NCBI GenBank assembly: GCA_025786725.1
Contig: JAHLTZ010000039.1
Coordinates: forward strand, 1 to 64,000
Origin: Syncephalis fuscata
Taxonomy: Eukaryota; Zoopagomycota; Zoopagomycetes; Zoopagales; Piptocephalidaceae
Length of the DNA stretch: 64,000 nucleotides
Direction: 5' to 3'
A model generated the notes under the pieces. The model did no database searches and had not been told where the DNA came from. It was given only the letters and a program-made list of their open reading frames with translations. Positions 1 through 64,000 of this stretch are shown here, in pieces (position 1 is the stretch's first letter; the number at the start of each line of letters is the position of its first letter). The position numbers and the translations under genes were made by a program.

Positions 1-1879
1 CTAGGATTTATTAGCGTATCAGTAGAATTATTATTGTCGCTGCTGTTGTTAATGTACGCATTTGTGTATGTGTATGGATGAGTGTGAAGCTGGGTGTTGG
101 GGGGGGCAGAAATAGGACGAAGCGCAAGGCGGATTCACACATCATGCTAACACACCTCACCGCCTTATCTTTTTTCTTTTACCATTCCCATTCACTTCCC
201 GGTTTACATTTGGGATTACTCCGTTTAGACACACACACACACACTTATAGCCGCCGCCACTGCGATCCCTTCTGTGTGTAGCTGCGCTGTTAGTTGCCTG
301 TGTCCGTATCCGGTTAAAAGGAAGCCTCCACGCCATTTTACCGCTGGTATTTTGCGCACTTATCCTCACTCGTTGGTTTTACATACCATCACCACCACCA
401 CCACTACACACCAACATCACACATCCCTGCCTTCATTCGCATCATTTACGTTTGTTGCGACGTTTCCCCCTTTCTTTCACCTTTCACTAACAACAACACA
501 CTACTTATTTACACCGATTATTAGCTCGCCTATTTTATTCTTGTTGCAACGAACAACAACTAGCTTTTTTGCTATTTGATTATCAGTAGCAACAACACTA
601 ACAAAAAATACACCACCACCACCATACACCACGTAAACACATTGTTGTCCGGTCGTGAAGTGCAACCAGTGTAGCCCATCTACAAGATGTCGAATGACCC
701 ACAAATTGGTAAGTAGCTGTTGTTGTTATGCTGTGCACTATCTATACATAGTATGTACAGTGTGTTATTTTTGTTTGAGTGAGGTAACAACGCGGCAGGT
801 TCATATTGTTTATCTAAAACAAACAATATGATACGCAGCGCCCATCCTAAACTTGTTCGCAGATGTACGCGCGATTGTTTTCCCGACCATTACTTCTCCT
901 TCTACTACACTTCATGGGTTCTATTCGTTCTTCCATGCATACTGGTTAATGATGGATGGGCACACATTTGGCACTTTCTTGTTTGTATGTCTTGAGGTAC
1001 ATTTTTTCTACTCTTCTGTAACCATTGATTCTTACAATGTGGCACGCCACCCCCTTTTGCCCTGCCCTGATTGGAAAAAACCGGCTGGGCAAGGATGAAA
1101 AGATAGGCTAGCGGCGACATTTACTCTGAAGTGCCAATGAACGAATGAAAGAATGTAATTCTATGTGTGTGTGTCCACTGCGGTGTTTCCTTTTGCCTTT
1201 GCTCTCTCGCTCTCGCTCTACAGCATCATCATTTGCCTTTAATACGCCGCACTTCTCGCTCACTCTTCCGGCACACGACTGGTCAGATGAACTTTTTATT
1301 GCTTGCGCTTCTTTGATTCTAATCGTTATTACCATCTGGCACAGCTGGCTGTTTCCTTTTCATTAATTGATTAGCATATTCGGAATTTATCCTTTTACAC
1401 GGTCTACTATTGCCATTCACATATTGAATCGGCAATTATTACATTCTATTCTATTACTCCGATCTTGCTGACAATTTCACACACAACCTTTCACTCATTC
1501 ACATCGATCCACACTCTACTTAATCGCATACCACGCTCTATACACAAATCACTTTCATTTATTGCTAGTATTATTATTAGCAATTAGTACCACTCTTATT
1601 ATCATTATATCGCTACTACCATCCATCTTCTTCATCAGCTGCCACCTTGTCTGTGCCTCGCCTATCTTCATCCGTTTTCCTATTTCTTTCCTTGCCTATT
1701 CGGTCAGTCACAGCTGGTGCTATCCGTTTTCTCTTTGTTTTTCCAAAACAATACACACACTCAGCTAGCTACACACACAATCCACTGCCCTTTGCCTTTT
1801 AACGTCCACTGCGCAACCATCACATCTACGCACTACAACCAACTAACCTTTTCTTCTTTATTTATCGATTACTGTCGCT
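1..1879 (+). promoter_or_regulatory. PMA1 upstream region and probable long leader intron
   Basis: This stretch is pyrimidine-rich on the plus strand, with CA microsatellite runs (about 229-243) and CACCAC/CAACAA tracts around 390-640, as expected for the promoter and leader of a very highly expressed fungal gene. No independent protein-coding gene is convincing here. A short ATG exon at 687-708 ends in a strong donor (GTAAGTAG). If that exon is real, most of 709-1898 is an intron inside the PMA1 coding region and not an untranslated leader. Promoter function is inferred from position only. Confidence 0.55.
687..708 (+). CDS. PMA1: Candidate first coding exon of PMA1
   Basis: ATG at 687 opens MSNDPQI plus one base (phase 1) and is followed at once by GTAAGTAG. 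Inside the main PMA1 reading frame a pyrimidine-rich acceptor (TCGTCTTCTACAG) ends at 1898. Joining 708 to 1899 restores a GAA codon in exactly the PMA1 frame, replacing the first six residues of the ATG-1880 model. The implied intron of 1190 nt is much longer than the 40-100 nt usual in this window, but long first introns close to the start codon are common in very highly expressed genes. The alternative is translation from ATG 1880, with this exon acting as a leader or upstream ORF. Confidence 0.5.
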
Positions 1880-4855
1880 ATGTCGTCGTCTTCTACAGAA
1901 CGGACAGAGTCTGTGGCCGATGATGGCACCAAGACCGCTATCACTGTGACGACTACTACCGCCGATAATGGTACTGTTACCGTTGAGACGGTTACCGTTG
2001 TAACGAAGCCTGATGGCAGTACCAACACCACTACTGAAGTAGAGGAGTTCACCGAAGAGACGATTGAAGAACAAGCTGTTGAGGCCACCGAAAAGGGCGC
2101 CGTTGTTATTCCTATGACCGACATCAAGTCAGTCGATAAGCATGCTGATGCTAAGGAAGCCCACAAAGGCACTGGCCAACTGGAGATTGAAGAGCACGTC
2201 CACGTTGAAATGACTGAGGAGATTGATGAGGAGCTTGAAAAGCTACTTCAAACCGATCACACCAAGGGTCTAACCAGCGAGGAGGCTGTCCAACGTCTTG
2301 AACAGTTTGGTCGCAATGAAATTGCTGAAGTCAAGCACAATCCTTTCCTCAAGTTCCTTTCGTACTTTACCGGTGCCATTGCTTTCCTTATCGAGGTGGC
2401 TGCCATTCTATCTGGTGTAGTAGAGGATTGGATCAGTTTCGGTATTATCATCGTTCTGTTGATTGTCAATGCCGTTATCGGTTTTGTTGAAGAAGCTCGT
2501 GCCGAATCCGCCCTTGACGCGCTTAAGAACACACTGGCCCTTAAGGCCCGTGTCTGGCGTAATGGTGAGCTCGTTGAAATTGATACCGTCGAACTTGTCC
2601 CTGGTGATATTGTCATTCTACGTTTGGGTGATATTATTCCTGCCGATTGCCGTCTTCTTGGTATTGGTGCCACTGGTGAAGCTGTTGAAGATGATCTACA
2701 AATCGATCAATCTGCTCTTACTGGTGAATCCCTTCCCGTCCACAAGAAAAAGAACGACACCGTCTACTCTTCATCCATCGTTAAGCAAGGTCAAATGTTG
2801 GCTGTTGTCACCAAGACCGGTTCCAATACTTTCATCGGCCGTGCTGCTAACTTGATGGCTATCACTACTGAGGCTGGTCATTTCCAAAAGATTGTCAACC
2901 AAATTGGTAACTTCTTGGTTGTTGTCACTATTGTCATGGTTGTTGTTCTGTTCTTGTACAAGCTGCTTAAGAAGGGTGACAAGGCTCTTGATGCTCTTCG
3001 TGAAGTGGTCGTCTTGACTGTTGCTGCTATTCCTGTCGGTTTACCTACTGTTTTGTCTGTTACCATGGCTGTCGGTGCTAAGCAATTGGCCAAGAAGAAG
3101 GTTATTGTTAAGCGCTTAACAGCTGTCGAAGAAATGGCTTCAGTTAAGATTCTATGTTCCGACAAGACCGGTACTCTTACTCTTAACGAGTTGACCTTTG
3201 ACGATCCATTCCTCTGTGCTGGCTATTCTGCTTCCGATCTTCTTCTCAACGCCTATCTTGCCTCCGAGCCAGGTGCCAACGATCCTATCGAAAAGGCCGT
3301 CCGTACTGCTGCTATCGAACAAGTTGACATTCTTAACAACGTTGACAAGACCCACGAAATCCCCGGCTACAAAGTTACCTCCTTCTTGCCTTTCAATCCA
3401 GATACTAAACGTACTCAAGCTACCGTGACCAACACCACTACCGGCGAACAATTCCGTGTCTCTAAGGGTGCTCCACAAGTTATTGTCAAGCTTGTTGGTG
3501 GCCACGATGCCGCTGTTTTGGCTGTCAATGACTTGGCCCGTCGTGGTCTACGTGCCTTGGGTGTAGCCCGTACCGTTCCTGGCTCTATGGATGAGTGGGA
3601 ATTGGTTGGTATGATCTCATTGCTCGATCCACCACGTCCCGACTCGGCTGAGACTATTCTCAACTTGGCCAAGATGGGTGTTGAGGTCAAGATGATTACT
3701 GGTGATCAGCAGATCATTGGTAAGGAAGTCGCCCAGCGTCTTGGTATGCAGCGTGTCATTCTTGATGCCAACAAGTTGATTGAGCCTGGTGTGTCTGAAG
3801 AAGAAATCGTCCGTCGTTGTGAACGCTCTGATGGTTTCGCTCAAGTCATTCCTGAACACAAATACCGTGTTGTTGAATTGTTGCAAGAGAAGGGATACCT
3901 TGTCGGTATGACAGGCGACGGTGTCAACGACGCCCCAGCCTTGAAGAAGGCCAACGTCGGTATTGCCGTCCACGGCTGTACTGATGCTGCCCGTTCTGCC
4001 GCCGATATTGTATTGCTCGCTCCTGGTCTTTCTACCATCTGTGATGGTGTCACCACTTCCCGTGCTATCTTCCAACGTATGCGTTCTTATGCCCTTTACC
4101 GTATTACATCGACCATTCATTTCTTGATCTTCTTCTTTATTATTATCTTGGTAGAAGACTGGAACTTGAGTCCATTGCTGTTGATTATCATCACCATTTT
4201 GAACGATGCCGCCACCTTGGTTATTGCCGTCGATAACGCCCAAATCTCTGAACAGCCCGACAAATGGCGTTTGGGTCAATTGATTACGCTTTCCTTCATT
4301 CTTGGTCTTTTCTTGACTGCCGCTTCATTTGCTCACTACTACATTGCTCGCCATCTATTGAACGAGCAGCACCCTGGTGATGCCGATCTGGTCAAGGCCA
4401 AACTGACCACGGTGATGTACCTGCATATCTCATCGTGCCCTCACTTTGTTATCTTCTCCACGCGTCTATCCGGCTATTTCTGGGAGAACTTCCCATCGTT
4501 GACCTTCTTTGTCGCTATTATTGCCACACAAATTCTTGCTATGTTGATGTCCATTTTCGGTATTGGTGAAGAATTGGCCGCCGTTGGTCCAGCCTGGGGC
4601 TTCGCCATCATCTTCATCTCGCTCGGCTACTTCATTGTTCTTGACTTTGTCAAGGTCCAAGTCCTCCGCATGTGGTCGTTTGAATTGACTGCCGTCCTCT
4701 GGCCATCACCAGCTCGTCGTCGCAAGTTGGCCGACCGCAAGCAGCAAGCCATCGTTGATGCTCGTGTCCGCACTAACATCGAAAAGGTACGCCGTGTCAT
4801 CACCATGTCGAAGGTCATCATCGCCTTCAAGGCTGCCCAGGCTGAAAAGAAATAA
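1880..4855 (+). CDS. PMA1: Plasma-membrane H+-ATPase (P-type IIIA)
   Basis: This ORF of 991 codons encodes the proton pump that uses ATP to build the fungal plasma-membrane potential. The P-type signature motifs appear in order: the actuator motif TGES at about residues 281-284, the phosphorylation motif DKTGTLT with the acceptor Asp at 428, and the hinge TGDGVNDAP at about 678-686. Hydrophobic helices sit before the actuator, between actuator and phosphorylation domain, and in the C-terminal third, as the family requires. The N-terminus is long, acidic and rich in Thr/Val, and the C-terminal tail is basic (positions 4710-4850). Length fits fungal PMA1 (about 920-1000 residues). The main exon has no introns and no frame break. 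The true N-terminus may lie in an upstream exon at 687-708. The product is certain; only the start is open. Confidence 0.96.
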   Translation: MSSSSTERTESVADDGTKTAITVTTTTADNGTVTVETVTVVTKPDGSTNTTTEVEEFTEETIEEQAVEATEKGAVVIPMTDIKSVDKHADAKEAHKGTGQLEIEEHVHVEMTEEIDEELEKLLQTDHTKGLTSEEAVQRLEQFGRNEIAEVKHNPFLKFLSYFTGAIAFLIEVAAILSGVVEDWISFGIIIVLLIVNAVIGFVEEARAESALDALKNTLALKARVWRNGELVEIDTVELVPGDIVILRLGDIIPADCRLLGIGATGEAVEDDLQIDQSALTGESLPVHKKKNDTVYSSSIVKQGQMLAVVTKTGSNTFIGRAANLMAITTEAGHFQKIVNQIGNFLVVVTIVMVVVLFLYKLLKKGDKALDALREVVVLTVAAIPVGLPTVLSVTMAVGAKQLAKKKVIVKRLTAVEEMASVKILCSDKTGTLTLNELTFDDPFLCAGYSASDLLLNAYLASEPGANDPIEKAVRTAAIEQVDILNNVDKTHEIPGYKVTSFLPFNPDTKRTQATVTNTTTGEQFRVSKGAPQVIVKLVGGHDAAVLAVNDLARRGLRALGVARTVPGSMDEWELVGMISLLDPPRPDSAETILNLAKMGVEVKMITGDQQIIGKEVAQRLGMQRVILDANKLIEPGVSEEEIVRRCERSDGFAQVIPEHKYRVVELLQEKGYLVGMTGDGVNDAPALKKANVGIAVHGCTDAARSAADIVLLAPGLSTICDGVTTSRAIFQRMRSYALYRITSTIHFLIFFFIIILVEDWNLSPLLLIIITILNDAATLVIAVDNAQISEQPDKWRLGQLITLSFILGLFLTAASFAHYYIARHLLNEQHPGDADLVKAKLTTVMYLHISSCPHFVIFSTRLSGYFWENFPSLTFFVAIIATQILAMLMSIFGIGEELAAVGPAWGFAIIFISLGYFIVLDFVKVQVLRMWSFELTAVLWPSPARRRKLADRKQQAIVDARVRTNIEKVRRVITMSKVIIAFKAAQAEKK

Positions 4856-5199
4856 TTATTATTATCTATATAATATCATCAGCATGATATCATCATCTCC
4901 ATTCGTTTACTTGTGATTTTGTTGTTGTTGTTGTTGTTATATAGAGGAACCGAAGGCCGATAGCTAACAAGCTTGCTCCTGCTTATTCGTTTGTCGCTTG
5001 TTGTAGACACGCGTACGCGCCTTCTAAACCAAACGTTCCCTTTTTCCTTCTCTTTTAAATTCTCCACAACACCTACACAGTTTTTACATCTTTTTTACTA
5101 TTAAAGAGTATTATTTTAATCCTCTATCTATATCTTAGATATCGAAGATGGCAGTTGGTGTTTAATGACATTATTATTTTTATTGATGAATATGTTTAT
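4856..5199. other. PMA1 3' flank
   Basis: After the stop there is a short 3' region with a TTGTTG run (4918-4938) and then AT-rich sequence. No gene was recognised. The pattern is consistent with a 3' UTR and terminator, but no specific site can be assigned. Confidence 0.4.
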
Positions 5200-5612
5200 A
5201 ATCGTTTTGTTTTGGTGTGAAATGACTTTTCAGTATATTCGCTATTATACTGAAATGCGTTCTACGATAATAAGTAGTTTGGGGTCAAATAACTTTTGTT
5301 ATATTTAATTAATTATTTTAATATACTCGCTATTTACTGATAGCTCGTTCTATAATAATGAGTAGTTTGGTATCAAATGACATCACTATTATAGTTTCAC
5401 ATATTAACAACACATCTCACAATCTACGTCATCACATTTCCTTTCTCTTTCTTCACACTTGACAGCATATATCCATTGCATATGTACACACTATATATGC
5501 TAATTAGATAGTGTCAGTAGTTGACTGGCTACTAGTCAAGTACAAACACCTTCTACACTATGTCTTTGCCTTGCTCTTTTGTAATTACCTTCATTGCTTT
5601 GATAATTGGCTG
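5200..5612 (+). repeat. Duplicated block, copy A
   Basis: This block recurs at 11045-11495 in the same orientation. Its first part is a degenerate repeat of about 85 bp built round a TTCTATAATAATGAGTAGTT core. Its second part, from CACATCTCACAATCTACGTC to the TTGATAATTGG end, is nearly identical over about 200 bp and contains a putative promoter followed by the first exon of a signal-peptide protein. Conservation continues past the start codon, so the duplicated unit looks like a gene and not simply a non-coding repeat. Confidence 0.85.
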
Positions 5613-6305
5613 GTGTCATCCACCACCCAGCTCCATCTTTAATAAAACGAATGTCTAGTTCAATTATACCAATGTTATTAAATGTAGTCATTTGGCTCAC
5701 AAACCATACTGAATGTTTAACAAACTTTTTAATAACAATAGCAGAAATTAATTAGTTAATTAAATCAGTGATACTATTGTTTAAATGAATAGTGTGCTTA
5801 GTATTGAATGTAGTTGTAGTCTAGTTATGTAACATCAATAGATTCGAACCAAATAAATAATATTACTTTAATTGTAAAGCAAATACTAAGCGTAAAATTA
5901 AATAGACAATAGCAATGCTGCCATTAATATAATATCATATTGTATCAATAAACATTCCATACACTTTGTTAAAATCATTTAGTTCAATATACATAATATC
6001 CTTCTTTGCTATTACTGATGCTTCATTTATTTAACCAATACATTCAAAAGCATGCAATAACAGCACCAATCAACACTTGGTGGGGTAAAAAACCAAATGG
6101 ATACACAGTTCTTTCATTTGGAAAACCGTACCAAGCGATAGCACTAACTACAATATACAATACTGCAGTTGATACTTGTGTAAATAAAGACAATTATCGG
6201 TATTGTAAGTTGCATGCAGAAACAATGGTGCATGATAAAAAATATAGCCCAAATGTATCTGCTGACTGGCACCAATGCTTGAATGACTATAGAAAAATGT
6301 TTTAG
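5560..6305 (+). CDS. Candidate small secreted protein locus, copy A
   Basis: ATG at 5560 opens a hydrophobic leader (MSLPCSFVITFIALIIG), a plausible signal peptide, in a segment nearly identical to the one at 11446. Read straight through it stops at 5658, giving 32 residues. A second open stretch ending at 6305 encodes a Cys-containing C-terminal part with a DWHQCL motif, also found in the region after copy B. I therefore suspect one two-exon gene, but I cannot place the intron: the only GT sites near the end of the leader are weak. It could equally be a decayed copy. No family is recognised. The conserved promoter and leader suggest a lineage-specific secreted family. Confidence 0.35.
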
Positions 6306-8601
6306 TATTGCTTAGTAGTAATATAATATCATACATCTAGTCAGCCGCTGTTCATATATGATTCATAGCGTACATGTAGTGTGGTTGTTTGTTGTTTGGA
6401 TAGTGTTATTTTAAGTGTTATACAAACTAGATAAAAAACAAGTTGAAAAGTTGTTAAAAGCTGTTAATCGAGACAGCAGCTAATAAAGAGACTATGCGTC
6501 CACCGGGAGTACTGACAATACTACGACTTGGGCATAAGTACCATTTGCCAGATGCACATAGCTTTTATTAGCCGCCACCAAGATGACGATGCTGTTTATA
6601 AATGTTATAATATATTATAGCAATCTAAATGCAGCAATAAACATTACAAAACTACTGGTTCACCCAATTGTAGCTGACGTTTAAAGACAAACATCTATGA
6701 ATACTACAGTAATTACAACTAAACAGCATATTGTTATATGCTGATGCACTATTAAAGATTGCAATATAACAGCTAGTCTACGCCACGCTACAACTAATCG
6801 TAGAATACCATCTATTCCTGAGACACATCCAAAGGTGGTCCTAATCATGTAGCCCCCGGCAATGAACCTTAGACTTTCAAATGATATTGCAACTAGCGCT
6901 ATATTGCAATCATTTAACAGCACCCACAAGTAAACAGTAGTTGATATATGGCACTCATCACAAATGATCCACATATCACACCAATCTAGTGTGCGATGGC
7001 AGTGTTCAGCAAGTTGACTACTGCCACACACCTCCAGCGCGCATTACAAACAAGTGGACACTAACATATAGCCACCCATCACAGGTCGCCGCATCAACAT
7101 GAGGGGGCTTACAGCAATACTGACTTGCTAAACACTGCTACTGCACGCTCTAGCATCCCACATGTCTCCGCACTACACTAGTATACAGTCGCCTATTACA
7201 GGCAACCATATAATTATTGAGCCAGTACAATACAATAGTCTGCAATATCATATTACACATTCAATACAGTACACAAGTAAGAACACAGTATTTCATGGTC
7301 AACCAACAGGGGGACCACACGCCACTGGATGTAGCTACTAGACTTGATGCTCTCCATTAACAAACGGTTTACAGCACATCAACAACTGGAAACAGAAGAA
7401 GGCGAGATAATGAGCAAAAGTGTTCCATGCGCGTCCTTATAAACCTGGTCTAAACATCTACCAATTGGAATGGACAATATAGGCAAGAAAGCATGTGGTG
7501 GCTGTCTATTGGCGTATTGCACCCGTTGAGCTATTCTAGTACACAGTGCTATCTGTAACACGTCATTCATCCCACTTGACTTGTATTGCCATATATAATT
7601 GCTAGAATGGTAAACTGCTTATTTACTAGAGATGTATAAGTAAAGCAGTTTAATCTATAGATACATTGCTGGTATAGCACTTTGTTAGCTAATTAAAAGC
7701 ATCAGCTCATATGTTGTGGTGAAACTGATGCGTGTAATTAACGGCCAGTATAAAGAACTGGGGAAATACAGGTAAACGTGATACGATGATAATTGTATTT
7801 ATCCTCTTATCAGTATATCAATTACATTCCTGCCTGCCTGCCTCTGCTTACATCCGTCTTCCATTCTATGTCAATCATGTTCTGCGCAAACTGCCACGTC
7901 ATTTGCAACAATTAGTTCCTTTGAATTGCCTAATGCGATCTAATCAAACGTGCTATTTTATTCACGTCGTGTTACTATACTAGCAGTATCTTTAGATGTT
8001 AGCAAATGGCCCACTTTTTCAAAATGCACCCGCCATTTCGCACACAATCAAATTGGTCGATCCACACAATATTTATTACTTTTATTAATTAAACAAAGTG
8101 GCTTTTCCTTTAAAAATATGGTATATCACATAATCTGCCGATTGAGTTTCAATATTGCCAAATGGAAATAAAATGCAATATGATTATAATATATTGCAAA
8201 AAGTATGCTAGAATTAATTGGCTGAAAAGAAGAATATACGCGTAATCTTATTGACTGCAAGGATCAATATGCAAACCAGAATGATGTAGCCATGTATGTT
8301 GGCCAAATAGTCATACAAGTTGTCGATAAACGCGATAGTTTGCTTTACAGCTTACAAACACAGCAATAATATTAGTAACTGAATATGCTACAAGTGCTAC
8401 GTTAAATATCTGCAAAATAAAACACTATTATTGTACTATTGTCTTGAATGCTCATCATATCTTAATACTGTACGTGTATTTAAACTCATGGAAAGCGTGA
8501 CGAACATGTTTTACTTTACTTTTTGTTATCATTTTCTTTTAACGTTCATTTTCAATTGAAGTCTACTCGTTTTAACATCTGTATCCAATATTGCTAACAC
8601 C
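6306..8601. other. AT-rich intergenic stretch, no convincing gene
   Basis: Nothing here looks like an ordinary gene. An ORF at 7786-7983 starts with a hydrophobic signal-like segment (MIIVFILLSVYQLHSC) and could be a remnant of another small secreted protein, but it has no partner exon and no recognised domain. The segment 6681-7600 is slightly less AT-rich and carries only short ORFs on both strands. No tRNA, rRNA or transposon ends were recognised. Confidence 0.5.
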
Positions 8602-10764
8602 ATGAGTTCTCAAGATAACAATCAAACCTCCACTTTTGCTTCTACATCCGCTGCCCTTACTCCGGCTGCAGTTGCCGCAGAACTGCCACCAAATCTTCTA
8701 TGTGATGAGGATTTGATGTATTATAATGTTCCTGACTGTTGGAACGATTTGCCGAGAGAAGAACGCGTCGGCATTGTCGCATGGGCTGAAGTCTGTGAAG
8801 CAACATCCAGCAGTATGTTAAATAGCATTATAAATATATACAGCTAAATATTATTTAGACATAGTGCTGTTAAAAACTCGACCTTATTACTTTGGAACAG
8901 ATGAATACCGGTAGCTATTTAAATGTATTTATAAAGTAATAAAATAACATTATACACATATTCCACAGCAGATATCGCTTTGCTAAAGAACCAATGCCAA
9001 ATGGTTATTTCAAATTGTTGGTGGTAAGTACATTATACGCTTTTATAAATTGGCATTAATTATAAATTAATTTAGAAAAATGGCATTATTAAATGCATAG
9101 TAAGCAAATAATTATTTAACATTTTATTACTAACCAGTAATTTAGAATATTAGATTGTCTAATTTAATAGGTTAGTGTATATAAATAATATTAGTTAAGT
9201 TGCTAACACTTGCTTTAGTTAATGGTACTGAATTGCGTGCCCTTGAGTCAAAAAACTTTACCGGAGATTGTATCATTAAAATGCCAGGAAGAGAAGGTAA
9301 GTGACAAATTATTTTTATTAACATTTCTAACCTTGCATAACAGTAACAGTTAACATTCGTGTTATTAAAAGTTTAACACCCGTCCAAGTAGAAGATAGCT
9401 TGGAATACGAAGAGGTAAGTCTATAAGCATATTTGAATATTACTGATATACCATTGCTATTAATACTATAGAAAATCAACGCGCGGTTTATGATTACCGA
9501 TAAGTCTATTGGAAAGTAAGTAATTAAACTAAACAAACTAATTAACTAATCGATTATTTGCAATAGAGGTGCACTCGGCAAAGTTTATTTAGGATTTGAC
9601 CGCAGCACAGGTCGGCGTGCTGCGGTCAAAATCTCAAAAAAAGAGCGTGGCATCGATGCCTTCAATCACGAAGTCTCCGTATTACGCAGAGTGGGCAACC
9701 ACTCTAACGTAATAAAATTGCTTGATGACAAAATCACCGCTTTGAACACGTACTTATTTCTTGAGTACGCGGCAGGCGGTGATCTCATCGATTACATCAT
9801 CTCTAAATCCGCGCTTCCAGAGATGGAAGCAAAACATATCTTCAAACAACTGCTTGAAGGCATCGAGGTAAGTATTATTATAAAAACATTAATCAAGCAC
9901 TAACACTTTATTAGTATCTTCACAGCAAAGATGTTGTACATTACGGTAAGCACACTGATCTATTAATTAATACAATTACTAACTGCCACCACTGTTGTTA
10001 CTGCGATCACTACTACTATTTAGATATCAAGGTAAGTAGTTTATTTAATATTTAACATCATTACTGACAGGTAAGCAGCCCGACAACGTGCTGTTGTTAG
10101 ATGGACAGGAATGTCCCAGAGTCGTATTTGCAGACTTTGGGATGGCACGCCCCCTCCTCTCCTCGCCCACTGTGACCGCTGCTTATGGCACAGTGTCCTA
10201 TATGGCACCTGAAGTGCTATTGAGATCTGATGCGCGGGAGAAGATGTTTGCTATTATCAATAGCACACCAGGGGCTGCAAGTCAGCTACCTTCGGCATTG
10301 TTGGATGCCAAGGGATACGGAAAGCCCGCCGACATGTGGAGCTTGGGAGCCACACTCCACACAATGTTGCTAGGTAAGTGCAAACAGAAACAACCATATT
10401 ATACTAAACTATCATATACTATCAATCAGGAAATTGGCCGTATGGATCTACAAATAACCAATCTGTGTATATGAGAACTATACTACAACATTCGCCGACA
10501 TTTGGTCAGGAAAAAGCCAACGGGCCAAGCAAACAAGGTAAGTTAATATATTTTATTAACAACAACTAATACATTGCAGCCGTTCAATTGATGAAGCGGC
10601 TACTAGACCTTGACAGTGGCACGCGGTATACAGCCAAGCAGGCACTAGACAGCTCTTGGTTTGATGACGAGAAAGAACAAATAGATGCAGCTATACCGTT
10701 TGACGCTACTTCTCCGAGCCAAGAAGAACCAGCGCTGTCAACAACACCAATAACACAACAGTAA
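8602..10764 (+). CDS. FHA-domain Ser/Thr kinase, CHK2/Rad53-like
   Basis: This is a multi-exon gene encoding a checkpoint-type kinase. The upstream exons assemble into a probable FHA domain, the phosphothreonine reader, with the NGT signature near 9222 followed by a GD turn. The kinase domain follows: glycine loop IGKGALGKV and VAIK-type lysine AAVKIS in the exon at 9567-9868, catalytic loop at 9914-10090, DFG (FADFGMA) and APE (YMAPE) in the exon 10079-10373, then DMWSLG. The tail is polar. Two micro-exons are needed: 10 nt (8901-8910) and 8 nt (10024-10031, giving the DIK of the catalytic loop). The usual HRD Arg is Tyr (HYD). The frame ends at 10764, but the next frame stays open to about 10903 and encodes a basic KKKQR tail, which points to one missing base near 10760. 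The exact subtype (CHK2, Dun1 or Mek1) is not resolved. Confidence 0.85.
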
Positions 10765-10903
10765 CACCAACTACACCGCCTGCACCTGCCGCAGCAATAA
10801 TACAAGCGCCAGCAAAGAAGAAGCAGCGTCAGTCGGCGCTCAAGCTTCCGCTACGAGTGCAGCCACATCGTCAGGCCCGTCTTGGCAAAAAGTATTATAA
10901 ATA
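10765..10903 (+). other. Probable C-terminal continuation of the CHK2-like gene in a shifted frame
   Basis: From 10761 the -1 frame reads VTPTTPPAP and then a basic patch KKKQRQ, ending at a TAA near 10903. Pro/Ala-rich linkers and basic nuclear-localisation tails are usual at the C-terminus of Rad53/CHK2 kinases. Joining it to the upstream frame needs one extra base. A third frame is also open here, so the assignment is tentative. Confidence 0.45.
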
Positions 10904-11044
10904 AACGGTAAGAATTCACTAACAATTATACAAATTATAATATTGACGTGTATTTAGTTGTTCTATATCTTTTACCATTACTTGCATATATATATAAATA
11001 AACATTGTTCCATAGTCTATAATGCGATGAGAATTGATATGTTT

Positions 11045-11495
11045 TGTAATAATGATTTTGGTGTTAAATGACTTTTATTCTTTTAATACATTTACTATTA
11101 TACTAAATATATGTTCTATAATAATGAGTAGTTTTGGTGGTAAAATGACTTTTATTCTTAATGCATTTATTCATTTACTATCAATCTGTTCTATGATGTA
11201 CTGACATGTTGGGTAGATTGACTTTTATTATTTCACACTCCATTTATTAATCAATTAAACTCGGCTGTTTATAAATATTGACTGACAGGCTCACATCTCA
11301 CAATCTACGTCACTACATTTCTCTTTCTCTTTCTTTACACTTGACAGCATATATCCATTGCATATACTTGTACACACTATATATACTAACTAGATATTGT
11401 TGGTAGTTAACTGACTACTAGTTATGTACAAACACCTTCTACACTATGTCTTTGCCTTGCTCTTTTGTAATTACCTTCATTGCTTTGATAATTGG
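11045..11495 (+). repeat. Duplicated block, copy B
   Basis: This is the direct-orientation counterpart of 5200-5612. The shared part covers the degenerate TTCTATAATAATGAG repeats, a near-identical promoter-like segment and the start codon with leader exon at 11446. Copies A and B flank the CHK2-like kinase gene. A short further match (GACTGGCACCA) lies well downstream in both. Confidence 0.85.
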
Positions 11496-12125
11496 TATTG
11501 GCAGCTTCTTTGACACGGTAAGTGCATTCCTGGCTTGTTTTTGTGTTGTTTTGAATATATACTGTGAAGTCTAGTTGTATGCTTTGCTTTGCAATCTCAA
11601 TAATAGCAACATGCTCTGTTACTGCCGAGACAATATAGGCTACGGTCAGAGCAATATACAGTGGCAATCTATATTAAAGGCAAAGTATACAACGGATTTA
11701 GCAGCATATAGTTGCCAAAGTAGTCGCGTACTGCCGTTAGAATGATAGCCGTATTGTGTATGTGCGTAGTTACTTCTCCGTTGATTGTCTTTCTCTTCAA
11801 TCGCCTGAACAATCTCACTCATCAGTATTTCTTTCTAAGCACCAGTATTTGTACGATACTATGCTGGAGTTTCATTTTGCACTGTTTTCTGGCCCAATAC
11901 TGTGACTGGCACCAGTGTTTGTTATGGATTATTGTAGAGCATTTGTTTGCAATATATCCTAATAATCTCACTCAAAATACGTCATTTTTAATTTATAAAT
12001 CAAATATTGCTATATTTATTCAATTAAGCATGCTATCAACAAACATATATAAAATCATACAAATTATTGCGTATTTTAGTGTATATTCCAAAATGTCTTT
12101 TGTATACTTATCATTGAATCAATAA
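11446..12125 (+). pseudogene. Candidate small secreted protein locus, copy B (possibly decayed)
   Basis: ATG at 11446 opens the same leader as copy A, extended to IGIGSFFDT, and meets a good donor (GTAAGTGC) at 11518. Read unspliced it stops at 11574. Possible acceptors near 11684-11690 would give a short Cys-containing exon, and the DWHQCL motif shared with copy A appears at 11899-11916 in another open stretch (11742-12125). I cannot build one intact model, so it may be a decayed copy. A hydrophobic minus-strand ORF (11422-11667) overlaps it and is probably a shadow. Confidence 0.3.
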
Positions 12126-12472
12126 TCATTTATTAAATTGCTTGGTAATAACGCTGATAACTAGCACCACTTTGTTGTTTTGCACGATTAAAACTATCAA
12201 ATAGTAAACTTTATTTTCTGCTTCAAACTATCTGCATTTTGCTCAACTACTACTCTTGTAACTGTTATGTTGTATAGATTTAAAGATATTGTATTGCTGC
12301 TTGTGTTCATGATACTATGCTATGATTCAAATTATAAATATTTTTAAAAGGAATGCCTGCATTTATCATCAATAGTGTTTGTTATATATATTTTATTATT
12401 AAAGTTAATCTTTAAATCGCTTCATATATTTTTATGTTTATCCTGCTCCTTGCTTATACTATGCCGATTTGC
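12126..12472. other. AT-rich spacer downstream of SEC7
   Basis: This is AT-rich DNA between the copy B locus and the 3' end of SEC7. No coding potential or RNA gene was recognised. Confidence 0.5.
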
Positions 12473-15400
12473 TTATGAAATAATGTCGTAGACTTGGCCG
12501 ACGCGTTGAAGGAACCGATGCATCGTACGACGCACTTCTTTGGCCGGTGCCTGTTCAAGTAGTTGGATTACTTGCTCATAAAGTGTTGGCAAGTTACGGC
12601 GGAACTAAACAATACAAATCATTAATGAACACAATATATGTATACAAGTTAGTAAAGTTCAAATAGATATATGGTACAATCAAATACAGCTCACTACGTT
12701 TCTCCTATCTTCTCTATACTAATAGCTGGTTTGATACTTGCCTTATCGTCGGACAATTCGCTAAATGCCGTTAAAATACCTACAACGACCCGGGAAAACG
12801 CATCGGTGCGAGGACCAGCCTCAACACCAACCGTTAATAGGCTGTATCGATGCAGCGTATCCATACTAAGTCTAATCGGTATTAATGATTCAAAATGATT
12901 TGACAATACATTATATTGTAAGTATATATATATATATATGCGTGTGTGCGTGCTACATCACCACCCCTACTAATACTTACGGGAAAAGTCGTCGTTCTGT
13001 TTCGGTCTCTTGCAATACTAAACGCTCACTTGTATCCTTGTACATGACGAGTAACATGTGAATACATCCAGTTAAACAACCAATCTCTTGTTCAAGCAAT
13101 TGAGGCATCAATGCAACAAATCCTAATAACCATAATAAAATGATTAGATCCGCTATAGATTATAAGTATGTATCATTTCGCTTACCAGGGTGACTTTCCA
13201 TAAATTGAATGGATTTGTTAAACTTTTGTGCTTGTCGGTAACAACGAGCGACTGCATCTACCAAACTGAATAGGTGGTCAACTTGCACGGCTGCATAGGC
13301 CGGACCGTTAAACATATCACGCACTGTTTGAAGTATCGTCAACTGCAGTGTACAGTACATACTACACCGTTGCACATCCGTCAATTCAGAGGCAGGTGGC
13401 GGTGCTGGCGGTGCTGTATTCGAATTGTTCTCTGATCGTTTGTTATTATTCTGATTACTAGAAAGTACAGCATAGGGACTTGTCGTCTTTAATAGCCTAA
13501 CAAATGTCATGCATACTTGACTCCACGTCTCCTCTTCTAAATGATTAACATTGCGTTCAATTAGTTCAAGTAAACAGCTACAACCAGCCTTGGCAATTGT
13601 TTCATCATCTAATAAATAGTCATAATTAGTATATATATATATATATACCATTACTGATCCTTAATTATTCTACCTTGAGATACACAGGCACATAACAAGT
13701 CAAATAGGCGGTCAAGTAGGGGACGTAGTATTTCAAAGTAAAAAGTAAATAGATTAATAACATTTCTTAATGCCTTAATCAGTGTTGTAGAGAACCAGAC
13801 GGTCATGTCTTCAGCACTGGCAAATCTCGATCGACGATTGGGTGATTTAATATCGTTAAAGATAGGAAATACAATGCCGTCAAAGATGGATGTCCATAAT
13901 GTTTGACTAAAACCGGCACCGTGTTTACGAAGAGCATCAAATAAAATATCCAATGCACTATTATAGATTCAATTTAATTCAGTATTATGTCATTATACTA
14001 ATAGTGCAAGTCTTACCGTGTTCTTACTTCCAAGTCACTACAATCCATAACTACTTCAAATAGACCAAATAGAATAGGAATCCATATACGTTGTTGTCGG
14101 TCATCGGTATGAATCTGTGATCGTGAAAAGTTGCCCGAAGCAATAAGCGAGTCGAAACTAGGTGTTTGTTGATCTGTAATACGATCCATGATTTGTCGGA
14201 ACATTTCAATTGATTGTAGACTGGATTAAGATATTGATTAGTCTTATCAAATTATTTACACTGAATTATTTACCTAATCTTTTGATAACGACCATTACGA
14301 CAGAATTCAATAAAACAGGAAACAAGATCAGATAAACTACCATTCTCAACAACAGCCGCATAATGCTTTGTAAATATAATCTTGACATTATTAAATGCCA
14401 TGGTTACAATTGATTCTAATTCATATTATTATTATTATTATTATTTAGTATACTATTTCTAACAAGTAATTACCATCCATATCTTTGGCTGCTTCCACAA
14501 ATGCATTTAATATTGTTTTCCAACCCGATCGAATATTATTAGATCGCGCTGCAATCATCTGATTAAGACAACGAATAACCTATAATATATATATATTAAT
14601 ACATATTCTATTCTATCCTTATAATAACCACTTACCATATCACGAATGGACGGATCTGTACTATGTGATATAATATGTACAAATGGTTTAAGAAATTCTC
14701 GTTGGAATTTGAAATTCGATAATTCTTCCTTTTCCAAAAACTTCATCGACAATTGACGCAAAGAATCAATGGCAAAAATACACGCATTCTGTTGACTATG
14801 ACTTCCCACCTAAACAAATAGACCATATAATTATTATTGTTATTGTTATTATAAATTTAGTCTATTAATGACGATACTTACTTGTATAAAGTGTTCACCA
14901 ATAATTGACCAAGTATTTGACCACTCCAAACGAATACGATTCATATTATAGTATGAAATTTCTACTAATTTCTGTAAACTAAATATTCTTGGATGATCAG
15001 TATGTGACGATGACTGAATCTCTTCCCAAGATATTTGACTAAGCGCTGCTACAAAGTGTTTAATTGCCGTCTATTCAGTCATATGGTTATCATTAATATA
15101 ATACTATTTATAATTAACTTACGCCTGATAATTGAGCACTTGTAGTAAATATCCGATCTACCATAATGACTACCTCTTGTGATGATGCCTCTAATGCTGT
15201 CTCTTCATCATACATAGGCTATAAACAATAGGGTAGATTAATACGTATTCAACTATTAACGGAAATACGACTACTCTTACCGCGGATTGATTAGATCGAG
15301 ATGGACGTCGATTCATTGGTGTAGATATAGTTGCATCACCTTTTGCCCTATGAGATAGCTCGGGCACTTTATCTTCATCAACACCACCGGTAGTAATAAG

Positions 15401-18400
15401 CTGTACCCGTTCCAGTCGACTAACACAATACAGTACATCTTTCCACGATTCATTTAGTGAATTGCCTTCAGCCAGGGCAATTTCAAGTAAGCATTTAATG
15501 GCTTTGGCATTTTTAGGCTTCATTTCATTTAGATTACTTAAATGAGTGAATTTAGCCAGGGTTGATATAAAGGCATCTCGTGCCAAATCCATTTCAAATG
15601 CCGCCACAATATGAACTGCTAATTGGAAACCTTCAAGACACATGCGTATAATGGTCACATCATTTGAGTCTTGTAATGGACTGCTAAGTGCGGCAAGGAA
15701 TGCCATCCACGGTATTTCAAACATGGGTTTAACATGATCGGCATGTGAAGCATTAAAGAAAGTAACACTTTCCTGTATAGTGGTCATTTTACGTTGTCGA
15801 TTTCGACGCATACTACGAAATACCGCCTATATCCATGGTATCCATTATATTAATATTTATATAAATTGTTGTATTAAATACATTACCTCGGTCTTTACCG
15901 CCAATTCTTCTGATACCATGGCATATGCTTCTCGTTTCTGTCTCTGACTAAGATGTTCAAAGTCATATCGCTGTTCCACACCACCAGTTGCTTTACGAAC
16001 AGTTGAATCGTTGGCATCGTTCATCTTAATCTCATTATCTCTAATCTCGTCAAAGATCGCTTCCAAATAATCAATAGATATGTCGGCACCATCATTAATG
16101 CCTCGATTATTACGTATAAATTCTTCTTTGGTCATTCGCTTTTTAATTTGTCGATTATGTTGATCGGTGTTAAGCAGTATCACCGAGTAGGCCAGTACAT
16201 AGGCCGCATCTATTAAAATTACAAATATAATATAACAGCCAATCTATTAGTAATCTATTTAATCGTAATTACCACACACACACTCTCTCTCGCTCTCCTC
16301 TTTCTTACCGGCATTGGCAAACTCTCCTAGATTGTACATAACATAACGTTCAGCGAATTTAAGCATAAATCGATCAATTTTCTGTGCTTCTCCAGGAAGA
16401 CGAAATGATTGTAGAAATATTCTTAATGCTGATACAAAGCTTAAATTACGGAAATCCATCATATCAACAAAAGCATGCATAATAGCAATATTCTCAGTTT
16501 CACTATATAGATATAGATATAGATATTAATATTAATATTAATAAAAGACTTTATACTATAACTTACCCTTCACCCAAGTATTCACCAATCATTGTCTTAT
16601 CAAGTCCATCGGTATTTAGTAAAAAGTGAGCAACATCTTGAGGACTATTACTTGGAATAATACCCGAATCAAGTAATGTTCGAATGCCCTAATATATATA
16701 CATATATATATATACATATAGATTACTATGATGATAATGAATAATTAGGCTTCTATAAAACTTACCTTTTTAGGCTTCCATGCAAACAATCGAACACCAT
16801 CTTCAAGTCGTTGCTTTCGCTGTTTCCGATGACTAAAGTGCTCAGGATCATCATTTGTAATGGTCGAAGTAGTATCGGGTCCATTAGATGGCTGTGGAGA
16901 TTCTTCGGCCACCATAATAGAATCAGTATCACCCGGTCCAGTACGTACCGTATCGATTGAATTACGCGATGAGCGATATTCATTGATAGACCGTTGATCA
17001 ATAATACTACTTTGATCGGTCGCGGTATGGTTATTGGCACCAGTACTGCCATTACTCGTTATACGTCCATCGCTACTTTTATCACTCCAATTAACGAGTG
17101 ACCGTAGAATGGATACCAGTGATTCCAGTGCTTTGTATCGAATAGATACTTCGGCAGTGGCAATGTTACCGGCTGATCCCATGGCAGCCGCGGTGGTTGC
17201 TAAATGGCCTTGTACTGATGCTGAAGTAAGTGGCATAGCAGCAGAAATAACTGCCGCAGCCGGTGCATTCTGTAGTGTAATATTACTGCTTTCATGAGCC
17301 AAAGTACGAGAAGTCGTTGTCTTGGACAACACATTAACCAGTCTATTTATACCTGATTAATATAAATATTATAGCTATACACTATTTACATACCGTTCAT
17401 AGATATTACCCAATGCTTCACGGTCACAGTCATAATTAAGATAAAGCTCAACGAGCATTTGTGGTGAATCACAAATACGTGTAAGTACACTAAGCAGAGC
17501 CAGTCGCTGCTGGAATGGTGAATTCTTCATTTCCAAGATAGGTAGAAATATTTCTGTAAAGAATACTTCAATTTCTTTCTATTTAACATAGTATCGTAGT
17601 AATAGTAATTAGTAATATATATATATATATATATATAATGTGTTGTATTACCTTTAAAAACATTCGGAAATTGCATAATACTTGCCAAAATAATTCAAGA
17701 GCACATTCAAATACTGCCGGAATAACCGATACCAAATTACGACTTAATGTTAGACATAGATGCTGTTTAATCGTTGTAATAAATGTAGTTGTCGTGGTGG
17801 TTGTACTAGATGGATTATTGGCATGGGTGGTAACCACGGCTACAGGGGCTAGAAATACTAGTTGATGTGCGGCCAATACATCCAATACTAAGTGTAAGGC
17901 CAGTAATTTAGATCTCATAGATAATGAGCGAAGATCGGTGGCACTATAATGGTTATTAAGGTTAATATTAATTACCACAGTATATAATAACCGGTATAAT
18001 GAACTAATTACCTATCATTAGGTACTGGTTTCATAGACAGTTTACACAAGGCTCGGAATACTAAATAAGCATCTCTAATTTCTACATCAGTCGATGAAAG
18101 TGATGAAGCTACTGAATCAGTAGTCGGTTGAGTACTATGATGCTGATTCTGATTACTAATAATAATTACATTAATGGTAAATATAAATAGAATAGGGCAA
18201 CTTACGATGCTTCATTCTCTACACTTGTGGTATCATTTAACGTAGATTCAGCTATTTTTTGTTCATCTTGTTCTGTTGTTGATGTAGTAGGAGCATGCTC
18301 ATCCCCTTCTTGTCCATTTAACCCTACTGAATTAGTTGTATCTTCAGAGTCATGGCCAGTAATGTGTTTCGGTGCATTGTCCTCTTCATCGGCAGTAATA

Positions 18401-20199
18401 GTAGGTGTGGCCAATTCACCTTCTTCAACTGAACGACGAAGTTTTGGATCAAGTCGAACTCGTGTAAATATAATATTGACCATTTGCGTTAATGTGCCTT
18501 GAGCAATTGTTTGATTGGCCGAATTACTCGATAACAAAAATATGTTATAGGTGGTACGAACAGCCCGTAAAAGTGTCGATTGATGTACAGGACGTTCTGA
18601 TTGAGACACCGCTGCCAATAATGCCTATAACATTAATTAAGTAATTAATTAACTAATTAATATTATAATTAATTAATTATCAACATTTTAATAGCTACCT
18701 TAATAATTTGTAGTGTCACTTTATCATCGGTATTCTCTCCTATAAATGCATCACATACCACCATAACAATATCATCGATAATGGTAGCCTTTAATTTCTC
18801 TTCTTCTATAGGTATCGTTGTAGCTGTATCACTACCCGCTGTAGTCTCTGGTGTTTTAGTTTCTTGGTTAGTATCTGTAGTTGATTCAGTTACCACTGTT
18901 TCTTCTACCGAGACGCCCTCATCCAATGAAGGTGTATTGACGGTCATATCGGTAACACTCGTTGTGGTTACACTATGATTACGACTACGTAATTGTTCTG
19001 TTTGACGTTGTCGTCGACGATCTTGTGCATCAGATCCAATTAATTTGTACGATATTAACTTTTCAATACAATCAATGGAGGCAATTGTCAATGGAATATT
19101 GCCGGTTTGACATGCCAATTGTAATGGTGTAAATACCATATAGATATTATTTCTATGGTCATTCATTATTATTAATATGTAAACATTACTAATTACTTAC
19201 ATCAATTGACGTGTTGAATCTTCCATAGCCAATAAATCTATTATTACCATTACCATTATTATTAATTAACTATTAAACACTATAAACAATAACCAACTAC
19301 TTACCAATAGCTTTCTGTGTTGCATCAACCAATTCTTTACTTCTTTTCGCTTCACGACTAGCGGCAATGATCTTTAATGCTTTATCAAGAAACATTGTAC
19401 TAGTAGCCACTGTAGGTGATAGTGGTACAGGTACCGATGATGTCGATGATGTAGTCACTGTCTCTTCTTTAAAGCTAGTCACTGTTTCAGTAGCATCATT
19501 AAGGGTGTTTATCGTGGCCGATGTTGACTGTCCTTCTATTTCTTGTAATACGGTAGACTCTATAGCTATAGATAATGATGATGCTCCATTCCTTTCATCT
19601 TGATCCAATACTTCTGGTTCAATAGACTTTAAAGTAGTTATTGATTCAGCTGCCTCATCAATAGTATCTACTTCAATGGTTTGCGTAATACTATCAACAA
19701 TCTCATCTGGATCAGATGTATTATTTGGCATATCCACATAATCAGTCTCTTCCAGTATCAACGATGCTTTAGATAACTCTTCATTATCAAGTACCACATC
19801 AGTCAAGTCTTCATAGATACTTTCCGCATCTGATAGTGTATTGGATATCATGTTCTGTTCATGAAATGATCCAATCGTGGTGGCTATAGATGGTTCATCC
19901 ACTGTTAACGCTACAGTGGCTTCTGATTCAATTTCCTCTACTACCACCATGGTTGTTGTGGTAGTAGTAGCAGTGGTAGTAGTAGTAGTCGTGCTTGAAG
20001 TACTATGGTGTTCAGTATTGGCTACATTCTTTTCATCATCGCTACTATGGCCATCTTCGTTTAAGATAGCGTTAGTAGTAGCTGGTGGGTCGCTACATTC
20101 AACGACCTCCATCGTAGGGGTGGTCGGTCGCGATGAAGCATCAACGTCGGATGTCGCTACCTCATCCACCGGTGGCCTATCACTTTGAGGCTGTGACAT
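12473..20199 (-). CDS. SEC7: Sec7-domain Arf guanine-nucleotide exchange factor (BIG/Sec7 type)
   Basis: A large gene of roughly 23 exons encodes the trans-Golgi Arf-GEF that swaps GDP for GTP on Arf1 and drives coat assembly. The N-terminus is long, acidic and Ser/Thr-rich (first exon 20199 to about 19305). The DCB domain follows ([19 protein letters not shown] in the exon around 19100), then the HUS box (LYLNYDCD near 17430). The Sec7 domain spans about 16.7-15.9 kb, with the catalytic glutamate in [14 protein letters not shown] and then [18 protein letters not shown] domains extend to the C-terminus, whose last exon (12604-12473, 44 codons with stop) closes in frame. The last intron uses a GC-AG donor (AAG|GCAAGT at 12741-12740). 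No frame break was noticed. Domain order and size match BIG1/BIG2/Sec7p, not the shorter cytohesins. Confidence 0.95.
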
Positions 20200-20587
20200 A
20201 CTAATAGAACAGCAACAACCGCGTTATTTTTACAATACCGTCAATTAACTAGTAATTGAGTCTTTTCCGTATACGTCGTCTATTGGAATAGAGCGGCGGT
20301 GATATGGTTAGTAGTAGTAGTAGTAGGAGGAGGAGTGGAATGGTGGAACAGTAAAAGGAAGCCAATAATGTGTGAATAGGAGCGGTGTATCAATAAAGAA
20401 TACGATGATGATGATGATGATGTTGTTGGTACAATAGTTAATTAACCAATCAATAAACATTTTACTTAATTAATTAATTAACCATTGTTATTGTTATTAT
20501 TAAACATATTATGGTGGTTATGGTTATGGTCTTCTTTTTCCCTGTACAAAGACGTTATTGTTTACTTGATATTACTTCTTTATCGTC
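20200..20587. promoter_or_regulatory. Divergent promoter between SEC7 and GPHR
   Basis: The 388 bp between the SEC7 start (minus strand) and the GPHR start (plus strand) contain GTAGTA/GATGAT microsatellites near 20310-20330 and 20404-20423 and TTAATTAATTAA near 20465-20480. Both are Golgi proteins, so shared control is possible, but no factor-binding site can be named. Confidence 0.5.
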
Positions 20588-22709
20588 ATGACTCTATTGG
20601 ACCGGACACTTGTAGATTTTATGGTAACATTGGGCGCGCAAGCCTTATACTTTGCATTTGGTTGGGTATTTCTCGTGAACAAGTTATTCCACGATTATGC
20701 CGTGGCTTCTAGAAAACATACATTAGGCGTGCAAGCCGTCTTTTCATTGACATTCAGTTCAAGTTGTGGTCTATTTCAACTTATTATATTCGAGATTACT
20801 GGCTCATTAACTAAAGAGTATGTATTTAATACAGTTAGCAGTATCTATTAATTAAATAGCTTTTATAAATATCAGTTCTCGTTGGCTATTATGGAAGATT
20901 AATTTGGCCATTTTACTGGCTCTTGTTATTGGTGCCATTCCATTCTATCAAATATATATTATATTAGGCAATACTGGTGAAGGTATGTATATATATATAT
21001 ATATTTGATGATTGATATGTATACTTTTAAGAACCATAATACTAATAATAATAATACTAATAATACTAATAATAATAATAGGATTTATGAAGCGACATCA
21101 TCTTGTCTTTACCAGTGTTATATGGTGTATATTATTTACTTTATTCTGGCAATTAGGCGATTATTTTCCAATTGAAAAAGCACTCGATGGTGATCAAAGT
21201 AAGTTATAAAAACAAAAGTGCCTAATAAATACTAATTATATTAATTATATAGGCTGGTTATCAATGACCCCATTGATGAGTCGTATCGGTGTATTAGGTG
21301 TTACTATTATGGCAATTCTTTCAGGATTTGGTGCTGTAAATAGTCCTTACACAACATTATTTGTATTTCTACGGTATGCATTAATAGGGTATTTATTAGT
21401 GGTGATGTATTCAATTTTGATTAGTAAGATAGATATGGCCGATGTACAAGCAACAGAACGTAAACTCGGTCAACTTGTGGATACATTAATTGGTAAACGT
21501 AAACGGATTGTTACGGCTCAACTACGACAAAAAGGCACAGAAACGGTAAGTGGATAAACATCGTTCTATACACTAATATAATATATATAATATATAATAT
21601 GTATGTAAATAATTGATCCTTATAGGCTACTGGTGCCACTGGACTTATGCGTCGTATGTTTAATGTAGCAAGTCAATTTGGCAGTGGAGAAAGTAATTGT
21701 ATAGTTTATATTGCCCATAGTAGTTATACTTATAAATAATTACGTTGTATTAGATGTAGGCGCATTAAAGGAAGAAATAAAACACACAGAAGTATTTTCA
21801 CAAAACTTATTCTTGGAATTGGAAGAACTATATACTGAAATGGTAATAGTAATGAATAGTGTATACTGATTATAATTATAACATAACATGATATAATATG
21901 AATAGGACCGTATTGCCTATGCTCATACATGGAAGGGACAATATTATAATGTACTAGGCTATATATTCAGTGGTTATTGTATCTATAAAGTATTTATGGC
22001 AAGTATTTCCATCATATATGTATTATTTACTTATTTAATGTTATATTATATATAGGCTACTATCAATATTGTATTTAATCGTATTGGTAAAACAGATCCC
22101 ATTACTTATAGTCTTGCTCTACTCGGTCCTTATATCGATGTAGAGATTGATGTACAAGCATGGTCACAGCAATTAAGCTTTGTATTTGTAGGCATTATGA
22201 TTTTATGTTCAATTCGAGGTCTACTTATCCAGTTAACCAAGGTAATTGCCGTATAGTATATTGACAACAATAGCAATACTAACTGTATTTAACATTTAGT
22301 TCTTTCGAGCTTCAGTTAGTAATGTATCACCAGAAAGTATGGTTTTATTTCTAGCTCAGCTTATGGGCATGTACTTTCTCAGTTCCGTATTACTTATGCG
22401 AATGAGTCTACCTGATGAATATCGGTAAGTGGATCATCTAGTTGATGTTACCACCATTCTAATAATAATCATGCTGGCTATAGAGAGATTATATCAGGTG
22501 TGTTATCTACAATTGAATTCAACTTTTATCATCGCTGGTTTGATGTTATCTTTCTGGTCAGCGCTATTTTCAGTGGCATTGCTTTGTTCTTTATGCATCA
22601 ACATTTTACAAATGCTCAATCTGGTGCTGCCATCAACACATTTAATGACTATAGTGAGCATACACTGCAAGGGGCGTATCATGAGACTATTGACAAGAAA
22701 CGTTATTAA
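20588..22709 (+). CDS. GPHR: Golgi pH regulator (GPHR) family membrane protein
   Basis: A multi-exon gene encodes a polytopic membrane protein of the GPHR/GTG family, Golgi anion channels needed for lumen acidification. The first exon (20588 to about 20817) gives hydrophobic segments. Later exons carry family-typical stretches: SGFGAVNSPYTTLFVFLRY (exon near 21264), ELEELYTEMDRIAYAHTWKG spanning two exons near 21830-21930, YIFSGYCIYKVF, and the loop GKTDPITYS (about 22087). The C-terminal exon from about 22486 to the stop at 22709 gives a final helix pair and a polar tail. About eight short introns interrupt it, and all junctions checked preserve frame. Its 3' end faces SET1, with 114 bp between the two stop codons. 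Confidence 0.93.
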
Positions 22710-22823
22710 ACAATGCTTATTATTCAATGTGGCACGCACCTACAATACATGCATGCTATCATATAATACAAATAAAAGTATAGTAATAGTAATAGTGGTA
22801 ATGAAAAGGAGTGCAAAGTGCCA

Positions 22824-25800
22824 TTAATTAAGCGTACCACGGCATTGTGGCGATCCACATAGACATGGAATCTTATCAATTTCAATAGGAAACTTGTAAT
22901 CATACGTAATTTCCTCTCCTTCTTCAATATCCTGTTTGGCATAAATAACAATCTTCTTTTCACCGTCCACCGTAATGATACGAGCAATACAGTTGGGCTA
23001 CCATCATTACAATTAGTTATTGGTAAATACATTATATAATTACTTACTGAACAGCAATGATTAATGAATCGAGCTACATTTCCCTTCTTTGTAGCATCAA
23101 TGACCGTATCATCATCAATACGGAATAGATAACTACTGCCAATACCGCTCTTTTCATACATCTTCTCTCGATGATCTGCTACCTTTTGTCGTATAACTTC
23201 TCCAATATATTCAATTACCATTTCCTTTGCCTCAATACGCTCCATGGCAAATAGACCCCAGGCATGAATAGAGGAACGAGCAAAACGAAGCTGCTTTTTA
23301 CGTACACGTAATTGATTGAATTTAAAGATATCTGAATCACCTGTTGGTTGTACCATAGATTGGGCTGCTGTCGTGGTTGCAGTTATGGCTTCTGGTGTAG
23401 CTGCTGCAGTCTTTGTGGCCGATGTCGTCGTTGATACAGAAGTGATTGACGACATTTGGGCTGATTGTGCACCTCGACGGTGTGCATCAATACCGACCAT
23501 CCACTGACGATGATTGGCCCGGTTTAGACGTGAAGTAAGTCGAGCCATGGCGCCCGTAAGAGCTATACGGCGTAGATCTGGCAATTGTTGATGACGTGTT
23601 GTTTTTGCTTTACGGGCTGCTATTAGATCTAGTATACGTGTACGCGCACATGTATCGTCAATAGCTGTTGTGGCTGCTATCGATGCTGGTTCAAGTAGCT
23701 TCTCATTTAACTTATCGCGATCATCAAAAAATTCTATTACCGCTGCTTCACCCCGTTCAGCCACTAAGCGATCAGCTGCTGTGGCAAATCGTTTATCTTC
23801 AACGCGTATATCTTCTGTTGATGTGGCGACAATAGAATTGGTCGACCGTTTGCGATTTGTCTTCGCCACTGCCCGTGCTGTAGCTGGCATAGCTTTGGCT
23901 TTTGTTTCCAATTCAGCGCCAGCCTTTGACTTGGCTGAAGATGGCAATTGATCTTCAACATCAATATCCATTTCATCTTGCGATAATTCAGCCTGAGCCA
24001 GTTTATCGGAATCTTTCATATCATTTTCATCGTCATTATCACTGCTATGATCGTTGAGTTTACCATCTTCATCTTCTGATTCACTACTGCTTGTAAATAC
24101 TACATAATGTCGCCGTTCTGCATCAATCGACGATGCACGTTCACCGTCACGTACTAGTGAAGCACGTCGATGTTTAGCAATGGATGGTGAATGGCGACGT
24201 TGTTTAGTCGGCCGTCCCTCCATAAACGAATCCCATTCCTCATCTTGATCTGATTCAAATTCAGAGTCGTAATTACGTAGACCATGTCGATCGGTATCCA
24301 CAGCACTTTCTCGTCGGGATCGACTTCGCTTACTACTACGATCAGGGTGACGATGATGCTGTCCATCAGGTGAAGAGGGTGTTGAAGAGAATGACGGTGA
24401 AGCGGTCGATATTCATAACTTGAACTGTCTCTGTAATGTCGCCAATTACGTTCTCGTGATGCATATTTCGTTTGACTATCTGATCGTTTCTTAAAACGCG
24501 GTAATGAACTTAGAATCGATGATATTGATGGATTATCGTCTGCTACTGTATCCAGAGATGTTTCATTAGCATGTGTGTGTGTATCAGTCAATATGTCTTT
24601 GTCCGATAATTCTCGAACAGATACACGTGTAGTATGTGCACTACGAACTGTAGATTCATAAAAGTCAAATATACGACCTGATATAATTTTGTTGGTAACA
24701 TCTGATAGAAAAGCGTTTAATAATGCCTCTTTAACTCGATACGATGCCTCAACGACTCGTCGTCGATCTATTGCCTCTTGAGAATAGGTGCTGTTTTTAG
24801 ATGACAATTCACCTGATCGACTCTTTGCAGTTGATCCAAATACAGTCAGCATAACATAGCAGGGCTCACTTCTAAATTCTAAAGCAAGCTTACGCCCAAA
24901 TAAATGTTTGCCATCCATTACTAAATGGCATCGACGTGCATCACTTTTAGAATAGAAATGGACATGCCAATCGCCATCATCTAAAGCAATCTAGTATGAA
25001 ATATTAGTCTGTTATATCTAGTATTCATTATTCATATATATATATAATACTTACGCCAGTAGGTCCAAATCGTTCAAATTCTTGCAATAATTCAGTAGAA
25101 GTCGTCCTATTAGGAACAGACCGTTGATCAAAAAATAAACAAGCACCGGATTTCTGTTAAGGTTTAGTGAGTAGCTTATTAATTATAATATGGCTATTTA
25201 CCCTTTGTACACCCATTTTGTATTTCTCTTTAATTGGCTCAATCTTATTTGTTGCTTTTACAGTTAATTCTACAGGTTTAATAGCGGTATTTTGAATAGT
25301 AGTCGTTTTAGTAGCTGCAGTAGTAGTAACAGCAGCTGCAGTAGTAGTAGTAGTACTGGTAGTTGGTACTTCTATTATATCCTCTACTGCACCTTCTTCT
25401 GGTTCACTAGGTGGATCAGGTGTTTTTTCTCGCTGTTGTTGCTGTACTGTTACCAATGATATGGATTGTGAACGTGAACGTGATCGACGTCGATGATTTG
25501 AATGTAGTTGTCTACCACGATCATTATCTCTTAATGGCAGTGCTGATTCATGATATGTACTAGCATGTCTACGGTCATTATGGGCCATTTGCTGCTTATT
25601 AAATCTATCATTTGATAGCGATTTCTTATTATCATTGTAGTGACTATGTGGCAATGGCTGATTCGGTAAAGGCGATGGCCAGCCTGGTTGATTTATAGGC
25701 ATTTGATTTGAATAGTTTGCATAATAGGCATCTGGCATATTTGGCATGGCATAAGACGGCGATAATGAAGAATGAGACACTGGCTGTGAAGGTGGATGAT

Positions 25801-27068
25801 GCATCCAAAAAGGCGCGTAGAACCCATTATAGAATACGGCGCAGATGGCAATGGTGGTGGTGGTGGTGGAATAAGAGGTGGTGGCGGTGGCGGGTCAGAA
25901 AATGGTAATGGCGGCGATACTATGTCATATTTATTGATATCCATATTATTACTACCATAAGCATGATTATAGCTGGATTGTATTTCTGTAGAATATACTT
26001 GATTAGATGATAATGATGATGATGATGGTGGTGGTGGTGGTGAAGTTGGTAACATATTAGCATGATAATTATTAGGAAATGGTGTGGTTATTTGATGAGT
26101 GTAAGGTGGCTGTTGTTGTGATGGTGGTCCGTTTAAAGTTGAATTTGAAAATATTACATTAGTAAAATTGGACACATCAGAATTGGATGTTGGCTGTTCT
26201 GTTTCAGTTTCTTTATCCTCTAACGCTTTTTCCACTGCTTCACGTAACTTTTCACCTGTAATACAGTGTTAATTGATATTATTGACATTATTTACACTAC
26301 TTCAATTATTTAATATTACCCGTTAGATCCACTTGAACAGATAATGTTTGTCCCTTTAACATATGGCCATTTGCCTTTTCGGCTGCAAACGCCGCTACTG
26401 ATCGATGTTTTCCGTGCTTTTCGGTCGCGGCATAAACAATACGGGCAATACCTAGGCTGCCGCCAGTACTTGGGCATTTTTCAAGCTTTAGTTTTTCAAC
26501 TGTACCGTATTGAGAAAAGTGGGCACGGAGTAGGTTGATCGGCAGCATAGTAGGAATATTTGCTACCAATATAGCTTCTTCCGATGTTGGGCCTGTATTC
26601 TACACGCGCAACTGGTCAATATCTACGTTGATATGATGGTTGTTAACAATTATAATACTTGCATTGAATCTCACAACTTTAAATTCAGTCACTAGAGCGC
26701 GCCTTCCCGTAGTTCGTGTAAAGGGTGATCCATGGCTGGGACGTGGATCGCGTATCTCGACAGTCTATTTAATATTGATTTCAAAAAATAGATCATATTC
26801 ATAAACATTTATATATGCATATATGTATATACAATAATAATAATAATAATATTAGAAAATACGTGCAAACAAGTCAATAACTGGATTTTGCCCCGAGTAC
26901 GCGCAGAGATAAGCTTACCTTGTCTATACACTCTCCATTAAACCGATATTGTTTCTTGCCGTCGCTGCTATCGGTATTAATTGATGGTAGTTGAGGATCA
27001 CTTACTAGCAGCCAGTCAGGCCGGGCTTTGCGATCAGCGCGATCAACAAAAGACGACAGCCCGCTCAT
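22824..27068 (-). CDS. SET1: Histone H3-K4 methyltransferase SET1 (COMPASS catalytic subunit)
   Basis: This gene encodes the enzyme that methylates histone H3 lysine 4. The order is: short N-terminal exon ([14 protein letters not shown], 27068), a segment [14 protein letters not shown], an RRM ([19 protein letters not shown], exon about 26569-26320), Pro-rich and RS-rich low complexity, a Set1-type second RNA-binding region near 25155-24850, an acidic linker, then the n-SET and SET domain from about 23340. The SET core shows AWGLFA, YIGEV, RFINHCC and, after an intron at 22998-23047, PNCIARI and ITYDYKF, with post-[13 protein letters not shown] and stop at 22824. Two frame breaks, each consistent with one missing base, lie near 25815-25850 (after a poly-Pro tract) and 24385-24425 (between SSYEY and TASPSFSS). 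The catalytic domain is intact, so these look like sequence errors and not signs of a dead gene. Confidence 0.93.
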
Positions 27069-28320
27069 TATGGCAGTCTTCTTACGTTTACGCTTGCGCG
27101 TACTCTGCTCTTTCTTTTGTAGGGCGCTCTTTTGTTTGTAAACACAAAAGTCGAATAAAATGCCTAAACAATAATAGACGGCAGATAGATAAGCGATCTA
27201 GCCGGAATTGCTGTTTAAAGCACGACTTGAAGTGCAGTGCCAGCTGACGTAAGATGAGGAACGATCAATGTATTATATAAGATATCGATGGTGTAGTGGA
27301 CGTGCCAAAGTTCCAACAAGCATAGATGCGTACAGACACTCGTGCGCGCTTGAACGAGATAATAAGTGCAGCCGCGGAATCCGACTGCGACGCCACTAAG
27401 GTCGTAACTAACTACTGCAATCACACCAGGCGGTAATATTCGAGCGGAATAAGTTAGATCTTGCACGTTAAAGGAAACGATGGGCTGAGAAACTAATACG
27501 CGCAGACGTAAAATAACCGTAATAATAGAGTACGATAGAGGTAAGAAAGTGATAGGATTCTTGTGATAGATAACGGAAAGTAAGTAAATAAACGCATGTA
27601 CGCGCGCGCGCAAACAAAGAGCAACAATTACAAAACAATAATGGCTAGTGTCACTTGTATGCAGAATATAAAATATCTACACAGCAAATATATATATACG
27701 ACACGGAATGACCAGTTTAATGCTAGCCACGTCAGCAAAGACAATTAGCGTGGTGTTAAGCTTAAACAGGTATGAACATATGCGCGTTAGTGCGATGAGT
27801 ATTTAGTGTAAGCGATCTGTTCGCATAGATATTTGTTTATATATATGTAAATATAGACGTATGTATGTATTTTTAGACAACAGCATTTATCGAATAGTAT
27901 AAGCAAGATACGCATGTATAATAGATGAGCCACAATAAACGCTTTTTAAAGGGTGAAATATGAAGAATAGACTAGAAATACAACAAGTAGATAGATGTGT
28001 GTGTCATAAATTGAATCATTTATTTTTATCTACTTGACAGTATTTTTTATAAACTTTCAAATGATTATGCCATATAATATATAGGGATGAACGTAGTAAA
28101 GTTGTTTGTTACAAATGTGCAAAAGACGTATTAGTCATAGGAATAATTGGGTTCTTTATTTGTTTCAATAAATTTATATTACTATTAGGGGAAATTAGAA
28201 AATACGCCGTTTTTAAACTTTATTTAAAATTTAAATATTAAATTATTAGTAAAGACTTTAGTTTACCTTTAATATCTTTTTATTCATATATTGTATTACT
28301 GTGTTGTGTTGTTATGGTAC
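27069..28320. other. SET1 promoter and gene-free flank
   Basis: The first 550 bp upstream of SET1 are less AT-rich than the surroundings and hold only an unconvincing minus-strand ORF (27215-27613) with no recognisable domain. Beyond about 27650 the sequence becomes AT-rich with no coding signal. No RNA gene was recognised. Confidence 0.5.
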
Positions 28321-28820
28321 GAATTACGGTATTTGTTACTAACTATTACCATGCATTGATCCATGATGTCTATATGTAATCGAACAACATACTAACATAA
28401 CATGTGAATAGCCACAACAACAATAACTAAATAGTAATGCTAACAATCATAAAAAACAGCTATCCAAGGAATAACCAGTAAATACTGTTGTTTACTGACA
28501 TATGAGCAACTATATGAACAAGGCTCAAATTCCATTAACAATAATGTTTACTATAAAATACTAGCTTTGTTGAAATTATAATAAACATATCTATATCTTT
28601 GGTTATATATTCTTTTCTCTGCTTTGGTTACAGGTGCTATTTAGTTGTTAAAAGCTTAACTGTAGTATTGATAATTAAAAGAAAAGCCATTTATTGGTTA
28701 TTTTATAATAGCATCAGGTTCATGCTATACTAAGGAAAGCAATTGACTAGTGGTCACTAATGCTTAGATGATAGAAGTAAGCGTAAACAAGACGATAGCC
28801 ATTAAATTAATAGTTGTCAT
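28321..28820. repeat. 500-bp direct repeat, left copy
   Basis: This is nearly identical to 34733-35240 in the same orientation, with mainly single-base substitutions and small indels between copies. It contains no long ORF. The pair brackets the micro-exon gene (29382-32739) and its upstream tandem duplication. It could be a diverged long terminal repeat, a duplicated control region or the scar of a segmental duplication. No LTR-type termini or target-site duplications were recognised. Confidence 0.85.
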
Positions 28821-29381
28821 AATGTAGTGCTAGGTTGTTAACAATCAACAATTATTCTTATATCAACACCAGTACAATATCATTTCATTATATGATAGTG
28901 ATAAATTTGTTACTATCCATAATATATTTACAAATAAATACTGGCAATTTTATTGCCAATATATATTACTAAAATATTCATATTTAACATTAATATATTC
29001 ATACTGACCTATGTTTATGGCTAATACAATATAATTGTACATGTTTTTTTTGTTAATTTACCTATTTGATTAATAGTTGTTAATTTCTAAATGCAAATAA
29101 AAATAAATGTAAATATAGCAATTTGATTGTATATATCTATGATGGAACCATAAGTTTATTACAAGTTTGTACGTTGTATAGGGGCAACTAGATGCAAGTT
29201 TGTTGATAAAATAGTGATTCCATTGATTAAAGACTGGATAAACCGGAGCATTGGCCAAAACTTAATATATAAATAGACTGGACGGCGTAGTTGTCAAATG
29301 GTCTTGCTTTTTACCGAATATATATCTAAAGTGTATTGGAATAGTGATTCGATTGCACTACCAATGTTAATGCTCTTATGG

Positions 29382-32300
29382 CTATGGATTGGCTGCATTT
29401 ATAAATAAAGATATTACACGTTATATAATTAATATATAAGTCAATTAATATTCAGTAAAACTTACGGACTATTAATATTAATATATTAACACACACAATA
29501 CATGGTATATGATTAATTTATAACTCGGCAATATACAATGCTACTTACTACCTATTGATATTAAGTATTGATGCATATGCTCGATTGCATGTTACATGAT
29601 GCGTAACATGTAATTAGCCAATGCCCAATTAACATACAGTACAACTTACCAGCTATTAATATTAATATATTAATACACACAATACATGATATATAATTAA
29701 TTTATAAGCCGGCAATATACAATACTACTTACCGCCTATGATTATCAAGTCATTGATGTACATGATGCGTAACATGTAATTAGCCAATGCCCAATTAATA
29801 TACAATACAACTTACAGGCTATTAATATCAAGTTGTTGATACGCATGGTGTATAACGCATAATTAGCACATAGTCAGTTAATATACAATACTACTTACGG
29901 CCTATTATTAAGTTATTGATACACACAACACATAATACATAATTAGCCAATGCCCAATCGATATACAATACAACTTACCAGCTATTATATTACGTTGTTA
30001 ATAAACAAAATACATAATATATAATTAACTTATAAGCCAGAAATATACAATGCTACTTACCGCCTATTGATATTAAGTTGCCGATATACGCATTAAATAG
30101 CATGTGATTAGTGCATTGCCAATTAATACACAATATAACTTACAAGCTATTAATAAGGTTGTTAATGTATACAGTATATAGTTAATTTATAGTCAGTTAA
30201 TATACAATACAACTTACTTCCTATTAATGTTAAATAATCAGTGCAGCCAGTAAATGGCATATTTAATATATGGTCAACTAATATACAATATCACTTACTC
30301 CCTATTAATATTAAATAAGTAGTGCAATCAGCAAATAGCATAGTTAATGTATAGTCAGTTGGTATACACTACCACTTACGTTCTATTAATATTAAACAAT
30401 TAATATCATTAGTAAATAATATAGTTAATTTATAGTCAGTTAATACACAATACAACTTACTACCTATTAATATTAAGTTGTTGATGCATACAATAAATAA
30501 CATGTGATTAGTGCATAGTTAATTAATACACAATATGACTTACAAGCTATTAATAAGATTGTCGGTGCATGCAGTGCATAGTATATAGTTAACGAGCCAT
30601 CATCAATTAATGTGTAATATCACTTACCATCTATTATTATTAAATAGTTAGTACCATCATTAAATAGCACGGTTAATGTACTGTCAAGGAATATACAATA
30701 TCACCTACCGCCTATTAATATTAAACAATTGGTACAATCAGTATCATAGTTAATGTATAGTCGGCTAATACACAATATCACTTACCATCTATTAATATTA
30801 AACAATTGGTACCATTAGTAAACAGCAGTTAATGTATAGTCAGTTAATATACAATATTACTTACTGTCTATTAATATTAAATAATTGGTACAGTCAGTAA
30901 ATAGCACGGTTAATGTATAGTCAAAGAATCTACAATATCACTTACCGCCTATTAATATTGAACAATGGGTACAGCCAGTAAATAGCATGGTTAATGTACA
31001 GTCAAGGAATATACAATATCACTCACCATCTATTAATATTAAATAATTAATATCATTAGTAAATAGCATAGTTAATGTATAGTCGATTAATATATAATAT
31101 CACTTACTGTCTATTAATATTAAATAATTGGTACAGTCAGTAAATAGCATAGTTAATGTATAGTCGGCTAATATATACTATCACTTACTAGCTATTAATA
31201 TTAAATAATTGGTACATTCAGTGAATAACAGTTAATTATAGTTAGTTAATATACAATATTACTTACCCTCTATTAATATTAAATAATTGATACAGTCAGT
31301 AAATAGCATATTTAATGTACAGTCAAAGAATATACAATATTACTCACGTTCTATTAATATTAAATAATGGGTACAGTCAGTAAATAGTATAGTTATTTAT
31401 ATTCAGTTAATATACAATGTTACTTACTGACTATTAATATTAAGTAATTGGTACAATCAGTAAATAATATATTTATGTATAGTCAGTTATTATACAACAC
31501 AACTTACAACCTATTATAATAAATTGTTGCATACAATAAATAGCATGTGATTAGTGCATAGTCAGTTAATACACAATATAACTTACAAACTATTGTATTA
31601 AGTTGTTGATACACACAGTACATAGTGTATAGTTAGTGCATAATTAATTAATACTTAATATAAATTACCCCCTATGATGTTAAGTTATTGATACACACAA
31701 CAAAATACATAATTAGCTAATGTTCAATTAATATACAATATAACCTACATTCTATTAATATTAAATTGTTGATACACATAATACATGGTATAAAATTAGC
31801 ACATAGTCGGTTAATATACAATACAACTTACGACCTATTATTAAGTTATTGATACACACAACACAATACATAATTAGCCAGTGTTTAATTAGTATACAAT
31901 ATAACCTACATTCTATTGATATTAAGTTGTTGGTATACATAGTACATGATATAAAATTAATTTATAAGCCAAAAATATACAATGCTACTTACGACCTATC
32001 AATATCAAATTGTTAATATACACAATCATGGTATATAATTAATTTATAAGCCATCAATATACAATGCTACTTACGGCCTATCAATATTAGGTTGTTGATA
32101 CACATGGTGCATAACATGTAATTAGTGAGTAATCAAATAATATACAATAAAACTTACAATACTCTAATGTTGATTTGTTGGTGGATACAGTCATGATATA
32201 TAGTTATTTTATACTCTATTAATATGTAATACAACCTACCAATTGCTAATATCAATTTGTTAATGCATACAGTGCATAACACGTAATTAATAAATAATCA

Positions 32301-32739
32301 ATTGATATACAATACAACTTGCCTGACGCTAATATTAAGTCGTTTAAACACAGTGCATATTATTTAATTAATGTATGTTCTATTGATATGTAATACAACC
32401 TACTAGCTATTGATATTAATTTGTTAACACATACAGTGCATAACATGTAATTAGTAATTAACCATTCAATACACAATACGACTTACATTCTATTATATAA
32501 ATAATTGGTACAATCAATGAATAGCATAATTAATGTATAGTCAGCTAATATACGGTATAACTTACCATCTATTATAATAATTATTTGGAAATATTGTTAG
32601 TAAACAAAATGTTATGATATATTTATTGTTATTGCAACATACCACCACGACGAACTAAGGCTGGATTAGCATCCACCATAGTTGTAGTGGCCACAAGAGC
32701 CATGACAATAGTGCAAACGACGGCAGTGGAAAGCTTCAT
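29382..32739 (-). CDS. Micro-exon gene for a secreted six-cysteine peptide (41 exons)
   Basis: Exon 1 (32739-32643, 97 nt) encodes a signal peptide (MKLSTAVVCTIVMALV...VDA) and then a dibasic RR, and ends in phase 1 at GTATGT. It is followed by 39 micro-exons, lowest coordinates 32566, 32487, 32404, 32323*, 32240*, 32158*, 32075, 31993, 31910, 31832, 31749, 31669, 31587, 31508, 31428, 31348, 31267, 31189, 31108, 31027, 30946, 30865, 30786, 30709, 30628, 30544, 30461, 30380, 30299, 30218, 30144, 30061, 29979, 29899, 29816, 29733, 29650, 29549, 29466. Starred ones are 6 nt, the rest 3 nt. Each lies between an acceptor (mostly ATTAATAG) and a GTAAGT-like donor. The last exon is 29392-29382 with a TAG stop. 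Exons total 234 nt = 77 codons plus stop. The joined phase-1 frame is open and gives cysteine spacing C-x2-C-x3-C-x12-C-x4-C-x3-C. I recognise no family. Exons this small, in this number, are unlike any ordinary fungal gene. Confidence 0.88.
29393..32642 (-). repeat. Tandem array of 81-bp intron-plus-codon units
   Basis: There are 39 units. Spacing between successive micro-exons ranges from 74 to 101 bp and is mostly 79-84. On the minus strand each unit is a complete intron: GTAAGT at the 5' end, often a TTTACTGAC-like candidate branch site about 25-30 nt from the end, then AATATTAATAG. The units have diverged, but the splice signals are the best-kept part. Three donors are GTAGGT, two are GTGAGT, one is GTAATT and one is GCAAGT (at 32322). 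The trinucleotide between the acceptor of one intron and the donor of the next is the most variable part, as expected if it is the coding portion. Confidence 0.93.
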
Positions 32740-32860
32740 GGTGATATTGATTTGTTAAGACAAACAAATAAAAGAAATAGTAGAGTGTGGTTGGTATAGA
32801 GTGTATAGTAGATAATAGAGTGTGATAATGATATCGCAGTTGGTTGTGTATATTTGTGGG

Positions 32861-32869
32861 CTATTTATA
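32861..32869 (-). promoter_or_regulatory. TATA box of the micro-exon gene
   Basis: Read on the minus strand this is TATAAATAG, about 120 nt upstream of the start codon at 32739. The intervening leader is pyrimidine-rich, and ATATCACC precedes ATG. Position and match to the TATAWAW consensus support a core promoter. No transcript start can be seen. Confidence 0.6.
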
Positions 32870-32989
32870 CTTATGATTATGCTAAAATACTAGTATACTG
32901 TAGTATATGAGATATACATTGATGTGTAGTATGAACTAATAAAACAATTCAAACAACGACTTGAGGTGCACATGTACCAATAAATTCAT

Positions 32990-33500
32990 GGTGTGACATC
33001 ATGCTTCCTAGTCTTGATTTTAACCTGACCAGCATTTACTTCAATCTTCTCGGCATTTACACAAATGACGCAACAATTCCAATGAGCACTAATATGCGGT
33101 AGAAATATGTACGTCATTCTGTATGTTTTGTTACACAGTTTAATTATTTGGTGAAAGCAAGATATTGTTTGGCTTTGTGAAAACGATAATGATGTCTTTG
33201 CTGTTGTTTCCATTGAACGACTCAGTCTCCAATATTTGCATGCACACAAAATAGTGCATAATCTGCCTAGTCTTTACTCCAAGCTGCCAGCCATTTGCAC
33301 AAATAACACAGGAATGGTAATAATCCAGTACATATGCGACAAAAAATAGACAATTAGCCTGTATTTTTTGTTACACGGTCTAACTATTTGGTAAAAACAA
33401 GTATATTGTTGTTCGGTTTTGTAAAAATAATAATGGTGCCTTTGCTGTTGCTTCCATTAAACGACTCAGTCTCCAATATTTGCATGCATGCAGAATAGCA
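32990..33500. repeat. Tandem duplication of about 250 bp
   Basis: Segment 32990-33245 and segment 33246-33500 are diverged copies in head-to-tail order. Each contains a TTTTGTTACAC block followed by a CGACTCAGTCTCCAATATTT end. The duplication lies just upstream of the micro-exon gene promoter. No intact ORF is conserved between copies. Confidence 0.8.
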
Positions 33501-34732
33501 CACAGTACTGATGCAAAGACAAGTTTAATGTATCAAACTGGTATTTTATACAGGTTTTTACTGCCATACATAGCCAGCATAATTTTTAAATTATAAAGTG
33601 TGCTGATTGGTGCATGCGTGCATTTCATTCGACACTATGCCTATTGCTATGGAGTAATTATTGCTTGGAATTTACATATGCATCACATTCAGGCATATCA
33701 TGCCACATGCTGTGCAATTATCATCATTCAAATGGCAGCTAATCCAAATTACCTGAAATCGACTATACAATAAGTACTGTTTGTAGCATGATACATCACG
33801 TATTTTGAGCAATGGAATATTCCAACAAGTCATTTTCTTCATCAGTTTTCAGTTGTAAACTAAATCGGATGGCTAAACTACACGCAACAATATGCAGACA
33901 CCAGAATAGACACATTAAATATTTCTAGACAGATATCAGCAACTTCGAGTGCATAGTGGCTGTGGATTGCATATCAGCCGGTAATCATCTAAGACCTGTG
34001 CTGTCCAAATTTCTAAAATTAATTCTGACAAGTTAAGCAAGATAGAATGTAGAAGAACAAGCCAAAGCAGAAACCAATAGAAAAACAATTAGCAGCTCAA
34101 AGGCTTACTGGTTTAGCTTATAGCAAGTCATTATCGTCATACCATGTTAAACTGCGTTTATCAACGATCCAACTATTGATGATGCAGCTAGAACGATAGT
34201 GCTAAACGAAAGTAACGCATGAAAACAAAAAACATTATGCGTAGCATTTAATAAAACTGCACAATGCACACATACTGTTATGTTTTAGATTGTACAAGGG
34301 GAGTATTTGAGGAGAGGGTGAGCGAATGAGGAGAAATCAGACAATAGCGGATGATATTGTCAACAAATGTTTACCCATGAGGTCGTTGACCAGCTAAAAT
34401 GAGAATTCATATAGTTAAATATCATAAACAATGATTTCATGATGTTTTAAGTTATTAAACAGGAAAAAAGAAAACATCTATCTATTAGATCGAAATGCGC
34501 ATTCAGGATCATTTATGTCAATCATTTGTTCCATAAAAGCATATACAACTAAATAAATAGTAAAGTATCATTAACATTATTTTCGATTATAAAATATACA
34601 ACTATATTATGTGTAAATGCGTACTAATTCAATATTAGATAGTGTACTAATCAGGTATCAGTTTTATTGCTATAATGTCAGTCATATGTTTAATTCACTT
34701 GACAATAAAATGGCAGGATGTTGTTACGGTAT
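33501..34732. other. Gene-free AT-rich stretch
   Basis: No convincing ORF, splice pattern or RNA gene was seen. A purine-rich patch (GGGGAGTATTTGAGGAGAGGG) occurs near 34298-34320. Confidence 0.45.
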
Positions 34733-35240
34733 TGAATTACTGTATCATTATTACGTAACTATCTATCATGCAATTGATCTATGATGTCTATCATGTAATC
34801 GAACAACATACTAACGATAACATGTGAATAGCCACAACAACAATATACTAAATAGTAATGCTAACAATCATAAAAAACAGCTATCCAAGGACATAACCAG
34901 TAAATATCTGTTGTTTACTGACATATGAGCAACTATATGAACAAGGCTCAGATTCCATTAACAATAATGTTTACTATAAAATACTAGCTTTGTTGAAATT
35001 ATAATAAACATATCTATATCTTTGGTTATATATTCTTTTCTCTGCTTTGGTTACAGGTGCTATTTAGCTGTTAAAAGCTTAACTGTAGTATTGATAATTA
35101 AAAGGAAAGCCATTTATTGGTTATTTTATAATAGCATCAGGTTCATGTTATATTAATGCAAGCAATTAATTAGTAACACTAACACTTATATGATAGAAGT
35201 AAGCGTAAACAAGACGATAGCCATTAAGTTGCTAGTCGTC
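34733..35240. repeat. 500-bp direct repeat, right copy
   Basis: This is the counterpart of 28321-28820, in the same orientation and similar throughout. Together the two copies enclose about 5.9 kb that contains the micro-exon gene. Confidence 0.85.
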
Positions 35241-35294
35241 ACAGTGTGTCATAAGTAGCTGCAATAGTCTAACTGTATCTTTCACTCACATTTA

Positions 35295-35540
35295 ATGCTT
35301 AACAGCCTATTTGAAGGGGCTATGTTTACCAGTATTGAAGAACTAAGGATTGCCAATGGCGAGTTTAGACTTGTTGGCGGTTGTAAACGATGTTGCTACA
35401 TTCTCAAATATAAAATCAGAAGATGTACAAGTAAAAGTACTAAGCACATATTTAATTGCTTAACACATACTAACAATTGTAATAATTTAATAAGTGCTAT
35501 TATTTCTTATTACAAACTTGGTATGTTTTTGACGCAATAA
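35295..35540 (+). CDS. Hypothetical Cys-containing ORF
   Basis: The 81-codon ORF contains five cysteines, including the cluster GGCKRCCYI and later NCNN, and lies directly beside the right copy of the 500-bp repeat. It has no signal peptide of its own and no recognised domain. It might be an exon of a longer gene, or chance. No paralogue was found in the window, including next to the left repeat copy. Confidence 0.2.
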   Translation: MLNSLFEGAMFTSIEELRIANGEFRLVGGCKRCCYILKYKIRRCTSKSTKHIFNCLTHTNNCNNLISAIISYYKLGMFLTQ

Positions 35541-36549
35541 AAAGAATGGCATTGCTAAAACACCAGTAATAAAATGATGTAACTTTAACCAAGCAACCAA
35601 AGAAGGAAAATAAATAAAAATATTAGCTTAATTAGATGTTTTAATATCAATTTAATAAAAAATATTATTATCAAATGGCTTTAACTTATAACAATAGCTC
35701 AAATTAGCATGTTTATAACAAAAGTTGTAATTGTATAAATCGTGATAATAAGCTAAAATGAATTGGACTATAAAAAGTCATTTTTATTATTATTTGAATA
35801 ACAGTATTATGTATTTACAATACTATTAAATAATAAAAGTTAATCACAATAAATGCAACCATTTAATTTAAAACTTTGGTTATTTACATGATTTAGTCAA
35901 TTGTAGCGATATTAACAGCAATGCCAATCGTCTTCCATTTGTTAAAGACTTTCAATGGTATACTCGTGGTAAATGCAACTCTAATGATTTTATTAATAAT
36001 TTAAAATTTAAACACATTTTTACCAACCTACTGACCAATGGATATATATTATCACAATTTTAAATACTATGATTGTTTTCAAACTTGCTTACTTTTAAAT
36101 TAAATATAGCTGTAAGTTTGTGGAATATAAATCTTTATCCCATAAATACTAACAAATAGTAGCTATAATTATATAATGACGTAACATTAATAATTAATCT
36201 ATTTTTCAATATAAACAGTATTTAATAATAAATATGATATAAATACGGGATGATAGTGGTAAATCTTTAACAATAAAAATTTATATTTAATTAATAAATG
36301 TGTTGATAAATATGGTAACTATATATAAGAGTATTGATTCGTTGTATTATGCCTGATTGCTTTCCCAAGACAGCTTTCGTTATACTAGGCCAAATATAGC
36401 ACTAATGCACAGCCAATACTATCTTATTACTATCTTTATTAAACCGTGCATCATAAAAGGCCATACTTGACACAGCTACCTTTTAATCATTTACTCGCCC
36501 ATCCTATCATCACAGCCTGTTAGTAATTGTTTGTTCCAGCTTACTTGTC
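35541..36549. other. Very AT-rich gene-free stretch
   Basis: This is strongly AT-rich DNA without coding signal. It ends in the promoter region of the metallophosphatase gene. No repeats shared with other parts of the window were noticed. Confidence 0.45.
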
Positions 36550-38022
36550 ATGTTGGCCATCAAGGTGAAGCCAAACTATAACACACGAATTTATGGAGCA
36601 TTTCCTCGAGTATCTCGAGTTAGAAGAATATTATTATTGGCAATTGTAGCCAGCATAGTTGTACTATGGCTGACAGCAGAGCTAGTACTTCAATTACTCC
36701 ACAAAGCGACATCACACGTTACATACCAAGCATGGGATAAAGGCTGGCTTGGCTGTGGTTGGCGTAAATCGCAACTGCTATCGTATTGGAATACTACTCA
36801 TTTGGCAGTAACTGGGGAAACTAACTGTGTTTTACCGGGAAATACCTGGCTTTTATGGCGGCGACAAGAGCAATGGATAGTCATGAACAATACGAGCGTC
36901 AATGATAGCAAAATCATCGATCAAAACTGGATGGCGACTATCGTTCGGCCCATTACTTACGACGAGCATCACTACGTTTATCGTGGATTAATACCTATAG
37001 ATCTAACAAACAGCAACCATTCGTTGACTGCTATGTCAGCACGATTCACTTTTCGCTGGAGTTGGGATCATTCAGACGCAGAGAAAGCGGATACTATCAG
37101 CGTTGTGGAGTCGTCGTTTGCCAATAACAATGCATCGACGCTGGAAACCGATTTTATCCACTATTCAGAAATGCCATCACCCTCTCTGTTAGCTGCTGAA
37201 ACAATTGCCCCGTCAAGCCTGGCCTTTAAGGAGCTAAATATTGCAATGATAGCTGACAATCAGTACAAGAAAACAAGATATCTTCGATTGCTGCGTCAAA
37301 TGGCCAGTCATCAACCGAATTTTTGGATACATGGTGGCGATTCAGTTCAGCATGGGGGCAGGCTCATGGAATGGGAAACCGATTTCTTTAGTCCTATTAG
37401 TATGACTGGACTTAATCATATACCGCTATTATACGCACGTGGCAACCATGACGATACCTTTGACTACTGGAGCTGGGGATCGGATCATGGTCATATTTAC
37501 CACCAGCCGCAACAGTCATGGTTTGCCATCACGCTTGGTAGTGCTCGCTGGATTGTTCTCGATTCAAATCGGGATACCGTAGAACAAAAAACATTTCTAC
37601 GGGACGAATTGAACAGCGCTGAGGCAGCCAAGGCCACATTTGTAATTGTAGTTGTTCATGTCCCTCCTTTCATTGAGTATTGGGACAAGAAGGATTGGAT
37701 AGAAAAAGATGAAATTAACTGGGGACGATTTATTCTTGATAAATATGCCGAGTTGTTTGATAAACACCGTGTTGATTTGGTAATATCAGGACATCAACAC
37801 AATTACCAACGTGGATATCGCAATGGGACTACCTACACTATTATAGGTGGTGGTGGTGGAGATCTAGACGATGAACGTATTGCTGACTGGCACATGTATA
37901 CAAAGACGGCTATTAAACATCATTATGCTGTTATGAAACTTACGCACGATAAGCTGATCTGGAATGCTTATGATATCTCTGGCAATGAGCTAGACACATT
38001 TGAATTAACTAGTACTAAATAA
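36550..38022 (+). CDS. Membrane-anchored calcineurin-like metallophosphatase
   Basis: A single uninterrupted ORF of 490 codons. An N-terminal basic stretch and one hydrophobic helix (about residues 27-50) predict a type II anchor with the enzyme outside the cytosol. Several N-glycosylation sequons (NTT, NTS, NDS, NHS) occur in the first 170 residues. The dimetal phosphoesterase motifs follow: IADNQ (about 234), GGDS (about 262), GNHDD (about 298), VVHVPP (about 370) and GHQHNYQRG (about 415). The last form resembles the GHxHxYxR of purple acid phosphatases. The first motif has Asn-Gln where a DxH or DxG is usual, so metal binding may be altered. The gene is intronless in an intron-dense neighbourhood, which could mean retroposition or horizontal origin. 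Substrate unknown. Confidence 0.85.
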   Translation: MLAIKVKPNYNTRIYGAFPRVSRVRRILLLAIVASIVVLWLTAELVLQLLHKATSHVTYQAWDKGWLGCGWRKSQLLSYWNTTHLAVTGETNCVLPGNTWLLWRRQEQWIVMNNTSVNDSKIIDQNWMATIVRPITYDEHHYVYRGLIPIDLTNSNHSLTAMSARFTFRWSWDHSDAEKADTISVVESSFANNNASTLETDFIHYSEMPSPSLLAAETIAPSSLAFKELNIAMIADNQYKKTRYLRLLRQMASHQPNFWIHGGDSVQHGGRLMEWETDFFSPISMTGLNHIPLLYARGNHDDTFDYWSWGSDHGHIYHQPQQSWFAITLGSARWIVLDSNRDTVEQKTFLRDELNSAEAAKATFVIVVVHVPPFIEYWDKKDWIEKDEINWGRFILDKYAELFDKHRVDLVISGHQHNYQRGYRNGTTYTIIGGGGGDLDDERIADWHMYTKTAIKHHYAVMKLTHDKLIWNAYDISGNELDTFELTSTK

Positions 38023-38423
38023 ATTGTAACACTTAACCTTATGAATAATTGTATTTCTATTAATAGCTGATATTTGCGAATAGTTTAATTGAATATTCCT
38101 TCATTATGCCGATATTGATGCAAGGACAATGTTGACGTTGTGCATACTGTTAATTAAAGTGACCAACAGCCAATCAAATGCTGTCGGAGTATATATATCA
38201 ACTTACATGTAAATTTAATTCCAATTTAGTAATTGTTAAGTTGCAAGCATACTTTTCCCTATTCAACCTTATTTCTTTTACTCGACAACTACTACAAGTA
38301 GCAATTTTCTATACATTTATTTTATCTAAACTGCTGGCGCTTTAGATTATTTTCTGTATAGAATTACCTCAAACTATTCAAACCGACCTTCTGTTTGTTA
38401 AGAAAATAACAAACTTTATTAGA
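38023..38423. other. Spacer upstream of the secreted kinase-like cluster
   Basis: AT-rich intergenic DNA. A TATATATCAA element lies near 38190. Nothing else was recognised. Confidence 0.4.
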
Positions 38424-39758
38424 ATGCACAATATTCAAGTTTTTGTTGGAACTATTGCTTGCTGTCTGCTTGCTTTGACAAACAAGTCAACTGTTCAAGC
38501 CGTTGGGGGTGGCACCGTGGTAATATATGGCTATAAATGTTATTTGGCTACTGGTACTGACATGCACTTATAGGATATATTACAGCGGATAGATTTATTG
38601 ACGCAGCGGTTGGAAAGCCAGGCGCACTAAGCCAACCAACTTTAACGATCCGTCAATGGCTACACTGTGATAAATCTATTTGCTTAGCTAAGGCAACATG
38701 GAAGCAAACGATTAGATTCTTAAAGTGTGAAAGCGATAAAGGTTTTGTTTCTAGTGAATCACGAGCCTTTAATGTAATTGCTTCAAACGGTATATAATAA
38801 TTTATTAACTAACTATGCTAAATTAACAGAAAATACTCCAGCTGGATAATGCAGCAAGAAATCTGAATTTAAATGGAAAAGATAACGTTTTACACCCAAT
38901 AGACGAATTTAAAGTTACTAAGGGAAATTGTTATGTTTATGAATACATTGATGGTGTTAGTTTGCTAAAGTTCTTTGAAAACAAAAACAGTCAGTTTAAG
39001 TTGACATATTCACAATCTATTCTTATTCAAACATTACAAGGTAAATACTAGTCAATTTAATAAGCTATGTGCTTACCATTAATGCTAGGACTTTCATATC
39101 TACGTCGTGCTGGACTCACGCATAATGATATAAGCTCGAGCAGTAAGTAGATTTACGCAGTATTGCTTATTTATAACCCGTTTGCTAGATATCATGGTTA
39201 CTAAGCGCTTTGGATCATCTAACATTCAAGTTAAAGTAATCGATTATGATAATGTATACGAGCTACCAGCTTCCTTATCTTCAGGCTCGGCGGTTACTAG
39301 TACGACAAGAGCTTTGACGCATATGGGTATGAACTTGCCCAGAATAAACTTAAATACGACGCATTTGATACAGCCTCCACGGTCTACGAACTACTAACCG
39401 GTGTTCCCTTGCCTATAAAACAAATACATACCGGGCAGCGTGGCAAAAGTACATTAGTGAGGCACAGAAGAACATCGATGCAATGTCTAAATGGAAACTT
39501 CAGCTTAATAGAATGATACTGAAACCCACATCAAATAGGCTTTTTGATAGCACAAATGTCAACTATGCAAACTATCTGATTCCACTTATAAGCGATATTA
39601 TGATGTTGATACCAGATACAAAGAGGAATTGTTTGACTGCAGATCAATTTTTGGCTCAAAAGATGAATGCCAAAACAAATACGCCGGTCAAACAGCAGAA
39701 CTCGCAATTATCTGGGTTGGCCAATAATCAAGCTAGTTCACCGATAAATGCGTTTTAG
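38424..39758 (+). CDS. Secreted protein-kinase-like protein 1
   Basis: ATG 38424 opens a signal peptide (MHNIQVFVGTIACCLLALT). Later exons give a reduced kinase fold: a VAIK-like lysine strand (TIRFLKCES), a hinge (VYEYIDGVSLLKFF), a short alphaE helix (GLSYLRRAGL), the catalytic loop HNDISSSNIMV split by an intron at 39142-39188, and VIDYD in place of DFG. The catalytic Asp, loop Asn and metal-binding Asp are kept, while the HRD Arg and the loop Lys are replaced. Exon 2 probably ends at AAT|GTAATT near 38773. Two frame breaks of one missing base occur near 39310-39325 and 39420-39435, after which Tyr/Trp-rich and C-terminal exons continue to the stop at 39758. A secreted kinase-like effector is inferred. 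The exon 1 donor is uncertain. Confidence 0.6.
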
Positions 39759-39928
39759 CCATAAGTTGCCACATGGTATGTTGGCTATTTCTGGTTCGCT
39801 TTATTGCTTTTATAAAGAAATGCATTTTACTGAATAAACTTTCTACTTCTATTATACTTGTCATCGACAATTTTTATGAAATTCTACGCTATAAACCATA
39901 TGTTTTGTTCAAAAGTCAAAGAAATACA

Positions 39929-40940
39929 ATGCTGTTTAGATTCAAATCCACTACTGCCTCTATTGTCTCTGCACTGGTTTTATTAGAAATTGCTCATAAA
40001 ACCTTTGCAATGCCAGGGTCATTTTTAGAAAAAGGTATGATAACATTTTCTATTTATTTAATGACTTACACTAACTTGATAAACAAGGTGTTCCGTTTCT
40101 TGGTTATTGACTAGATAAAAAACCCATTTCTTAAAGCTGGTATTAAGGTTATGCATATAGTGTCTATATAAAATAGAATTCAATCTGCCAAGGCGGAATA
40201 CGACCAAATGCCTGTTATAATTAAGTGTGTAAAATATGATGCGCTGTTTCATAGCAGACTGTTTAGATTGTACAAGGTAAGCTTAGTTTAATAAATCCTT
40301 CGAATAAATGATTGAAATTGTCCAAACAGTATACTTTGAAAAACAAGTTTTGTGCAAGTCAGCAAGCTCAAAATTTTCAGCAACTCATTATGGACCAATT
40401 AGTTATATCAACGCAAAGGAAAAATAATTCTATTGCTATACCACTATAAATCAATGTGATAAACAAATTGACGATTTTATACGCGATATTGGTCAGGATC
40501 CACCGGCATAAAAGCTAGTATAGAAAAACAACTAAATCAAGGTAGGCTGTTTTGCTATTCTTTGTAACATTAGTTTAGCATCAACTAGGACTTGCCTATT
40601 TGCATGAATTGGGCTTGGTATACAGACGGGTTAGCCAGTAAGTATGGTTTATTCTAAAATTGTCACAATACTAATTAGTATCAGATGTTTGTATCAATAA
40701 CGGCAAGGACGTGCTACTTATCAACTTTAGAATCTATATACTACAAAAAGTAACAATGTTTTATTTAATTTTGGTTCTGTTACAAACAATTACAGCCCAT
40801 ATTTAAGAAACTACACCCGGAAAGTAGAAAGTCGTTATCCTGATATAGCTAATAGACGGAACGAGCAGCAAGATTTAGCTACTGATGAATTAGAGCCACC
40901 TTCTTATTCATCGAACACCACTCCATCTTACTGGAGTTGA
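39929..40940 (+). pseudogene. Secreted protein-kinase-like copy 2, degenerate
   Basis: ATG 39929 opens a signal peptide (MLFRFKSTTASIVSALVLLE). Paralogous pieces of the kinase-like fold follow in order: a lysine strand (MPVIIKCVKYD near 40210), LAYLHELGLVY (near 40592) and the LLINFRI strand (near 40715). The catalytic loop reads YRR instead of HRD, and the DFG position is NFR, so active-site residues are lost. Several in-frame stops separate the pieces (for example near 40425 and 40510). It is best read as a decayed tandem copy of the neighbours at 38424 and 41950. Confidence 0.6.
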
Positions 40941-41949
40941 CATAATTGAATTAATGGCCAAAATATTAATAAACTTATACAAACTATAAATTTAAGCGAT
41001 GTATGCTTTATACTACTATTGATAAATAGTATTAATTTAACATAAGTGAAATATCAAACGTTCAATTAACAAGCATTAATAATAGCGTAAATATTATTTA
41101 AATAACTTTCAATAGTAAATAATATAAAACCAGCTGCTTAATTAATTTCTTGAGCAGCATTGAACATACAGCTCAATGGACATCAAAGGATTTTTTTCTA
41201 TGTAAGTTACGATTAAATACATAATTTCTTTAATTTTATAAGTTTATATATTGTCATGTTATGTATTTTTAAATATCTAAACTATTTACTCTGCTATACT
41301 TACCAAGTCATCATTTTATGCGTAATATAATTGGCCTATTAATTTTATTATTAACTTTATTAATATTGTAGCAAGTCAAAGCATAATAATAAAAGTACAT
41401 TGAATTTAAAGCATAATAAACTGAATTATTTATATGGTTAATATAAAGCTCACATATCTTTTGATATCAAGCTTTTCTATATCGGTCAGCTATATTTTAT
41501 AGCGTAATGACTATAAGTCCAGGCGGGAAAGTTGCAGTTATTTTTATTTATTCAATAATCCGTACTGTTCGGTAAACGTATCTTTATAATAGTCTATTTA
41601 ATAGCAATGCTAGACTATTTGATAAAACTACCAATCCTGCACAGCATAGGCTAACCAAGCATATTCTGTAACAAACACCGACATTTTATCTTTTTTTTGT
41701 CAGTTCACGTTTTATAATTTACAAATGGTATCTACATGTTTTAAATCGATAAAATATTCCATTTCTATAACTTGAATGATTAATTTTAGTAACACATGTA
41801 GATTCTGAGCTTTTGATTCTCAGCTACATATATACATATATATATGTATATGTATAAATAACTAGAATATTGCACTTTAGTTTTTCCATTTTTTACAACA
41901 CAAGATTATAATTTTTCAAAATCTTAGCTTATAAAATAGCAGCTTCAAT
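40941..41949. other. AT-rich spacer within the kinase-like cluster
   Basis: No coding sequence was recognised. A TATATA-rich palindromic stretch lies around 41828-41852, about 100 bp before the next start codon, and may belong to that promoter. Confidence 0.4.
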
Positions 41950-43255
41950 ATGACTAGTTTTGCTTTTCTCGGCGTTATATTCACCTATGCTTTAATAGCA
42001 CTTTGCAGTGTAGCACTGGTACCTGCTACTAACTCAAAGATTGGTGGTAAGTGCACGTATCTGTGTTAAATATATATTTTTGTTGAAATAATTTCTATTA
42101 CAGCTAGACTCGGTCCTAAAAATCCTGGCTATATTTATTTTAAAAACATCAATGAACTTAAAAAACACGGCTTTGCTCCAATTAAATGGATTGGTGGGAC
42201 GAGGGGAATAAGTCTTGGCATGCCGTACAGCATAATCAACATAGATTTTTAAAGTGCATGGTTAATGGAATGGACGCGAAGAAAGTGTAGCATTTAACGT
42301 AAGGACTTGGCGCGTTTATTAATAATTAACTGAGCACAAAAATAGGTACTAAAAGCAGTAAAGAAGCAAATCAAAGGTGATATGGCAAAAGGCAGGACGT
42401 ATATTCAACAACCGGTGGATAGATTTGAAATACCGGATGTGTATAATAGTCGTGTACGTGATACTTGTTTTGTCTACTCATTTGCTGAAGGTGTTGAGCT
42501 GAACAAGCTTAGTGATGCAAAATCATGGACGGAAAAAGCAACATTTCTTCCACAAGTGTTTTACCAAGTGGCCCAAGGTATGCATCGATGCTATATATGG
42601 TATATAGCATTACTAACCATAACTAGGTGCCATGTATTTCCGCTATGCCAATCTAGTTCATAGGGATTTAAGTAACGAAAGTATGTTGGCATTATGTATC
42701 TGTATTTTGTCTAACTATTTTTAATAGACATTATGGTTAAGGAAATACCCGGCTCAGACATCGTAAAAGTAACAATTATCGATTATGATCTTTCTAGAGA
42801 ATTGGTTAGAGATGGTTTTCTAAAAACTAACCAACTGGTACCGGTGGAAAAACTGGATAAAGATTTTGCTTATGGTAAATGCCAGCTTGACAATTTAAAA
42901 CTGGCCATGAAAATATTTAGATCAGTTACGGGAGCTTTTCCGGAAGATTTCGCAACTGGTACTGTGTATCCATTCAAACCGTTGTTAAGAATTTTCGAAC
43001 TAACAGCACAAATATCGCCGCAATCAACACCAAACCAGTTAAAAGAGCTGGATCAATTAAAAAAAGATTTTATTAATAGACACATAGGCTACAAACTAAA
43101 GTGCTTTGGCTTCCAACTAGCTCCGACGCCGTGGCAGCCAAGAAACTACTCAATCTTCTTAATTTTATGGCGATGGTAAAAGAACACAATGAAGATTGTT
43201 TACTTCCAGTTCAAATGCTAGCCCCTGCTTCTACCATTGAACAAATAGATTAGAT
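41950..43255 (+). CDS. Secreted protein-kinase-like protein 3 (frame-broken)
   Basis: ATG 41950 opens a signal peptide (MTSFAFLGVIFTYALIAL) ending at a phase-1 donor GTAAGT. The next exon gives a lysine strand (HRFLKCMVNG) and ends with EESVAFN before GTAAGG. Further exons give VYSFAEGVELNKL (hinge), FRYANLVHRDLSNEN (catalytic loop, intact HRD) and VTIIDYDLSREL (DYD for DFG), followed by a long helical C-lobe (42733 on). The true end is probably the TAG near 43255, reached after a frame change near 43105-43120. Other one-base breaks lie near 42190-42200 and 42275-42285. It is either an active gene with sequence errors or a recent pseudogene. It keeps the best active site of the three copies. 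Confidence 0.6.
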
Positions 43256-43410
43256 AGAAAAACAACCATGGAGCACACTTTAACGCTTTACAATTAATAT
43301 TCAATAAAAAGTAGATTAGTTGTGCTTATAATTTTTATCTTGTACATATCACCAATAATAACTGAACATTATGGAATTCTTGAATGTATCAAATCATTAT
43401 CTTTATTTAT

Positions 43411-43434
43411 AGTTCATTTGCCATCAAATGAACT
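43411..43434. other. 10-bp inverted repeat at the NUDC stop
   Basis: AGTTCATTTG and CAAATGAACT are perfectly complementary around a 4-base CCAT loop. The hairpin lies just past the NUDC stop (43433-43435), in the position of its 3' UTR start. It could affect 3' processing, or be chance in AT-rich DNA. Confidence 0.5.
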
Positions 43435-44400
43435 ATTGAAACTGGAACTGGGAATTGGAAAACTATAACAACAAAATAGCAACAAATGCACGATTAGATT
43501 AACCTGCTATCCATCTATATCAATTTTTTAATTACTTACATCAAGTTCCGGATGCTATTTAGTAATAAAGGACTATTAGAGCAATCGTTAAATCACACAG
43601 CTACTTACCGCTTTCTGGATCTTCTTCAGCTGTTCCTGCTTCTCCAGCTCTTCACTAGAAGGCAATCCCATTTGCTTTTGACGTTGATCAAACTAGAATT
43701 CAAATACAACAATGTATTAAATACATTAATTCTACTTTATTATAATTGCTAGTAGTGGTGGTCAACTAGCACACTTATTTCACTTACCATCATTTTCTCG
43801 ATAGCAGCACGGGTTTCACCGTCCAAATCGCTTAATTTCGAATTCTCGGGCTGAATCTTTTGCGTATTGATTTCCGGATGACCAACAATAACATTCTTCC
43901 ACCATTCAGCCTTGTTGACCTTTTCCAACTGGACAACTATTTCCTTTTGGTCATCTAACCATATTTATATTTTATTATTACATAAACCGAATTGATTAGA
44001 TAATTATAACATCTTTGGTTCTTTACCATCGCTACTTACCAACCGTCCAAGTAGAATCGTCTACCTTGATATCTTTAGATAGCTCTCCCTATTAACATTT
44101 ATTTATTCATTTATTTATTGGTCAACTCTATGCTAATAGGCCATGATTGCGCTTACATCAACGATGGGTGTTTCGCCTTTGAGACCCACAGTAAGCCGAC
44201 GCTTTTGAATTTTAATATCGAGCTGTTTAGCCCGTGTGCCTGCAGGAACTGGTACAATGACCGTTACTTCCGGCAAGGATTGTCTCCAAGTATATGGAAT
44301 ATCTACAAGTTGGCCATAGGTAAGATGAGTGCTTGGTACACATCGTCTACCACTTACTTTCGTGAGTAATCAGCGTATTTTCATAAATGGTCTCCTCCAT
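43433..44400 (-). CDS. NUDC: NudC family protein (CS domain, dynein/HSP90 co-chaperone)
   Basis: A compact gene with short exons. Exon 1 (from 44400) gives [14 protein letters not shown]. The next exon gives the CS domain start ([19 protein letters not shown]). The following ones give the domain end and the family signature ([37 protein letters not shown]), then [19 protein letters not shown] 15-nt exon encodes HPELD (43543-43557), and the last exon ends FSNSQFQFQ at 43433. These match the NudC core and the conserved tail (HPEMDFSKAKF in animals). NudC acts with LIS1/dynein and HSP90 in nuclear migration. At roughly 175 residues it resembles fungal NudC, which lacks the long animal N-terminus. 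All junctions checked are in frame. Confidence 0.93.
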
Positions 44401-44832
44401 AATAGCAACTATAGTAAGCAACTGGCAATAGAGCAGCGATCAAACTGAATGTTAAAGTATCGACACACGCGTGTGTTATGTAAACAGCAACAGCAAGAAT
44501 AAGAACAGGTCAAGATAAAGAATCGACAAAGCAAGGCGAAACCTTTGTTGTCGTCACTATTTAAATATTTCCATCTGATTCTAATAGAGTCTATAACTAT
44601 TACCAAATCCGACTCAACATAGACTGTATACCCAATACTATGTGTTTAGTTCTATTGCTCTATACATATACATATACATATATATATTGTATATTGTATA
44701 TTGTATATTGGATAAAATTAATACAGATTCACAAATATACTTTATTGGTTGATTGTAATCATTGTATAGCTGTAAATTCGTAATATTCATTTGATTTACA
44801 ACATATTGTTTCTATTAACTTCATATTCCTGT
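44401..44832. other. Spacer between NUDC and ESS2
   Basis: The 5' flank of NUDC and 3' flank of ESS2. It contains a short ATATAC/TATATTG tandem stretch (about 44662-44710). No gene was seen. Confidence 0.45.
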
Positions 44833-46757
44833 TTAACCACGACGATCTAGATTCGGCGTCTTGGTTGATGTATCACTAGGCCGTAATCCAGTAGACCATC
44901 CATAAGGCGTATGAGCCCGTGTACTACGACCACCTGTATTGCCACCTAATAAATGTATTAGTATACCTATAATGACAAAATAAACAACAGACTATTCTAC
45001 TAAACTACTTACCAAATCGTGGTGTGACGTGCATTGTATCTCTATCTGTTCTAGATGAAGCATAACTGGCTCGTAGTTGTGCATCTCCACCAAAAGCTGG
45101 TGATTTTGTTTGAGATAGAATATTACTTCTATCAATGATATCAGCGTTAATAAACCATAGTGAATGTTAATAACATATATATATATATATATATCTACCT
45201 TAAATGGGCCGCAGCAGGACTCATTGATGATAATTGATGTCTAAAACTACGACTACTGCCCACACCACCACCACCACCACTATTGGCCATCGATCGCTTT
45301 CCTGTTCTTTCCGATAATCGTCGACCAATGACATCCCGTTTAGGTGTGGGTGGTATATGATATGCTAATGACACCATATTAATATTATACAATAGTGTAT
45401 TTATTGACCAATACTTACTACGCGGTGTTTGATATCCTTGTTCATTTCCGGCTGGTTGAAGTAATGCCGGTGTACCTTCAATCGATCCCCATGTCATCAT
45501 AGGTGCATTATCCACTTCATTTGGATCAATGGTAGGTGTGGCATCTACTAATCGATAGTTGCCTGCTAATGGCGTATCTGCCTGTGATCTTACTAATATA
45601 CCAGTAGTTTAATAAACACCTACTACTTACTATATATTAATAATACGTACTCTCTAAAGGATCCGCCTCTTGTCCTGTAGATAGTCCCAAGGCTTTTTCA
45701 ATCTAATAGACGTATTTATATTCATTTTATAAATACTAATTGAATGTGTATTCATTCTACACTCACTTGATCGGGTAGACGCGTGTTGTGGGCACATACT
45801 TGTTTAGGTGCACCACGATCATTCTGTAATAAACTAGATCCTTGCGTAGTGCTGTTAAACAATATAACTTATTTCATTATTACATTATGATGTGTATTGA
45901 ATATTAAGGATATCCTTTGGGTTGAAACATCAATGAATTCTTTACCTATATTAATACAACTATATTAATCATAACACTAACATCTATTAAACACCAATAC
46001 TTACTTCATATCGAATGGTCTGTTGTGGTTGTCCATATTCAGTGACATTTGTCCTTCTAATTAGTGCCTTTTCGTTGTTTTCATTGCCTAATGTCAATAG
46101 TTTCTGATCTTTATTATCGCCTTGTTCTATCAGTAATTGAGGTTTAGATCCAGGTGCTTTATACATCCATGCGTATTTCTGTTCATGTTCTAATTGGGCC
46201 CTTTCCATTAAACCTGAAAATGTATGAGAGTCAAGTATTAACTACATTATGTATAACATAGTTATCATTATTATTATAGTTATAACAAGGATATGAATCA
46301 TTATCTTCTGTTGTATATTTTGATTGAAAAGCATCTAATGGCATTGAAATATTGACTGTATCATCTTTTGGTACTGGATTGACTGTTGACGGCGTGACTA
46401 TAGGAACAATAGTATTTGTATGTGGACTATTAAGTAACTCAGTGGGTAGTTTTGTCCCCTCTATTAACCATTTATTAGTCTGTTATAACAATATTTAATA
46501 GTATACTTACTTAATGTGGCCAATTCAACATTTAAACGTCGTTCATATTGCTTCATAGCCGATAGTGTAGGAAAATAGTCTCTTTCTACAATCTTACTTA
46601 CAGCCTCTGTATATACATCTTCTTCTAATATTTGAGGCGCCCTATTACTATGACCACTTGTTGGATCGCTATGCTGATTTGAAGTAGAAGCAGTAATAGC
46701 CACCGCATTCATTGCAGTTGTAGCAGTTATTGCTGTATGGGATGGTGTTGAATTCAT
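44833..46757 (-). CDS. ESS2: ESS2/DGCR14 family spliceosome-associated nuclear protein
   Basis: A multi-exon gene. The first exon (46757 to about 46510) carries the conserved start of the family: ILEEDVYTEAVSKIVERDYF and then a YERRLNVELATL helix. Middle exons are polar with a basic segment (46208-45987). The exon 45515-45420 gives the family hallmark PMMTWGSIEGTP. The next exons give IPPTPKRDVIGRRLSER and LSSMSPAAAHLR, and the end reads LDRRG before the stop at 44833. ESS2 is a component of the C-complex spliceosome, which is of interest in a genome that must splice many micro-exons. It is divergently paired with PEX1, with 114 bp between start codons. Confidence 0.88.
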
Positions 46758-46871
46758 AGTGACTATAGAAAGAAATACAAGGTGATACGGACGGCAATAA
46801 AATATTCATTATTGCTTTTCTTTCTTTGGTGTCTACGTCAGACACACACGTCTAGTAATAGTTGTGCTTCA
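46758..46871. promoter_or_regulatory. Short divergent promoter between ESS2 and PEX1
   Basis: Only 114 bp separate the two start codons, so the genes must share control sequence or overlap in their leaders. No specific motif is assigned. Confidence 0.5.
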
Positions 46872-51591
<4,720 letters not shown>

Positions 51592-51733
51592 TCATCATCA
51601 GTATAATAACCATGAAAATAAATCATAATTTGTTGTAAATTGAATGAATGAATGAATGAATGATTTACGCGTTATTAACATGTATTCAATTCAACTATAA
51701 TATTATTTATATAGATATATTTTAATTAAAGAC

Positions 51734-52162
51734 TTATTTATCTGAAGATTTAGTTGTGGTAGTTGTGTTAGTAGTAGTAACTGGCTCTTCTTCCATTTCA
51801 AAGAAGCTTAAATCGTTCAAGTCTTCTAATTCACCAAAACGTTTTGTGAATTTAGTTAAGGTGCCACTTTCATCGTCAAGTTGCATCTGTGTTGTTGGAT
51901 TCCACAGTGGATGATTACGCGTATCTTTAGTAAGTCGAAGTAGTGAACGTGGCGACGTTGTACGGCGAGTAAAACTGGCCCCATTCGATAGAATCACCGT
52001 TTGCGTAAATAGTTCTGGATCATGACCCATACTATCATCGTTATCTTTCTGACCGTGTTGACTAGCGGTTACGGTATGTGTCGTGGAGAATGATCGACAT
52101 AACCAACCACCACCCATAGGGGCCACTAACGGAAATGATCCCACAAATCGACGGGCCAACAT
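51734..52162 (-). CDS. MRPL36: Mitochondrial large-subunit ribosomal protein bL31m
   Basis: This 142-residue single-exon protein starts with a basic, Ser-rich mitochondrial presequence (MLARRFVGSFPLVAP... CRSFSTTH). The mature part matches the fungal bL31m/Mrpl36 pattern: VILSNGASFTRRTTSPRSLL, then RLTKDTRNHPLWNPT, an acidic stretch and FTKRFGELEDL. It is transcribed away from the complex I gene at 52556, so two mitochondrial genes share one promoter region. The tail is a Thr-rich low-complexity run. Confidence 0.85.
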   Translation of the reverse strand: MLARRFVGSFPLVAPMGGGWLCRSFSTTHTVTASQHGQKDNDDSMGHDPELFTQTVILSNGASFTRRTTSPRSLLRLTKDTRNHPLWNPTTQMQLDDESGTLTKFTKRFGELEDLNDLSFFEMEEEPVTTTNTTTTTKSSDK

Positions 52163-52555
52163 ATGCTATGAATAAACGTACACACTCACAAGTATATAGA
52201 TATATATATAAATATACGTGGAAAAGTAGTAGTAGTAGTAGTAGTAGTAGTTAGTGTAAAAGAAGAAGAAAATATTAAAATATTTATTAATAAATATATT
52301 AATAACCATAATGATTATTTATTAATATCTAATTAACTTTTGATTCTTTCCTTTTCTTCTCTTAACATTGTTGTTTGCTATTACTTTACTATTTCTACTA
52401 CTACACTATTACTACTATCACTACTGTTATTATACGTAGGTGGAGGTAGGGGTGGATACTATTCATATATATATATATATATATATTAACTTACTTTTAT
52501 TTACTCTATTAGTTAGTTAGTTAGTTAGTTGGTCGTTCATCAATTACTTTTAAAT
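52163..52555. promoter_or_regulatory. Divergent promoter between MRPL36 and NDUFS3
   Basis: These 393 bp hold GTAGTA and TTAGTTAG microsatellites, a TATATA run (52467-52485) and pyrimidine-rich sequence near both starts. Joint control of the two mitochondrial genes is an inference from layout. Confidence 0.5.
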
Positions 52556-53549
52556 ATGTTGTCGCGTTCATTGATTACTCGTTCAGTACGCGCCGTTACG
52601 GCCATCAAGCCTCGTTGCATTGTTAACTCAGGACAGTGTAAGTAGTGCTGTACTACAATCTACTAGAATACTTTGCTTTATTAACACGGATAGTGTAGTT
52701 GTTGCAAGATCGATTAGTACTACTAGATCCCTTGCTCAATCAACACCAACCGCTTCAGACAATGATCGAGGTATTTAATACATATACATATACATATATA
52801 TATATATTAATATTTGTATTATAGCACCGGATGCTCCTTGTTCTGTGCCACAGCCATATCATGAGGCAGGCATTACTGAACAAATGGAAGCATATGGTGC
52901 TTATTTAATGAGTGTTCTTCCAAAGTTTATTCAAGAATATCAAGTCTATAAGGATGAACTAACCTTATGTGTGGCCCCATCCGCACTACGTCCAGTACTT
53001 CACTTTCTACGAGACCATACACCGGCTCAGTTTAAACAGCTACAGGATATTTGTGGTGTTGACTATCCATCGCGTGAATATCGATTTGAATCGGTCTACA
53101 ATATGCTTAGTGTACAGCACAATGCCCGTATTCGTGTCAAGACGTATACCGATGAAGTAACGCCCATTCCATCGGCTGTGCCATTGTTTAATGGTGCCAA
53201 TTGGTTTGAACGTGAGACGTGGGACATGTACGGCATCTACTATGAAGGCCATCCAGATCTACGTCGTATCTTGACTGATTATGGCTTTGAAGGCTATCCT
53301 CTACGTAAGGATTTCCCATTAAGTGGCTACACAGAATTACGCTATGACGAGGAAAAGAAGCGCGTTGTATCGGAACCTGTTGAATTGACCCAAGCATTCC
53401 GTAACTTCAACGATCCTTCACCTTGGGAACAAGTGGGTAAGTAATAGACACATTGATATAACATGTGTATTATAATGATGATATGATTGATTTAAATCTT
53501 TATATGAATAGGTGCCGGTAAGGATCCCCTCCCATCGGATAAAGAGTAA
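52556..53549 (+). CDS. NDUFS3: NADH:ubiquinone oxidoreductase 30-kDa subunit (NDUFS3)
   Basis: Four exons. The first (52556 to about 52638) encodes a mitochondrial presequence ([18 protein letters not shown]), a second small exon ends near 52770, and the large exon from 52824 gives the whole NuoC domain: [49 protein letters not shown] and [20 protein letters not shown]. The last exon gives [10 protein letters not shown] and stop. The motif [22 protein letters not shown] is diagnostic for the family. Its presence shows a complex I-bearing organism and excludes Saccharomyces-like yeasts. The reading frame is intact. Confidence 0.95.
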
Positions 53550-53925
53550 TAAAGCATCAACTGTTATTGAAGTTGATATAGGTCATAACAATAAATGAAT
53601 AGAAATATAAAATGTACTGGTCAATGGTAAATGGTAGAGTGGAATGATGGTGTAAAGTCAAGTCAAGAAAATAGTAATATAGTAAGAAGTTAAAGCGAGT
53701 GGATGAATCGATGAGTGGACAAGGTATATTAGATACTATTGTACATCATAAAGATATGCTTGAGTGGATTCTGTTGAATCGTGTGTGTGTGTGTTGCCTT
53801 TTGTTTAAATAGCAATGACAATCTAGAATTAGTTATTAATAATGTTACTACTATTATAAATGTAAAGTGTCATCTTATAATGATGATGACAATAATAATA
53901 ATGCGAGTAAAAGGTATTAGTAATA
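53550..53925. other. Convergent 3' spacer
   Basis: The 3' flank of NDUFS3 and of the minus-strand coiled-coil gene. It is AT-rich with a GTGTGTGTGT run (53781-53792). No gene was seen. Confidence 0.45.
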
Positions 53926-55831
53926 TTAATAGTTAGAATAGAGTGTAAGAGTGTAAACTCTAACACTTTTAATACTATTTTTGACATTAATACCGTTGGA
54001 TGGTGTGGTGGCGGTGGTGGTGGTGGTTGTACCGGGGCCATTACTGTTAGGTGATGGATCACAGTGGCGTGTTTTTACCAAGTCTTTAAGACCGATGGAG
54101 GGACGACGAAGGTCCAATTGTGAACGAGGTGTACGTACAAATGCCATACGGCGTTGACCACCACTCTCTGAACGGGCCATGGCACTGGTAAGTTCATTAT
54201 GCAGTCCATGTTGTTCACTGCCATGAAGATGGTGTCCATGTCCGTTGTGGTGGTGGTAGTCGTGCATTGGTCCATCCATATAATGTGAATGGCTCTACAG
54301 ATCATTGTTATTATTTATTAGCCAGTGTTTGTAGTATGTAAATTAATAGCTTACCACTTGAGTAACACTGCTACTATGATCTGAATGCATATCTGCTTCC
54401 AAATGGGCTTCATTTAAAGAAATGATGGTATTTTGTGCATTGGTCAATAATGCGGTATATTCTTCAATAAGGCCGCTTACGCGCTCCTCTGAGAAGTGCT
54501 GGCGATCGGTTAAAATACTGACATTATCGCGTAATCGTTCCAATTCATTGACCAGCTATATGTATTATTTATATTAAAAGTTGTTTAATTACTAAAATAA
54601 ACTACTTACCCGTGATTGGCTATGGAGCATATCTTTAATGGTCTGTTTTGTTTTTGATAAATGATGTCGATGTGATGAGACGACCGATTCAAACTGGCCT
54701 TGTAAATCGTGTGTTATCTCGCCTGTAGTCGCCATATCACCTTCTAAACCGGCTATATAATGGTAGAATAGTGATACAGAATGAATGCATTAGCACAAAG
54801 GCGAATGCATGCAAGTATATAAATATATCACTTACTGATTCGTTTACTGGCCATATTGAGTCGTCGGTTTGTCTCCTGCAAATCCGAGGACAATTCGTCA
54901 ACACGTCCATTAATCTGCGTCACATCTTTACGAAATGCTTGAAAGTCTTCGCGAAATAGCTCTAGCTCGCGGCGGATTTCAGCATTGACACGCGTCACCA
55001 TTTCAAATCGTTCATTTTGCTCTTCGTTACGTTCGCGTTGTTCCTGGGTCCATCGATCCTGTGCGTGGTATTCATAGCAGTCGCCTCCTCCAGCTAGATT
55101 AGTACATTTAATTTATAATCTATTTAATATTAATTTGCTATTTATCAATCAACCTACCTTGCGTTGTGTTTCCGATTCAAAGTGAGAATAGGCACGAAGA
55201 CGGTTTTCAATATGTTGGTTCTTTTTAGCGACAGCAAGTCCTAATCGAGCCGCTAAATGCAGATCACGTTCTTTTTCAAGTACTAATTGGCGCAATGAGT
55301 TGACGTCTTTAATTTCCTCCAATTCGTGCAATTTACGCGACCATTCACTATCTACATATATATATATATGCTCATTATTAATAAATAATCTAATTTAGCT
55401 TAATTTATCTACTAATTACCTGAAAAGCTTGCAGCCAATTGATCCAATTCACACTGTAATAAATCGTCCTCAACGCCAAAAGGCGATGGAAGCGGCGAAG
55501 CCAATGGAAGATTGCTGTTGATAGTTATTGCGTTAAGATGAGCGGGTTTGCCGTTGGTAGAGTCGACGCCGTCACCAGTGCAGTCGAACTCTTCCTGGCT
55601 AGTGCGGATATTATAGGTATGGCTATGATCGATCGACGAATAGTATGATAGATTGGTGGATTCAGCCGAATCAAAGTCAGCTACAGGCAGAGCGTCAGCC
55701 CCAGGTGACGACAACGCTGGCGACGGCGACGACGGTGGCAATACAGGCGAGAGGGAGCGCTAAAGCGTTTATTAGCATGATTTTGGCTGCATATCCACTT
55801 TGCTACTTACCAAAGTATGGATCTCGTTCAT
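53926..55831 (-). CDS. Coiled-coil protein with a CC1-box-like motif (TRAK/BICD-type dynein adaptor candidate)
   Basis: Exon 1 (55831 to about 55811) encodes MNEIHTL and splices in frame to a Ser/Pro-rich exon (RSLSPVLPPSSPSP...). Then come exons predicted as long coiled coil. The exon 55331-55160 contains EKERDLHLAARLGLAVAKKN, which resembles the HAP1/TRAK/BICD N-terminal motif EKDLELAARIGxxLLxxN, the CC1 box that binds dynein light intermediate chain. Further heptads run through 55090-54345 (WTQEQRERNEEQNERFEM, ELERLRDNVSILTD). The C-terminal exon (54295-53926) is His-rich and then basic (LVKTRHCD). The start at 55831 is chosen because it is the first ATG joined in frame. Adaptor function is inferred from one motif plus coiled coil. 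Confidence 0.7.
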
Positions 55832-56652
55832 TGGAAGAACTATTGTTATGATGACGACAATAATAAAAAAGAGAAGTTACTTAATTGCGATCAAGTGGGT
55901 AAACTGAACGTCAGCAAAGGAAGCGGAGTAGTATACGGCGAAGAGAGGAAAGTAGCAAGCTTGCCGTTAAGAAGAGGATGGCGCAAAAGGAGAGGGAATT
56001 GAGCCGCAATCTCTTAGATACACCCCACAACAATGCTTGTGTCGACGGATATATGCAACTGAGTGGCTATTGCCTCGCTACGACACACGTTCGTATGCCT
56101 GCACTCTGCTGGCCAATACTGAATAGATGTACTACCGCCGTCGTTGTTAAAAGAGATTGGAGAGGAAAAGATGACTTTGAAGGGGAAGATGTGCTTGGCA
56201 AAAAGTTTTTAAGGCAAACTTCGTTGAATGAACGACGCAGGGAGCGCACGTGCTCTTTCCGAATAAAAGGCAGATAATAAAAGATAGCCAACAAGCGGCA
56301 AGTATCAAAGGTGCGTGTGTGTGTGTTTGTGTGCGTAGAATTGGTAACTGGGCTGTTTGGTAAAGATAAGAGCGGGACAGTAATAATAGCCGGGTTATTG
56401 TGATCGTTGTGGTCTACGGAGAAGACCACGAACAAGTTAAATTGAGTAAATAAACGGGAGTAAACGTATTAACGCAGTCAATGGATAAAACAAATACGAA
56501 ACAATAAATATCTTAGTAGTAAAAGTAAATAAAGAATGAAAGCAGCAGTAGGATAGAAAGTAAGAATAACAACAAAAGGCGTAGAAGCAAATTACTAGAA
56601 GCAGTCAGAATAAAGGAAGAAAGAAAGTGTGTACATTGACATTAAATGCAAT
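55832..56652. promoter_or_regulatory. Upstream region of the coiled-coil gene
   Basis: It is less AT-rich than the flanks and carries overlapping ORFs on both strands (55978-56277 plus, 56067-56435 minus). Neither has recognisable domains, so both are probably chance. A GTGTGTGTGT run lies at 56312-56333. It is most likely a promoter region. Confidence 0.45.
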
Positions 56653-56790
56653 ATGAATCCATCTATATGCACACTGATAAAGTATTTACTATGGAGTATT
56701 GTTATTGTTCTTGTTGCTAATAACTCAAATAGTGTGAACAATGAAGATCACGTGGATGGCGCATCACTTAAATTGTTACAGCAACAATGA
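56653..56790 (+). CDS. Candidate small secreted peptide
   Basis: A 45-codon ORF. Residues 1-22 form a plausible signal peptide with a strong hydrophobic core (LLWSIVIVLVA), followed by a short polar part rich in Asn, Asp and Gln. There are no cysteines after the leader. It could be the complete product or the first exon of a longer gene, since TTACAG precedes the last codons. No family or paralogue was recognised. Confidence 0.3.
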   Translation: MNPSICTLIKYLLWSIVIVLVANNSNSVNNEDHVDGASLKLLQQQ

Positions 56791-58472
56791 AGCTATAGGC
56801 TAGTGCTGTTGATTTCTTTCTATAGCGATTTTCGTAGTAATCTTTTTGATTGAAGTGGAGTGGATTCGTACCTTCTATTATGCTAATCACTTTATGGTTT
56901 ATTTGTTCTATAACATTGATATTTAGTTTAAATAACATTCATCTTTATTGCACTCGTTACTGTACTACTAATATGTTCTGTGATATACCGTCACTTTGGA
57001 TTGATTGACTTTAGTATTTGTATTCTAATTATTACTTTGCCATTACTGGTTGAACTGTACTTTGACTCCCACATCTGTCCCCAGAGCACAATTCGTTTCA
57101 ATCAGAGCATGCTGTTATGATGCACAACATAGTTATATTACTTTCTATTAAAATATTGTTAATAAATTGATTTGAATAAATAATGTAACATATTATTTGA
57201 TTTCTCTGAAACATTTAAGGCCAATTATTATTGTTGTTGGCCATATGTAGAAAGATTGATCGAATATTAATAGAAGCCATATAATTGCAATTCCATATCG
57301 TTCCTCATTACTTCTGTTGCCTGTTTGTCATATTGCACATCAAACTGTTGTATGATTTATTTCTTTTCTATTTTGTTTCTGTTTACTTGAACCACATTTG
57401 CATATTATAACAATTATATTTAATAATCGCAATTATTTTATTTTTTTATACTTGTAGACCATTTCAACAAAGATATTTAACAATTCAGTGTAAAAAGCCT
57501 TTTATTTTATTAAATGTTATTTCAACTTCAACTAATATCGTAATGTGCATATTTAATTGCATTATTGTATTGATAATTGCACATGAATTAATCAATGTTG
57601 GATGCAATATTATACATGTTATAGTGATAAGTGAATGTTTAATTGTATTTAAAAGTGTTGAAAAGTGAAATGGATAAATAAAAATGTGAGAGTCAAAGTA
57701 CAGTAGCTCCGCTAATTTATAATATTTATACATTTAAACTAGACATTCAATTTATTAAACATAATGATGGGTGGTGAGTGACATTAGGGTCCAAAATACT
57801 CATCATCATAGATTTATTATTCGATATGCATATATACTCTATACACCTATATCGTTAACAACGTATGTCTTTACTATTATATAGCATTCTATTTTTATAG
57901 GTTTCAATTACATATAGCTTGTTATATGAATGAGGTGAACGAGTTGAAACTTATTGATAATAGTGCTAGAATAAAAATAAAATATATTAGTTAGAGCAAG
58001 GCTAGGAAAGTATAGATTAGTATATAAAATGATAAATGTATGGCGAGAAAGCAGAAAAAGTGATATTAAAGCTATAGTGTATATATCTTAATGAATGGAG
58101 TAAGTGTATTAAGATATATAAAGGATAGAATATGTCAATATGTCATAAAATGATACATAATAGTATAGGTATACAAAGCTAATGATTTATATATACTGAA
58201 CATATGCATGCTAGATAATAAATCTATGCTGATTGATGCCATTCACCACCCACTGTCATGTTCAATAGATTGGATGTTATTAAATATTAGTCCTATTTAT
58301 TTATTTATAAGTTATATTTAAAGTTGTTTTATTATGGCTAATAAAGGGAAAAGGCCAAACAATTATATGTTTGTATATTAATATTTAAGCATTTGGTTGG
58401 GTTGGTTGGGTTTTCCTAAAGGTTTATTTCGGAAGAGAGTTGTACAAGTATAGAAAACATTTGAGCTTGAGT
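56791..58472. other. Gene-free AT-rich stretch with repeats
   Basis: No coding gene was recognised. The stretch 57768-58300 holds sequences repeated at 61620-61830, including one inverted copy (see the repeat entries). Confidence 0.5.
57768..58300. repeat. Repeat family copy with internal inverted pair
   Basis: The sequence at 58190-58290 (ATGCATGC...AATAAATCT...CATTCACCACCCA) recurs at 61718-61830 in the same orientation. The segment 57768-57835 contains the reverse complement of the same motif (GGTGGTGAGTGACAT ... AGATTTATTATTCG). So 57768-57835 and 58190-58255 form a diverged inverted repeat separated by about 350 bp. The element is AT-rich, without ORFs, and could be a small non-autonomous mobile element. 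Confidence 0.65.
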
Positions 58473-59485
58473 TTATCGTCGTTTGCGTGCAGTAAATTCT
58501 TCATTTTCCCTGGGTCGTTTGTGTCCTTGTTGGGCTAAATATTTGAATGTTTAAATAAAGTTATGTTAAAAATATTTAATTGTTTACCCATCAATTCCTC
58601 GAATTTGCGTATCATCATTGGAACGCGAATATCCTTTGACTTTGAACGTTTGCGTGGCGGAGGTCGTGGCATGACTCTTTTGAACTCTGTTTGCTTTAAT
58701 ATGCATTTGCATATGGGCTTTTTCTCGTATTCTTCTTTTGCTAGCAATAAAGTATGTTTGTTAGCTATTGTAACTAATAAAAGCGTTTTATTACCTATCA
58801 GTGGCGATCTTTTGCGTTGTAACACGTTTTTGTGATTACAAGTGGACAAAACGGCTTGCTGTGTACTCTTCGGTGCGGCCACTGGCGCCTTGTTTCTATC
58901 ATGAAGAGAGTTTAGCTTAGCGCCAGTAGTATTACTTACCTGTTTGCCCGATCGGCGTGATACTGGTTGCGCTATCGATCGTGATGAACGCGATAAATTA
59001 AAAGAACAACTGTTGTTTTTCTTGCTCTTCAAAGCTTGGTCGGCTTTCTTGTTGTTTGCAACTTGGTCGTCTTTCTTGCTCTTCAAAGCTTGCTTGGCTT
59101 TCTTGTTGTTTGCAACTTGGTCGTCTTCCTTGCTCTTCAAAGCTTGCTTGGCTTTCTTGTTGTTTGCAACTTGGTCGTCTTCCTTGCTCTTCAAAGCTTG
59201 CTTGGCTTTCTTGTTGTTTGCAACTTGGTCGTCTTCCTTGCTCTTCAAAGCTTGCTTGGCTTTCTTGTTGTTTGCAACTTGGTCGTCTTTCTTGCTCTTC
59301 AAAGCTTGCTTGGCTTTCTTGTTGTTTGCAACTTGGTCGTCTTCCTTGCTCTTCAAAGCTTGCTTGGCTTTCTTGTTGTTTGCAACTTGGTCGTCCTCAT
59401 TGCTCTTCACAGTATGGTCCTTGGCAGTACGGCTTCTTGTACGGCCGGCAATAGAGCTGTTGGCGGAGTCGGAGATAGTAACCAT
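58473..59485 (-). CDS. Lysine-rich repeat protein, unknown function
   Basis: Starts at 59485 with MVTISDSANSSIAGRTRSRT. It continues into about seven copies of an 18-residue repeat (KSKEDDQVANNKKAKQAL, with E/K variation) encoded by a 54-bp minisatellite, then a basic Ser-rich part (SRRSGKQ), a KEEYEKKPICKCILKQTEF segment and MPRPPPRKRSKSK. The last exon (58536-58473), joined after GTAAAC...TTTAG, ends ENEEFTARKRR. An in-frame 54-nt intron is likely at about 58741-58794. Another GTAAGT at 58940 lacks a frame-preserving acceptor at normal distance. The basic composition suggests a nuclear, nucleic-acid-binding protein. No family is recognised. Confidence 0.7.
59030..59405 (-). repeat. 54-bp coding minisatellite, about 7 copies
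   Basis: Nearly identical 54-bp units. The small differences are mainly TTCCTTG versus TTTCTTG, giving Glu or Lys. Because 54 is a multiple of three, several frames stay open on the opposite strand, giving false Leu/Phe-rich ORFs. The homogeneity implies recent expansion or gene conversion. Confidence 0.95.
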
Positions 59486-61619
59486 ATTGGTTTTAAGCGT
59501 TCAAATAAGTAAAAGGTGAGAAAATTCTTATGTGCGAGTGTGCAAACAAGTAGGCTGGAGAAGTGAACTAAACAGAAAAGAGAAAAGAAATAACGACTTA
59601 CGTATGCTTTTATATATTGGTAAACAATAAAAATCGGAAGCAGCAGCCGAAATTACCCGTATATTTCAGTTACACAATTCAAACAGTAAGTTGAGCCAAT
59701 TTTCTAAGACCACTAGTTTGCGACAATAAACGTCATTAAACCGGGCAAGATGCGATAGGCAATGCCAATACAAAGCAATTGGCTTTTTTATATTTTAGTG
59801 TAATGTAAAGATATGATTTCAAGGGAAAAGCCGCGACTAATGACGCTCAATCTATTTGCTATTGAGTGTGATTTGACGATGGGCTGATAAGGTTTTGTTT
59901 GAAACTCACTGAAGCCTTTGTCTATTTCAAAGTGACGTTGAGGCATCGTTACAATGAGAAAAACGCGCTATACAATGTTTGGCAGCCTGCTAGTAGAAAT
60001 ATCGTTGTATTTATTGGCTTACAATTGTATTGATTGATGGATTCAATTCATTGGATAATGCTGAGTGCTCGCCTCTGCGCTAAACTTACACACGTGTGCC
60101 TACATAACACATTCCCCATTAAAACACGTAATCTTAATTGCGCCTTTTGATTTTACATTTGTTCTTTAACTAATTGGCAGGTGCATTCCACTATTTCATA
60201 TGTTTGTAAATTACAATGTTTGGTGGAATTCACAGCTTTATATGACACACTGTAACTGCTTGCTTGTGAAGCCATACAATATACAACTGCTCAGCATACT
60301 TTAAGTTGTATAGACGGCTGTAATTAGTCGCGATAATCCATTGCGGTGATCGATCGCACACTGTCAAAGCACTTTAATTTATGCTGTAGACCACTCTGTG
60401 TATTGTATGGTGTGTATGTGTTTATGTATACATGTTCAGGTGTTCGTGTATACATATCACTATTCCTTGCTTGTGGGTGATGTTAAGCAGTTGTCATAAT
60501 GGCATTGTTGTTTTGGCAGTTAAAGTGCCTTTACTGGCACAACTTTGGTTTAAGGTGCTATACTGTTTGTGCCATCTAAGTTGTTATCTTCAACTGCGTA
60601 AAAATGGCGATGTGGTTGTGTTGGCTGTATAATAGCGCAACAGTGTGCTATTGCACTGCTGTTATTGCATTCTAGATTTCTTGTTTGTGTGTAGATGGCC
60701 TAGACGTGGGTATGGGCTCAGCGTTATTGGTTGTTCGTTTCTGTTTATCTAGTCATGTATGTCGCCTGACTGAGTAGTTTCTGATATTGTTTGTGTTATA
60801 AGCAATGGTAAAACAGCAGCCACGGCACATCGTGATTATGATAGCTGAAGACCGTATAGACCGACGCTGATGGGCGGGAGTTTAGGCCATCAACATATCA
60901 AATAAACACTGTTTAGCATTGCATTCTATTATGATTGCGTTTAAGCTATGTTGAATTTTGCTAGATGTTTATTTAGATTTATCAACAAGCTAATATGATG
61001 ATCATTACAAAGTTAAATAATACTAAACTTTGTTAATTAGCTGCCAATACTAAATAACATACATTGACAAATGTTTACTATATTTGTAATTATAGATACG
61101 ATATTGGTGTGCATAAACTATACTAACTAGCAAACCATTGACTATTTCACAATCTGATATAGCCGTTGTTGTAGACTCGCTGCTTTTTGTCTTTATTTTC
61201 TATTTATATCGTATACTTGGCTGTAAGCTAATAAAATGAGGTAAACTCAGTTGAATAGTCAAAGAAAGTGCATGGATATTGATGATGAAGTATAATGTAT
61301 GTATATATGTATATGACAAAGTGAATCAATTTGAAATTTACGAATAATATAATTAATTATGAAAAGCAATTTTATAGTAAAACGTGAAATGTCATGAATG
61401 AATGAGCAAAAGGACAATGCATGAATAATGCTAGTAAAATTATAGTTTGCGTGGCTAAGTGAGCACAATAAATTGCAATTTATAACAGATACAGCTGGCG
61501 ATAAATAAATGATATTTATTAATCTTATGTAATCAGTAAACGATAGAATGATCTACAGTAGAATGAATATACAATAATAAAGGCCCGGATAGTTATGTTA
61601 AGTTATTGTGTATGCAACG

Positions 61620-61830
61620 CAATGAGTGAAATAAGTGAAGTGTATTAAAATATATAAAGAATAGATTTATATATAGTGGTCTGGATATACAGCAGAAATG
61701 ATATATGTATACTGAATATATGCGTACTGGATAATAAATCTACAGTAATGAGTATTTTGATGATTGATGTCATTCACCACCCATCATCATGTTTAATAGA
61801 TTGGGCGTTATTAAATATTAGCCATTTGAC
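61620..61830. repeat. Second copy of the 58-kb repeat
   Basis: It shares the order GTGTATTAA-ATATATAAAG-AATA, then ATAATAAATCTA and GTCATTCACCACCCA, with 58070-58300 in the same orientation, interrupted by small indels. No ORF is present. Confidence 0.7.
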
Positions 61831-61948
61831 CACCAAACTATTTTAATTTATTAGCAAATTGCTTAATGTTAATAAATCGATGATATATTCTTAAAATGAA
61901 CAGTGCTAATGTAGTTGTATTAAATGTAGCTAACTTTAATGTGTTTAT

Positions 61949-61980
61949 TTATTTAGTTTATTAATTAATAAACTAAATAA
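61949..61980. other. 32-bp perfect palindrome
   Basis: Positions 61949-61964 are the exact reverse complement of 61965-61980, centred on TTAATTAA, with no spacer. It lies about 120 bp upstream of the thymidylate kinase start. It could be a dimeric factor site, a cruciform or part of the terminus of a small element. Confidence 0.75.
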
Positions 61981-62098
61981 GATGTATGATAACAATATCC
62001 AAAAAGGTATGGGTTGAAAGTGAAATAGCTTCGCCTTTTTTGCCAGCACTTGCGTCTTTTATTGAATTACTTACCAATCTACTAGTATTGCCAATAAT

Positions 62099-62940
62099 AT
62101 GCTGCGTGGTGTCTTTATCCTATTTGAGGGAGGGGATCGAGCTGGTAAATCAACTCAATGTCGTCGTCTAGTAGATCATTTGAATGCCAATGGCATAGTG
62201 GCGCAGCATAGACGTTTCCCAGGTCGGTCTTTGTGGTTGGCATGGCCACTCATGCTACCTAGCAATTAGACAGAATACTAATTCCTTTACTATGAATAGA
62301 TAGAACGACAACGATTGGTAAAATGATTGATGCCTACCTTGCGGGCAGTACACAGCTTGATGATCGGGCTATCCATTTGCTATTTTCGGCCAATCGATGG
62401 GAGGCAGTGTAAGTAGAAACGGCGATAGCTAGAAACGGTATTTAATACCAATTTAATTAGAGCAAATATGAAAGCGGATTTGCAAAAGGGCATTACATTG
62501 GTTGTAGATCGATATGCTTATTCAGGTGTAGCATTCTCAGCTGCTAAGGTAATAAGGCAATAATTGTAATCATTAAGTGTACTTATAAACACTATTTATT
62601 ACCATAGGGCCTATCTTTATCGTGGTGTAAACAACCGGATGTTGGATTATTACGACCAGATCTTGTTTGTTTACTTGATATGCCGGTTGAAAAGGCGGCT
62701 CTTCGAGGTGATTTTGGCCAAGAGCGCTATGAACGAGTAGAGTTGCAAGAGCGTGTTCGTACTTATTTCAGTCAGCTACGCGAGCCTAGCTGGCTTGTAC
62801 TTAATGCAACAGAGAGTATTGAGTCGTTGCATGAAACAATAGTAGAACATGCAATGAAAACACAAGCCGTTTGTAAAAATATGCCAATTTACGAAGATTT
62901 ATGGCAAACAGAAGAGCATGACGCAGATAAAGTAAAATAA
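62099..62940 (+). CDS. CDC8: Thymidylate kinase (dTMP kinase)
   Basis: Four exons encode the enzyme that makes dTDP from dTMP with ATP. The first exon (62099 to about 62221) gives [20 protein letters not shown], with the P-loop GGDRAGKST. The second gives [14 protein letters not shown] and [11 protein letters not shown]. The third gives [17 protein letters not shown], the DR(Y/F) motif that contacts the nucleotide. The last gives [19 protein letters not shown] and the RYE (lid) segment [11 protein letters not shown]. The DRAG P-loop is of the eukaryotic type. The start was chosen because the family usually begins one or two residues before RG. Stop at 62940, only 12 bp from the stop of the convergent gene. 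Confidence 0.94.
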
Positions 62941-62952
62941 ATATGTTATTTA

Positions 62953-64000
62953 TTATTGATTATACTTAGGCAATATGGTTGTTAATAGATTGTCAACAAC
63001 TTGTGGAAATGATGTAAATACACCATTTAATGGCACTTGTGTCTTATTTTCATCCCCTGGTTGATATTTGCCAGTCATGACTGTATAATCATTACATTAA
63101 TGTGATAACAAGCAATTTGAAACCATTACTTACCAAGATAGCGACGAAGCTGCAGTTCAATGGCACCACCTAAATATAAAAACGGATAAGTAGTTACAGC
63201 AATTGTCATAATTAACACTGAAATGCAAACCTCCAAGATCTTGTTCAACATCATCACCAATAATGGCCACAGGTGGATATGTAGATGCACTTGGTAATCC
63301 CCTATGCATTTGTTATTACTATTAATGCTTTGCTATTTACAATTTTACTTACATATCATGAAGAGCCATTTCAAAGAATGTTCTTTCAGGCTAATATAAA
63401 GTGATAGTTGGATATTTAATAAATCAATAAAAACAACACTGCTATCTACCTTGCCAATGACCGTTGCTTTAACATTGGTAGCATACTCTAGTGCAGCTAC
63501 AAATGGGCCAGGTCCTAATGCTAAATTTGATTCGGTTGCGTAATAGCGCGCTTTGTGTATAGCAAATAGTGGACAACCTTGTTGTATTAAATGAAATGCC
63601 TTATTTAACTAAACACAATTAATTAGTTAACTAAATGCCATTGACCAATACTATATGGGTCGTTACTTTGTTATAATGAAATTGACTAGGTGCTAAACCA
63701 ACTAGAACAGCATCCTTTGGCTGTCGATCATCATGGGGAATTGAAGTAGCGGCCTCTTCTTCAAGCAAAGTAAGCGGGCTAATCAATAATAAAATTAATC
63801 GATTATGGGTAGATTAATAAATAGGTTTGTTGTTTGTAAGTCTTACTTGAGCTTTTGCGTACGCATAAGAGCCGCAGCTGCATTCAATGATGTAAATACC
63901 TATAAATATTAGTATAAATATTGCATCGTGTCATTTAACTTAAAGCCACAAATAATCGCTTTTTATTAAATGCTACCTCGTGCGGTGCAACTGTAAAGCC
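62953..64000 (-). CDS. HDHD2: HAD-family phosphatase, HDHD2-like (5' end outside window)
   Basis: The 3' exons of a minus-strand gene, stop at 62953. The visible parts, in transcription order, are [19 protein letters not shown] (near 63990), [16 protein letters not shown] and [30 protein letters not shown] with [16 protein letters not shown], then [16 protein letters not shown] and [12 protein letters not shown]. These match the cap and C-terminal core of the HDHD2/LHPP HAD group. GDDVEQD is HAD motif IV (metal-binding acids) and VIGKP carries the motif III lysine. The nucleophile motif (DxDGT) would lie upstream, beyond base 64000. At least six short introns are present and junctions checked keep frame. 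The substrate is unknown. Confidence 0.88.

Follow-up and report, generated by a model that had tools for sequence, protein, structure and literature searches.

Among the described systems closest to the genes reported here is the nank (NACHT-ANK) family of the truffle Tuber melanosporum, whose members are said, in the accounts cited, to contain tens of, or multiple, codon-sized micro-exons and to be alternatively spliced (PMC3689799 and PMC4986451, citing Iotti et al. 2012). In schistosome micro-exon genes (MEGs), about 80% of the coding region is reported to lie in symmetric exons that measure 6-36 bp, and variation by alternative splicing has been proposed (PMC5825161). The bicycle genes of aphids, which are fast-evolving genes for putative effectors, are described as having a mean of about 17 exons, with internal exons that nearly all start from codon position 2 (PMC9168663). 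At the lower size limit, a constitutive exon of a single nucleotide is reported to be spliced in the Arabidopsis gene APC11 (PMC4674806), and at the ratchet points of Drosophila an acceptor is followed directly by a donor and removal proceeds stepwise, according to the source cited (PMC8605326). Tiny exons are mentioned for fungal mitochondrial genes (PMC12308204), and a few micro-exons, the smallest of 5 bp, for yeast glycosidase genes (PMC9142197); PMC4014442 and PMC4545319 do no more than name an option of an aligner. In the open-access literature we found no account of the Syncephalis fuscata family described below, nor of a secreted-peptide family built of codon-sized exons.

We analyzed a stretch of 64,000 nucleotides (hereafter the window) from the genome of S. 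fuscata, a fungus of the Zoopagales, family Piptocephalidaceae. Species of Syncephalis are mycoparasites, and their genomes look poor in secondary-metabolite genes in the account cited (PMC10386755). Judging from the sequence, the minus strand of the window very probably holds, at 29382..32739, one member of a large gene family in which a single ordinary exon codes for the signal peptide, and the mature, cysteine-rich peptide is spread over 30-39 exons, each of one codon or sometimes two. The anatomy of the window gene, from 5' to 3', is as follows.

32740..32900, minus strand: 5' flank common to the family (aligned with 20 other loci, both micro-exon and intronless)
32869..32861, minus strand: TATA-like TATAAATAG, inside the family-wide 5' flank
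32643..32739, minus strand: exon 1, 97 nt, encoding MKLSTAVVCTIVMALVATTTMVDANPALVRRG and the first base of the next codon, with the donor GTATGT
32569..32642, minus strand: intron 1, 74 nt, GTATGT...AATAG
29466..32568, minus strand: 39 micro-exons (3 nt in 36 cases, 6 nt in three), separated by 38 introns of about 78 nt
32323..32328, minus strand: 6-nt micro-exon with a donor of the GC type, GCAAGT
32240..32245, minus strand: 6-nt micro-exon
32158..32163, minus strand: 6-nt micro-exon
29393..29465, minus strand: last intron, 73 nt, GTAAGT...ATGCAG
29382..29392, minus strand: terminal exon, 11 nt, with TAG at its end
29150..29381, minus strand: 3' flank common to most other loci, including intronless ones (alignment of 21 loci; the exception, L040, is cut short)
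29160..29155, minus strand: AATAAA, inside the 3' flank

A recount of the acceptor-exon-donor units between the signal-peptide-like exon and the terminal exon gave the same composition as the first-pass annotation of this DNA, and the exon lengths again added up to a multiple of three (97 + 126 + 11 = 234 nt). Every intron of the window array is in phase 1, the units are spaced 74-101 nt apart and the tandem-repeat period is about 81-83 nt. Read by eye, the product of exon 1 is signal-peptide-like, with a hydrophobic N-terminus and a dibasic RR at its end. When the exons were joined, the frame reported earlier was reproduced without an early stop: the predicted spliced product has 77 residues, and the 45 residues after RRG include six cysteines. 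A second joined frame (frame 1, in which a micro-exon is a whole codon) had also been noted as open across the window array, and we saw it again; as a coding frame it was rejected, with five stops and no cysteine in 457 codons over 13 arrays. Scanning the window with Rfam and for tRNA genes gave no matches. Among 200,000 shuffles of the 39 units, 11.2% were stop-free, 0.28% were stop-free with at least six cysteines, and 0.023% had the motif C..C...C as well. The window locus by itself is thus suggestive, and the case for coding becomes strong because the family agrees with it.

Among the systems above, the truffle genes resemble those of S. fuscata most in being a fungal, expanded and fast-evolving family with tens of codon-sized micro-exons (39 in the window gene, 30-39 per array). 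According to the first-pass annotation, single-codon exons were not known to occur by the dozen in any fungal gene; in this it has to be corrected, since the nank genes are cited as such (PMC3689799, PMC4986451). With the truffle precedent, splicing in S. fuscata gains credibility and the finding becomes less exceptional. The nank genes are described as encoding NACHT-ANK receptors, whereas the S. fuscata genes would encode small, cysteine-rich, probably secreted peptides, and it is by these descriptions that we set the two apart. As far as the cited accounts show, S. fuscata also differs in that the whole mature part is split, in having intronless paralogues and in belonging to another phylum.

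Like MEGs as reported, the S. fuscata genes have most of their coding sequence in tiny symmetric exons (126 of 234 nt, or 54%, lie in the 39 micro-exons of the window gene). MEGs are described as giving variable, secreted products of a parasite, and the S. fuscata peptides may be secreted as well, to judge from a signal-like N-terminus and an RR site read by eye. In contrast to the reported MEG exons, those of S. fuscata measure 3 nt (423 of 440), rarely 6, which places them at or under the lower bound of the MEG range, and lie in a uniform tandem array with repeat-like introns, and the genes are fungal. Neither a protein search with the family profile nor a Pfam search with 21 members revealed a sequence relation to MEGs. 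The bicycle genes, as described, share with the S. fuscata arrays many small internal exons of the same phase that start at codon position 2, but the passages cited mention neither one-codon exons nor an array of near-identical introns for them (PMC9168663), and there is no bicycle protein among the 13 proteins matched by the family profile at E <=0.01. The APC11 exon, as reported, shows that splicing is possible even below the size that exon definition requires; there it is one isolated exon in a conserved gene, whereas in S. fuscata there are dozens in series. At ratchet points, as described, nothing is left in the mRNA, whereas here we propose that one codon would be left per step. We do not count the S. 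fuscata family as a member of the nank, MEG or bicycle families; it would be an apparently unrelated case of micro-exon genes, not the first.

With exon 1 as the query, a similar signal peptide was found at at least 150 places in S. fuscata, the window included (316 candidates; E values from 3.7e-14 to 6.9e-7), and a second query added about two dozen further places, counted by eye. Near-identical copies, several of them on short contigs, make up some of these places. At the 20 loci with full downstream DNA, we found 15 micro-exon arrays and five intronless genes, the latter agreeing with the arrays in 5' flank, signal peptide and 3' end and having contiguous cysteine-rich codons. We classified 120 loci, three of which repeat others, from the sequence near exon 1 only. 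A micro-exon comes first in 63 and 26 are intronless; the rest comprise 18 with an intron but without a unit at the threshold used, nine that are ambiguous and four without a model. Eight of those 18 were read by eye, and seven show small exons, some of 9, 15 or 33 nt.

Full arrays were spliced at 16 loci picked among the best matches to exon 1. The splicing model contained no frame term, and its signal profiles were trained in two steps, with the 3- and 6-nt window units and afterwards with units found in a first pass. Because of this training, the length count inside arrays leans towards 3 and 6 nt, a bias from which the genome-wide pattern counts given below are free. Two variants of the model, also free of a frame term, were rejected: one that barred long introns, by which some arrays came out shortened, and one with a longer acceptor profile, by which weak units were skipped. 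The final model found 527 units in the 16 arrays, 502 of them 3 nt long, 20 of 6 nt and the rest of other lengths. Thirteen arrays read cleanly between exon 1 and a stop in the terminal exon; three were set aside, namely L039 (with a 5-nt unit), L040 (cut short) and L051 (with a 2-nt unit that breaks the frame). The clean arrays comprise 440 units (423 of 3 nt and 17 of 6 nt; 30-39 units each), and in all 13 the micro-exons begin at codon position 2.

Read in the frame of exon 1, the 13 arrays contain no stop in 457 codons and 77 cysteines. The other two frames contain five stops in 457 codons with no cysteine, and 38 stops in 444 codons with 16 cysteines. In-frame, phase-1 stops in relatives had been named beforehand as evidence that would speak against the gene; the comparison was run on paralogues, and none was found in these 457 codons of 13 arrays, three of the 16 having been set aside. 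When units were placed in random order (5,000 shuffles), a mean of 0.97 of the 13 arrays, and at most five, were stop-free. One six-cysteine pattern is present in nine of the 13 arrays, compared with at most one for shuffled unit order. The motif C..C...C occurs in 10 of the 13 clean arrays and in seven of the nine that are non-redundant. In 10,000 shuffles of these nine, it occurred in a mean of 0.12 and a maximum of two, and never were all nine stop-free together. Six cysteines are found in eight of the nine. The frame and the order of cysteines in the paralogues favor the original proposal of a single gene with one-codon micro-exons and a cysteine-rich peptide for which secretion is predicted, as do the exclusion of AG, the constrained splice sites, the 3-nt rule and the intronless paralogues with the same ends, all described below.

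A different use of the same arrays would be combinatorial: the genes may be transcribed and their units often skipped in frame, so that one pre-mRNA yields many peptides. The units are symmetric (phase 1-1) and any skip would stay in frame, even one that joins exon 1 to the terminal exon (97 + 11 nt); moreover, the truffle nank genes are reported to be alternatively spliced, and the same has been proposed for MEGs. However, the number and order of cysteines are held across arrays (six in eight of nine), which points to one main full-length product, and the splice sites are under constraint. We regard such a diversity device as possible but rather doubtful.

To assess constraint, we compared the arrays of the three closest pairs. 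Changes were found at 12 of 1780 splice-site positions (0.7%) and at 187 of 6903 positions of the intron interior (2.7%; Fisher 1e-8), and exon 1 changed at 2 of 288 (0.7%). Micro-exons changed at 11 of 306 positions (3.6%), which does not differ significantly from introns (p = 0.37), and one of the three pairs has no micro-exon change in 102 positions. The flanks changed at 52 of 745 positions on the 3' side (7%) and at 26 of 897 on the 5' side (3%); because the 3' flank changes faster, the introns are no clean neutral yardstick. Between L042 and L045, all five differing codons alter the residue. A claim of positive selection was considered and dropped, these numbers being too small. In deeper pairs, micro-exons differ at 42 of 95 positions (L050/L051) and 23 of 111 (L055/L056), values that misaligned units may inflate.

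These data also bear on the idea that the micro-exon copies are decaying pseudogenes and that the intronless members alone are functional. Three of the 16 arrays are indeed broken, cut or ambiguous, and the public gene models seen on micro-exon loci miss the micro-exons. Nevertheless, 13 of the 16 are clean over 440 units, their splice sites are constrained in close pairs, and micro-exon loci outnumber intronless loci (63 vs 26 of 120), and we consider decay very unlikely.

The spacing of splice signals was assessed by counting patterns over the whole 28.95-Mb assembly, with no gene model and with near-identical contigs counted repeatedly. TAATAG-N3-GTAAGT has 2,716 exact sites, against five for the reversed-pattern control. 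For other gaps between TAATAG and GTAAGT, we counted 35 sites at 1-2 nt (control 46), 25 at 4-5 nt (control 36) and 15 at 6 nt (control 7). The longer acceptor TTAATATTAATAG gave 950 sites with a 3-nt gap, four with a gap of 0-2 nt (all of them 2 nt), one with 4-5 nt and none with 6 nt. Zero gaps of the ratchet type were therefore absent genome-wide for the TTAATATTAATAG pattern at gaps of 0-2 nt, and gaps of 1-2 nt after TAATAG stand at the control level.

The introns of the arrays carry ordinary splice signals. Among 418 array introns, 406 are GT-AG and 12 are GC-AG, with the donor GTAAGT in 345, and the ordinary introns of neighboring genes, read by eye, have similar GT...AG signals, several of them GTAAGT...ATAG. 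G+C amounts to 46% in micro-exons and 24% in array introns. From 30 to 14 nt before the intron end, a zone that lies outside the profile used for unit finding, AG occurs once in the 418 introns (0.15 per kb), compared with 154 occurrences further inside (8.8 per kb); GA is not depleted (29.5 vs 26.8 per kb). This scarcity of AG upstream of acceptors is the expected result of selection against false acceptors.

A non-coding satellite, with splice-like words in its repeat unit and a frame that is open by chance, would fit the tandem units of about 81 nt, the intron interiors that are about 70-73% alike and the 11% of window-array shuffles that are stop-free. It would leave without explanation the stops, cysteine count and cysteine order across 13 arrays, the strict 3-nt gap at 2,716 sites, the AG exclusion and the intronless paralogues with the same ends, and we hold it to be highly improbable.

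In an alignment of 21 loci, intronless paralogues and micro-exon loci agree in the 5' flank, in exon 1 and at the 3' end (L040 is without a 3' end), and the sequence around the stop in many aligned loci is CA TAA TCGATGG. C..C...C (C-x2-C-x3-C) is present in 11 of 21 distinct intronless mature peptides, for instance GDRCTDCIDACTATKKNAVVCLNQCTNQKKCPA. On sequence, a micro-exon gene looks like an intronless gene with an intron behind the first base of every codon, or the other way round. A poorly supported tree of the 5' ends (111 loci, 192 columns) requires at least 11 changes of state, only two of them forced by strong branches; nine of the 120 classified loci were left out of it (four without a model, three duplicates and two with misplaced starts). 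A profile of 12 spliced mature peptides, from which L047 was kept out as a near copy, matched one intronless member at E <=0.01 (L093, 0.0046) in what is a weak test; in the same test, no match came from any of 20 shuffled controls or from either of the other frames. Removal of the introns from DNA instead of RNA, whether by programmed elimination or by a retro-process that yields intronless copies, is scarcely credible: both forms do occur with the same flanks in one genome, but the borders are spliceosomal (406 GT-AG and 12 GC-AG of 418), like those of ordinary introns, and by eye the 21 intronless and the 13 spliced mature peptides differ from each other.

Searched against a protein database, the family profile matched 13 proteins at E <=0.01 among 107 candidates, all from S. 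fuscata. Because proteins of S. pseudoplumigaleata and Thamnocephalis are present in that database, the lack of a match outside S. fuscata is informative for annotated proteins; it says nothing on unannotated micro-exon genes elsewhere. Inspection of the 13 public models by eye showed that four (P0001, P0003, P0009 and P0012) are identical to intronless frames and that three (P0002, P0005 and P0007) begin with exon 1 of micro-exon loci and are without the micro-exon peptide; the tails of P0006 and P0007 are apparently translated array-intron sequence. In Pfam, no family matches more than one of 21 members, and neither NACHT nor ankyrin was found among them. Toxin_2 (scorpion short toxin) matched one member (0.0002), and homology was not accepted for this single match among 21, nor for six other families that matched one member each with worse scores. 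A profile search of the PDB gave a best E of 0.37, with no match accepted, and an AlphaFold prediction for the intronless P0001 from a single sequence (helical, pLDDT 66, pTM 0.39) was judged unusable.

If the arrays are spliced as single genes with one-codon exons, every intron would separate the first from the second position of a codon. With only 3 nt between them, an acceptor and the donor that follows it are unlikely, sterically, to be bound simultaneously. Because of this distance and the size of the introns, we infer a serial order, in which introns would probably be removed one after another from 5' to 3'. Each splice would add 3 nt to the upstream exon and bring the next GTAAGT to the edge of that exon, in a manner resembling recursive splicing, except that one codon stays behind.

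Since the intron units form near-repeats of a single phase, whole codons could be gained or lost with the frame intact, through slippage or unequal exchange among these units. Introns inside one array are about 70-73% alike in their interior, neighbors slightly more so, and between arrays the best intron partners are scattered in the middle and the 3' part. In some pairs (L041/L049 and L042/L049), the partners of units 4-9 mostly follow the same order, offset by about one unit, and the 5' part of the array therefore keeps its order better. L043 and L044 differ in a block of units in mid-array (NANSTDSKPT vs NGGSKPT; 35 vs 32 units); on comparison of the two sequences, this difference is a codon-sized edit through loss or gain of units. 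Point changes in the 3-nt exons have about the same rate as those in the introns, and the splice signals and the signal peptide are held.

The product is probably secreted and disulfide-rich, would be cut after RR and may be diversifying against host fungi; we infer action on such hosts from the life style, the signal-like N-terminus, the cysteine pattern and the variation. In its fullest form, our reading is that the genome holds more than 2,700 one-codon exons, that a transcript would undergo 30-40 serial splices of a recursive-like kind, and that the intron array would act as a device of evolvability, in which unequal exchange among repeat units would swap, insert or delete single codons and always keep the frame. 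We give this extended reading about even chances.

The family would offer an extreme natural test of the spliceosome, with exons too small to be recognized that follow each other by the dozen and number in the thousands within a genome of 29 Mb. It would also be a further fast-changing family of same-phase tiny exons after the nank, MEG and bicycle genes, which are found mostly in parasites or symbionts. Since three of the 13 public models are without the micro-exon peptide, automatic annotation can miss part of the secretome. Finally, because intronless, partly split and fully split members coexist in one family, the reason for splitting a gene in this way becomes testable.

Among S. fuscata loci whose exon 1 resembles that of the window gene, the family architecture is a gradient of splitting that runs from unsplit members to one codon per exon. 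Two loci, L132 and L143, have almost identical 5' ends in the tree of 5' ends; L143 runs on intronless, whereas L132 has an intron after RRG, the end of the signal-peptide-like exon 1, and no unit is visible within 300 nt downstream. The pair possibly represents a recent change of architecture.

In L040, in the region 2100-2600 with the locus turned to the gene's strand, the array ends after 21 units and is followed by other sequence that to the eye resembles a retroelement; the family 3' end is absent from this locus. In the splicing model, the second intron is 885 nt in L046 and 897 nt in L047, against about 78 nt for the other introns. This long second intron is an insertion, and the frame stays clean.

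Small exons of greater length were read by eye in three divergent members, in which the following feature is located:

L068, L141 and L148, close to the start of each short locus, gene's strand: exon 1

L068 has small exons of 9 and 33 nt, and L141 and L148 have one of 15 nt each. If translated, the 15-nt exons give PLAK-like residues, which by eye also occur in the intronless L143.

The exon-1 search of the genome returned a further exon-1 relative on the same contig (C233:66764-66859), just beyond the window; some 34 kb separate it from the gene described here. The window itself also contains a repeat:

59021-59409: tandem repeat, period 54 bp, 7.2 copies, 97% matches

It sits within an open frame (58535-59485, minus strand) encoding a lysine-rich protein of 18-residue repeats, for which a Pfam search gave no match.

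The intronless L067, L118 and L129 have in common the stretch GPIPPFGACKCRDDDGYCTSC and constitute a second mature-peptide type with the same signal peptide. The arrays of L149 and L150 have an extended segment behind the signal peptide and numerous G-rich units (GGG, GGT, GGC), so this mode of splitting may extend to other classes of peptide.
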